Counted from the stretch's first letter, positions 1 through 48,371 are shown. The stretch: 48,371 nt of DNA from Spartobacteria bacterium (GCA_947471565.1 CANIVT010000017.1:1-48371), one strand, 5' to 3'. Notes: generated by a model from the sequence alone, not told the origin. Made by a program: numbers and translations.

Positions 1-68
1 ACATTGTCCTGACCGCCTGCAAGCTGCTCTCCTCCGAACAACGCAAGATGTTGGAATCAGGTCGGTGA
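1..68 (+). CDS. C-terminal end of an unknown protein (cut by window edge)
   Basis: The frame beginning at base 3 is open from the window edge to a TGA at 66-68 and encodes about 21 residues ending in KMLESGR. It is followed directly by an imperfect hairpin, which suits a gene end. Too little is present to assign a family, and the frame choice is an inference. Confidence 0.45.
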   Translation, partial: IVLTACKLLSSEQRKMLESGR

Positions 69-69
69 A

Positions 70-94
70 AACCACCCCTTCGGAAGGGTTGGTT
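70..94 (+). terminator. Imperfect hairpin after the leading partial gene
   Basis: The arms at 70-80 and 84-94 form an 11-bp stem with one mismatch around a CGG loop. No T-tract follows, so it may be a weak or factor-assisted terminator rather than a canonical intrinsic one. Confidence 0.4.
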
Positions 95-161
95 ACGAAT
101 AATTAGCAAAATAGTACTGGGAATTCTTTAGAGGGAAGCCTACGTAAAAGCTTGAAAATCC

Positions 162-473
162 ATGGCACGCCCCACCGATCAATCTGACGGAGAGGAGAAC
201 CCGACCGATTCCTTGGGTGGAAATAGGCCGGCTCTGAGAAAAGTTCCCATGATTGATCCTGGATTCCGGGAAGAGATGGAGTCCTCCGTGCTTCGACCCC
301 GAATTCTCGGGATTAAGAAACCCGCCAATCCGAGCGATCGGCGGAATCTGAAGTTCCTCGGGTTGGCGTTCCTTGTGGCGGTAGTGATTTTCGTGATTCT
401 GGAATTCAAGCAGTTCCGTGAAGCCGCTCGGGAGGCCAAGCATTCCGCTGTCGATTTCATACGGACGAAGTGA
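162..473 (+). CDS. Small single-pass membrane protein, unknown function
   Basis: This 103-residue protein has a polar N-terminal half of about 65 residues rich in Pro, Gly and charged residues. One clear hydrophobic helix (about residues 67-85, LGLAFLVAVVIFVILEF) follows, then a basic, Lys/Arg-containing tail. That suggests a membrane-anchored protein with short domains on each side. It lies just upstream of, and on the same strand as, the DEAD-box helicase, with about 80 bases between them. An opposite-strand reading frame covers the same DNA but lacks protein-like features. I recognise no family. The membrane helix is the main evidence that this frame is real; no Shine-Dalgarno sequence precedes the ATG. 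Confidence 0.55.
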   Translation: MARPTDQSDGEENPTDSLGGNRPALRKVPMIDPGFREEMESSVLRPRILGIKKPANPSDRRNLKFLGLAFLVAVVIFVILEFKQFREAAREAKHSAVDFIRTK

Positions 474-555
474 TCTCTTTCGTCCCGGGGTGGGTTTCCG
501 TTCCAACGGAAAAGATGGCGGCGCCCATCGTTTCCTGATCCCTTCATATCTTTCC

Positions 556-1896
556 ATGCCTTTTCAATCCCTCGGCCTTGACGCCGCAATCCTCAAAGCC
601 GTCCGCGACACCGGTTACACCGAGCCCACTCCGATTCAGAAGGAGGCAATCCCTGTCGTGCTGCGCCGGAAAGACCTCATCGGCATTGCCCAGACCGGAA
701 CAGGCAAGACGGCTGCCTTTACCCTGCCGATTCTCTCCATGCTTGCCGCCGCCCCCTCGGGTGGCATCCGGGCTCTCGTTGTGGCTCCCACGCGGGAACT
801 GGTTGTCCAGATCGAGGAGAACGTCCGGGCCTATGCGAGGCATCTCCCGCTCACGGTTGCGACCATCTTCGGCGGGGTGAGCGAAAAGCCCCAGATCAAA
901 GCCTTGGAACAGGGCGCCGATCTTGTGATTGCTACGCCAGGTCGCCTTCTCGACATCATCCGGGGCAGGGAGAAGGCCTTCGCACACATCGAATTCCTTG
1001 TCCTTGATGAGGCCGACCGGATGCTCGACATGGGATTCGTGCCGGCGATCCGCCAGATCGTGAAGTTGCTTCCCAGGAAGCGGCAGACCCTCTTTTTCTC
1101 GGCAACGCTCTCCCGTGAGATCGAGAAGCTCACTGGCGAGTTCCTGACCGAACCTGAAACAGTAGAGATTGGCCGCAGGTCGAATCCCGCCGACACCGTC
1201 ACCCAGTCGGTGCACGAGATTTCCCAGCATCTCAAGCCAACGCTTCTCCTGCATCTGCTCCAGGATCCCAGGATGGCCATGGTGCTGGTCTTCACGCGGA
1301 CGAAGCACGGGGCCGACCGCATCGCCCGCAAGCTCGACCAGGCGGGCATCTCATCTGGAACGATCCATTCCAACCGCTCTCAGAATCAGCGCCTCCGCGC
1401 ACTCAATGAATTCCGGGAGGGGAAGACTCGTGTCCTTGTCGCCACCGACATCGCCGCGCGCGGCATCGATGTCGACGGTATCACCCACGTGGTGAACTAC
1501 GACTTTCCCCCGCATCATGAGGATTATGTCCACCGGATCGGCCGCACCGGCCGTGCCAAGGCCGTCGGCGAGGCGATCAGCTTCGTCTCGCGCGAGGAGG
1601 AGGATTCGCTGCGCGGGTTGGAACGATTCACAAGGCGCGGCGTGCCACGCGTGAAGGCCGATGGATTCGACTATAACCAACCGGGCCCCGCGAGGGAATC
1701 TGGAGGCAACCGTCGTCCATCCCGCAAACCGGGTGAGGTCCGTGTTCCGAAAGGCGAACCCAATCATGCCCAGCGTCGTCGCCGTGGTGGCCGTCCCGAT
1801 GGTAAACCGCGTGATGTCTCGATGAGCGGCGAACCCGCCAAGGGTCCAGGTGGCAAAGGGATCGGACGCTTTTTCGGCTTCGGCAGGAAGAAGTAA
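556..1896 (+). CDS. DEAD-box ATP-dependent RNA helicase, RhlE-like
   Basis: At 446 residues, this protein carries the full set of DEAD-box motifs: the Q motif (TPIQKEAIP), Walker A (AQTGTGKT), PTREL, the DEAD box (VLDEADRM), SAT and the C-terminal HRIGRTGR motif. It should unwind or remodel short RNA duplexes using ATP, in ribosome assembly or mRNA decay. The compact two-RecA core with a basic Arg/Gly/Lys-rich tail from about residue 385 fits the RhlE/CsdA-like group. The frame is open upstream to 418, but homology begins at the ATG at 556 (MPFQSLGLD), so that start was chosen. It may be cotranscribed with the small membrane protein upstream; the gene after it is on the opposite strand. Confidence 0.93.
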   Translation: MPFQSLGLDAAILKAVRDTGYTEPTPIQKEAIPVVLRRKDLIGIAQTGTGKTAAFTLPILSMLAAAPSGGIRALVVAPTRELVVQIEENVRAYARHLPLTVATIFGGVSEKPQIKALEQGADLVIATPGRLLDIIRGREKAFAHIEFLVLDEADRMLDMGFVPAIRQIVKLLPRKRQTLFFSATLSREIEKLTGEFLTEPETVEIGRRSNPADTVTQSVHEISQHLKPTLLLHLLQDPRMAMVLVFTRTKHGADRIARKLDQAGISSGTIHSNRSQNQRLRALNEFREGKTRVLVATDIAARGIDVDGITHVVNYDFPPHHEDYVHRIGRTGRAKAVGEAISFVSREEEDSLRGLERFTRRGVPRVKADGFDYNQPGPARESGGNRRPSRKPGEVRVPKGEPNHAQRRRRGGRPDGKPRDVSMSGEPAKGPGGKGIGRFFGFGRKK

Positions 1897-1902
1897 CGCC
1901 TC

Positions 1903-2481
1903 TTAGTGGGCACCCTGGAGGACGATTTCGGTGATGAATGGTTTTGTGGATTCTGTTCCGGGGTAGATCTCCTCGATGGTGAGGGTGATGACATCGCCCT
2001 GATTCAGCACCTGGTCGTTGAATCGGAAGTCCTGCCATTTCCAAGTATCAGCCAACCTTAACCGGGCAATAGGTTTTTTGTTGAGGGAGAGAAGCATCGA
2101 CCTGACCCGGGCATGCGACCGGAAAGCCCTCGGCGATTCGATCATGCCATTGGCGATGGAGAGCCCGTAGAACGGGGTGTCCCGGCAATCCGCAGGCAGT
2201 TTGCTCGGAAGCTGAAAGGTGATCGTGGTATTTTTCCAATCCTCCGGTGCCATCCACCCGGTCATCGCATCGTCGTCGCAGAGTTGGGGTGCAGGTTTTG
2301 ACGGAGCACCTGCGATGGTCTCCCAAAAGAAGGCGCAGCGCAGGGAGCATCCCCCCATAAGTTCCTGGAGGACAGGATAGGTGACCTTGGCGTGGAGGGT
2401 CGGGATGTTTTCCGCGGCCCATCCAGAGGGCATTCCCGCGAAAAGCAATGAAAGGAGGAACGCCCTCAGCTTTGAGCGCAT
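1903..2481 (-). CDS. Secreted protein with NADase-type glycan-binding (discoidin-like) domain
   Basis: The protein has 192 residues and a signal peptide (about residues 1-22, cleavage near GWAAEN). The mature part resembles the NADase-type glycan-binding fold: a DDDAMTGW segment matching the usual 'D..sTaW' start, an ITF strand, an 'IANGMIES' segment, and a C-terminal strand set reading 'ITLTIEEIYPG...ITEIVL'. Such domains are discoidin-like sugar-binding modules; no enzyme domain is attached here. It lies 26 bases downstream of the Fur-type regulator on the same strand and could be the last gene of the znuA-zur operon. A link to metal uptake is only positional. Two or three Cys pairs could form disulphides in the periplasm. 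Confidence 0.7.
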   Translation of the reverse strand: MRSKLRAFLLSLLFAGMPSGWAAENIPTLHAKVTYPVLQELMGGCSLRCAFFWETIAGAPSKPAPQLCDDDAMTGWMAPEDWKNTTITFQLPSKLPADCRDTPFYGLSIANGMIESPRAFRSHARVRSMLLSLNKKPIARLRLADTWKWQDFRFNDQVLNQGDVITLTIEEIYPGTESTKPFITEIVLQGAH

Positions 2482-2507
2482 CGTTGGTATAGGGAATTTC
2501 TACTGAA

Positions 2508-2891
2508 CTAAGACAAGCAAGCCTTGCAGGTCCCGTAGAGAATGATCTCGTGGTCGATGACCTCAAAGCCTGGAGGAGCAAGATTTTTGAGACCGCCGGC
2601 CACGCATTTTTGAAGGTCGAAAACCTGACCGCAGTCGCGGCAATGGAAGTGATGGTGGTGCCCCTTGTCGGACCGTTCGTAGCGGGGCGCCTGTCCCGGG
2701 ATCTCGACGCAGCAGACCTGGCCCTCTGCCTGAAGATTCTTCAACGAGCGGTAAACGGTGGCGATGCCCAGCGAGGGCACGACCTTGATTGCCAAGCGGT
2801 GGATGTCATCCGGAAGCAACGGGCCATCCTGTTCCTCCAAGACAGCCTTGATCGCCTCTTTCTGGCGTGTGGTGCGTCGCTCGATACTCAA
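2508..2891 (-). CDS. Fur/Zur-family metal-responsive repressor
   Basis: This 127-residue Fur-family protein has an N-terminal winged helix (residues 1-75, with TVYRSLKNL as recognition region). A metal-binding dimerisation half contains GHHHHFHCRDC and a C-terminal CKAC. Cys84/Cys87 and Cys122/Cys125 form the structural zinc site. The only plausible start is a TTG at 2889-2891; no in-frame ATG lies nearby. It sits 26 bases after the ZnuA-type gene in the same orientation, which favours zinc sensing (Zur) over iron. PerR or Mur function cannot be excluded from sequence alone. It probably represses its own operon through sites in the 3809-3880 divergent region. Confidence 0.85.
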   Translation of the reverse strand: MSIERRTTRQKEAIKAVLEEQDGPLLPDDIHRLAIKVVPSLGIATVYRSLKNLQAEGQVCCVEIPGQAPRYERSDKGHHHHFHCRDCGQVFDLQKCVAGGLKNLAPPGFEVIDHEIILYGTCKACLS

Positions 2892-2917
2892 GATTTCACT
2901 ATGCTTGTAGGGAGTCC

Positions 2918-3808
2918 CTATTTCAAGGCGTCGACGATCGTGGAGACATTATGCCTTATCATCGAGTCGTAGGTGGTGGCCTCCTTTTCCCCAAGTCCGT
3001 CTGAGTAGAGAACTCCTCCCGTGCTTGCTCCCGTTTCCAGCGCGATCTGGTTGACCGCGCGGCTGTTCTCGATGCTTTCGAAAAAGACGGCCTTCACCCC
3101 TTCCCTGCGGATGATCCCAACGAGTTCCTTCACGTGTTTTGAGGAGGGCTCCTCTCCTGTAGAGACGCCCTTGACCGGGAGGATCACGAATCCGTAATCC
3201 CTTGCGAAGTACTGGAGTGCGTCATGGGAGGTGACGAGTTTGCGTTTGGAGCGTGGAAGCTCCGAAAGCTTCACGCGGATCCAGCGTTCGAGATCGTCGC
3301 ACGAATCTTGGAATAGTTCTTCACGCTCTTGATAAAAACCTGCGTTAGCTGGATCGGCTTTTTTGAACTCTTGTTCCAGTGTTCTCCCTGCGCGCTCCAT
3401 GTTGGAGATGCTGTGCCACCAATGGGGATCCTCGATCAAGCACCCGTCCTCCTCCAGCCGGAGGGAAGGGATTCCTTTGCTGACATCGATAAAGCGGGTC
3501 TTCCCCTCCACTGTATCGGTGAGTTTCCCGAGGAATCCTTCCATCCCTTTTCCAGTAAAGAGCACCAGATCGGCGTCGGCGACGTTGCGGATATCACGCG
3601 TGGTGGGTTGGAAGTCGTGCGGATCCATTCCTGGGCGGATGATCTCCGTGATCTTGACCCTGTCTCCCCCGATCTGACGCGCCAGGTCGGTCGTGATGGT
3701 CGACAGGGAGGCCACTTTCAATTCGGCGTGCAGGGTGGCCGGGCCCGTGAACACCGTCATGAGGATCCATGGAAGCAAGAAGAGGAGAGTGCGAAGTAAT
3801 GGCTTCAT
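2918..3808 (-). CDS. znuA: Periplasmic metal-binding protein of a zinc/manganese ABC transporter (ZnuA/TroA type)
   Basis: At 296 residues with a signal peptide (residues 1-28), this is a cluster A-I substrate-binding protein that captures Zn or Mn in the periplasm. Likely ligands are His64 (MDPHDFQP), His129 or His132 (DPHWWHS), His195 (TSHDALQ) and Asp270 (YSDGLG). This His/His/His/Asp set occurs in both Zn and Mn binders. The long His-rich loop typical of many ZnuA proteins is absent. The open frame extends upstream, but the ATG at 3806-3808 begins the signal peptide. No znuB or znuC permease or ATPase gene is in the window, so the rest of the transporter must be elsewhere. Confidence 0.85.
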   Translation of the reverse strand: MKPLLRTLLFLLPWILMTVFTGPATLHAELKVASLSTITTDLARQIGGDRVKITEIIRPGMDPHDFQPTTRDIRNVADADLVLFTGKGMEGFLGKLTDTVEGKTRFIDVSKGIPSLRLEEDGCLIEDPHWWHSISNMERAGRTLEQEFKKADPANAGFYQEREELFQDSCDDLERWIRVKLSELPRSKRKLVTSHDALQYFARDYGFVILPVKGVSTGEEPSSKHVKELVGIIRREGVKAVFFESIENSRAVNQIALETGASTGGVLYSDGLGEKEATTYDSMIRHNVSTIVDALK

Positions 3809-3824
3809 AACGATAATGATAGTT
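3809..3824. promoter_or_regulatory. Candidate Fur/Zur operator in the znuA-barrel divergent region
   Basis: AACGATAATGATAGTT is an interrupted palindrome (6 of 8 pairs) rich in GATAAT-like words, resembling Fur-superfamily boxes. It abuts the znuA start codon and faces the barrel gene at 3881. Assignment as a Zur site is inference from position and word content. Confidence 0.45.
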
Positions 3825-3848
3825 CGGTATTGACAGCGCGCGAGATCT

Positions 3849-3874
3849 ATTGATAAAAGGTAATCAGTATCAAT
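3849..3874. promoter_or_regulatory. Inverted repeat upstream of the barrel gene
   Basis: ATTGATA at 3849-3855 and TATCAAT at 3868-3874 form a perfect 7-bp inverted repeat with a 12-base spacer, ending 6 bases before the barrel ATG at 3881. It could be a second operator for the Fur-type regulator or part of the promoter pair. Confidence 0.4.
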
Positions 3875-3880
3875 CACTCC

Positions 3881-4867
3881 ATGCAACCAATACTTCCCTC
3901 GCACCCGATCCGTTCCATCACGGCTTTCTCTCTTCTTGTGGCGATGCTTGCAGCGTCATGTCCGGCACGTCTTGGGGCCTGCGCGTCCTGTCCGAGCGGT
4001 GATGTCGGGACGAGCTATAATTTCCCCGATGGCGCGGGAGGACTCGCCTGGATGCAGTACAACTTCGAGTCGCAGAGCCAGAACTACAGCGGATTCAATA
4101 GAGCCCCTGCCGATGCCAACCATGACAAGTTGATCCAGACCTCCACGATGATCGCCGGGTTCCAATATTTCTGGAATGAGAAGTGGGGATTTCAAGTGCT
4201 CGTACCCTCTGCCAACACCCTCTACAGATATGCCCAACACAATGACGGTCATAGCGAGGAGGAACACGAGGGAGGGCATGAGGAGGAACAGGTTGTCACC
4301 AAGCAGTGGTGGGCGATGGGGGATATTCGCCTGAACGCCATCTGGACGGGGCTTTCGAAAGACCAATCGACCGGAATCAATCTGGGGGTGAAGCTCCCTT
4401 CCGGAAATTGGACCGAACCCAATGTGGAACGCTCCGTGCAGGTCGGCACCGGAAGCACTGACATCCTCTTTGGATTCTACCACCGCCACCGCATCACCAG
4501 CGATGCGCGCTGGAGTTGGTATTCGCAGGCGCAGTTGGACGCCCCGGTGATTTCACAGGGTGGTTACACACCCGGAATCGCCGTCGATGTGGCCGCAGGG
4601 GTGTATTACTCTGGTCTCCGGATCGGAAAGGTGAAGATCCGCCCCATCGCACAGACTCTGTTCACGACGGTTGCGGCAGATTCAGGGCCCGCCGCATCCG
4701 GGCAGAACAACGGCTTCCAACAGCTCTCGTTGGCACCCGGTATCGAGTTTGAACTTCATCCGGTGCGGCTCTACACGGATGTGGCCATGCCGGTAATGAA
4801 TAACGTCTCCGGCAACCAACTCATCGCCCCGGCCCAAGTCAGAGTGATTGCCAGTTATGCGTTCTAG
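3881..4867 (+). CDS. Outer-membrane beta-barrel with a His/Glu-rich loop, probable metal-uptake channel
   Basis: This 328-residue protein has an N-terminal signal peptide. It then shows alternating aromatic and hydrophobic strands and ends in a terminal Phe (VIASYAF), as outer-membrane barrels do. Residues 120-136 form a loop with four His and many Glu (HNDGHSEEEHEGGHEEE), well suited to bind zinc or similar ions. A CASC motif lies near the mature N-terminus. The gene is divergent from znuA and shares its 72-base control region, so it is probably expressed when metal is short. No TonB box or plug domain is visible, so it is not a ZnuD-type receptor. It is better viewed as a passive channel; the ion and mechanism are inferred. 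Confidence 0.75.
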   Translation: MQPILPSHPIRSITAFSLLVAMLAASCPARLGACASCPSGDVGTSYNFPDGAGGLAWMQYNFESQSQNYSGFNRAPADANHDKLIQTSTMIAGFQYFWNEKWGFQVLVPSANTLYRYAQHNDGHSEEEHEGGHEEEQVVTKQWWAMGDIRLNAIWTGLSKDQSTGINLGVKLPSGNWTEPNVERSVQVGTGSTDILFGFYHRHRITSDARWSWYSQAQLDAPVISQGGYTPGIAVDVAAGVYYSGLRIGKVKIRPIAQTLFTTVAADSGPAASGQNNGFQQLSLAPGIEFELHPVRLYTDVAMPVMNNVSGNQLIAPAQVRVIASYAF

Positions 4868-4926
4868 TTATGGATGCCAATGTCGGATCGACATCCGGGT
4901 TGGCGGTAGGTAGGGGTATCGGCCCG

Positions 4927-6300
4927 ATGAGGATCAGGTTTTCATGGATTGCAGCCCTCGCCTTGGTATTTACCGCCGAGGCCAAACCGCCCCCGTTGCT
5001 TGATCCTGTGATCAATATCCTCGAACAGGAGAAGTTGCTGGGCGATTGGTTAGGCTATCGTCCCAAGTGGAAGGATCAGGGCGTGGACATTACGGCCCAG
5101 TCGGTGACCGACATGTTCTGGAACACCGTTGGCGGAGCCTCCCAAGGTAGCGCGTGCGACGGCCTTTTCCAGTTCGGCACCGAGATCGACACCGAGAAAA
5201 CCCTGGGACTGACTGGGGGAACCTTCAACACCACTTGGTTCTGGCTCTACGGTCGCAATCCTTCCGCCTATGTCGGTGATGTCAATGCCGTGAGCGGGAT
5301 CTCCGGTAATCCCGCCTTCCGCTGTTACCAACTTTGGTATCAGCAGAACATTGCCATCGGGGGGGTCGACGATGCCCTCTCCCTTCGGGGCGGTCTGATG
5401 GGAATCGATGCGGAATTCTTTCTAAGTCCGACAGCCCTTCTTTTTGTCAACGGTACCTTCGGTATGCCGGCACTTTTCTCTCAGAATCCCGCCAACAGCG
5501 GCCCCCAATACCCGATGGCAACCCCCGGGCTTCGACTAGCGGTTCATCCCTTCCCTTGGCTGATTGTCCGGAGCGATCTCAGCCAGGCCAACCCCTTTCC
5601 CCAAGATCAGAACCTCCACAACTTTAACTGGAACTTCGGCCCCTCTGGAGGCCTTCTTAGCATCAACGAGGTGGAATGCTCCTGGAAATCCATCTCGAAC
5701 AGGAAACAGCTTCCAGGCACTGCCAAGGCCGGATTTTGGATCCAGTCAGGCCCGAGTCCCGTCGTGCCGGAGGAGTGGTCCTTCGGTCCACCCCAGTCGC
5801 TCCAGTACTGCACAGGTTTCTATGCGATTCTCGATCAGATGCTCCTGCGCGAGCAGGATGCCGCCTGCGCCTCCGGCGGCAAAAAAACGGTCGCTCTTCC
5901 GGTGGGTGGCAGCGCGGTTCCAATCGCCGATTCGGATGATGCCGCCGCCCAGGGACTCAGAAGCTTTCTACGCGTGGGATTCTGCCCTCAGCCCTACAAT
6001 CCGCTTTCCCTCTACACCGATGCGGGACTTGTCTACACGGGATTGATCCCGGGACGGAATGAGGACCAACTGGGGCTCGCCTTCTGCTACGGTCAGATGA
6101 GCAGCGGATACATGGCTGTTGGCAACCAGCAGGGGGTGCCCGGCCCCTCCTTTGAGTCGGTGGTGGAGTTGACCTACTCGATCAGGCTGGCTCCGGCGAT
6201 CGCCCTGCAGCCCGATCTGCAGTATGTGCTCCATCCCGGAGGGAGTCGCCAGTACGGCAATGCCCTTGTCGCGGGCTTCCGGGCCGTGGTGGATTTCTAG
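4927..6300 (+). CDS. OprB-family carbohydrate-selective porin
   Basis: The protein has 457 residues, with a signal peptide MRIRFSWIAALALVFTAEA. It has the OprB opening: 'LGDWLGYRPKWKDQGVDITAQ' is the usual 'L.GDW.G.R..L...Gi' pattern. A barrel ending in a terminal Phe (AVVDF) follows. OprB proteins let sugars diffuse across the outer membrane. The frame is open from 4870, but the chosen ATG gives a proper signal peptide. It lies 60 bases after the His-rich barrel gene and directly before the ligand-gated channel on the same strand, so these three may be cotranscribed. The substrate cannot be read from sequence. Confidence 0.85.
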   Translation: MRIRFSWIAALALVFTAEAKPPPLLDPVINILEQEKLLGDWLGYRPKWKDQGVDITAQSVTDMFWNTVGGASQGSACDGLFQFGTEIDTEKTLGLTGGTFNTTWFWLYGRNPSAYVGDVNAVSGISGNPAFRCYQLWYQQNIAIGGVDDALSLRGGLMGIDAEFFLSPTALLFVNGTFGMPALFSQNPANSGPQYPMATPGLRLAVHPFPWLIVRSDLSQANPFPQDQNLHNFNWNFGPSGGLLSINEVECSWKSISNRKQLPGTAKAGFWIQSGPSPVVPEEWSFGPPQSLQYCTGFYAILDQMLLREQDAACASGGKKTVALPVGGSAVPIADSDDAAAQGLRSFLRVGFCPQPYNPLSLYTDAGLVYTGLIPGRNEDQLGLAFCYGQMSSGYMAVGNQQGVPGPSFESVVELTYSIRLAPAIALQPDLQYVLHPGGSRQYGNALVAGFRAVVDF

Positions 6301-6363
6301 CACGTGGCTCAACTCCAATCAGAGGGTCATGGACTCACGCCAGATCGTGGTGATAATCGGGTA

Positions 6364-7383
6364 ATGATGTTTTCCAGATGTATCAGGAAGGTTGGTTTTG
6401 CCGCATGGGTTGCCATGGCGGCGGCAGGAATGGCAGCTCCGGAGAAAAAAACGCCTCCGCAGAAGCTCGCTCCATCTGCACCCCAGGTGGTCGAGGTCGG
6501 AGTCTGGCCGACAGTCATCTACAACCTGGATGTCCATTCCAACACCTACTACATGACCGCCTATGTCTGGTTCGTTTGGCGTGGTGATATCGATCCGAGC
6601 GAGACGGTCGAGTTCACCAACAATGTCGAGAGCTGGGGGCTGACCAAAGCGAGGACCTATCCGAAGCCCATCACGCTTCCCGACGGCCGCCGATACCAGT
6701 GCCTCCGCATCGAGGGCCGCTTCTTCCAACCTTTCAGTCTGAGGCGCTTTCCCTTGGAGCAGCACATGCTCTCACTGACCATCGAGGACAACACGTACTC
6801 TTCGGACAGGCTTGTCTACCGGTTCGATCAGCGGCATTCCGGCTTGGACTCCGGTCTCGTGATTCCCGGTTGGACGTTGCAGTCCTGGAAGGGAACGGAG
6901 GGAACTCATCATTACGGCACGAATCTCGGCGACGAGACCGTGGGCGCCGATACTTCCGACTACGGCACGATCTGCTTCGAGGTCCGGGTGACCCGTCCCG
7001 TAAACTACTTCCTCTGGAAGATGCTCCTTCCGGTCGTGATCATCCTGCTGGCTTGCTGGACGGCGTTGCTGCTGCATCCCTCTCAATTGGCCTCACGCGC
7101 CGCGATGACCGGGACGGCTCTCCTAACGACCGTCTTCATGCAGCAGGGGTACACCTCCAACCTGCCTGAGTTGAACTATCTCGTCCTGATGGACAAGATC
7201 TACGTCGTTGTCTACCTGCTGATCATTGTTTCGCTTGTTCAGGTCGTGATCCAGGGAGCACTGGAGAAAGTCCATACAAAGGACGATTTTCGGAAAGCTG
7301 TCCTGATCGACAAGGTCAGCGTAATCGTTCAGGCGGCTGCCTTTGCCATCTCCCTCTGGGTGATCAACGCCACCACGAACTGA
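6364..7383 (+). CDS. Pentameric ligand-gated ion channel (bacterial Cys-loop receptor homologue)
   Basis: This 339-residue protein has a signal peptide (about residues 1-24) and a beta-sandwich ligand-binding domain to about residue 210. Its YVWFVWRGDIDP segment matches the 'W..W.D' core, and the loop FQPFSLRRFPLEQHMLSLTIED matches the Pro-loop that replaces the Cys-loop in bacteria. Four membrane helices follow: M1 about 212-237 (with conserved Pro), M2 244-262, M3 270-297 and M4 316-335, with the hallmark 'SNLPE' M2-M3 linker. It should form a five-subunit inner-membrane channel gated by protons or a small molecule. The frame is open from a GTG at 6304, but the ATG at 6364 starts the signal peptide. 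Neighbours on both sides are OprB porins. In M2 the 0' position is Arg245 and no Glu sits at -1' or -2'. Confidence 0.9.
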   Translation: MMFSRCIRKVGFAAWVAMAAAGMAAPEKKTPPQKLAPSAPQVVEVGVWPTVIYNLDVHSNTYYMTAYVWFVWRGDIDPSETVEFTNNVESWGLTKARTYPKPITLPDGRRYQCLRIEGRFFQPFSLRRFPLEQHMLSLTIEDNTYSSDRLVYRFDQRHSGLDSGLVIPGWTLQSWKGTEGTHHYGTNLGDETVGADTSDYGTICFEVRVTRPVNYFLWKMLLPVVIILLACWTALLLHPSQLASRAAMTGTALLTTVFMQQGYTSNLPELNYLVLMDKIYVVVYLLIIVSLVQVVIQGALEKVHTKDDFRKAVLIDKVSVIVQAAAFAISLWVINATTN

Positions 7384-7402
7384 CGGGGTAAACCCCGCAG
7401 CG

Positions 7403-9346
7403 TCAGAAAACGACGTAGAGCCTGGCCCCGAGCGTCCAGACGGTACCCAATGTCCCGTTGCCGGCTGGGTTAACAAGGCACTGGGCATAGGGTTTGAGGG
7501 AGAGCCACTTGGTGGCCTGAATGTTGTAGAAGCCCTCGATGACCTGAGTCGAGGTGTAGGCGGGAAGCTTCGCGTATTCGCCCTGAGTGTAGGTGTTGAG
7601 CCCGTTCTGATAGGAATTGTATTGCTGGCTGTAGAATCCGCAGCCCAGGGCGGCACCGATCTGATCCGCCGGGCGCGCGTTCCAAGGTCCTTTCCAGACC
7701 AGGCCGGTCTGGAAGTAAAAGGGCATCGCCTGATCACCGGGATTGGAGAAAGCCGCCTCGTTGAAGGAGTAGAGGCCGCGGTCCGACAGGGTCTTGGCCT
7801 TGGGGGTGACGGGATTCTTTCCTTCGCTCTGATTATCCGCAGCGTCATGGTGCCGGAAGAGCATCTGGTCGGCCTGGAGGTAGATTCCCATGACGGTGGA
7901 GTTGTAGTTGGATCCCGCTACCTTGCCGGGCACCGTCTGGTCATAATTGTAGGGGGTGTAGCTACAGTTGGGCATGGCCCAGATGTAGTAACCGACGGCG
8001 TACTTTCCCTCGAGCTTGTCGGTGCCCAGTTTCGGGGTCCACCCGATCTCGTTCACGCTGTAAAGACCGTTGCCCGACCAGGTGCTGTAGAGACCCTGCA
8101 TACCGCCTGTGGAGTTATTGTTCGGTGCACCGGCGGTATTGAATCCGCCGTTCTGGGAGTACTTCTGCTGATTGCCGTTGTTCTTGGTGCTTCCGGTTGG
8201 AACCCCGTTTTTGTTGACGGTGGGCACATTGGCATAGGGCACTTTGACCTTACCGATGTAGGAGGGAGAGATATTCGCGTAGGGATAGACGCTCGTCGCG
8301 GTGAACTGAGGATTCTGCGAAACGCCCGTCGCGTTGGCAACGGCCTGATAAAGGCCCGCCTGAATATAGGTGCTCGAGGAGGGTTTCACGCGCAGGGTGC
8401 CGCCCCAGGCCAAGTAGGAGGAACTCCACCCGACCGCGGAGGAGCTGTAGAGGTTGGTTTTGCCGTTGTTGGCTGCAACGGGCATGCCGGGACCATCTGG
8501 GCCCACGCCGATGCCCTTGGAGGAGTTGATCATGTTGTTCTCAAACAATTTTGAGAGCGGTTGCTGCAGGAACTGATCGTAAGGATTCTCCATACCGATA
8601 TTCAGAAATCCGATCCGGTTGGCGTACTGCACGTACTGTTGCATCATGCGCATCCCAAAGCCGCTGCTCATGTCGGTTGGGTTCCAGGCGCTGGTTGTGC
8701 CCGTAGTGCCGGCGGCGTAGGCAGGATTGTTGTCGACCACATTGCGGTAGCGCCAATCAGAGAGGATCGTCACGCCGTCGATTCCAAACACCGGCTTAAA
8801 GTCGTAGAAGAACTTGATGCGGATCTCGGGAATGAAGTTGCTCCGGGGCATCCCGCTCGACTGGGGAAACCCACCTGAGACCTGCCCGAAATAGACATAC
8901 TTCAGGACGCCCTGCATGGTGAGCCCATGATCTTTCAGCGGTTTGCCAAGGCCGAACCAATCACCCGTCGCGCCAGACTGGTCGAGGTAGCGGTGGAATT
9001 GTGCTCCCATTTCCTCTCTGGAGGAAAAGATGTCGAGGTGGGGATTGTAGACTAGGGCAGAGGTGTTGATGTGACTGACGGAATTGACCAAGCCTTGTTC
9101 GGCGTGAACAAGAGACTGCCCTGCGAGGTGGAGTTCCCTTCCGGCTCCGGTAGCCGCGCCGTGGACGAGGCCTTTGACCGCCACTGCGTCCCGATGCAGG
9201 GTCTCCTTGAGTTCTCCGTTCCACCAGCGTTCGATGCGTGAGAGCGGGCTTTCCTTGCTTTCCTGCGGAGCTTGGGGTGAGGAGGCCCTGAGTGAGAGGA
9301 TCGGGAGTGTCAGCAGAAGAAGGGTCAGGGAGAGGCGTTTTGTCAT
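7403..9346 (-). CDS. Large OprB-like porin with N-terminal helical region
   Basis: This is a 647-residue outer-membrane protein with a signal peptide (residues 1-21). A predicted helical stretch covers about residues 30-95, with many Glu, His and Lys in amphipathic spacing. The OprB-type start (GDWFGLGKPLKDHGL) appears near residue 130, and the protein ends in a terminal Phe (LYVVF). Asn/Gly/Ser/Thr-rich segments (about residues 370-430) look like long surface loops. It is convergent with the ligand-gated channel gene, only 19 bases apart. The N-terminal helix might form a trimeric periplasmic stalk, as in some PVC-group porins; that is inference. Substrate unknown, sugars likely. Confidence 0.8.
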   Translation of the reverse strand: MTKRLSLTLLLLTLPILSLRASSPQAPQESKESPLSRIERWWNGELKETLHRDAVAVKGLVHGAATGAGRELHLAGQSLVHAEQGLVNSVSHINTSALVYNPHLDIFSSREEMGAQFHRYLDQSGATGDWFGLGKPLKDHGLTMQGVLKYVYFGQVSGGFPQSSGMPRSNFIPEIRIKFFYDFKPVFGIDGVTILSDWRYRNVVDNNPAYAAGTTGTTSAWNPTDMSSGFGMRMMQQYVQYANRIGFLNIGMENPYDQFLQQPLSKLFENNMINSSKGIGVGPDGPGMPVAANNGKTNLYSSSAVGWSSSYLAWGGTLRVKPSSSTYIQAGLYQAVANATGVSQNPQFTATSVYPYANISPSYIGKVKVPYANVPTVNKNGVPTGSTKNNGNQQKYSQNGGFNTAGAPNNNSTGGMQGLYSTWSGNGLYSVNEIGWTPKLGTDKLEGKYAVGYYIWAMPNCSYTPYNYDQTVPGKVAGSNYNSTVMGIYLQADQMLFRHHDAADNQSEGKNPVTPKAKTLSDRGLYSFNEAAFSNPGDQAMPFYFQTGLVWKGPWNARPADQIGAALGCGFYSQQYNSYQNGLNTYTQGEYAKLPAYTSTQVIEGFYNIQATKWLSLKPYAQCLVNPAGNGTLGTVWTLGARLYVVF

Positions 9347-9443
9347 GGGAGATTAGGAATCGGGAACGGAATTTCTCGATGATGGGTCTCCGGATGGCAA
9401 TCCGCGCCATGTTACGATTTCATCACAACGGGCACCATGGCCT

Positions 9444-9461
9444 GCCGCTTAAACCAGCGGC
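9444..9461 (-). terminator. Perfect hairpin downstream of tRNA-Asp
   Basis: GCCGCT and AGCGGC form a 6-bp perfect stem with the loop TAAACC, 13 bases beyond the tRNA 3' end on the minus strand. No T-run follows on that strand, so termination is only a suggestion. Confidence 0.4.
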
Positions 9462-9473
9462 ATAACTCCCTTC

Positions 9474-9547
9474 CGGAGTTGACGGGGCTCGAACCCGCAA
9501 CCCCCGCCGTGACAGGGCGGTGCTCTGACCAATTGAGCTACAACTCC
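9474..9547 (-). tRNA. tRNA-Asp (GTC)
   Basis: The minus strand folds as a standard cloverleaf: acceptor GGAGTTG pairs with CAACTCC, discriminator G, D-arm, anticodon stem CCGCC/GGCGG around the loop CTGTCAC (anticodon GTC), and T-arm GCGGGTTCGAGCCCCG. The CCA end is not encoded. Discriminator G is usual for tRNA-Asp. Confidence 0.96.
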
Positions 9548-9658
9548 AGGGATGCCTCGGGAAACCCCGAGGGCTGGTAATCATCCACGCAATCGCGCCC
9601 GGGGCAATCTTTTTTGTGACTTTCCGGGCAGGGAAAGGCATCCTGATGCCAAGACGCC

Positions 9659-11128
9659 ATGGCCTATCCAACCTACACCGCATTCCTGAAGGCCCTTGAG
9701 GAGGCGGGCGAACTGCGCCGGATTAGTGAACCCGTCGCCACCGAGTTACAGATCACGGAAATCGCCGACCGTGAGATGAAGTCCCCGGGCGGGGGGAAGG
9801 CGCTGCTCTTCGAGAAGCCGACGATCAACGGCAAGGTCTCCGCCTTCCCTGTGGCGATCAATGCCCTGGGGTCGAAGCGTCGCATGGCGATGGCGCTGGG
9901 TCTCGACTCGGTCGACGAGCTGGCCTCCCAGCTGGAATTCCTGATGAAGGCCAAGCCGCCGAAGAGCTTCAAGGATGCCCTCAAGCTCCTGCGAAATGGC
10001 ATCGATCTCATCCACGCCCGTCCCAAGAATGTTCGTGATGGCATTTGCCAGGAAGTCATCCACCGCATCGGCGAGGGGAGTGCCGGCGAGCCTTTCTCAC
10101 TCGATCATCTCCCGATCCTGAAATGCTGGCCGCAGGACGGAGGCCGCTTTATCACCCTGCCGACGGTCTACACCAAGGATCCCGACACCGGGGAGCGCAA
10201 CGTCGGCATGTATCGCATCCAGATCTATGACGGTGCCACCACGGGCATGCATTGGCAGGTGCACAAGGTCGGCGCACGCCACGGCAAGCGCTACTACGAG
10301 CGAGGAGAGAAGATGCCCGTCGCCATCTGCCTCGGTGGCGATCCAGCCCTCACATTGGCTGCCACGGCACCGCTTCCCGACGGAATCGACGAGATCCTCT
10401 TCGCCGGATTCGCCCGCAAGAAATCCGTGGAGCTGGTGAAGTGCGTCACCCAGCCGCTTGAGGTGCCGGCCTGCAGTGATTTCGTGATCGAGGGATATGT
10501 CCAACCGGGCGAGACGCGCCCCGAGGGGCCCTTCGGCGATCACACCGGATTCTACACGCCAGTGGACGACTACCCCGTCTTCCACGTGACCGCGATCACC
10601 CATCGGAAGGAGGCTGTCTATCCCTGCACGATTGTCGGGATCCCGCCGATGGAGGATTTCTACATGGGAGAGGCGAGCGTCCGGATCTTCCTGCCTATTT
10701 TCAAGATGAACTTCCCCGAGATCGTCGATATGGCGCTCCCGGCCGAAGGGACGTTCCATAACCTCGTCTTCGTCTCGATCAAAAAGCAGTACCCGTGGCA
10801 GGCCTTCAAAGTGATGCACGGGCTCTGGGGCATGGGACAGATGATGTTCGCCAAATACATTGTCGTCGTGGACGAGGACTGCGACGTGCAGAACACCTCC
10901 GAGGTCCTCTTCCGCTGGATGGCCAATACCGATCCCCAGCGCGACAGCACCTTCACCAAGAACCCCATGGACAGCCTCGACCATGCACCAACCGTTCCGA
11001 ACATGGGAAGCCACATGGGATTTGACGCAACGAAGAAAATCCCCGGCGAAGGCTACACCCGAGGTTGGCCCGATCTGGTGAAAATGGACGAGGCGACGAA
11101 AGCCTGGGCGGATGGATTCAAGGGATAG
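9659..11128 (+). CDS. ubiD: UbiD-family prenylated-FMN decarboxylase
   Basis: This 489-residue protein aligns along its full length with the UbiD family. These enzymes remove or add a carboxyl group on aromatic or unsaturated acids using prenylated FMN. Family signatures include 'MYRIQIYDGATTGMHWQVHKVGARH' (split here as the central FMN/Mn site), 'EGYVQPGETRPEGPFGDHTGFY' and 'YPCTIVGIPPMEDFYMGEA'. The Glu-x-x-x-Arg-Pro-Glu-Gly-Pro-Phe-Gly-Asp segment carries catalytic Arg/Glu residues. In bacteria it works in ubiquinone or, in futalosine users, menaquinone synthesis. No ubiX-type flavin prenyltransferase lies nearby. It starts 112 bases after tRNA-Asp, which is on the other strand. Substrate is not determinable here. 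Confidence 0.88.
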   Translation: MAYPTYTAFLKALEEAGELRRISEPVATELQITEIADREMKSPGGGKALLFEKPTINGKVSAFPVAINALGSKRRMAMALGLDSVDELASQLEFLMKAKPPKSFKDALKLLRNGIDLIHARPKNVRDGICQEVIHRIGEGSAGEPFSLDHLPILKCWPQDGGRFITLPTVYTKDPDTGERNVGMYRIQIYDGATTGMHWQVHKVGARHGKRYYERGEKMPVAICLGGDPALTLAATAPLPDGIDEILFAGFARKKSVELVKCVTQPLEVPACSDFVIEGYVQPGETRPEGPFGDHTGFYTPVDDYPVFHVTAITHRKEAVYPCTIVGIPPMEDFYMGEASVRIFLPIFKMNFPEIVDMALPAEGTFHNLVFVSIKKQYPWQAFKVMHGLWGMGQMMFAKYIVVVDEDCDVQNTSEVLFRWMANTDPQRDSTFTKNPMDSLDHAPTVPNMGSHMGFDATKKIPGEGYTRGWPDLVKMDEATKAWADGFKG

Positions 11129-11220
11129 GGCGAGAAATTAGCAATGATGAGGCGGATAAAGGGAGGGAGTAAATAACCTCTCTGTGTGCTCCGCGCCTCT
11201 GCGCGATCAATTCCGCTAAC
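11129..11220. repeat. Intergenic spacer with a dispersed 15-base word
   Basis: The gap between the convergent ubiD and squalene/phytoene synthase genes holds ctccgcgcctctgcg at 11189-11203. The same 15 bases recur at 38206-38220, also in a non-coding gap. A 'ctctgtgtg' word precedes it. This is one of several short intergenic repeat families in the window. Confidence 0.6.
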
Positions 11221-12078
11221 TCAGCTTCCCGAAGCCATCAACTGGAGCAACAGCGCTAGTTTTTTAGAGCCCGATACCCTGTAGCGCTTGGCAAAGACAT
11301 CATAGCGGTCGTGGTGCATGGCGAGCAGGAGTTCCCGGTAAATTGCGCTCATGAGTCGGGCGGGACGCATCAGTCGCTTTTGGTTTACGGTGAGTTCTGA
11401 CCAAGCGATCTCTGCCTTGGCGAACCACGAGTCGGCCCTCTCGGCCTGATAATGGAGGAGATGAGTCATTGCGGGGGAGATACTCCCTTTCAGGATATCC
11501 TCCTCTCTCACACCGAAGCGCTCCAGATCCTCCAGGGGAATGTAGATCCGGTCCATCGCCGCATCCTCCGCGACATCGCGCAGGATATTCGTGAGTTGCA
11601 AGGCGATCCCAAGTTGTTCCGCATAACGCTCTGCATCGGGGCTCTGCGCGCCGAAGATCCGCGTGCTGATGAGTCCGACCGCCGAGGCGACTCGCCGGCA
11701 GTAGGGTTCGAGGTCCGCGAACTTCGTAAAACGGACAATATCGCAGTCCATGAGCATCCCGCGTACGATTTCCTGGAGTAATTCACGGTCGAGATTCCTG
11801 CGGAGTATCATTTCGACGAAATCCTCCGGAAGATCCCCTTCATGCCCGGGGGGCAGAGCCGTGAGCCAGGATTCGAGGGCCGTCACTTTCATCGACGGAT
11901 CGAGGGAAGTGCTATCCGCAATGTCATCGATATGGCGGCACCAGTCGCCGAAGAGCAGGGCATCGCTTCGACGATCGCCTTCCAGTAGCAGGAGGGCGGG
12001 AATCAGGTTCGACGACCTCCGCCGCACCGCGGAGCGCAGTTTTCTCGGGATGTCGGGTGATGACAGTGGCTCGTCCAT
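11221..12078 (-). CDS. Squalene/phytoene synthase family protein
   Basis: At 285 residues, this head-to-head prenyl transferase has both Asp-rich Mg-binding motifs: DDIAD (residues 51-55) and DVAED (168-172) within LTNILRDVAEDAAMDRIYIP. It condenses two C15 or C20 prenyl diphosphates to a (pre)squalene- or phytoene-type product, the first committed step to hopanoids, sterols or carotenoids. Length and motif spacing fit the family (about 280-300 residues). It stands alone on the minus strand, with no hpn, crt or desaturase genes beside it, so squalene and phytoene products cannot be told apart. Upstream lies a 99-base spacer with an AT-rich repeat (ccctttaactttt) shared with pgsA. Confidence 0.88.
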   Translation of the reverse strand: MDEPLSSPDIPRKLRSAVRRRSSNLIPALLLLEGDRRSDALLFGDWCRHIDDIADSTSLDPSMKVTALESWLTALPPGHEGDLPEDFVEMILRRNLDRELLQEIVRGMLMDCDIVRFTKFADLEPYCRRVASAVGLISTRIFGAQSPDAERYAEQLGIALQLTNILRDVAEDAAMDRIYIPLEDLERFGVREEDILKGSISPAMTHLLHYQAERADSWFAKAEIAWSELTVNQKRLMRPARLMSAIYRELLLAMHHDRYDVFAKRYRVSGSKKLALLLQLMASGS

Positions 12079-12177
12079 CGGAGTGCTGTGATGCAGGCTA
12101 TGGGGTACCGTTACAGGATTTCACCCTTTAACTTTTAGCTTTCCGCTTTTTCCTTCGCCACGGAAGGTGACTGGAGC

Positions 12178-12774
12178 ATGACGCTACCAAACCAGATCAC
12201 CATAGCGAGGATCCTGCTGATCCCGGTCTTCGTCATGCTGGCGATCTATTACGGACGTTCCGTGGCCTCGGGGCATCCCGACGAGACACTCCGCCTCGCC
12301 ACGATCATCGTCTTCCTGACAGCAGCCCTGAGCGATGGCATCGACGGCTGGCTGGCTCGCCGCTTTCATTTGAAGTCGGCTTTGGGGGCGCTGCTCGACC
12401 CGATCGCCGACAAGGGATTGATGCTTGCGGCCATCATCACCCTCAGCGTCACCAAGTGGCCCTACGAGCTACCGCTCTGGTATCCCGTCCTCGTCATCTC
12501 CCGCGACATTCTGATTGTCACCGGGTGCGGCGTGCTCCGGATCCTTAATGATCACCTGGAGGTAAAGCCTTCCCTGCTTGGCAAGTCCTCCACCTTCCTG
12601 CAGATGGCGGCGGTCTCCGTCGTCATGCTCCAGTGGAAGTGGTATGAACCGGTGGTCTGGGTTTCCGGAGCGGTGACCCTCCTTAGCGGTATCGGTTATG
12701 TCGCCGAGGGAATTCGTCTGCTTCAGGCCGGCGGCCACACCCATCCTGTAAAATCCGATTCCGAAAAACTATGA
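12178..12774 (+). CDS. pgsA: CDP-diacylglycerol--glycerol-3-phosphate 3-phosphatidyltransferase
   Basis: This 198-residue integral membrane enzyme has the complete CDP-alcohol phosphatidyltransferase motif D-x2-D-G-x2-A-R-x8-G-x3-D-x3-D at residues 53-78 (Asp53, Asp56, Gly57, Ala60, Arg61, Gly70, Asp74, Asp78). Several hydrophobic helices surround it. It makes phosphatidylglycerol phosphate from CDP-diacylglycerol and glycerol-3-phosphate at the inner membrane. The N-terminus (MTLPNQITIARI) is typical of PgsA rather than phosphatidylserine synthase. The stop overlaps the der start by four bases (ATGA), so the two are translationally coupled. Confidence 0.93.
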   Translation: MTLPNQITIARILLIPVFVMLAIYYGRSVASGHPDETLRLATIIVFLTAALSDGIDGWLARRFHLKSALGALLDPIADKGLMLAAIITLSVTKWPYELPLWYPVLVISRDILIVTGCGVLRILNDHLEVKPSLLGKSSTFLQMAAVSVVMLQWKWYEPVVWVSGAVTLLSGIGYVAEGIRLLQAGGHTHPVKSDSEKL

Positions 12775-14351
12775 GACGCGTCGCCATTGTCGGTCGCCCC
12801 AATGTGGGCAAGTCCTCTCTCTTTAACCGCTTGATGGGCCGCCGTCTGGCCATTGTCCATGACCAACCGGGAGTCACCCGCGATCGTCTGGCGGGGATCT
12901 GCCGGGAGGGATCCTTCCCCTTTGAGATCATCGACACCGGCGGCATCGGGGATGCGCCCGATCCCGACTTTGCCGAGGCGACCCACACGGCCGCGCAGGC
13001 GGCGATCGCGAGCGCTGACCTCCTGCTGTTTGTGGTGGATGGTCGTGCCGGCCTGACCTTGCTCGACAAGGAACTCGCAGAGATGCTCCGGACAGGAGGA
13101 CGTCAGCTCCTTCTCGTGGTCAACAAGATCGATCAGGAACTCCACGAGGGGATGGTCACGGAGTTTCATGAACTGGGCTTCCCTGAGATCGTCCCGATCA
13201 GCGCCGCCCACGGCCGCGGCACCATCTCGTTGCTCGACCGCATCCTCGAGAAGCTGGGCGTCATGGATGGGGCCGACGCGGCGGAGGAACCCGAGGCCCC
13301 GCGTCTCGCTATCGTCGGCCGTCCCAACGTCGGGAAATCCTCCCTGCTCAACAAGATCCTCGGCGAGGAGCGGAGTATTGTCAGCGACATCGCCGGAACC
13401 ACGCGCGACGCACTCGATGTCCGTTGCGACCTAGGCGGTACGCCCTATGTGCTCGTTGATACTGCGGGCCTACGCCATCGCTCCCGTCCCGACACCTCCG
13501 TGGAGATCTTCAGCGCGATGCGCTCCGAGGAGGCGATCCGAAGGGCGGACGCCGGACTACTCGTCATCGACGCCCAGAGTGGCGTCACGTCTCAGGACAA
13601 GAGAATCGCGGGGATGCTTCAGGAATCGCGCAAGGCCTGCGTGGTGCTGCTTAACAAATGGGACCTCGTCCGCAAGGAGGATGGCGGCCGCGCCTCGCAG
13701 GGGGAGCAGGCGGAGGTGATCCGCGGCGACCTCTTCTTCCTCGATTACGCCCCGGTCATTTGTCTCTCTGCCCGCACCGGACAGCACCTCGGACGTGTCT
13801 TCACCGCGCTCAAGCAGGTGCGGCGCGCCGCACAGACCCGTATCACCACGGGTGAACTCAACCGATTCTTCCGCGACCTCTTCGAGGTGCACCCGCCGCC
13901 GTCCAAGTCGGGCAAGCGCTTCAAGCTCCTCTATGCCACTCAGGTCGTTCCTGAGAACCCGAGGCCATTCCAGCCGCCCGAGTTCCTGCTCTTCGTCAAT
14001 GACGAGGAACTCATCACTGATGCGTACAGGGAATATCTCTTCAATCGAATGCGCGAGCGCTGGTCCTTCGAAGGACTTCCGATCCTGCTCCGGCTCAAGG
14101 GGCGTGAGACGCGCGAGGTGCAGGACCGCAAAAAAGATGGTGCGATCCGGGCCTCCGGCTCCCGGAAGCCAAAGGGGCCCCGCCCTCCGAAACAACCCTC
14201 CGGCGAGCAGAACGGAAAACAGGTAGGGGAGAGCAAAAAACCGCTCAAGCCCGCACCGCGTCCCCGCCGGATGCCGTCGCACAAGCCCAAGGGACGACTC
14301 GGGGGACGCAAGACCCGGGCGCCCCGCAAGGGCCGTGCTCCACGACGCTAA
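12771..14351 (+). CDS. der: Ribosome-associated double GTPase Der (EngA)
   Basis: The protein has two consecutive GTPase domains, each starting with GRPNVGKSS (residues 8-16 and again near residue 183), followed by a KH-like domain (about 360-455). Der acts in assembly of the 50S subunit. G-motifs are intact: TRD switch, DTGG or DTAG, NKID and NKWD. At 526 residues it is longer than the usual 440-490 because of a tail of about 70 residues, very rich in Lys, Arg, Pro and Gly, ending in RKGRAPRR. The tail probably contacts rRNA. It overlaps pgsA by four bases. Confidence 0.96.
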   Translation: MRRVAIVGRPNVGKSSLFNRLMGRRLAIVHDQPGVTRDRLAGICREGSFPFEIIDTGGIGDAPDPDFAEATHTAAQAAIASADLLLFVVDGRAGLTLLDKELAEMLRTGGRQLLLVVNKIDQELHEGMVTEFHELGFPEIVPISAAHGRGTISLLDRILEKLGVMDGADAAEEPEAPRLAIVGRPNVGKSSLLNKILGEERSIVSDIAGTTRDALDVRCDLGGTPYVLVDTAGLRHRSRPDTSVEIFSAMRSEEAIRRADAGLLVIDAQSGVTSQDKRIAGMLQESRKACVVLLNKWDLVRKEDGGRASQGEQAEVIRGDLFFLDYAPVICLSARTGQHLGRVFTALKQVRRAAQTRITTGELNRFFRDLFEVHPPPSKSGKRFKLLYATQVVPENPRPFQPPEFLLFVNDEELITDAYREYLFNRMRERWSFEGLPILLRLKGRETREVQDRKKDGAIRASGSRKPKGPRPPKQPSGEQNGKQVGESKKPLKPAPRPRRMPSHKPKGRLGGRKTRAPRKGRAPRR

Positions 14352-14410
14352 GGATGGCTTGCCGATCCGCTCGTTGACACAGCCTCTCCGCTCCGTTACT
14401 TCATCCGCAG

Positions 14411-14590
14411 ATGAACACCTTTCCCTTTCCCGCCGAACCGACCGAGAAGGAGACCGCCCTCGAGGAGACGATCATCCGCTGGGTGACGGTCTCGCTTCCT
14501 TTCCTGATCATCGGCAAGATCCTCGGACTACTCGCCATCGCTGCAATCCTGATCTCCTTTAATTTCAATATCTTCGGCTGGATCGAGTGA
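14411..14590 (+). CDS. Small hydrophobic membrane protein (59 aa)
   Basis: An ATG at 14411 opens a 59-residue frame ending at TGA 14588-14590. The first 20 residues are acidic (AEPTEKETALEET). They are followed by a long hydrophobic stretch (about residues 24-52, VTVSLPFLIIGKILGLLAIAAILI) forming one or two membrane helices, then NFNIFGWIE. A possible -35 (TTGACA, 14374-14379) lies upstream, but its -10 is poor. It sits 59 bases after der on the same strand. I recognise no family; the clean amphiphilic layout makes it a plausible real gene. Confidence 0.6.
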   Translation: MNTFPFPAEPTEKETALEETIIRWVTVSLPFLIIGKILGLLAIAAILISFNFNIFGWIE

Positions 14591-14728
14591 CAGTTGTGGG
14601 GGATCGGGAATAGGTAATCGGGCATCGGGAGGGGGAAAGGCCCGACCTCGATACCAAACTCAACCCGGTACGAAGTTATCCCCAGAACCCATTACCGAAT
14701 CCCCATTCCCTGCCGTCGCTCGCGACGG
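14591..14728. repeat. Spacer with inverted 'gggaatagg/attacc' words
   Basis: The gap between convergent genes holds ggggatcgggaataggtaat (14599-14618) and, about 70 bases on, the near-inverse words cccattaccgaatccccatt (14689-14708). Similar words (ggggaataggtgatcggg) occur at 47259-47276 and near 9352, suggesting a dispersed repeat family. Confidence 0.45.
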
Positions 14729-15661
14729 CTACGGCTCCGGATGCTCCTGTTCCGTTGAGGGGTGCGAGCCGATCTGATGGTGATCGATGTAGGCGTGGCC
14801 GCGTAGATGGCCCAGTGCCGCGCAGAGACAGCCACCAAGGATGATGATCACGCCGGCGACATAGACCCAGAGCAGCAGGAACATCATCGAGCCCATCGTC
14901 CCGTAGATGGCGCTGTAGTTGACGAGCTTCGGGACGATGTTGACGAAGAAGGCCTGCCCGACCTGCAGCAGCACCGAGACCAGAAGTGCGGGCAACCAGA
15001 TCTGAGAGAATTTGGTGCGGTGACGCGGTGCGAGCATGAAGAGAATCGCAAAGGAGTAGAACAGGACGAGGGTGCCGACCAGATAGCGGCTGATATCCAC
15101 CACGGCCAGGATGTGGGCGACATCGATCATGGGGAAATGCTCGTTGATCAGGCTTTGAAGGGATTTGAGGATCCGTCCGAGTCCCTGCAGCATCGCGGGA
15201 ACCACCGTGCCGATCAGGAGCGCCCCTGACATGGCCAGGATCATGAGGAGGTTCTTCACGGGCATCTGCCACCAGGGGAGGCGGCGGGTTCCCCAAGCGT
15301 GGTTGATCGAGAGCACCAGTGAGTGAAAAAAGCGCAGGGAGGCCCATGTCAGGATCAGGATCGAGACGATGCTGACACTGCCGCGCTTGTTCTCCAGACT
15401 GAGCACCATGTTCCAGAGCAGGGTCTGCTGGTCTTCTCCGATCGGGACGAAGCGGTGAATGGCGGCATTCGCTGAGTCGCCGGGGAACAAGTACGAACCG
15501 ATGCTCAGAAGAAGCGTGATGAGGGGCACCAGCGAGAAAAGGGCGTAGTAGGCGAACGAGGCCGCACTCTCGCCGCCGCCGATCCGACCGTAGATAGCTG
15601 CCGTCTCGCGGAGGAGTCGCCAGAGATATCGAACGCCCCGTTGAATCGCCGTCCTGCTCAT
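14729..15661 (-). CDS. YihY/UPF0761 family inner-membrane protein
   Basis: This 310-residue polytopic membrane protein belongs to the YihY/BrkB family (once misnamed ribonuclease BN). It shows the family opening 'ESAASFAYYALFSLVPLITLLLSIG', the 'ILTWASLRFFHSLVLSINHAW' region, and a C-terminal helix pair 'MFLLLWVYVAGVIIILGGCLCAAL'. Six membrane helices are apparent. It has been linked with export or envelope functions but has no settled role. The start at 15661 (MSRTAIQRG) gives a short basic N-terminus before the first helix. It is transcribed away from the tuf operon. Confidence 0.88.
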   Translation of the reverse strand: MSRTAIQRGVRYLWRLLRETAAIYGRIGGGESAASFAYYALFSLVPLITLLLSIGSYLFPGDSANAAIHRFVPIGEDQQTLLWNMVLSLENKRGSVSIVSILILTWASLRFFHSLVLSINHAWGTRRLPWWQMPVKNLLMILAMSGALLIGTVVPAMLQGLGRILKSLQSLINEHFPMIDVAHILAVVDISRYLVGTLVLFYSFAILFMLAPRHRTKFSQIWLPALLVSVLLQVGQAFFVNIVPKLVNYSAIYGTMGSMMFLLLWVYVAGVIIILGGCLCAALGHLRGHAYIDHHQIGSHPSTEQEHPEP

Positions 15662-15951
15662 TGTGCGGTGACTCCTCGGAAAGGGGATCCGGTAGTCGGT
15701 TCGTGGGAATCCCGGGACATCGGCCCACCATGCCTCAACCGGCGGGGGGTGGCATGCCTAAAATAGCTTTTGACAGGGATGGAGGGATTAACCATTCTCA
15801 TTATCCGCTTTTTTCAGGAAAGCATCGATGCCTCGCGGACCGGAACCGGCTCCGCAGGCTCGGTTGGAGCTTTCAAGGAATGCGCGGATCCGGATCCGGC
15901 CCCGCCGAGTCCCTGTTCTTTCATAACTTGACCGGTCGCATGACCGGGCAG
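15662..15951. promoter_or_regulatory. Divergent spacer with candidate promoter for the tRNA-Thr/tuf operon
   Basis: Between the divergent yihY and tRNA-Thr genes, a consensus -35 TTGACA lies at 15770-15775. The best -10 at suitable spacing (CATTCT, 15793-15798) is weak. A perfect inverted repeat CCGGTC-GCAT-GACCGG (15932-15947) sits just before the tRNA. The promoter call is tentative. Confidence 0.35.
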
Positions 15952-16027
<76 letters not shown>

Positions 16028-16075
16028 GAGGAACGAATCACCCAAAACAACAACCACCAGCACAAACCCACCACT

Positions 16076-17260
<1,185 letters not shown>

Positions 17261-17275
17261 ACACATCCCGGAACT

Positions 17276-17348
17276 AGGCCAGTAGCTCAATTGGTAGAGT
17301 AGCGGTCTCCAAAACCGTTTGTTGGGGGTTCGAGTCCCTCCTGGCCTG
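17276..17348 (+). tRNA. tRNA-Trp (CCA)
   Basis: Acceptor AGGCCAG pairs with CTGGCCT, the anticodon stem GCGGT/ACCGT encloses CTCCAAA (anticodon CCA), and discriminator G is at 17348. No genomic CCA follows. It lies 15 bases after tuf and 40 before secE, the classic tuf-trpT-secE-nusG order. Confidence 0.96.
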
Positions 17349-17388
17349 CTCCGTCACTGCAACCCTTCGTCATTCCGTACAATTTTCC

Positions 17389-17598
17389 ATGAAGATCGGC
17401 ACCTACATCCATGAGGTCCGCACGGAACTGTCGAAGGTGCAGTGGCCGTGGGACGACAGCGAACGCGGGTTCCGCAAGTACAAGGAACTCTGGGATTCCA
17501 CCTTGGTCGTCATCATCGCCATGCTTCTCATCGGCGGTTACATCTCCTTCTTCGATTTCATCACCGTCAACGTGGTCGGTTTCCTGACCCGCCCCTGA
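17389..17598 (+). CDS. secE: Preprotein translocase subunit SecE
   Basis: This 69-residue protein has the SecE core: an amphipathic helix with the motif 'EVRTELSKVQWP', then a single membrane helix (about residues 39-60, TLVVIIAMLLIGGYISFFDFI). SecE clamps SecY in the inner membrane. Being single-pass, it is the short form found outside Enterobacteria. It lies between tRNA-Trp and nusG in the expected order. Confidence 0.95.
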   Translation: MKIGTYIHEVRTELSKVQWPWDDSERGFRKYKELWDSTLVVIIAMLLIGGYISFFDFITVNVVGFLTRP

Positions 17599-17627
17599 CA
17601 CTCCTTATCTCCCCTTTTTTTACCGTC

Positions 17628-18191
17628 ATGGCACTCGCTCCCAAAGATCAATGGTTCGTCGTTCACGTCCTTTCCGGACAGGAGCAGAAAGTCCATGACG
17701 ACATCGTCAAGCGCATCAAGCGCGAGGAACTCGGCGACCACGTCTTCGAGGTCCTAATCCCGACCGAGCGCGTCCAGGAGATCAAGCGCGGCAAGAAGAC
17801 CGAGACCACCCGCAAGTTCTTCCCCGGCTACCTCATCGTCAACATGCACCTGCTCGACGAGGAGAACAACCTCATCGACAAGACCTGGTACTTCATCAAG
17901 GACACCACGGGCGTCATCGGATTCGCCGGCACCAAGGACAAGCCGATACCCATGCGCAAGAAAGAGGTGGAGGGCATGCTCGCCCAGATGAAGGAGCGCG
18001 AGGACACCGTCTCCGCCAAGATCGTCTACGAGGTCGGTGACAAGGTGAAGGTGGCCGACGGCCCCTTCCAGAACCAGCAGGGCATCGTCGAGGAAGTCGA
18101 CCCCGAGCGCGGTAAACTCCGCGTCAGTGTCAGCATCTTCGGTCGCGACACGCCCGTGGAATTGGAATACTGGCAGGTGGAGAAGGCATAG
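17628..18191 (+). CDS. nusG: Transcription termination/antitermination factor NusG
   Basis: At 187 residues, this NusG has an N-terminal NGN domain (KDQWFVVHVLSGQEQKVHDDI, PGYLIV motif) and a C-terminal KOW domain (VADGPFQNQQGIVEEVD). It couples RNA polymerase to Rho or the ribosome. The frame runs upstream through secE, but the ATG at 17628 is the family start. In most bacteria rplK-rplA follow directly; here a strong terminator follows 20-odd bases after the stop, so the ribosomal protein genes must lie elsewhere. Confidence 0.96.
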   Translation: MALAPKDQWFVVHVLSGQEQKVHDDIVKRIKREELGDHVFEVLIPTERVQEIKRGKKTETTRKFFPGYLIVNMHLLDEENNLIDKTWYFIKDTTGVIGFAGTKDKPIPMRKKEVEGMLAQMKEREDTVSAKIVYEVGDKVKVADGPFQNQQGIVEEVDPERGKLRVSVSIFGRDTPVELEYWQVEKA

Positions 18192-18213
18192 CCTTCCCTT
18201 TATTTTTTCAAAA

Positions 18214-18246
18214 GCCCCGCTTCCGGCAACGGAGCGGGGTTTTTTG
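18214..18246 (+). terminator. Intrinsic terminator after nusG
   Basis: A GC-rich stem (CCCCGCTTCCG with CGGAGCGGGG, one bulged T) around a GCAA tetraloop is followed by TTTTTT. This is the cleanest Rho-independent terminator in the window and ends the tRNA-Thr to nusG operon. Confidence 0.93.
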
Positions 18247-18310
18247 TTGCTCGGATTTCTTCAGCTCTGACCTAATAGTCCAACAGTCTTTAGCCTAAAC
18301 ACCTACTTTC

Positions 18311-18577
18311 CTACCTCGGCAATTCCGTCAGCATCCGCTTGGCGAGCTGGAGGTCGCTGAAGGGGGCGCGCTTACGCTGGTATTTGCGCTCCAGTACGTC
18401 GATGAGGCCCTCGATGTCGGCGGCGGGTGGCTTGGTCTTCTTGTTGTCGTAGTAGGTCCAGCGTTCCTCGTCGGCCCGCTTGCTCTGAAAGCGGAAAAGG
18501 CCTGCCTCTTTGATGACGCGGATCTCCCGCTTCACTCCGTCCTCTTCGCGGATCGTCCATTCGTGGTTTCCTCTCAT
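18311..18577 (-). CDS. Conserved-looking hypothetical protein (88 aa)
   Basis: This 88-residue soluble protein begins MRGNHEWTIREEDG and has a beta-rich first half (KREIRVIKEAGLFRFQSKR, WTYYDNK). The second half is helical and basic (LIDVLERKYQRKRAPFSDLQLAKRMLTEL). I do not recognise the family. The composition is protein-like and the gene fills the space after the nusG terminator. Its start codon overlaps that of the opposite-strand CPBP protease, so the two are strictly divergent. Confidence 0.65.
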   Translation of the reverse strand: MRGNHEWTIREEDGVKREIRVIKEAGLFRFQSKRADEERWTYYDNKKTKPPAADIEGLIDVLERKYQRKRAPFSDLQLAKRMLTELPR

Positions 18578-19538
18578 GATGCCGAGTGCTACTTTCTCCG
18601 GCGTGAGTTCCCTCGGGAAGATCTTTCTCTACCTGGCTGCCGTCGTGCTGGCCGGGGCGCTGGCGGCTCCGCAGGCCTGGGAGCTGATTCATCGGCTATC
18701 CCCCGACCTATTCGGCGGTTTTCTGGGGAAAATTCAAGGGATGCCGTTTCACCGCTATCTCTCTAGGAGCATTCAGATCGCGGCGATCGTCCTCCTCATT
18801 CCGCTTCTGCGATCGCTGCGAATTCGTTCTCTCCGATCCTTCTCGCTTGTGCCTAATCCCCGGCCGTTCCGTGATCTTGGAATCGGCATGGCTGCTGGTC
18901 TGCTCTGCATGGCGCTCATGATTCCCTTCTTTTTGCGATTCGGAGCCTGCACTCTCGCCCCCGACTGGGAACCCGCGTTCCTGCATGCCCTGCCGCGCGT
19001 CGCGGCAACCGCCGTGGCCGTGGCGCTGCTGGAGGAGTTCCTCTTTCGCGGTGTCCTTCTCGGCCTGCTCCGTCAGGTGATGGTTCCCTCCGTGGCGGTG
19101 TTCCTCGCGGCGATCCCCTTTGCCCTTCTTCATTTTTTCAATCTGCCCAGGGGAGGTGGGTCCGAGGACGCGAGCGTCAGCTGGTGGAGTGGTCTTCACT
19201 CGCTTTCACAGGCCGTGACATCACTTCCCCCGTGGTCTCTGCTCCTCTGGGGACTATGTACGCTCTTTCTCGCCGGACTGCTGCTGGGTTGGCTCACGGT
19301 CCGGACAGGATCGCTTCACGCAGCGATCGGTCTGCATGGTGTCTGGATCCTCGGCCAGCAGCTTTTCAATAAGGTCTCCGTGTTTCAGCCCGAGTTGGCA
19401 GTTCTTCTTCCGTTCATCGGGCCATCGCAGTGCTCGGGCGCAGTGCCAACCGGACTGGTTCCGCTCGGAGCCCTGCTACTGGGGGGATTTCTTGCCGCAG
19501 TGTTGCTGAGGAAACGCCCCCTTCCCGGACATGCCTGA
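18576..19538 (+). CDS. CPBP-family intramembrane metalloprotease (CAAX/Abi type)
   Basis: This protein of about 320 residues is almost entirely membrane-embedded. It contains the three CPBP motifs: EEFLFRG (Glu-Glu-x3-Arg, near residue 152), a helix ending PFALLHFF (His) and a last motif AIGLHGVW (His). These residues place a zinc ion in an intramembrane glutamic-protease-like site. Family roles include prenyl-protein processing, bacteriocin immunity and anti-sigma cleavage; the one here is unknown. Starts at 18576, 18579 or a GTG at 18603 are all possible. It overlaps comF by 8 bases. Confidence 0.83.
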   Translation: MMPSATFSGVSSLGKIFLYLAAVVLAGALAAPQAWELIHRLSPDLFGGFLGKIQGMPFHRYLSRSIQIAAIVLLIPLLRSLRIRSLRSFSLVPNPRPFRDLGIGMAAGLLCMALMIPFFLRFGACTLAPDWEPAFLHALPRVAATAVAVALLEEFLFRGVLLGLLRQVMVPSVAVFLAAIPFALLHFFNLPRGGGSEDASVSWWSGLHSLSQAVTSLPPWSLLLWGLCTLFLAGLLLGWLTVRTGSLHAAIGLHGVWILGQQLFNKVSVFQPELAVLLPFIGPSQCSGAVPTGLVPLGALLLGGFLAAVLLRKRPLPGHA

Positions 19539-20283
19539 GCAATCGGAGGGGGAGCGGATTCTCTCCCCGATGCGCCGTTTGGGAGGGATCCTTCTGGATC
19601 TCTTCTATCCTCCGCACTGTTCTCTCTGCGGGTGTCGGATCGAGGCTGAAGCCGAGGGTGAAGGCGCGGTTTTCTGTGAACCGTGCCTCGCTGACATCCT
19701 GCCTCCCCCGGAGCACCGTTGCCCGCTCTGTTCTCATCCGATGGCCGGCCTGATGCTCTGCCCCAACTGTGACGGCCGTCACTGGCATCTCGAGACAATC
19801 GTTCCGTCATGCCGCTACGAGGGTGGTGTGCGCGGCATGATCCAGCGCTTCAAATATGGCCGCGACATCGCCATGGCGCGTCCTCTGGGCACGTTACTCC
19901 TGAGGGCACTCAGGGATTCTCGGCTGGAGGGAAAGACTTTTGATGCCGTGGTTCCGGTTCCTCTTCATCCCAAACGCGAGAGGGAGAGGGGATTCAATCA
20001 GGCGGATCTGCTGGCGAGGTTACTGTCGCGTTCCACCGGAATTCCCAAGCAGGATCTTCTGAAGCGGACGCGACCCACCGCCCAGCAGGCGGGTTTTGAT
20101 CGCTCGCATCGGATGGAAAATCTTCGGGGGGCCTTCGTACTTCGGCAACAACTGCCGCCGGATGCCTCGATCCTCCTAATCGATGATGTCTCGACCACTG
20201 GAGCCACCCTCGATGCCTGCGCGGCGGTCTTAAAAGAAGAGGGAGCGGCGGAGATCGCCGCCGTGGTGGTGGCAAGAGGGTAG
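19531..20283 (+). CDS. comF: ComF-family phosphoribosyltransferase-like protein
   Basis: At 250 residues, it has a zinc-ribbon N-terminus with paired Cys (CSLC, CEPC, CPLC, CPNC, residues about 30-85). A phosphoribosyltransferase domain ends in the PRPP loop ILLIDDVSTTGAT. In naturally competent bacteria ComF helps move single-stranded DNA inward; many homologues lack a tested role. The overlap with the CPBP gene suggests a shared transcript. No other competence genes are nearby. Confidence 0.9.
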   Translation: MPEQSEGERILSPMRRLGGILLDLFYPPHCSLCGCRIEAEAEGEGAVFCEPCLADILPPPEHRCPLCSHPMAGLMLCPNCDGRHWHLETIVPSCRYEGGVRGMIQRFKYGRDIAMARPLGTLLLRALRDSRLEGKTFDAVVPVPLHPKRERERGFNQADLLARLLSRSTGIPKQDLLKRTRPTAQQAGFDRSHRMENLRGAFVLRQQLPPDASILLIDDVSTTGATLDACAAVLKEEGAAEIAAVVVARG

Positions 20284-20445
20284 ATTGAAATGATGAAGTC
20301 AGAAGGATGAATGATGAAAAGTGACTGAAGGATGCCTCAGGATAATCTCCATGTGGCAAGGAGAGGGATGGACTCTTGTCTGGTTTAGGAAGATGAATTG
20401 GGTATGCCTTCTCTTCAGCATTCATAATTCATCTTTCATCCTTCC

Positions 20446-20466
20446 GACATCGGCTCGGCCGATGTC
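20446..20466. terminator. Perfect 9-bp hairpin before accD
   Basis: GACATCGGC-TCG-GCCGATGTC forms a perfect stem with a three-base loop. No T-run follows, so it may be a protein-binding site or leader structure of accD rather than a terminator. It ends a 225-base gap whose flanks hold near-inverted AT-rich words (gaaggatgaatgatga and ttcatctttcatccttc). Confidence 0.5.
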
Positions 20467-20508
20467 GTGCTTCCCATCTGCGCCTTCCTTGGTGCAAAAT
20501 CTATACCC

Positions 20509-21351
20509 ATGACCATTTTCAGAAAGCCGACCCTCAAGATCTCCGAGAAGAAAAAGCGCGAGATGCCCGAGGGACTCTGGACAAAGTGCCCCGGGTGTTC
20601 CGAGATGGTGCACAACCTTGCTCTGGAGGAAAACCTCAAGGTCTGTGCCCGTTGCGGATACCATTTTGCCATGGGTGCTTCCGAGCGGATCACCCTGCTG
20701 GTCGACGAGGGGAGCTTCCAAGAGACCGACGCATCGATGAGCGCCGTGGATCCGCTCGGTTTCAAGGGTGTCGCCACCTATGAAGAGCGACTTGCCACCT
20801 ACCGGAAAAAAACGGGTCTTGTCGATGCCGTGATCACTGGTTCAGGTGCCATGGGGGGGATCCCGCTGGGACTCGCCGTGATGGATTTCTCCTTCCTGGC
20901 TGCAACCATGGGCTCGGTGGTCGGAGAGAAGATCACCCGCATCATCGAGGCCTCCACCAAGGCCAAGCGTCCGGTCATCATTGTCTGCGCCTCCGGCGGA
21001 GCCCGCATGTATGAGGGAATGCTTTCGCTCATGCAGATGGCCAAGACCAGCGGCGCCCTGGCCCGACACGCCGAGGCCGGTCTTCCCTACATCGCTGTGC
21101 TGACCAATCCCACCACCGCCGGGGTGATGGCGAGCTTCGCCACGCTCGGCGACATCACCCTCGCCGAACCGAAGGCAATGATCGGCTTCGCAGGGCCGCG
21201 CGTGATCCGCGAGACGACCCATCAGGAGCTTCCCTCCGGATTCCAGACCGCCGAGTTCCTGCTGGATCACGGCCTCATCGACGAGATCGTTCCCCGTGCA
21301 AAAATGCGCGAGACGATCATCACGATCCTCGGAAATCTTACCGGGAAGTAA
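20509..21351 (+). CDS. accD: Acetyl-CoA carboxylase carboxyltransferase subunit beta
   Basis: This 280-residue protein starts MTIFRKPTLKISEKKKREMPEGLW. It carries the AccD zinc finger (CPGC...CARC, near residues 27-50) and the carboxyltransferase core with 'CASGGARMYEGMLSLMQMAKTSGAL' and 'GFAGPRVIRETT'. With AccA it transfers CO2 from biotin to acetyl-CoA, the first step of fatty acid synthesis. The frame extends 42 bases upstream but the family start is the ATG at 20509. It is followed after 16 bases by folC, a pairing common in bacteria. accA is not in the window. Confidence 0.95.
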   Translation: MTIFRKPTLKISEKKKREMPEGLWTKCPGCSEMVHNLALEENLKVCARCGYHFAMGASERITLLVDEGSFQETDASMSAVDPLGFKGVATYEERLATYRKKTGLVDAVITGSGAMGGIPLGLAVMDFSFLAATMGSVVGEKITRIIEASTKAKRPVIIVCASGGARMYEGMLSLMQMAKTSGALARHAEAGLPYIAVLTNPTTAGVMASFATLGDITLAEPKAMIGFAGPRVIRETTHQELPSGFQTAEFLLDHGLIDEIVPRAKMRETIITILGNLTGK

Positions 21352-21367
21352 GGCCCCGGTATTTCCC

Positions 21368-22639
21368 ATGGGAACACCTGATCCGGAGCCTTCCGGTGAG
21401 GATCCCATGGAGTGGCTGGATAAGTCTCAGGGGCGCGGGATCGTCCCGGGTCTGGAGCGCATGGAGCGGTTGCTGGCTGCCCTGGGCAACACTGAGCGAT
21501 CACTCCGTTGCCTTCATGTGGCTGGCACCAATGGCAAGGGATCCGTCTGCGCCTTTGCCGAGTCGATGCTTAGGGAAGGCGGCTACAGCACGGGTCTCTA
21601 CACGTCCCCTCATCTGGTCCGTTTTGCCGAGCGGATCCGGATCAACGGGCAGGAGGTTGATGCCTTGCTACTCGGGGAGGGGATTGATCGGTTAAAACAG
21701 GCGACCGAGGGATGGCCTGAAGAGGAAATGCCGACCTACTTCGAATTGGTGACGGCGCTCGCCTTCGATCTCTTTGCCCGTGCCAACCTCGATGTGATCG
21801 TGCTGGAAACAGGGCTCGGCGGGCGACTGGACGCCACCAACACGGCTCCCAAACTCGCCTGCGCAATCACTCCGATCGGGTTGGATCACATGGAATGGCT
21901 CGGCCCGACGCTCGGCGCGATTGCCCGTGAGAAAGCCGGCATCCTGCGCCCCGGCATTCCGGCCGTGACCGCCTCTCAGGAACCGGAAGCTCTGGCTGCT
22001 TTGAGGGAATCCGCAGAGACCCTGGGTGTGGCACTACAGGGGGTGGAGGAGCCGGTTCCGGGAAAAGTTCACCTAGGTCTCGCTGGCACACATCAGCGTG
22101 AGAATGCGGCTCTGGCGCTGGCCCTGATTCGGGCGGGGGGATTCGATCTTTCGGAGGAGACTGTTGCCAAGGGGCTTGCCGGGGTCTCCTGGCCCGGCCG
22201 CTTTCAGAAACTGACGTATGGAGGTCGTGAACTGGTGATCGACGGGGCGCACAATCTCCATGCGGCGCGGCGGCTCGTCCTGACATGGCGCGAGGAGTAT
22301 GGCGACAGGCGCTGCACGCTGATCTTCGGTGCCCTTGCGGACAAGGACCCCGCGGCCCTGCTCGCGGAACTCGCGCCGCTCGCAGCGGAGGTCTTTTTGG
22401 TGCGCGTCGACTCGCCCCGCACAGCCGCCCCGGAGGCTCTCGCGGCCACGATTTCCGGCCAAAAAATGGCCGTTCACACAGTTCACACGCTTTCACAGGC
22501 TTTCGGCCGGGTTTTTGGAGGCCAAAAAATCCCCGGAGAAGCCCCGCAAGGCCCTGTTTTGCTTGCCGGATCGCTCTTTCTGGTCGGGGAAGCACTTTCT
22601 TTCATCTCCGGCGGGCCTTCGACCCCTCGGATGCAGTAA
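21368..22639 (+). CDS. folC: Bifunctional folylpolyglutamate/dihydrofolate synthase
   Basis: The protein has about 423 residues, with the Mur-ligase P-loop HVAGTNGKGS, the 'ETGLGGRLDATN' motif, an 'ITPIGLDHMEWLG' region and the C-terminal ligase domain (DGAHN). It adds glutamate to folates and may also make dihydrofolate. Two starts are possible: ATG at 21368, and ATG at 21407, which gives the more usual short N-terminus (MEWLDKSQGRGIVPGLERM) and has GGTGAGG five bases upstream. It is cotranscribed with accD. Confidence 0.92.
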   Translation: MGTPDPEPSGEDPMEWLDKSQGRGIVPGLERMERLLAALGNTERSLRCLHVAGTNGKGSVCAFAESMLREGGYSTGLYTSPHLVRFAERIRINGQEVDALLLGEGIDRLKQATEGWPEEEMPTYFELVTALAFDLFARANLDVIVLETGLGGRLDATNTAPKLACAITPIGLDHMEWLGPTLGAIAREKAGILRPGIPAVTASQEPEALAALRESAETLGVALQGVEEPVPGKVHLGLAGTHQRENAALALALIRAGGFDLSEETVAKGLAGVSWPGRFQKLTYGGRELVIDGAHNLHAARRLVLTWREEYGDRRCTLIFGALADKDPAALLAELAPLAAEVFLVRVDSPRTAAPEALAATISGQKMAVHTVHTLSQAFGRVFGGQKIPGEAPQGPVLLAGSLFLVGEALSFISGGPSTPRMQ

Positions 22640-22645
22640 AAAAAA

Positions 22646-22696
22646 GCCCCCGTGTCTTGCCGGGGGTACGCAACTCTTTTCAGAGTTTTAGTTTTT
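22646..22696. terminator. Two consecutive hairpins after folC
   Basis: CCCCCG/CGGGGG (22648-22667) is preceded by eight A, so it reads as an intrinsic terminator on the minus strand. AACTCT-TTTC-AGAGTT (22672-22687) is followed by TTAGTTTTT, a plausible plus-strand terminator for folC. The pair may stop transcription from both sides. Confidence 0.6.
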
Positions 22697-22890
22697 CACA
22701 AGGGGGGGCTTTCGCTTGCACGCCCCGAAAAGGGCCCGGAAAATTGGCATTGTTACCCCCGTTTTACCTAAAAAAAGCCCCTGGTTGCCCCCTTCCCAAA
22801 AGAGAAAAAGGAAAAAAAGAAAATTATTCACATTTCCCGTTGACCGGCGACCGTGTCCCACCTACCACTTGGGGTCATCGGTTCCGTGAT
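22697..22890. other. nrdA upstream region, G- and C-run rich
   Basis: This part of the 327-base gap has no supported gene. It contains runs such as ggggggg, cccccg and gcccc, A-rich patches, and a TTGACC at 22840-22845 that could be a -35 for nrdA. No good -10 is obvious. Confidence 0.4.
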
Positions 22891-22906
22891 ACACAACATA
22901 TAGTGT
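22891..22906 (+). promoter_or_regulatory. NrdR box
   Basis: ACACAACATATAGTGT matches the known NrdR consensus (acaCwAtATaTwGtgt) at nearly every position. It lies 60 bases upstream of the nrdA start at 22967. NrdR is the ATP/dATP-sensing repressor of ribonucleotide reductase genes. A second box is normally about 30 bases away; only a weak candidate (22860-22875) is seen. Confidence 0.85.
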
Positions 22907-22966
22907 TTTATGGACCTCTTCCCCAAAACCCAAAAGCCTCTTCCCTCAACCCTTCAGACTGATCCC

Positions 22967-25840
22967 ATGGAACCTCTCTCCGGCCAACTCTCCCTCAGCG
23001 GAGTCGACCCTCTTCAGGGACGTGAATTCACCGTCCGCAAGCGCGACGGTCGCAGCGAACCCTTCAACGAGGAGCGCATCCGTCTTGCTGTCGAGAGTGC
23101 CTTCAAGGCCGACCGGGATATCCCCAGCGACTACACCCTCTCCCCCGAGGATCAGGCGGCAGCCCTCTCGGTGACCGCAGCCGTCGTCCAGCGTCTCTTC
23201 AGCCGTGCGATCCGCGGTGAGGAACTCGAGATCGAGCGTGTCCAGGATGCCGTCGAGGAAGCCCTCATGGTTCAGGGGCACGTCCAGGTGGCACGTCGCT
23301 ACATCATCTACCGCGAGAACCGCCGCAAGGCTCGAGCCTTGCGCGGAGACCGTGATGTGGAGGGACACATCCAGTCCGAGCTCCATGTCACCCTTCGCGA
23401 TGGGAGTAAGGAGATTCTCGAGCCCCAGCGCATCCGCCGCACCATGATCCGCGCCTGCCGTGGATTCGAGGATCGGTGCGATGCCCGAGACATGTCAGAC
23501 GAGACAATGAGGAACCTCTATGATGGAGTCCGCATTGACGAGATCGAGAAGGCGATGATCTTCGCCTCCAAATCACGGATCGAGCAGGATCCCGCCTACG
23601 GGTACGTCACCGCCCGCCTCCTGCTGGACGTGATCTACGGGGAGACGCTTCCCGGGTTCGAACACTACCACGATGTCACGGTAGCCCATGCCTCCCGCTT
23701 CAAGGCCTACCTCGAGGAGGGGATCGCCGCCGGTCGCCTGGCCCCTGCTCTTCTGGAATTCGACCTCGAGAAGATCGCCGCCGCCCTCAAGCCCGAGCGC
23801 GACCTGCTCTTCAACTACATGGGTCTGCAGACCATCTACGACCGCTACCTGATCCACATCGGTGGCCGTCGTATCGAGTCTCCCCAGTTCTTCTGGATGC
23901 GCGTCTGCCTGGGCCTCGCCATGAACGAGGGAGCGCAGAAAAACGAGCGCGCCATCGAGTTCTACGAGCTGCTCTCCAGCTTCCTCTTCACCTCTTCCAC
24001 GCCAACCCTCTTCAATAGCGGCACCCTGCACCCGCAGCTCAGCTCCTGCTATCTGACGACGGTCATGGACGACCTCGACCACATCTTCAAGTGCATCAGC
24101 GACGACGCCAAGCTCTCCAAGTGGGCGGGCGGCCTGGGCAACGACTGGACCAACGTCCGCGCCACCGGATCGCTCATCAAGGGGACCAATGGCGAGAGCC
24201 AGGGCGTCATCCCCTTCCTCAAGGTGGCCAATGACACCGCTGTCGCCGTCAACCAGGGTGGCAAGCGCAAGGGTGCGATGTGCGCCTACCTCGAGACCTG
24301 GCACCTCGACATCGAGGACTTCCTCGAGCTTCGCAAGAACGTGGGCGACGAACGCCGCCGCACCCACGACATGAACACCGCCAACTGGATCCCCGACCTC
24401 TTCATGAAGCGGGTTAAGGAGAACGGCCAGTGGACCCTCTTCAGCCCGAGCGATGTGAAAGACCTTCACGACCTCTATGGCCGCGCTTTTGAGGAGCGTT
24501 ACAGCGAGTACGAGGCGATGGCCGACCGGGGAGAGATCGCTCTCTTCAAGCGCATTGAGGCCGCTTCCCTCTGGCGCAAGATCCTCTCGATGGTCTTCGA
24601 GACAGGTCACCCATGGATCACCTTCAAGGACCCCTCCAATCTTCGCTCCCCGCAGGACCACCAGGGAGTCGTCCACAGCTCCAACCTCTGCACCGAGATC
24701 CTGCTCAATACCTCCGCTGAGGAAACCGCGGTCTGCAACCTCGGATCGATCGGTCTGCCGCTCCACGTAAACGAGAAGGGTTTGGACCTCGTTCAGCTCG
24801 AGAAGACCGTCCGCACGGCCATGCGGATGCTCGATAACGTCATCGACATCAACTACTACCCGACTCCCGAGGCGCGGAATGCCAACCTCCGCCATCGTCC
24901 CGTCGGTCTTGGATTGATGGGATTCCAGGATGCGCTCTACAAGCTCAAGATCGGCTACGCGAGCAATGAGGCCGTCACCTTCGCCGACACCAGCATGGAG
25001 GCGATCTCTTACTTTGCGATCCTGGCATCGACCGAGCTTGCCGCCGAGCGCGGGGCCTACGAGAGCTACAAGGGCTCGAAGTGGGATCGAGGACTGCTCC
25101 CGATCGATACCATCGATCTCCTCGAGCAGGAGCGCGGGCTTCCTGTCAGTATGGATCGTTCCTCGACGCTCGACTGGAATGTTGTGCGTGCGGCCATCCG
25201 CAAGAACGGCATGCGCAACAGCAATTGCATGGCTATCGCCCCGACCGCCACGATCTCCAACATCACCGGTGTCTCCCAGTCGATCGAACCGACCTTCAAG
25301 AACCTCTTCGCCAAGGGCAACTTGAGCGGCGACTTCACCGTCATCAACAGTTACCTCGTCGAGGAACTCAAGTCCCTCGGTCTCTGGGATCGCAAGATGC
25401 TCGAGGAGCTCAAGTACAAGGATGGTTCCATCCTGGGAATCGACCGCATTCCCGAGAATATCCGCGAGATCTACCGCACCGCGTTCGAAGTGGAGCCCGG
25501 GTGGTATATCGAGTGCGCCAGCCGCCGCCAGAAGTGGATCGACATGGGCCAGTCACTGAACCTCTACATCGCTGCGCCCAGCGGCAAGAGGCTCAACGAC
25601 ATGTACCTTCATGCCTGGGAGACCGGTCTCAAGACCACCTATTACCTGCGTGCCACGGCGGCCTCCACGGTCGAGCAGTCGACCAATCAGGCCCGTCCGA
25701 ATTGGGTCAAGCAGACACAGCCCCAGACTCCGAGCGAATCCCAGAGCGAGAAAATCGAGAAGGAATTCACTCCTGAGGAGGCTGCCGCCTGCAGCATCGA
25801 TGCCATGCGCAATGGCGGCGAGTGCGAGGCCTGCCAGTAA
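22967..25840 (+). CDS. nrdA: Ribonucleoside-diphosphate reductase, alpha subunit (class I, two ATP-cones)
   Basis: The protein has 957 residues. Two consecutive ATP-cone domains (residues about 18-110 and 125-220) precede the catalytic barrel. Active-site features are intact: SSCYL (first redox Cys), NLCTE (radical Cys and Glu), AVCNLGS (second redox Cys), the [14 protein letters not shown] loop and the C-terminal shuttle pair CEAC. The enzyme makes deoxynucleotides from ribonucleoside diphosphates. Twin ATP-cones give overall-activity control by dATP. An upstream ATG at 22910 is in frame, but it would leave only 3 bases after the NrdR box, so 22967 was chosen. nrdB follows after 114 bases. 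Confidence 0.96.
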
Positions 25841-25954
25841 TACGTACCCTCTTTGTCCAAGATTCCCCACCCCAACCCGTCGTAACCCAACCTACAAAGC
25901 GCCAACGCTGGATAAATCGACAGTCCTCACGTAACCTTAACTCACTAAAACACC

Positions 25955-27016
25955 ATGTCCTGCTGCTCCTCATCCGATAGACCCGCCACCTTCCACGACC
26001 TCACCAAGCGGATCGATCCCGATCAAAAACGCCTGGTCAACTGCAAGCAGGTCGACGTGAACCAGCTCATGCCCCTGAAGTACACCTGGGCCTGGGATTA
26101 CTACTCCAAGGGTTGTGCCAACCACTGGATGCCCAACGAGATCACGATGCAGCGCGACATCGAGCTCTGGAAATCCAACAAGCTCACGGCCGACGAGCGC
26201 CAGGTCATCATGCGCAATCTCGGCTTCTTCAGCACCGCCGAGAGCCTGGTCGGCAACAACATCGTGCTCGCCATCTTCAAGCACGTCACCAATCCCGAGG
26301 CCCGTCAGTACATGCTGCGCCAGGCTTTCGAGGAGGCGATCCATACCCACACCTTCCAGTACATCGTCGAGAGCCTCTCGCTTGACCAGCGCGAGATCTT
26401 CAACATGTACCATGAGGTCAACTCCATCCACGACAAGGATGCCTTCGAGATGAGCCTCACCGCCTCCATCATGGAGGATGGTTTCTCCACCGACACCACC
26501 GAGGGGCTCCAGAAGTTCCTCAAGAACCTCGTCGGATTCTACGTCATCATGGAGGGGATCTTCTTCTATAGCGGTTTCGTGATGCTCCTCTCCTTCAAGA
26601 GGCAGAACAAGATGGTCGGCATCGGCCAGCAGTTCGAGTACATCATGCGCGACGAGTCGATCCACCTGAACTTCGGCATCGACCTCATCAACGGCATCCG
26701 CGAGGAGAATCCGGAGGCCTGGACGCCCGAACTCGAGGCTGAGGTCCGCGCCATGATTCTCAAGGCCGTCGAGCTTGAGATCGCCTACGCTCAGGACTGC
26801 ATGCCCCGCGGCATCCTCGGATTGAACGCCGGCCTCTTCCGCGACTACGTCCAGTACATCGCCGATCGCCGCTTCGACCGCCTCCACATGCCGCAGGAGT
26901 TCGGCAGCCAGAATCCTTTCCCATGGATGAGCGAGGTGGCCGACCTCTCCAAGGAAGCAAACTTCTTTGAGACCAAGGTGACTTCCTACCAGAACGCCGG
27001 CGCCCTCGAGTGGTAA
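25955..27016 (+). CDS. nrdB: Ribonucleoside-diphosphate reductase, beta subunit, class Ic (Phe in place of radical Tyr)
   Basis: At 353 residues, the metal ligands are Glu96 (STAESLVG), Glu127 and His130 (EEAIHTHTF), Glu200 (IMEGIFF), and Glu234 and His237 ([10 protein letters not shown]). The position that is the radical Tyr122 in E. coli is Phe134 here, and the first ligand is Glu rather than Asp. This is the signature of class Ic enzymes such as Chlamydia trachomatis R2, which use a Mn(IV)/Fe(III) centre in place of a tyrosyl radical. It is downstream of nrdA under the same NrdR box. The Mn/Fe cofactor is inferred from family knowledge. Confidence 0.94.
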
Positions 27017-27080
27017 GCTCCATCTAAACCAAGCAAGGATTTCCTCCCCGAGGTCCCGTCAAGGGGCATCCACCCAGAGG

Positions 27081-27110
27081 CAGCCCGCGACCGGTAACGG
27101 TTGCGGGCTG
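27081..27110 (+). terminator. Hairpin after nrdB
   Basis: A 13-bp stem (CAGCCCGCGACCG with CGGTTGCGGGCTG, one G-T pair) with the loop GTAA lies 65 bases after nrdB. It is followed only by a short TT, so it is a moderately good terminator for nrdAB. Confidence 0.75.
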
Positions 27111-27170
27111 TTCCGTGTCGAGGGGTTTTGGCTGTAGGCTTTCAGGCCATTAGCTCAGAGTGATGGATCG

Positions 27171-29216
27171 ATGATTCCTCGATTACTCCTCCTCCTGGTG
27201 TGTGCAGGGGGTGCCTGTGCCCACGCAGAGAAGAATCCTGCAGAGGTATGCGTTGATGTCGGAAACCGGGTGATCCGGTCAGTTGACCCCAAGGAATCAT
27301 TTGGGGCGGGTCTCGATGGTCATCGGGAGGGGGATTCCGCCACCATGCTTTCCCCGGCAAGTGTTCGAAAGATGCTTGAGGCGGGGCTGGGGCCTGTTTC
27401 CGTAAGACTCCGGACGGAGCTTGCCGTCGAGGCCTGGCACTGGAATCCGCGCGGACGCTGGAGTGACGCGGAACATTCCCAAGGATATTGGACTTCAGAC
27501 GCAACGCCTGATCCGGCCCATCCGATCATGACTTCGTATGGATACAGGCTTCCGCGGCGGGGTAACACGATCGATGAGGCGAATGACGACGGCTATTCCC
27601 GCTTGGATGATGGCGATCGTGGCTCGTTCTGGAAAAGCAGCCCCTACCTGTCACATGCCTACACCTGCGAAGCGGACAGCCGTCATCCGCAGTGGGTGGT
27701 ACTCGATTTTGGAAAACCCGTGACGATCAATGCCCTCAATATCCTCTGGGGGGAGCCCTACGCGACGCAGTTCCGTGTCGAGTATGCCACCGGCGGACGC
27801 GTCTATTTCGGAGGTCATCCCTTGGGAGTGTGGCACACGTTCCCGCACGGTGCGGTGCAGGCAGGCAGCGGCGGTGAGCAGTTTCTGAAGCTCTGTGACA
27901 AGCCAAAGAAGATCCGCTATCTCCGGATCTGGATGACAGAGAGTTCGGGAACGGCACCCTCTGGCTCCAAGGATCCCCGCGATGCCATGGGGTATGCGAT
28001 CCGTGAGGTGATGGCAGGGGAGGCCGGGCAATTTGATTTCGACGATCATGTGATCCACAGCCCGAACAAGAATCAGACCCTCTGCTATGTCTCCTCCACC
28101 GATCCATGGCACCGGGAGTGTGATCGGGATCCAAGGACGGAGCAGCCCGGCATCGACCGCATCGCCCGGTGTGGTATCACGCGGGGGCTACCCATGATGC
28201 TGGCGATCCCGGTTTTCTATGACACTCCGGAGAATGGGGCAGCGCTCTCGGTTTATGCTCGCAGGCAGGGGATTCCCGTCTCCCGACTTGAGCTCGGCGA
28301 GGAACCGGATGGGCAGCGGATTGATCCTCAAGATTTCGGCGCCCTCTATGCCCAGACCTCCCGCCTGATCCGCCGCGCCGATGCCAAGGTGGTGATGGGT
28401 GGGCCGAGTTTCGTGACACTCGATAACGGCCATGCGGACGATCAGATCTACAGGTTTGACAAGCGCTGGTGGATCCGCGATTTCCGACGGGAGCTGGATC
28501 GTCAGGGGGAAGGAGGTTCCTTCCGTTTTCTCTCCTTTGAGTGGTATCCCTTCGACGATGTGCAGGAGAGCGAGTCGCGGCAGCTACCCCGATCCGCTGC
28601 GATGCTCGGGAGAACCCTGCACCGATACGGATCGCTCGGTCTTCCCTTGGTGATCGGGGAATACAATTACTCCGTCTTTCCCTGCCGACAGGAGGTCGAT
28701 CTGTCCGGTGGTCTGCTTAATGCCGAGATCGCGGCCCAGTTCCTCTGCGGGGGAGGAGACGCTGTCTACTACTACGGCTACGAGCCCAACAAACTCGAGA
28801 ACACCTGCGGTTCGTGGGGAAACCAATTGATGCTCCTGAATCGGGATTCGTTCACGCCGGTTGCGACCTTCCACACCCTGCGCCTACTCACCCGGGAGTG
28901 GATGGACCCGAGGGGCGGAATACACGGCGTGCTGCCGGTCTCGTTCCATGGAGACACAGGTCTGCTCGAGGGATGGGCGCTTCGCAGACCGGATCGTTCC
29001 TGTTCCCTACTGTTGATCAACAAGGCCCACCATCCCGTGACCATCGCGCTGCATGGCATGAAGGCCTCAGTAGTCAGCATGTACGGCCCGGAACAATACC
29101 GCTGGCTGGAGGATGGACGGAGCGGGCATCCGGCCAAAAACCTACCGCCTGTCACCTCGGCCTGTGCCGGGGGTTCCGTGACGCTTCCGGCTTTCACTCT
29201 GGCCGTGCTTCGCTAG
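27171..29216 (+). CDS. Secreted glycoside hydrolase-like protein, clan GH-A type, with inserted discoidin-like region
   Basis: This 681-residue protein has a signal peptide (residues 1-19). After an N-terminal part lies a discoidin-like stretch (about residues 150-285: WVVLDFGKPVTINALNILWGE..., RYLRIWMTES). A TIM-barrel region then shows LELGEEPDG (Glu377/378, likely acid/base) and LVIGEYNYS (Glu497, likely nucleophile), the arrangement of retaining clan GH-A enzymes such as GH39 and GH79. A C-terminal beta domain ends the protein. The sugar substrate is unknown. The ATG at 27171 starts the signal peptide. The L,D-transpeptidase gene follows after 14 bases, suggesting an operon. Confidence 0.75.
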   Translation: MIPRLLLLLVCAGGACAHAEKNPAEVCVDVGNRVIRSVDPKESFGAGLDGHREGDSATMLSPASVRKMLEAGLGPVSVRLRTELAVEAWHWNPRGRWSDAEHSQGYWTSDATPDPAHPIMTSYGYRLPRRGNTIDEANDDGYSRLDDGDRGSFWKSSPYLSHAYTCEADSRHPQWVVLDFGKPVTINALNILWGEPYATQFRVEYATGGRVYFGGHPLGVWHTFPHGAVQAGSGGEQFLKLCDKPKKIRYLRIWMTESSGTAPSGSKDPRDAMGYAIREVMAGEAGQFDFDDHVIHSPNKNQTLCYVSSTDPWHRECDRDPRTEQPGIDRIARCGITRGLPMMLAIPVFYDTPENGAALSVYARRQGIPVSRLELGEEPDGQRIDPQDFGALYAQTSRLIRRADAKVVMGGPSFVTLDNGHADDQIYRFDKRWWIRDFRRELDRQGEGGSFRFLSFEWYPFDDVQESESRQLPRSAAMLGRTLHRYGSLGLPLVIGEYNYSVFPCRQEVDLSGGLLNAEIAAQFLCGGGDAVYYYGYEPNKLENTCGSWGNQLMLLNRDSFTPVATFHTLRLLTREWMDPRGGIHGVLPVSFHGDTGLLEGWALRRPDRSCSLLLINKAHHPVTIALHGMKASVVSMYGPEQYRWLEDGRSGHPAKNLPPVTSACAGGSVTLPAFTLAVLR

Positions 29217-29230
29217 ATTTTTGCCAATCC

Positions 29231-30217
29231 ATGAAACGCCTCCTCTCCCTGCTCGTTCTTCTCGGATCACTTGGTGCCCTCCCGCTCCGTGCGGTCGATG
29301 TCCAGAAACCTTCCTTCCACACCGAGGGAGCACCGACCGGAAAGCCAATCGGCCCACTCCAGCCCGGACAGTACTGGTGGGCTCCCCGCATTTCCCCTGA
29401 CGGCCCGGTCATGATCCTGGTCAGCCTTCCCGAGCAGATCATGAATGTCTACCGCAACGGCGTCCTGGTGGCCCGTTCCTCCATCAGCAGCGGCATGCCC
29501 GGACACTCCACCCCGACGGGTGTCTTCACGATTCTCCAGAAGAGCGCCGACCACTACTCCAAGACCTATGACAACGCCCCCATGCCCTACATGCAGCGTC
29601 TCACCTGGGACGGGGTTGCCTTTCACTCGGGGTTCCTGCCCGGTCATGCCGCCAGCCACGGGTGCATCCGCCTTCCCTTCGAGTTCTCCCAGAAGCTCTT
29701 CGACCTGACCCGTCAGGGCGGAACCGTCGTGATCGGTGACAACCATTCCCTCCAGACCTCGTATGCTGCCGATCCCGGCCTGATCCTTCCCGTTCTTCAG
29801 CCCGGAGCCGGACAACCACTGGCGCCCGGCACCTACAGCTGGCATCCCGATCGTAGCAAGACGGGTCCAGTCACCATCGTGATGAGTGCGGCCGACCGGA
29901 TGCTCTATGTCTACCGCAACGGCGTCCGCATCGGGCGTGCTGCAGTGCGGATCAACGGGCTTGGAAAGTTCGGCAACCATGTCTTCACGAGGATTGCTCC
30001 GGTGGGAGATACCATGTCACGGAACCGCTGGATGACCGTGGGCAGGAATGGGGCGACCGACCGCACAAGTTTTGACAGCCTGCGGAAGAGGGTCTCCTTT
30101 AGCGAAGAGTTCCGCACGATCCTTCAGGGAATTGTTGCCCCGGGTACCACGCTCATCGTCACCGACCTCCCGGTCTCCGGAAAACGTGAGCGAGGCCTGA
30201 ACTTCTCCGGGAAGTAA
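29231..30217 (+). CDS. L,D-transpeptidase (YkuD) with a second, inactive-looking YkuD-like half
   Basis: This 328-residue protein has a signal peptide (residues 1-21). Its YkuD domain (about 50-170) contains His132 and the catalytic SHGCIRLP motif (His143, Cys145). These enzymes cross-link peptidoglycan through meso-diaminopimelate or attach proteins. Residues 199-320 repeat the first half of the domain: 'PGQYWWAPRISPDGPVMIL...MNVYRNGV' is echoed by 'PGTYSWHPDRSKTGPVTIV...LYVYRNGV'. The repeat lacks a HGC motif, so it may be structural or a binding module. The gene follows the GH-like gene by 14 bases. Confidence 0.87.
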   Translation: MKRLLSLLVLLGSLGALPLRAVDVQKPSFHTEGAPTGKPIGPLQPGQYWWAPRISPDGPVMILVSLPEQIMNVYRNGVLVARSSISSGMPGHSTPTGVFTILQKSADHYSKTYDNAPMPYMQRLTWDGVAFHSGFLPGHAASHGCIRLPFEFSQKLFDLTRQGGTVVIGDNHSLQTSYAADPGLILPVLQPGAGQPLAPGTYSWHPDRSKTGPVTIVMSAADRMLYVYRNGVRIGRAAVRINGLGKFGNHVFTRIAPVGDTMSRNRWMTVGRNGATDRTSFDSLRKRVSFSEEFRTILQGIVAPGTTLIVTDLPVSGKRERGLNFSGK

Positions 30218-30232
30218 AACAAGATCCTGAGT

Positions 30233-30778
30233 TTAGCTCAGGAAGACCCAACTGATCGCTCCCGCCGCGGCCATCATCAGCACGGGGTTGATCTTGGTGA
30301 AGAGCATCAAAAGAAGCGCGATGACCCCCAGGATGGCCGTCGGTACGGTATGAATGGATGTCTTGGAGATGATCCAGGTGGCCGCGAGGATCAGCCCTGT
30401 TGAGATCGGCATGATCGCGTCCATGACGGCATGACGCCAGGGGGACTCCTTCCAGTGGTCCCACCAGTTCCCCGCGAAGTAGACCAGGACGGAGCTGGGA
30501 ACGAACATGGCGAAGGTAGCCACGAGCGCCCCGAGGATGGCGGCCACCGTCCCGTAGGGCATGCAGGCTTTCAGTCCCACCAAGGTCACCACCATCATCG
30601 AGGGGCCAGGTGCCGCCATGCTGATGGAAAAGAGATCGACGAACTGCTGGCTCGTCATCCAGTGATACTCTCCCACTGCGGCCTGATGCATCGAGGGGAG
30701 CACGACCTTGCCGCCGCCAAAAGCGGAGAGAGAAAGTGCGGAAAAGAGTCCGGCTAGCTGGAGCAGAATCCTGTTCAT
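30233..30778 (-). CDS. Chromate transporter, C-terminal-type half (ChrA/SCHR)
   Basis: At 181 residues, this membrane protein carries one Chr_transport domain (LFSALSLSAFGGGKVVLPSMHQ, SISMAAPGPSMMVVTLVG). Split chromate transporters work as a pair of short proteins and export chromate or related oxyanions. Its start overlaps the stop of the other half by four bases (ATGA), so the two are translationally coupled. The true substrate here could be another anion. Confidence 0.87.
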   Translation of the reverse strand: MNRILLQLAGLFSALSLSAFGGGKVVLPSMHQAAVGEYHWMTSQQFVDLFSISMAAPGPSMMVVTLVGLKACMPYGTVAAILGALVATFAMFVPSSVLVYFAGNWWDHWKESPWRHAVMDAIMPISTGLILAATWIISKTSIHTVPTAILGVIALLLMLFTKINPVLMMAAAGAISWVFLS

Positions 30779-31356
30779 GACACCTCCTTGGTTGCCACCT
30801 TGCGGGGACGATGCCACCAGAGGGCGAGGGGTGCCACGATCAGGATGACGATCGGAACGTGAAGGTGGGCGAACCGCACCAGCGCAAAGGTCAGGAGGAT
30901 CAGGAAAACGTCAAAGACTCCCTTGATGGCTTTCTGACCCGATTCAAAGACCATGCTGGCCATCAGGCCGCAGGCTGCTGCGGTCACGCCAGTCAGGATC
31001 GCGCTGGCGTCCTCCGTCCGACCGGCATGGAAGTAAAGGAACCCCAGGGCGCAGGTCGTGACGAAGGGAGGTACAAAGAGACAGAACAGCGCGACGGCGG
31101 ATCCCAGCGGACCCTTGAGATGATTGCCGATGTAGACTGCGAGTCCCGCCACATTGGCTCCGGGCAGGAGCTGGACGAGGCCCAGGCCCGGGAGGAATTC
31201 CTCATCGGTGAGCCAGCGTTTCTCCGTGACCACGAGTCGCCGGATATAGGCGGTGATACCTCCTCCGAAGCTCGTGAGTCCGATGAAAAGGAAGAGTCGG
31301 GCCAGTTCTCCCATGCCGGGGATGACGGTTTCGGTGGATTTGGAATCGGGATTCAC
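30775..31356 (-). CDS. Chromate transporter, N-terminal-type half (ChrA/SCHR)
   Basis: This 193-residue membrane protein has one Chr_transport domain (LFLFIGLTSFGGGITAYIRR, FLPGLGLVQLLPGANVAGLAVYIG). It pairs with the following 181-residue half. Its ATG overlaps the stop codon of the phospholipase-D-like gene upstream by four bases, so PLD and transporter genes form one tightly coupled unit. No chrB or chrR regulator is nearby. Confidence 0.88.
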   Translation of the reverse strand: MNPDSKSTETVIPGMGELARLFLFIGLTSFGGGITAYIRRLVVTEKRWLTDEEFLPGLGLVQLLPGANVAGLAVYIGNHLKGPLGSAVALFCLFVPPFVTTCALGFLYFHAGRTEDASAILTGVTAAACGLMASMVFESGQKAIKGVFDVFLILLTFALVRFAHLHVPIVILIVAPLALWWHRPRKVATKEVS

Positions 31357-32345
31357 GCCTGCAGGGCAGCCGCTTCTTTCGCGGCATGTTTTTCAAGGTC
31401 CTTGGCGATTCCTTCATCGCTGAGGTCGATTCGTTTGGACTGCTCCCAGTCACTCTCAAAAACCTCCACAAGCCTTTCGACCAGGTCGCGGTCCTCGAAC
31501 CTGATGCCCAGTTCGCGTCGCTCGTTGAAGCACTTCGGATAGATATTAAACGAGCTGAGCAGCGCCCTTTTCTTGTCCGCAAGGATGAGCTTTGCATGAA
31601 GGTGGACATGCTTCAGGCGGTGCACATGGATCCCGAGGTCTTCAAGAAGGCGCAGACCCGCAATCCCGTCGAGGCGATAGAACTCCCTCAACGAATGGAC
31701 GGGAAGAGCCGTGGCATGAACCTTGACCCCCCTCTTCATTTTGGCGCGGACGAGTGCCTCGATGACCGGAGTGTCGACGTATTTCTCATGCTGGACGAAA
31801 AGCGACTTTTCGGCGCCGTGAACAAAATCAATGACCGCCTGCCGTGACTTCCCGACGCTCCAGATCAGGTTGGAGACCGCCGGGGGGATGAAATCAGTGC
31901 GCTGCCAATCAGCCTCGAAACACGCGGCGACTTCGGCTACCTCCTCGGGGACATTGGTGACGAGGGCGTAGTCGCGGGTCCTCTCAAAATACTTGGGAGC
32001 CCAGTTGAGGGACATGATGAAGGCCTGTTTCGCGTCGACCACCATCGATTTCTCATGCGTGATCGGATACTTGGGATTGGTCTCCTGAACGGGCACCTTG
32101 GCGTCCCGGAACAGGGAGAATGCCTCGTCATTGTCATGCTCGCCGGTGAAGCGCGAGGGGTTGAGCATCACGCGCACCTTCACGCCGCGCTTGTGGGCCT
32201 CGATCACGGCCTGGATGAGGATCAGGTCCGTAAACTGGAACATCTTGATGTCGAGAGAGCGCTCGGCACCGGCAATGGTTCCCAGAATCGGTTGGATCCC
32301 GTCATCCGGCTGAATGATGAGATGATGATCCCTGTCGTCGAACAT
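31353..32345 (-). CDS. Phospholipase D-like protein, copy 1 (two HKD motifs)
   Basis: This 330-residue protein has two HxKx4D motifs: His97/Lys99/Asp104 (THEKSMVVD) and His250/Lys252/Asp257 (LHAKLILAD). PLD-superfamily enzymes cleave or transfer phosphodiesters: phospholipids, cardiolipin synthesis or nucleic acids. No signal peptide or membrane helix is seen, so it may be cytoplasmic. It is a close tandem duplicate of the next gene upstream (32369-33403), with long shared stretches. It overlaps chrA by four bases. Confidence 0.85.
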   Translation of the reverse strand: MFDDRDHHLIIQPDDGIQPILGTIAGAERSLDIKMFQFTDLILIQAVIEAHKRGVKVRVMLNPSRFTGEHDNDEAFSLFRDAKVPVQETNPKYPITHEKSMVVDAKQAFIMSLNWAPKYFERTRDYALVTNVPEEVAEVAACFEADWQRTDFIPPAVSNLIWSVGKSRQAVIDFVHGAEKSLFVQHEKYVDTPVIEALVRAKMKRGVKVHATALPVHSLREFYRLDGIAGLRLLEDLGIHVHRLKHVHLHAKLILADKKRALLSSFNIYPKCFNERRELGIRFEDRDLVERLVEVFESDWEQSKRIDLSDEGIAKDLEKHAAKEAAALQA

Positions 32346-32368
32346 GGTTTTTTCCGGATGTGCTCGGA

Positions 32369-33403
32369 TCAGGCTTTCCGGGATCGGGCGATGTGCGCGT
32401 GCTTCTCCTCGTGGGCAACCTGCTCGGCAAGCTCCTTGGCCGCATGCTTGTCACGGTCGGCCTGGATCCCCTCGTCGGAGAGATCGATCCGCTTGGAGTT
32501 CTCCCAGTCCAGTTTGAAAATCTTCACGAGACGCTTGATCAGGTCGGGGTCGCTGAAGCGGATCCCGAGCTCGCGGCGCTCGTTGAAGCACTTGGGATAA
32601 ATGTTGAAGGAACTCAGGAGGGCGCGGTTCTCATCGGCCAGGATCAGCTTCGCGTGAAGGTGAGTTCCCTTGAGCTTGTGGACGTAGATGCCGAGATCCT
32701 CCAGCAGTCGGAGACCGGCGATGCCGTCGAGTTGGTAAAAATCGCGCAGGGAGTGCACGGGCAGGGCCAGCGCGTGGACCTTCACGTTATTCTTCATCTT
32801 GGCATGGACGAGCGCCTCGATGACCGGAGTGTCGACGTACTTTTCGTGCTGGATGAAGAGCGACTCCTTGGCACCCCTGATGAAATCGATGACCTCCTGC
32901 CGCGCCTTGCCCACGCTCCAGATAATGTTGGAAACAGGGGGAGGGGTGAAATCGACGCGATTCCAATCGGCTTCGAAGCAACCCGCGACTTCCGCGACCT
33001 CGGCCGAGTCGTTCGTCACGAGACCGTAGTCGCGTGTCAGGCCGAAGTATTTGGGAGCCCAGTTGAGGGACATGATGAAGGCCTGTTTCCCGTCGACCAC
33101 CATCGATTTCTCGTGGGTGATCGGGTACTTCGGATTAGTCTCCTCGGTGGGCACCTTGGCGTCCCGGAACATGGCGAAGGCCTCGTCATTGTCATGCTCG
33201 CCGGTGAAGCGCGACGGATTGAGCATCACGCGCACCTTCACTCCGCGCTTGTGGGCCTCGATCACGGCATGGATCAGAATCGGATCCGTGAACTGGAACA
33301 TCTTGATATCGAGTGACTTTTTGGCCTTGTCGATGGTCTTGAGGATGGGCTCGATCCCGTCGTCGGGCTGGACGATCAGGTGATGGACGGCGTCAGTGAA
33401 CAT
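32369..33403 (-). CDS. Phospholipase D-like protein, copy 2 (two HKD motifs)
   Basis: At 344 residues, it is the tandem paralogue of the gene at 31353-32345. Both HKD motifs are kept (THEKSMVVD and LHAKLILAD), and 'NPSRFTGEHDNDEAF' and 'FNERRELGIRF' are the same in both copies. The C-termini differ: this copy ends in a longer Lys/Glu/His-rich tail. The family start is the ATG at 33401-33403 (MFTDAVHH). It is the first gene of a four-gene cassette with copy 1 and the two chrA halves. Confidence 0.85.
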   Translation of the reverse strand: MFTDAVHHLIVQPDDGIEPILKTIDKAKKSLDIKMFQFTDPILIHAVIEAHKRGVKVRVMLNPSRFTGEHDNDEAFAMFRDAKVPTEETNPKYPITHEKSMVVDGKQAFIMSLNWAPKYFGLTRDYGLVTNDSAEVAEVAGCFEADWNRVDFTPPPVSNIIWSVGKARQEVIDFIRGAKESLFIQHEKYVDTPVIEALVHAKMKNNVKVHALALPVHSLRDFYQLDGIAGLRLLEDLGIYVHKLKGTHLHAKLILADENRALLSSFNIYPKCFNERRELGIRFSDPDLIKRLVKIFKLDWENSKRIDLSDEGIQADRDKHAAKELAEQVAHEEKHAHIARSRKA

Positions 33404-33478
33404 GGGGCATACTATGGGTGAGTCGATGAGGACTTTCAACGGCTTATCCGCCCCTGACGGGGCCTTCTTTGCAACATC

Positions 33479-34135
33479 ATGACTCAGTTACCAATTTCCC
33501 TGGCCCGCAAAAGCATCCAACTCTGGGTGCTTTTGGCCGGACATGTCTTTGCCGGTCTGTTTCTGAGGGACCTTGGCGTGGGACTCGAGCAGATCGACGA
33601 CCCACGCGTAAGAGGGTTTGCTGTTGTCCTCGGGGAGGTATCCCGCACGGTCACGACATGGGTTGCTCCCGCCGTGGTGATCTTCGTCGCGTTCATTCAG
33701 GTCCAGTTGATTCGATCCAAGCGGGTCCAATGGGCGATCGATATCTTCGGGGGACTGCTTTGCCTGCGCTGCGTGGTCCAGTTTCTCATGCTCAACCTCC
33801 TGCTGCTCAGCCACCTGAAAGCAGGGGGGCTACTTCTTCTGGAACTTCTTCTCTTCATTCCCGTCATCACGATCAATTTCGGATGGCTCTACTGGAGGCT
33901 TGATTCAGCAGCGAGGGCAAGGGGAGGCACGCATATCCGCTTCTCGGAGGAGGCGGGCACGCTGGATCCCTTCGATTATTTCCACATCTCGTCAATGACG
34001 CTGCTGCAGTTCGAGCCCTCCGGTGCGACCGCCACCTCCCGGCTGATGAAAACACTGTTCGTGATCCACGGAGCCATGATGCTGGATCTGGTTGCCCTCA
34101 CGCTCTCCCGGGCGATCGGCTTGGCTTCCGGGTAG
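33479..34135 (+). CDS. Polytopic membrane protein, possible degenerate ion-channel relative
   Basis: This 218-residue protein has about five hydrophobic helices (near residues 12-30, 60-78, 88-110, 117-138 and 190-212). Before the last helix, the segment FDYFHISSMTLLQFEPSG (165-182) resembles the pore-loop layout of two-helix K+ channels, 'DYFYFSxxTLTTVGYGD', but the TVGYG filter is missing. That similarity is weak. No known family is assigned. It is divergent from the PLD cassette across a 75-base gap, then tRNA-Arg follows on the other strand. Confidence 0.6.
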   Translation: MTQLPISLARKSIQLWVLLAGHVFAGLFLRDLGVGLEQIDDPRVRGFAVVLGEVSRTVTTWVAPAVVIFVAFIQVQLIRSKRVQWAIDIFGGLLCLRCVVQFLMLNLLLLSHLKAGGLLLLELLLFIPVITINFGWLYWRLDSAARARGGTHIRFSEEAGTLDPFDYFHISSMTLLQFEPSGATATSRLMKTLFVIHGAMMLDLVALTLSRAIGLASG

Positions 34136-34175
34136 AGTGATTCACTTGAGCGTAATCACCCGGTGACGCGTAGTC

Positions 34176-34252
34176 TGGTGCAGCCGGCGGGGGTCGAACC
34201 CACAACCTCTTCCTTCGGAGGGAAGCGCTCTATCCAATTGAGCTACGGCTGC
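34176..34252 (-). tRNA. tRNA-Arg (CCG), CCA encoded
   Basis: The minus strand gives acceptor GCAGCCG paired with CGGCTGC, anticodon stem CTTCC/GGAAG around CTCCGAA (anticodon CCG), T-arm GTGGGTTCGACCCCCGC, and discriminator A at 34179. A genomic CCA is at 34178-34176. Confidence 0.96.
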
Positions 34253-34320
34253 TAAAAGGGCCGGGGACGACTCCCCAGAGGCGATATCATAACTCCACCG
34301 GTGGGAGGCGCGAGCGAAAA

Positions 34321-35016
34321 TCAAACCGTGGCCAGACGGTCCATGAGCGCGAAGAAACGCTTTCGTGCTGAATCAAACAGGGAAAGGTCGGCGAGAATCT
34401 CCTCCGGGGTCTGCACGGAGGGAGATGGCCGCGGGGCAACACCCGGTTCGGCCAGCGCCTCGCGGGCCATGGATTCGGTCCACTCGAGGTGGAACTGAAG
34501 TCCAAGCACCCGGCCGCCGCTCGGCGCTTCCATGAGAAAAGCCTGTTGCTCGGCCGCCTCGTTGCGGGCGAGTTGAATGGCTCCCGAGGGCAGCGAGTAG
34601 GTGTCTCCGTGCCACTGGAATGCTTGAAATGAATCGGCGCTCCCGAACCATGCTGAACCTGCTTCCAGAGGTTGGATCGGCTGCCACCCAAACTCCTTGC
34701 AGGTGTGGCGGAAGGCCTTCCCTCCCAAGGCGTCTGCCAGCAGTTGGCATCCCAGACAGAGCCCGAGGATCTTCTTTCCCTCGGCGACCGCCTGGCGGAG
34801 ATATTCTTTTTCGGTCACAAGCCAAGGGTGCTTTTCCTCTTCGTAGGCCCCCATGGGTCCACCGAGGCTAACCAGCAGGTCGAAAGAGTCGAGGGGCGGT
34901 AGGGGCTCCCCTTGGCAGATCATGCAGATCGTGATGGAGTGACCCCGCTCCAAAGCCCATTCAGTAAGTGCTCCGGGGCCGTCGAGGGGATCGTGTTGGA
35001 GGAGGAGGATGCGCAT
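34321..35016 (-). CDS. Class I glutamine amidotransferase (GMP synthase-like)
   Basis: This 231-residue protein has the catalytic triad Cys87 (ILGLCLGCQLLADALGG), His176 and Glu178 (LGLQFHLEW). It releases ammonia from glutamine, or acts as a gamma-glutamyl hydrolase, for an unknown partner. No ATP-pyrophosphatase domain follows, so it is a stand-alone GATase rather than guaA. The start at 35014-35016 (MRILLLQHDPLDGPG) is typical for the family. Upstream is a repeat-filled gap. Confidence 0.9.
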   Translation of the reverse strand: MRILLLQHDPLDGPGALTEWALERGHSITICMICQGEPLPPLDSFDLLVSLGGPMGAYEEEKHPWLVTEKEYLRQAVAEGKKILGLCLGCQLLADALGGKAFRHTCKEFGWQPIQPLEAGSAWFGSADSFQAFQWHGDTYSLPSGAIQLARNEAAEQQAFLMEAPSGGRVLGLQFHLEWTESMAREALAEPGVAPRPSPSVQTPEEILADLSLFDSARKRFFALMDRLATV

Positions 35017-35210
35017 TGCCGTGAAAGAGTTAAAACGTTGAAAAGTTAAAATGATCGACCATCTGGCTGCAGTAAATCTGTCTCCAATTGGATTTGTTAC
35101 AACTTTGGAACATTTACGTGGTGGGTGTCGCACAAGACTTCTTCGCTAATCTTTTTTCCTTCTAACAGTTTAACCCTTTTACCTTTTTAACCCTCTACAT
35201 CCCTGCCTCG
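35017..35210. repeat. AT-rich gttaaa-type intergenic repeats
   Basis: The gap contains agttaaaacgttgaaaagtt at 35028-35047 and its near-inverse taacagtttaacccttttac at 35164-35183. Similar words flank genes at 43692-43730, 43838-43870 and 12122-12139. They look like a dispersed non-coding family. Confidence 0.6.
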
Positions 35211-35239
35211 TTGACACCCTGATCGGGGGAGGAGATAGT
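35211..35239 (+). promoter_or_regulatory. Sigma-70-type promoter of typA
   Basis: TTGACA (35211-35216) and GATAGT (35234-35239) are separated by 17 bases, with the typA ATG at 35260. This is the best-matching promoter in the window and implies a very short leader of about 14 bases. Confidence 0.72.
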
Positions 35240-35259
35240 AACCGGCTACTCAAAAGACC

Positions 35260-37089
<1,830 letters not shown>

Positions 37090-37114
37090 GGCTGAAACGA
37101 GGCTATTAGACTGA

Positions 37115-37191
37115 AGACTGTTAGGCTATTAGAGCAGATACCAATAAAATGACATGAATTCGGTATTTGATCTATCCAACCCTAACAGTCT
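37115..37191. repeat. 11-bp inverted repeat with dispersed 'aacagtct' words
   Basis: AGACTGTTAGG (37115-37125) and CCTAACAGTCT (37181-37191) form an 11-bp perfect inverted repeat with a 55-base loop. Related words recur at 18281-18306 and 38231-38260 (cctaacagtcttcagcctaa), all in gaps. Confidence 0.6.
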
Positions 37192-37230
37192 AATGGACTA
37201 AACCGCTAAACCCCTCACCACTCTCCTCCT

Positions 37231-37959
37231 ATGGGCCGTCAATGGTTGCTCGCCAAGCGCGAGGTCGCATCGCTCAAGAAGTCCAAGTCCACCGGCAAGT
37301 TTGTCCGCGAAATCACCATCGCCGCGAGGCAGGGTGGTGCTGATCCGGAGAACAACGCCCGACTCTTTGCCGCGCTGGAAAAGGCCCGTGCAGAGAGTGT
37401 CTCCAAGGATGTCATCGAGCGCGCCATCAACAAGGGGGCCGGCATTGGAGGCGAGAAGGCGGTCATCGACCATATCGTTTTCGAGGGGTACGCACCCCAC
37501 AAGGTGCCGGTGATCGTCGAAGTCTACACCGACAACACCAACCGCACGACTCCCGAGCTCCGCGTCCTCTTCCGTGATGGTCAACTCGGTGCACCCGGTA
37601 GCAACAAGTTCCTCTTTGATCATGTCGGCCTCGTCGAGGCTTGGAAGGAGGGGGCCGGAGATCTTGAGGAGGCTGCCATCGAGGCAGGAGCGAATGAGGT
37701 CGAACCACTGACTCACGATCAGAACGACGACATCCCCGCCGACCAGACGGGTGCTCGCTTCATCACCGAGCGCACCGCCACCGCGGCTGTCACCACCTGG
37801 CTCAAGTCCAACGGATGGAGTGTCGTTACCAGCGAAATCGGCTACGTTGCGAAGAACTTCCCGACCCTTACCGACGAACAGCGTGCCGAGGCCGGAGAGT
37901 TTCTTCAGGCGCTGGAGGAGCACGATGATGTGCATCGAGTCTGGACCGCGATCAAATAA
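37231..37959 (+). CDS. YebC/PmpR-family protein
   Basis: The protein has 242 residues, of normal family length. It starts MGRQWLLAKREVASLKKSKSTGKFVREITIAARQGGADPENNARL, with 'INKGAGIGGEKAVIDHIVFEGYAP' and 'FLFDHVGLVE' characteristic of the family. YebC proteins act as transcription regulators or, in recent work, translation factors that help ribosomes at proline stretches. It lies 141 bases after typA, separated by an inverted repeat. Confidence 0.93.
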   Translation: MGRQWLLAKREVASLKKSKSTGKFVREITIAARQGGADPENNARLFAALEKARAESVSKDVIERAINKGAGIGGEKAVIDHIVFEGYAPHKVPVIVEVYTDNTNRTTPELRVLFRDGQLGAPGSNKFLFDHVGLVEAWKEGAGDLEEAAIEAGANEVEPLTHDQNDDIPADQTGARFITERTATAAVTTWLKSNGWSVVTSEIGYVAKNFPTLTDEQRAEAGEFLQALEEHDDVHRVWTAIK

Positions 37960-38274
37960 CAGGGCTTGCGCTTTTGAGTTCTAGCAGCGTTGCCCTGCGC
38001 TTGCAGTAGGTTCACTACAGCTGCGCTTGGGCTCCTTGCTATCTCCTCAAAATCACGGCGCCCGTTTTAGTACAGAGCTCAAGTTTTTAGCGCGCCTATC
38101 TCTCCATCCAAGCTTGTGAGTCTTCGGCACAGCAATTCTGTGCCTTTTCGAACGTCCAAGTGAGGGGAGCGCCATCCATTTTATCCCTGTAGTTTTCCTC
38201 GGCTTCTCCGCGCCTCTGCGGGAGTCATTTCCTAACAGTCTTCAGCCTAAACCGCTAAAAGCCTGAGCGGATTG
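37960..38274. repeat. Non-coding gap of 315 bases with dispersed repeat words
   Basis: No gene is supported. The gap has three 'gcgctt' words (37970, 37997 and 38024 areas), a terminator hairpin at 38126-38148, the 15-base word ctccgcgcctctgcg (38206-38220) shared with 11189-11203, and the 'cctaacagtcttcagcctaa' word (38231-38250). Confidence 0.55.
38126..38148 (+). terminator. Intrinsic terminator downstream of the YebC-family gene
   Basis: GGCACAG-CAATT-CTGTGCC is a perfect 7-bp stem followed by TTTT. It lies about 170 bases after the gene on the plus strand. Confidence 0.7.
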
Positions 38275-38721
38275 TTACCCGCGTTTGCGGATAATAATCC
38301 GCTTCAGCTTCGCCTCGATCTGTTCGCTCTGGGTTTCCAGTTCCTGATCCTCGCGGTAAGTGTCGTGGACAAGGCGGCGTTCGTAGGAATTCAGCGGCTC
38401 TGTCTCCACGGCTTTGCCGTTCTCCCTGACCGCATCGGCCAGGTGACGGATGCGTGCCAGAAACGCGTCTTCCCGCATGGCACGGTGGAACTCGACATCG
38501 ACGATGACGCGGGGTGCCGCATGATCCTGAGCAAGGAGCAGTCGGTTCACGAGGAACTGAAGGCTCTCGAGCGTCTCGCCGCGGGGACCGATCAGAGGAC
38601 GGGGATCCCCTGTGCGGATCTGCAGGATGAGGTGCCCATCCCGTTCGCTCTCCTCAATTTCCGTGACGAAACCGAGGTGGCCGAGAAGTGTGTCGAGGAT
38701 TTCCCGTGGGGTTTGGTTCAT
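38275..38721 (-). CDS. khpB: KH-R3H RNA-binding protein KhpB (Jag/EloR)
   Basis: This 148-residue protein has a KH domain (residues about 25-75, LIGPRGETLESLQFLVNRL) and an R3H domain (NSYERRLVHDTYRED, about 110-124). It binds RNA, and in Gram-positive bacteria it affects cell elongation. The Jag_N domain found in longer relatives is absent. It is the last gene of the rpmH-rnpA-yidD-yidC-khpB cluster, the standard gene order, 25 bases after yidC. Confidence 0.91.
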   Translation of the reverse strand: MNQTPREILDTLLGHLGFVTEIEESERDGHLILQIRTGDPRPLIGPRGETLESLQFLVNRLLLAQDHAAPRVIVDVEFHRAMREDAFLARIRHLADAVRENGKAVETEPLNSYERRLVHDTYREDQELETQSEQIEAKLKRIIIRKRG

Positions 38722-38746
38722 CGCTCGATGTGGGTGGGGGAGAGGA

Positions 38747-40504
38747 TCAGCGTTTCCGGCCGGACCCGCCGCTGCCCTTGGCCTTCGGAGGTGTCTTCAC
38801 CTTCTCGAGGGTCGGGAGGGGCTGGTTGCGTGTCCAGTAGAGTTGAACGATGGAGAAGAGATTCTGGGTTGTCCAGTAGAGGGCGAGTCCTGAGGCGTAA
38901 TTGTAACAAAAGGTCAGGAAGATCACCGGCATGAAGTACATGATCCGCTGCTGGGAGGGATCGCCGCTTTTGGGAGAGATCGCCATCTGCCAGAGCATGG
39001 TGCCGCCCATGAGGATCGGCAGGAGGTTGATCGGGAAGCCGACGATGTGCGCGATCGTGTCGGGCTGTGACAGGTCATGAATCCAGAGGAAGTGGCTGTT
39101 TCGCAGTTCGATCGCGCTGCCGAGCATGGAGTAAAAGCCGAAGAAAATCGGGATCTGAATGAGCATCGGGAGACATCCGCCGAAGGGATTGACCCCGTAC
39201 TGTTTGTAGAGCTTCATCAGCTCCTCGTTCATCTTGGTCGGTTCGTCCTTATACTTCTCGCGAAGCTCCGTCATCTTGGGTGAGAGGAGCTGCATCCGCT
39301 TCATGGATGACGTCGCCTTGTTCTGGAGCGGCCAGAGAGCCGACTTGATCAGGATGGTCAGGATGATGATCGCGGCCGCGTAGCTGTGGACACCCTTCTG
39401 GATGGAGTTCATCGCCCAGAGGAGGAACTCGGAGACGAGGTGGAACATCCCGAAGTTCATGACCTTCTGCTGCTCGTCGCCCAGCTTGCTCAGCGCCGTG
39501 AAATCCTTTGGCCCCGCAAAGATCTCGTAGCGGCGCGTCACACTCTCACCAGGAGCCATGGTGATCGTTCCGGTGCCGATGCCTCCGGTGATGCCGTAAA
39601 TGGGCTGTCCGGAGGTGTTCTCCACACCCTTCGCCAGATAACGCCGGGCCCAGACACCCGAAGCCGGGTGATCCTTTGCGGAGGTGACAATGGTGGTGAA
39701 ATACTGGCTGGTGACGGCGGCCCAGCCGATACCGTTTCCGTTCTCGCTGTAGAGGTCGCGTGCGGGGCGTGTCTGGATCCCGACGAGAGGGATCTTGCCC
39801 GCTTCAAACCAATTGACATCGATGGAGGTCATCTTCCCGTCGCGATACCAGTCGAAGCAGGTGTAGGTCGGCAGGTCGTGCGTGTGGACGGGAGCCTCGC
39901 CTCCGGCCGCCACGAAGTAACCGGGTAGGGTAACCGGGGCGCTGCCGCCATTACGGAAGGTCACGTCCAGGCCGATGAGATAATCCTTCTCGGGAGCCCC
40001 GGCCATTTGCGGCAGGGTGAAGTTTTTGGTGATGACGACTCCGTCCGGGGAAGTTCGGGTGAACCGGGAGTGCTGTCCCTCCTCCATCGTGAAGCCGGTG
40101 ACTGGTGTTCCTGAGGCATCGCAGAGGGTGCCGATCGGCATCCCGGAGTCCTTGTTGAGAAAGAGGCTCTGTTCATTGGCTCCGAGATGGAGGAAGAGCG
40201 TCACGCTCTCGATGCCGCCGGTGTCATTGGCAAAGAGGTATTCGGCACGGCTGGTGTCGACGGTTGCCTTGCGTGAGGAGAACGAGGGGCCTGCAACAGA
40301 AGTTAAGGAAACCGGGGTCGCGGAGGCAACTGCGGCAGGAGATGGCGAGGGAGTGGATGACGCCTGTTTCTTCTGCTCCTGCTGGCGCTTCATCGCGGCC
40401 TGCTGGGCGAGGTAGGGGCCGTAGGTTTTGTTGTAGTAATACTGCCATCCGACGAGTCCGGCGATGGAGACGATGATGGCGATCCAGGTGGTACGGTCGA
40501 ACAT
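38747..40504 (-). CDS. yidC: Membrane protein insertase YidC
   Basis: This 585-residue insertase has an N-terminal membrane anchor (MFDRTTWIAIIVSIAGLVGWQYY), a large periplasmic P1 domain (about residues 90-330) and the conserved C-terminal 60-kDa inner-membrane domain (about 355-570, 'GVNPFGGCLPMLIQIPIFFGFYSML'). A basic tail ends in GSGGSGRKR. It inserts proteins into the inner membrane alone or with SecYEG. The frame is open upstream but the start is the ATG at 40502-40504. Confidence 0.96.
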   Translation of the reverse strand: MFDRTTWIAIIVSIAGLVGWQYYYNKTYGPYLAQQAAMKRQQEQKKQASSTPSPSPAAVASATPVSLTSVAGPSFSSRKATVDTSRAEYLFANDTGGIESVTLFLHLGANEQSLFLNKDSGMPIGTLCDASGTPVTGFTMEEGQHSRFTRTSPDGVVITKNFTLPQMAGAPEKDYLIGLDVTFRNGGSAPVTLPGYFVAAGGEAPVHTHDLPTYTCFDWYRDGKMTSIDVNWFEAGKIPLVGIQTRPARDLYSENGNGIGWAAVTSQYFTTIVTSAKDHPASGVWARRYLAKGVENTSGQPIYGITGGIGTGTITMAPGESVTRRYEIFAGPKDFTALSKLGDEQQKVMNFGMFHLVSEFLLWAMNSIQKGVHSYAAAIIILTILIKSALWPLQNKATSSMKRMQLLSPKMTELREKYKDEPTKMNEELMKLYKQYGVNPFGGCLPMLIQIPIFFGFYSMLGSAIELRNSHFLWIHDLSQPDTIAHIVGFPINLLPILMGGTMLWQMAISPKSGDPSQQRIMYFMPVIFLTFCYNYASGLALYWTTQNLFSIVQLYWTRNQPLPTLEKVKTPPKAKGSGGSGRKR

Positions 40505-40592
40505 GGGAAAGAAAGGAAGTCGAGGGTCGAGAGACGAGTGTCGAGGTCTGGGAAAAAGGGTTAAGGCTGTAGGCTGAAGGTTGAAGGTTTGG
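40505..40592. repeat. Spacer with 'ggctgtaggctgaaggttgaagg' words
   Basis: The gap after yidD holds a variant of the 'ctgtaggct' repeat (gctgtaggctgaaggttgaa, 40566-40585), also seen at 27130-27139. It extends into the 3' end of yidD, so the last codons of YidD come from repeat DNA. Confidence 0.45.
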
Positions 40593-40839
40593 AAGAGGGC
40601 ACCGGGTCGAGGCCGCCTTCGTGCCAAGGGTGGCACCTGAGGATCCGTTTGAGAGATAGGATGGAACCCTGCGCCGCACCGTGGGTCTCGAGCGCCTCGA
40701 GTGCGTAGGCGGAGCAACTGGGGTGGAACCGGCAACCGCATCCCATTCCGCCCGAGAGGGCATGGAGCAGCGGGGAAATCACCCAGCGGTAGAGTCGGAT
40801 CGGAATGCCGAGCAGGAAGGCCATGAAAGGGAAGCGCAA
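40561..40839 (-). CDS. yidD: Membrane protein insertion efficiency factor YidD
   Basis: At 92 residues, it carries the family core '[46 protein letters not shown]', with an N-terminal amphipathic helix. YidD helps YidC insert proteins. The ATG at 40837-40839 ([11 protein letters not shown]) or the ATG at 40822-40824 (MAFLLG) may be used. The C-terminal dozen residues ([11 protein letters not shown]) come from repeat-type DNA. It lies between rnpA and yidC. Confidence 0.9.
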
Positions 40840-40858
40840 GGTGACGATCCGGTGAGGA

Positions 40859-41200
40859 TCAGGAGCCAGTGAAAATAGAGAGACGCGCCCCGAGACGCAA
40901 CCATTCCGCGAGCAAGGACTGGGAAGAGGCGGTTGCCGCCGCAGGTTTGGCCGTGACGACGAGGAGAAGTCCCGGCTTCAGCAGGGAGCGCTGATGACGA
41001 TAGATGTCGCGCAGGCGGCGCTTCACACGGTTGCGCACTACGGCTGATCCAACACGCCGCGAAACAACAGCCGCAGCGCGGGTCACAGGGTGAGGGGATT
41101 CGGAAACCCCCATTCGAAGAAAATGACCGTGCTGATGACGGCCTACCGATCTGACCAGCGTGTGCTCGTACCCCGAACGGAGCCGCGATTCGCGCGGCAA
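40859..41200 (-). CDS. rnpA: Ribonuclease P protein component
   Basis: This 113-residue basic protein has the RnpA signature '[20 protein letters not shown]' and a [10 protein letters not shown] strand. With RNase P RNA it trims tRNA 5' ends. The start is a TTG at 41198-41200 ([12 protein letters not shown]), the usual place for RnpA, as no in-frame ATG lies nearby. It is 16 bases from rpmH and 19 from yidD. Confidence 0.93.
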
Positions 41201-41216
41201 TCCGAAATCAGGCGAC

Positions 41217-41390
41217 TCAGGCCTGGGTGTGGCGGGCGTAATGGACCTCGACCCCCTTCGGGAGGAGACGCTTGCGGCCTTGGCGGCGGCGGCGACTCAG
41301 GATGGCGCGACCGCCTTTGGTGGCCATGCGGGCACGGAAGCCGAACTGACGCTTGCGCGTACGCTTGGAAGGTTGGTAGGTGCGCTTCAT
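41217..41390 (-). CDS. rpmH: Ribosomal protein bL34
   Basis: The 57-residue product [20 protein letters not shown]... contains the bL34 core '[21 protein letters not shown]'. It extends about ten residues beyond the common 44-46 with [14 protein letters not shown]. It heads the rnpA-yidD-yidC-khpB cluster, as in most bacteria. The dnaA/oriC side often seen here is not present; tRNA-Ala lies upstream instead. Confidence 0.97.
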
Positions 41391-41565
41391 GTCTTAAAAG
41401 TCTTAATGAATAGGGTCGGAAAGAATGGGCGGGCGCGGGGCGGGTGTCAACCTATGAATTGAGACAGAGGTGATTTTTAGGAAAAAGGTTGCGGGTTGGT
41501 GCATTTCACCATAGCGTCTCCCCTCCATCGCTCCGGCAGTCCGCCGGGCATGCGATGCAACGCTT

Positions 41566-41641
41566 GGGGTCATAGCTCAGTTGGTAGAGCGCCTCAATGG
41601 CATTGAGGAGGTCTGGGGTTCGAATCCCCATGGCTCCACCA
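41566..41641 (+). tRNA. tRNA-Ala (GGC), CCA encoded
   Basis: Acceptor GGGGTCA pairs with TGGCTCC (one G-T), the anticodon stem CCTCA/TGAGG surrounds ATGGCAT (anticodon GGC), and T-arm is TGGGGTTCGAATCCCCA. Discriminator A is at 41638 and CCA at 41639-41641. Confidence 0.96.
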
Positions 41642-41806
41642 AGCGCGTCCCTTTACAGTGTAAAGGGAAAACACCGGCGAACCTCATGGGGGTTCAAACC
41701 CTTGGGTTCGTGCGCCAAGCCGCGATCAGCGGTCATCGTAATCCTGGAAGCATCCTGCGCCACCTTCGCCGACGGCGAAGGGTCATCCCCATGGCTCCAC
41801 CAAGCG
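41624..41806 (+). repeat. Direct repeat of the tRNA-Ala 3' end
   Basis: The 22 bases spanning the tRNA T-stem end, acceptor, CCA and the next AGCG (41624-41645) recur exactly at 41785-41806, 139 bases on. After both copies an imperfect hairpin follows (tccctttac-agt-gtaaaggga after copy 1; cttctcagagtgaag after copy 2). Confidence 0.8.
41648..41668 (+). terminator. Hairpin after tRNA-Ala
   Basis: TCCCTTTAC-AGT-GTAAAGGGA is a perfect 9-bp stem starting seven bases after the tRNA CCA end. An A-run follows, not a T-run. It probably ends or processes the tRNA transcript. Confidence 0.6.
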
Positions 41807-42085
41807 TTTTTCTTCTCAGAGTGAAGGGAAAGGAATGATTTGATTCACCCGCTCCCGCTCGTCTCACCCTTCGGGTTCCGTTGCGCGGAATCTATCCGGC
41901 ATTTTCCCAAGGCCGCGAATTGACTGCCATGCAGCGATAAGCGGCATTTCACGGATCCCAAGGGAAACTGCACTACCTTCGCCTTTGGCAAGGGGTGGTT
42001 TTGATTGTCCAGTGGCTCCGTGTTTAAGATTCAAGAAATATGTCAATAATAAAAATGTTACAAAAAAGACACAAAAGTTCTTTTC
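41807..42085. repeat. Degenerate copies of the tRNA-tail unit
   Basis: Beyond the second copy, words resembling the 41700-41800 spacer return in diverged form: ccgcgaattgactgccat, agcggcatttcacgg, ctaccttcgcctttggcaagg (against caccttcgccgacggcgaagg before), then tccagtggctccg. The last 60 bases are AT-rich. No gene is supported. Confidence 0.5.
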
Positions 42086-42301
42086 ATGGCCCAGTCCATC
42101 CTGCATCTAAAGGGCATGGAAACCCCCAATGCTCCGACCAAGTCAACAACCCATCAAGTGACGAGCGTTCAAATGCTTCAGGAACCGATTCCTGAAACGA
42201 CAAGGCAGGATCTGATCAAGACGATCGGTCTCGGGCTGGCGATCGCGGTTGGGCAATTCGCAATCCTCATTTTCCTGTTGGGGTTGGCCTCCCATCGCTG
42301 A
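42086..42301 (+). CDS. Small membrane protein (71 aa)
   Basis: This 71-residue product has a polar first half (MAQSILHLKGMETPNAPTKS...) and one hydrophobic helix (about residues 46-66, IGLGLAIAVGQFAILIFLLGL). A second ATG at 42116 (METPNAPTKS), preceded by AAAGGG, could be the real start, giving 61 residues. No family is recognised. Confidence 0.55.
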   Translation: MAQSILHLKGMETPNAPTKSTTHQVTSVQMLQEPIPETTRQDLIKTIGLGLAIAVGQFAILIFLLGLASHR

Positions 42302-42341
42302 GGACTGGAAATCTTCCTACGCGATTCCTAAGCTAGAGCCC

Positions 42342-42842
42342 CTAAGCTTTTTCAATAGAGGGCTTGCCGGGCCTGCGGCCACGGGGACGGCGGCGCTTGC
42401 TCCCGCCCGAGTTTCCACCTTGGGGTTCCGTGACGGTTTGGGTCTCCGATTCCCCTGAATGGTCTGCTGATTCCATTTCGGATCGATCTGTTTCGTCCGG
42501 ATCGGACGCTCCAGAGGTGCTTTCCTGCTGTTGAGCTGTGTCCTCCTGCTTGGGGCGCTGTTGGTCCCGTCGAGGTTGGTGCTGCTGATGGCGTTGCTGG
42601 TTCTGCTGAGGTTGAGTACTCCGCTCCTGGTTGGCCCTCTTGTGAAGGGCCGAAACGAGGTCCTTGAGGGCGCCGACGAGGTGCACGCCGAGATCACCTT
42701 CGGGTTCGTGGGCCTTCTCAATGGTTTCGGAGACATCCTCCACCGCAGCGGTCAGGCTCTCGAGGGATGAATGGATGCCCTTGAGGCTCGCGGCAATGCT
42801 TTTGAGAAGTTCGGTCTGCTGTTCGTTTTCTGAAGAGCTCAT
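42342..42842 (-). CDS. Hypothetical protein with coiled-coil N-terminus and Gln/Arg-rich tail
   Basis: The protein has 166 residues, with an N-terminal heptad-like region (LLKSIAASLKGIHSSLESLTAAVEDVSETIEKA) suggesting a coiled coil. A long Gln/Arg/Pro-rich linker and a basic RRRPRGRRPG end follow. It has no membrane helix or signal peptide. The ATG at 42840-42842 fits the start of the ordered part. Function unknown; nucleic-acid binding by the basic tail is possible. It lies 29 bases after the DUF1365 gene on the same strand. Confidence 0.65.
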   Translation of the reverse strand: MSSSENEQQTELLKSIAASLKGIHSSLESLTAAVEDVSETIEKAHEPEGDLGVHLVGALKDLVSALHKRANQERSTQPQQNQQRHQQHQPRRDQQRPKQEDTAQQQESTSGASDPDETDRSEMESADHSGESETQTVTEPQGGNSGGSKRRRPRGRRPGKPSIEKA

Positions 42843-42871
42843 GGTGAGTGGTGTGAGGGTTTTTGGGAAAA

Positions 42872-43687
42872 TCAAGAGGGTTTCACAGAATGGGCGCAGG
42901 ATTCCGGATGGTTGGCGAGCGATTTGTGGGGGCGGTGGATCCCGCGCTGCAGTTCCGGGTGCGCTTCCTTGCGTCGTGCAGTGACCCCTTTGCGCCAAAT
43001 CCAGAAGGCCTCCCAATGAATGCCTAGGATGACTTTGAGTGTGAGGAGGGGGTATTTGAAGGTGAACCGTAGCAGCGTGGCATCGGTGAGGGGAACGCGG
43101 GTTCCGGACAGGGTGCTGACGAGTTCCTTCTCTTCGCCCCGGTAGTCGTCAATGAGAAGGCGGAGTCGATCTCCCGGGAGGTCGAATCGGAAGTCGAATT
43201 CCAGATCGAGGTCGGAGAACGGAGAGACATAGAAATGCTTCACGGTCCTGAGACGGAAGGTTCCCTCCGGGGTGAGCGGCACGAGGTAGGGTTTCCATTC
43301 CCCGAAGGTGTTGCCCACTTCGGCCACGGCGGCTAGCGGCTTCCCCTGCTGATCGAGGCAGAAGAAGACCGAAATTGGGTTGAAGATGTGGCCCGCAATC
43401 CTCGGCAGCGTCAGCAGGAGGATCCTACCAACGGGTGTCTCAAGGCCCTGCTCCCGCAGGTAACGGAGAATATTTTCCCTGGCAGAAGAGGCTCCATGGG
43501 AGATGTGGTCGGCATCACGGAAGGAATAGAGTCCGGGCCGGTTCACGCGGAAGAGCCGCAGGGTTCGGTCGAGATCCTCCAGTTCGTCCAGATCGAGCAG
43601 GAAGTAGAAAACCCGGTAGAGGAACTCGTGCCGCTTCGGAGCAAATCGTCGGTGAAAGACCGTGCACTCGTAGAGGCAGGAATTCAT
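42872..43687 (-). CDS. DUF1365 family protein
   Basis: This 271-residue protein opens MNSCLYECTVFHRRFAPKRHEFLYRVFYFLLDLDEL and has 'HIFNPISVFFCLD', 'VGNTFGE' and 'HFYVSPFSDLDLEFDF', hallmarks of DUF1365. Members are usually encoded with an FAD-dependent desaturase-like oxidoreductase and a fatty acid or cyclopropane enzyme and act on membrane fatty acids. That context is present here. The exact reaction is not known. Confidence 0.88.
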   Translation of the reverse strand: MNSCLYECTVFHRRFAPKRHEFLYRVFYFLLDLDELEDLDRTLRLFRVNRPGLYSFRDADHISHGASSARENILRYLREQGLETPVGRILLLTLPRIAGHIFNPISVFFCLDQQGKPLAAVAEVGNTFGEWKPYLVPLTPEGTFRLRTVKHFYVSPFSDLDLEFDFRFDLPGDRLRLLIDDYRGEEKELVSTLSGTRVPLTDATLLRFTFKYPLLTLKVILGIHWEAFWIWRKGVTARRKEAHPELQRGIHRPHKSLANHPESCAHSVKPS

Positions 43688-43861
43688 TTTGGGGAAAGTG
43701 AAAAAGTTAGAACGTTAAAAGGGTTAATAGGTAGTAAGGGAAGCAGCTCACTGATTCGGTGCGTTCTTCCCGCTTCAACCCCTATTCGTATTGGTATGAC
43801 AAAAAAATCTGTAGCCGGTTGGTTTTTGGACACATTGTAACTCTTTAACTTTTCAACTTCT
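43688..43861. repeat. AT-rich gttaaa-type repeats between DUF1365 and the FAD oxidoreductase
   Basis: The spacer holds gtgaaaaagttagaacgtta (43698-43717) and the inverse ctctttaacttttcaacttc (43841-43860), members of the family also seen at 35028-35194. They would let the gap fold on itself. Confidence 0.55.
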
Positions 43862-45212
43862 TTAACCCCTTCTCAAGAGAAGGGCGGCAACTGCCTTGGC
43901 TGCGTCGAGGCCTGCCGTGCAGGCATCCTCATGGAATCCGTAGCGAAAGTAGCTGCCGCAGAAGAAGAGCCTGCCGCCTGAGTGATTGAGTTTCGGAAGT
44001 TCGCGTTGCGCGCCGATGGCTCCGAGAGTGAAGACGGGATGCTCGTAGGTGGTCCTGTAGAGCACCGAGGCAGGATCAATCAGATCGGTGGAGTTCAGCG
44101 ACACGAAGTAGTTCCGGCGGTCCGAGACTCCCTGCAGGGCGTTCATCCAGTAGTGGGTTGAGGCACGACGGTGATCGTGCCGATCGCCGGTCGCCCGTTG
44201 ATGTCCTTGATGAGGAATTCCACTGGGGTGATCCACCCGGAAGTTCCAGGAGGCCCAAGCCAATCGGCGCTCCGGCATCACTGAGGAATCGGTGTGGAGC
44301 AGGGTTTCGTTGCGCTGGTAGGTGAAGCGTGAAAGCAGGCGTTGCTGGATCTCCGTCGGGGAGGAGAGTAGCGCCAGACTTTGATCGGCATGGGAAGCCA
44401 GCACCACGGCGTCGAAGTGTTCCCTCTTTCCCGAGGCTGTCGTGACCATCGCCGACCCTAGCTCTTCAGTCACCAAGACGACTGGATCGCCGAGCCTTGG
44501 GGCGCCGAGGACATCGATCATCTTCGTGAGATAACTCCGTGATCCTCCCTCCACGGTGAACCAAGGGTGATGAGTCGTCACCCCGAGGAAGCCGTGATTA
44601 TGGAAAAAATGGAGCAGGGTGGCTGCGGGGAAATCGAGGATACGTCCGGGTTCGGTTGACCAGACGGCCGAACTCATCGGAACGAGGTAGAGGTCGAGAA
44701 GATCGGAGCCGAAGCGGTGTCGCTTGCAGAAAGTCGCAAGATCCTCACCGTCAAACTCGGCATGTTCCCCCGAGGTGTCGCCGGCCGCCTCGTCGGCAAG
44801 CCAGCGTCGGCCCACGCGGAAGAACCGCATGATTTCCGCAACAAAAGCATAGAAGCGGGGATTGGCGAGATTCCGGCGCTGGGCAAACAGCTTATTGAAG
44901 CCCATCCCGTTGTATTCCAGGCCGCGCGGCAGATGACGCACGCTCAGTGACATCTCGCTCGGCTTGGCCGTTACGCCGAGATCGTCGAAGAGGCGGCAGA
45001 GATTCGGGTAGGTGACCTTGTTAAAGACGATGAATCCCGTATCGATCGGGATCTCACGGTCTTCCTCCTTCACGGTGACGGTGTTCGTGTGCCCGCCTGC
45101 GCGTTCCCGGTCGAAGAGGGTGACCTCCGCGTCATGACGCAGATTCCAGGCGCAGGTGAGTCCCGCAATCCCCGTGCCGATGACGGCAACGCGTGGGCGT
45201 GCCTTGTAGGGG

Positions 45213-45226
<14 letters not shown>
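43862..45226 (-). CDS. FAD-dependent amine-oxidase-like oxidoreductase
   Basis: This 454-residue protein has the dinucleotide-binding GxGxxG at the N-terminus (VAVIGTGIAGLTCAWNL, residues 14-30), followed by 'LFDRERAGGHTNTV' typical of the amine oxidase/phytoene-desaturase-like family. A C-terminal FAD motif (RLFFCGSYFRYGFHEDACTAGLDAAKAV) is also present. It lies between DUF1365 and a desaturase, a grouping known for modifying membrane lipids. Its ATG overlaps the desaturase 3' end by 14 bases, implying translational coupling. Confidence 0.88.
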
Positions 45227-46181
<955 letters not shown>

Positions 46182-46193
46182 GGGAGCGGAGAC

Positions 46194-47141
46194 TTAATCG
46201 ACAGGGACGCCGAGCTCGCCCAGCAAGCGGTGCAGGTCGTCGTTGCCGTAGTAGTCGATCGAGATATGCCCCTTCTTATCCCCGTGGTGGAGGGTGATGC
46301 CGGTATTGAAACGCTGGCGGAGCTTATTCTCGAGATGCTTGATGTGGGCCGGCGTTTCCTTGGTGGCCTTGCTGCGCCCCCCGCGCTTGCGGGTCTGGCC
46401 ACTGCCGGCGAGATGGGCTGCGACGAGCTGCTCGGCATCACGCACGGAGGCCGAGGAGCGGATTAGTTTCTCCGCGAGCAGGGTCTGCTCATCATGTCCC
46501 TTGAGAGCGAGCAGGACCTTGGCGTGCCCCGTACTGAGGCGTCCCTGCGTCAGGTAGTTCTGCACCTCGGGTGCGAGTTCCAGAAGGCGCATGGCATTGG
46601 CTACGGCAGGGCGGCTTTTGCCGACGCGTCTGCAGATCTCTTCCTGGGTGAGGCGAAATTCCTTGGAAAGCCTTGAGTAGGCGGTGGCCTCTTCGATGGG
46701 ATTGAGCCCCTCGCGCTGGAGATTCTCGATGAGGGCGAGCTCGAGGACCTCCTGGTCACTCGCCTTGCGAACAATAACGGGGGCTTCTGTCAGGCCGACC
46801 TGGAGCGAGGCACGCAGGCGGCGTTCGCCAGCGATCAGCTCGTACTTCCCGGCGACGAGCCTGACGATCAGCGGTTGGATGACGCCACGCTCACGGATCG
46901 AGTCAACGAGTTCACGGAGCTCCTCCTCGCGGAACTCGGTACGGGGCTGAAGCGGGCTGGCAACGATCCGGTCGAGGGGGATCTGCTGGACACGCTCCCC
47001 CTCCTCGACGATGGGGGCCGGAGTGGCGACGCGGGTGTTGATGAGCGCGCCGAGACCTTTGCCAAGGCCCTTGCCGAGGCCGCTGCCAAGTCCTTTCGCG
47101 GGCTGAGAGCCGCCGGATTTACCTGTCTCTGGTTTCGCCAT
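46194..47141 (-). CDS. parB: Chromosome partitioning protein ParB
   Basis: This 315-residue protein starts with the Lys/Gly-rich tail 'GLGKGLGALI' that contacts ParA. It has the ParB/Srx CTPase domain (QQIPLDRIVASPLQPRTEFRE, GERRLRASLQ, 'ENLQREGLNPIEEA'), a helix-turn-helix (LTQEEICRRVGKSRPAVAN) and a dimerisation end. It binds parS and loads SMC. No parA gene is in the window and none is adjacent; the neighbour upstream is a VapBC module on the other strand. Confidence 0.94.
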   Translation of the reverse strand: MAKPETGKSGGSQPAKGLGSGLGKGLGKGLGALINTRVATPAPIVEEGERVQQIPLDRIVASPLQPRTEFREEELRELVDSIRERGVIQPLIVRLVAGKYELIAGERRLRASLQVGLTEAPVIVRKASDQEVLELALIENLQREGLNPIEEATAYSRLSKEFRLTQEEICRRVGKSRPAVANAMRLLELAPEVQNYLTQGRLSTGHAKVLLALKGHDEQTLLAEKLIRSSASVRDAEQLVAAHLAGSGQTRKRGGRSKATKETPAHIKHLENKLRQRFNTGITLHHGDKKGHISIDYYGNDDLHRLLGELGVPVD

Positions 47142-47353
47142 CGGGCCGAGATTAACCCGAACTCCGGAGTTGAGAAGAGCGATTTGTCAGGGGTGGGGAA
47201 TGATCTCTGACAACAAAAGGTGAAGGCGGAGGGGGGGGAGGGATCGAAATGGGTCATGGGGAATAGGTGATCGGGTTGGCCCCGTCAGGACGTTGTAGAA
47301 CTTTCTGGGATGACTCGTTCCGATTTCATCACTCCGGTGAAATTGTCCTACCA

Positions 47354-47381
47354 TTGACAGTTTTTAAAAAAGCATCATGAT
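47354..47381 (+). promoter_or_regulatory. Promoter and palindrome of the vapBC module
   Basis: TTGACA (47354-47359) and CATGAT (47376-47381), spaced 16 bases, lie just before the antitoxin ATG at 47388. The overlapping palindrome ATCATGAT (47374-47381) is a likely VapB operator. The leader would be almost absent. Confidence 0.6.
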
Positions 47382-47387
47382 ATCTTT

Positions 47388-47642
47388 ATGAGAACAACTT
47401 TAAGCATCAGTGATGTCTTGCTTCAAGAGCTTCGCCAGAAGGCGGCGGAAAGCCGGAAAAGCTTTCGTTCTGTCGTCGAGGAGACCCTTCAGATCGGCTT
47501 GGGTAGGACTTCCGCCCGGACAAAAGCCAAGGACTTCCGCATCGAGCCTCATCCTCTGCATCTCAAGGAAGGATTCACGGCTGTCAGTCTCAATCAACTC
47601 TACGACCAGATCGAGGCGGAGAAGAACGCCGCCTCCCGATGA
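47388..47642 (+). CDS. VapB-type antitoxin (ribbon-helix-helix)
   Basis: This 84-residue protein begins MRTTLSISDVLLQELRQKAAESRKSFRSVVEETLQIGL, the ribbon-helix-helix pattern of VapB-type antitoxins, with a C-terminal tail that would bind the toxin. Its stop overlaps the toxin ATG (47639-47641), the usual coupling. It should repress its own promoter. Confidence 0.84.
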   Translation: MRTTLSISDVLLQELRQKAAESRKSFRSVVEETLQIGLGRTSARTKAKDFRIEPHPLHLKEGFTAVSLNQLYDQIEAEKNAASR

Positions 47643-48070
47643 TCATCCCCGACGTCAATATCCTCGTCTATGCCTACGACAGCACCTCGCGGTGGCATGA
47701 GAGGGCTCGTGAATGGTGGCAGCAGACACTTGTTGGGTCGGAGAGCGTGGGCATTCCAGCTGTCGTGATGATGGCATTCATCCGACTCATGACCCACACC
47801 TCCCTATGTGGCAACCCCATGGCTGTCTCCCGTGCCCGTGCCATTGTCTCATCCTGGGTGGCGGTTGATGGCGTTCGCGTTCTTGCTCCCACTTGGGAAA
47901 CCTTGTCGCTGATGATGGAACTTCTCGAAGAAACCGGCGTTGGTGGATCGCTCTCAACCGATGCATTGATCGCTGCTCACGCGCTGGAACAGAGGGCAAG
48001 CGTTTGGTCCAACGATGCCGATTTCAAGCGCTTTCCCGGGATTAAATTGCACAATCCACTGAAAGATTAA
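47639..48070 (+). CDS. VapC-type PIN-domain toxin ribonuclease
   Basis: This 143-residue PIN-domain protein has Asp5 (IPDVNILVYA), Asp108 (LSTDALIAAHA) and Asp126/128 (SNDADF), as in metal-dependent VapC ribonucleases. The 'AFIRLMTH' segment matches the subfamily where the usual middle Glu is not in the standard place. The antitoxin gene overlaps its start by four bases. The target RNA is unknown. Confidence 0.88.
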   Translation: MIIPDVNILVYAYDSTSRWHERAREWWQQTLVGSESVGIPAVVMMAFIRLMTHTSLCGNPMAVSRARAIVSSWVAVDGVRVLAPTWETLSLMMELLEETGVGGSLSTDALIAAHALEQRASVWSNDADFKRFPGIKLHNPLKD

Positions 48071-48371
48071 GCTCTTCTCGAGCGCTCGTCGCTCGACTCT
48101 GCTTGCCCGGCCTCGGTCCATCTCCCTCGGGCATCCACCGTCTTTTCTGTGCCTCTTGTGCCTCTTGTGCCTCTTGTGGCCAATGAATGCCCTCGACGCT
48201 CGACCTTCGTCCCTCGACTTCCCTGCTCAGCCCTTCGCCCGTCCTTGGGAGTTTCCTTGGTGGTACAACTGCAGCCTACAGAACACTTCGGTACCTTCCT
48301 ACCTGTCACTTTCGCACCTTTTACCAACTTCTCCGGTCTCTCTTTCATCTCCCTCAGGCCGATTCTTGTCA
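48071..48371. repeat. Non-coding tail with a tandem 9-base repeat
   Basis: The last 301 bases hold no supported gene. Three consecutive copies of tgtgcctct (48148-48174) are followed by tgtggcc, and 'ctcgac' words recur (around 48110, 48191 and 48207). The sequence is C/T-rich. It resembles the other repeat-filled gaps in the window. Confidence 0.6.

Follow-up and report, generated by a model that had tools for sequence, protein, structure and literature searches.

The pentameric ligand-gated ion channel (pLGIC) gene described here is probably the final gene of an operon for zinc acquisition, which would be derepressed as a whole when zinc is low. Membership of the channel gene in such an operon, in freshwater Verrucomicrobiota, is well supported by comparison of gene order, and its tie to the zinc block holds within one genus. 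The window, i.e. the whole stretch of DNA that was analysed, comprises 48,371 nucleotides from a Spartobacteria bacterium genome of 2.28 Mb (G000). GLIC, ELIC and other bacterial pLGICs serve as structural models for nerve receptors, and their bacterial role is largely unknown. Placement in a zinc-uptake operon would give such a channel a concrete physiological setting and predicts that zinc starvation induces it and that zinc, a zinc complex or protons gate it. Moreover, an ion channel would join the components usually listed for zinc regulons, with two non-TonB outer-membrane channels as candidate routes of zinc entry.

Genes of the locus

The locus contains the following features:

2508-2891, minus strand: Fur-family metalloregulator, putatively Zur (Pfam FUR, 2.7e-21)
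2918-3808, minus strand: ZnuA/AztC-type metal-binding protein of an ABC importer (open reading frame to 3904, likely start at 3808)
3807-3823: AT-rich Fur-like candidate site ATAACGATAATGATAGT at the start of the binding-protein gene
3849-3874: inverted repeat ATTGATA-N12-TATCAAT, ATTGATAAAAGGTAATCAGTATCAAT, candidate operator 3' of a TTGACA element at 3830
3881-4867, plus strand: outer-membrane barrel with a COG4313-channel-like fold and a His/Glu-rich loop (AlphaFold, Foldseek)
4927-6300, plus strand: OprB-family porin (Pfam PF04966 OprB, 6.4e-54; open reading frame 4870-6300)
6367-7383, plus strand: pLGIC subunit with signal peptide, periplasmic domain and M1-M4 (open reading frame 6304-7383, possible GTG start at 6304)
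7403-9346, minus strand: second OprB-family protein of 647 aa (Pfam PF04966, 3.7e-30)

The preliminary description had recognised three of these genes, a complete pLGIC homologue with four membrane helices and a Pro-loop set between two OprB genes, and both the positions of the three reading frames and the nature of the channel were borne out. A phmmer comparison of the channel with GLIC/ELIC-type PDB structures gave 1e-16 across nearly the whole length. The AlphaFold model (pLDDT 90.4) consists of a beta-strand domain followed by four helices (residues 193-215, 222-244, 255-283 and 286-318), and its best solved match in Foldseek is GLIC, with an E-value of 4e-23 and a TM-score of about 0.77-0.81. 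In the alignments, the Pro-loop motif, the Arg preceding M1, the M1 Pro and the M2 9' Leu are all present. Matches to curated profiles stayed below threshold: the NCBIfam profiles LIC and LGIC_1 matched at 1e-13 and 4e-10, both under cut-off, a Pfam search of the protein returned nothing above threshold, and a Pfam Neur_chan_LBD search of the genome, which gave zero matches even in the controls, carries no information. The ATG at 6367 (MFSRC...) is the likely start, as it matches the signal peptides of orthologues. Among these orthologues dN/dS ranges from 0.07 to 0.28, indicating purifying selection and thus arguing against a chance reading frame. No Cys pair was found in the sequence around the Pro-loop QPFSLRRFPLEQH, which makes the protein a Pro-loop member; a eukaryote-type Cys-loop receptor was ruled out because the disulfide-forming cysteines flanking QPFSLRRFPLEQH are missing. 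Taken together, sequence and model comparisons confirm that 6367-7383 encodes a real prokaryotic Pro-loop pLGIC subunit with a confidently predicted GLIC-like fold. The protein resembles GLIC (Gloeobacter) and ELIC (Dickeya/Erwinia) in its architecture, Pro-loop, four helices and lack of a large intracellular domain, and differs from them in sequence (about 18% identity), in its setting in a zinc-uptake operon and in a His pair in the loop-C region.

The plus-strand run that ends in the channel begins at 3881, one gene before the OprB gene at 4927. The AlphaFold model of this first protein, a barrel (pLDDT 76.7), has the COG4313 channel 4rl8 as its best Foldseek match (E 5e-10). Its His/Glu-rich loop, which covers residues of about 121-134 and connects strands 3 and 4 of the model, probably faces the cell exterior, as judged from the topology. 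In an alignment of 15 relatives, a repeated His/Glu stretch marks the six barrel copies at the zinc locus, whereas copies elsewhere lack it; the G119 copy has a short His-containing insert. The adjacent OprB protein scores 184.2 bits against a Pfam cut-off of 22.9 and likely starts at 4927 (MRIRFSW...), since this start matches the signal peptides of its orthologues. Orthologues with 47-70% identity occupy the same locus in relatives; in G013 and G015 the orthologue is operonic with znuABC, and a 35% homologue lies with znuABC in G002, a member of a sister genus. Thus, by gene neighbourhood, this OprB is linked with zinc uptake in two genera.

The framing of the channel by two porins holds for the upstream OprB, which is conserved, and fails for the downstream one. 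The latter carries a long N-terminal extension and is encoded convergently with the channel; among the relatives examined, none showed it at this locus, and we therefore rejected it as the partner of the channel. It is probably a separate acquisition.

Zinc-type genes and candidate operators

Two genes diverge from the plus-strand run. The best PDB match of the regulator is M. tuberculosis FurB/Zur (2o03), narrowly above Fur, and NCBIfam profiles do not separate Zur, Fur and PerR for this protein. It is one of three FUR paralogues in its genome, and its orthologue adjoins znuABC in G013 and G015. The binding protein matches Pfam ZnuA at 2.5e-73, and its best NCBIfam profile is AztC, under cut-off. 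Alignment with YfeA and other metal-binding chains places H-H-H-D at the ligand positions, the third His being Glu in YfeA; as zinc-type members share these ligands, we regard the binding protein as zinc-type. Its pairing with an importer is presumptive, because the sole ABC-3 permease of the genome is located on another contig (G000:C3), where an ABC ATPase and a HupE/UreJ gene adjoin it. No COG0523 gene was found in the same genome, and the evidence on ZigA given below is therefore drawn from relatives.

Two kinds of sites in the divergent promoter are candidate operators, namely the 3849-3874 repeat and the ATAATGATAAT-like sites. The 24-bp core of the repeat, TTGATA-N12-TATCAA, occurs in a single copy in the genome. 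The repeat ATTGATAAAAGGTAATCAGTATCAAT is kept in six genomes (G000, G009, G010, G011, G020 and G021), which differ by one spacer base, plus one outer base in G010. Its arms recur as TTGATAATTTATTATCAA before znuABC-oprB of G002, and within the ~1 Mb examined, arms within 14 bp were confined to the divergent promoter, its counterparts in relatives, G002 and, twice, one unrelated locus. The site at 3807-3823 contains two one-mismatch matches to ATAATGATAAT, which is found exactly or with one mismatch at the start of the binding-protein gene in G009, G012, G014 and G018. The palindrome had no match upstream of the genome's own znuCB region; with a single site in the genome, a genome-wide regulon could not be drawn from it.

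Gene order in relatives

Orthologues of the channel (57-78%) are present in nine of the 16 genomes of the genus. Outside it, a search of 213 order-level and 388 phylum-level genomes yielded no close orthologue and only distant pLGICs. The flank upstream of the channel could be read in seven orthologue-bearing genomes, in all of which the channel ends a zinc-type block:

G000: barrel-OprB-channel
G010 and G011: barrel-OprB-methyltransferase-channel
G014: FTR1-OprB-methyltransferase-channel
G017: OprB-methyltransferase-channel
G019: COG0523-methyltransferase-channel
G020: CobW_C protein with a His-rich stretch-methyltransferase-channel

The channel was expected from the preliminary description to pair with OprB, and it does so, with or without an intervening methyltransferase, in five of the seven (G000, G010, G011, G014 and G017); in G019 and G020 a COG0523 gene and the methyltransferase precede it instead. 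In several genomes the channel is on the same strand as its upstream gene, from which it is separated by about 50-70 bp. The two remaining orthologues, in G016 and G018, lie on contigs that begin at or inside the channel gene, and another contig of each genome has OprB-methyltransferase at its end, joined in G018 by a type VI secretion gene. With the contig order that we infer for G018, type VI secretion genes (L085 3870-4411 and L029 1064-6101) would separate the methyltransferase end from the channel orthologue, as though such a cluster had been inserted there.

The 243-aa SAM methyltransferase (L025 8962-9693 and orthologues) separates OprB from the channel in most relatives and is absent at the window locus; metallophore modification is one guess for its role in a zinc block. 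An FTR1-type metal permease (L027 3480-4514, minus strand) takes the place of the His/Glu-loop barrel upstream of OprB in G014.

In the zinc block of G020, orthologues of the regulator, the binding protein, the barrel and OprB come first, and then a second FUR, a choice-of-anchor-M PEP-CTERM protein (the class being assigned in the near-identical block of G021), three COG0523 GTPases, a WD40 protein, ZnuA2, ZnuC and ZnuB. One of these GTPases passes the cut-off for the zinc metallochaperone ZigA (635.5 vs 600 bits). As a whole, L078 (G020:C20, 3901-19108) is a large zinc island with two FUR regulators, two ZnuA-type proteins, an ABC ATPase and an ABC-3 permease. The block of G021 matches that of G020 as far as two GTPases and then has the methyltransferase and no channel. 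In G013 and G015, the regulator is followed by a divergent znuA-znuC-znuB-oprB-methyltransferase run; the orthologous binding protein is missing there, and the znu genes represent a different ABC set. The sister-genus genome G002 has znuABC-oprB. The locus and its relatives thus display a trait of Zur regulons, the clustering of zinc-uptake and zinc-chaperone genes with a FUR-family regulator.

The zinc block occurs with no channel gene in six genomes (G008, G009, G012, G013, G015 and G021); the channel is therefore dispensable. The genes downstream, ubiD, a phytoene synthase and a CDP-alcohol transferase, are conserved as well; since all orthologues belong to a single genus and have this synteny in common, they are not fully independent observations.

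As a control, we inspected 29 distant pLGIC loci from the genus, order and phylum, and none of them carried a FUR, ZnuA, COG0523, OprB or barrel gene; three weak ZnuC matches were generic ABC ATPases. Proximity to porins thus gives way to the zinc locus as what the orthologues share. The contrast between orthologous and distant loci is strong in kind and is not a count of independent events. What comes closest to an independent point is that in two genomes, G019 and G020, a zinc chaperone gene and not a porin lies upstream of the methyltransferase-channel pair.

Proposed role of the channel and competing explanations

Aligned on its NLP motif, the M2 helix of the channel reads -2'A, -1'S, 0'R, 2'A, 6'T and 9'L. 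Cation channels such as GLIC carry an acidic ring in M2, formed in GLIC by Glu at -2'. This Glu (GLIC numbering) is missing from the channel, which lacks an acidic ring at -2', -1' and 2' and has Arg at 0'; zinc conduction is therefore unlikely, and the pore is possibly anion-leaning. An invariant His-His pair in the loop-C region is suggestive of a metal site in the channel. A His-rich sensor domain was dropped as an argument for zinc, since total His content is ordinary (4-6 His in orthologues vs 1-6 in other pLGICs).

For the ligand, ion and role of the channel we infer the following scheme. Zinc scarcity would derepress the regulator-controlled block including the channel; zinc or zinc complexes would cross the outer membrane via both barrels, and the binding protein would pass zinc to a ZnuBC importer encoded elsewhere. 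The pLGIC pentamer would reside in the inner membrane and expose its sensor domain to the periplasm. It may detect a signal there, the simplest candidates being zinc, a zinc complex and protons, and open an ion path, probably not for zinc and perhaps anion-leaning. The resulting flux would serve to adjust membrane potential or to balance charge while zinc is being scavenged. The combination of outer-membrane entry and gated inner-membrane flux, as pictured at the outset, remains a fair one, OprB and channel being linked in five genomes. A more specific version, in which a zinc- or zinc-complex-gated, probably non-cation-selective channel acts as inner-membrane sensor and effector of a Zur-controlled zinc-scavenging operon, with the loop-C His pair as part of the metal site and the whole channel as a functional analogue of the animal zinc-activated channel, is tentative and rather doubtful.

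Several other explanations compete with membership in a zinc operon. The channel might be a mere neighbour, held by synteny between the zinc operon and the ubiD region, with its own promoter and a job unrelated to zinc. The conserved downstream genes and the six channel-less blocks speak for this, as does a promoter-like match at 6330-6357, just before the channel, which is weak and of a density expected by chance. We nevertheless consider it unlikely, because the channel closely follows its upstream gene on the same strand, because its upstream partner varies (barrel-OprB, FTR1-OprB or COG0523) yet is always metal-related, and because the channel-less blocks of G008, G009 and G013 still end at the same place beside ubiD. 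That the unit serves iron or manganese, with a Fur or Mn-type regulator and a signal other than zinc, is quite improbable: the binding-protein ligands, the ZigA match within the block, znuABC in the operon and Zur as closest PDB relative of the regulator outweigh the FTR1 (iron-type) permease of G014, the resemblance of GATAATGATAAT-like sites to Fur boxes and the FUR subtype left unsettled by the profiles.

Entry of a carbohydrate or other nutrient via OprB, coupled to a sugar- or solute-gated channel, draws on the family name, carbohydrate-selective porin, and resembles the nutrient-sensing unit envisaged in the preliminary description. We judge it very improbable, as no sugar genes were recognised at the locus in orthologue-bearing relatives, the second OprB is not conserved, and the porin partners are znuABC (G013, G015 and G002) or a zinc-type binding protein and Fur regulator. 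Least credible is zinc passage into the cytoplasm through the channel itself; the operon context would accommodate this, but the M2 residues argue against it and a dedicated ABC importer exists.

The preferred reading, a channel within a zinc-acquisition operon, finds parallels in known systems. Zur regulons (PMC6103462; ZepA system, PMC10957091) share with the locus an ABC zinc importer, COG0523 GTPases, outer-membrane proteins, a PEP-CTERM exoprotein and an adjacent FUR regulator, and zepA-type zinc loci of PVC bacteria lie in a similar setting beside FUR genes (PMC10957091). The Zur-regulon review (PMC6103462) mentions no ion channel, in contrast to the window locus, and in the literature that we searched, mostly open-access papers, a pLGIC within a zinc operon or regulon was not described. 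ELIC has an outer site at which Zn2+ and Ca2+ act as inhibitors (PMC3502511). The human ZAC is a pLGIC gated by zinc and protons whose zinc site has resisted mapping; it is an animal Cys-loop protein and at most a possible analogue of the bacterial channel (PMC11359809). In Tasneem et al. 2004 (PMC549065), bacterial pLGIC operons are described with PBP-II, Cache and Na+/H+ symporter partners, and small-solute sensing and a function as chemotaxis receptors were proposed. These operons resemble the window locus in placing a pLGIC near periplasmic-binding-type proteins, and differ in their partners, the words metal and porin being absent from that paper (PMC549065).

Some distant pLGIC loci have features of their own. 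At L033 (10204-12418) and L034 (201-2417), a distant pLGIC is directly followed by an ionotropic-glutamate-receptor-like gene (SBP_bac_3 and Lig_chan) with a ShlB/FhaC-type gene alongside, so that two neuroreceptor-type channel families occur in one apparent operon. In G112 (L070, 4940-5851 and 7907-9100), a reading frame that by eye resembles a cation-diffusion-facilitator metal exporter, a family outside the marker set of the 29 loci, is 2 kb away from a distant pLGIC gene whose product likewise has a His in its loop-C region.
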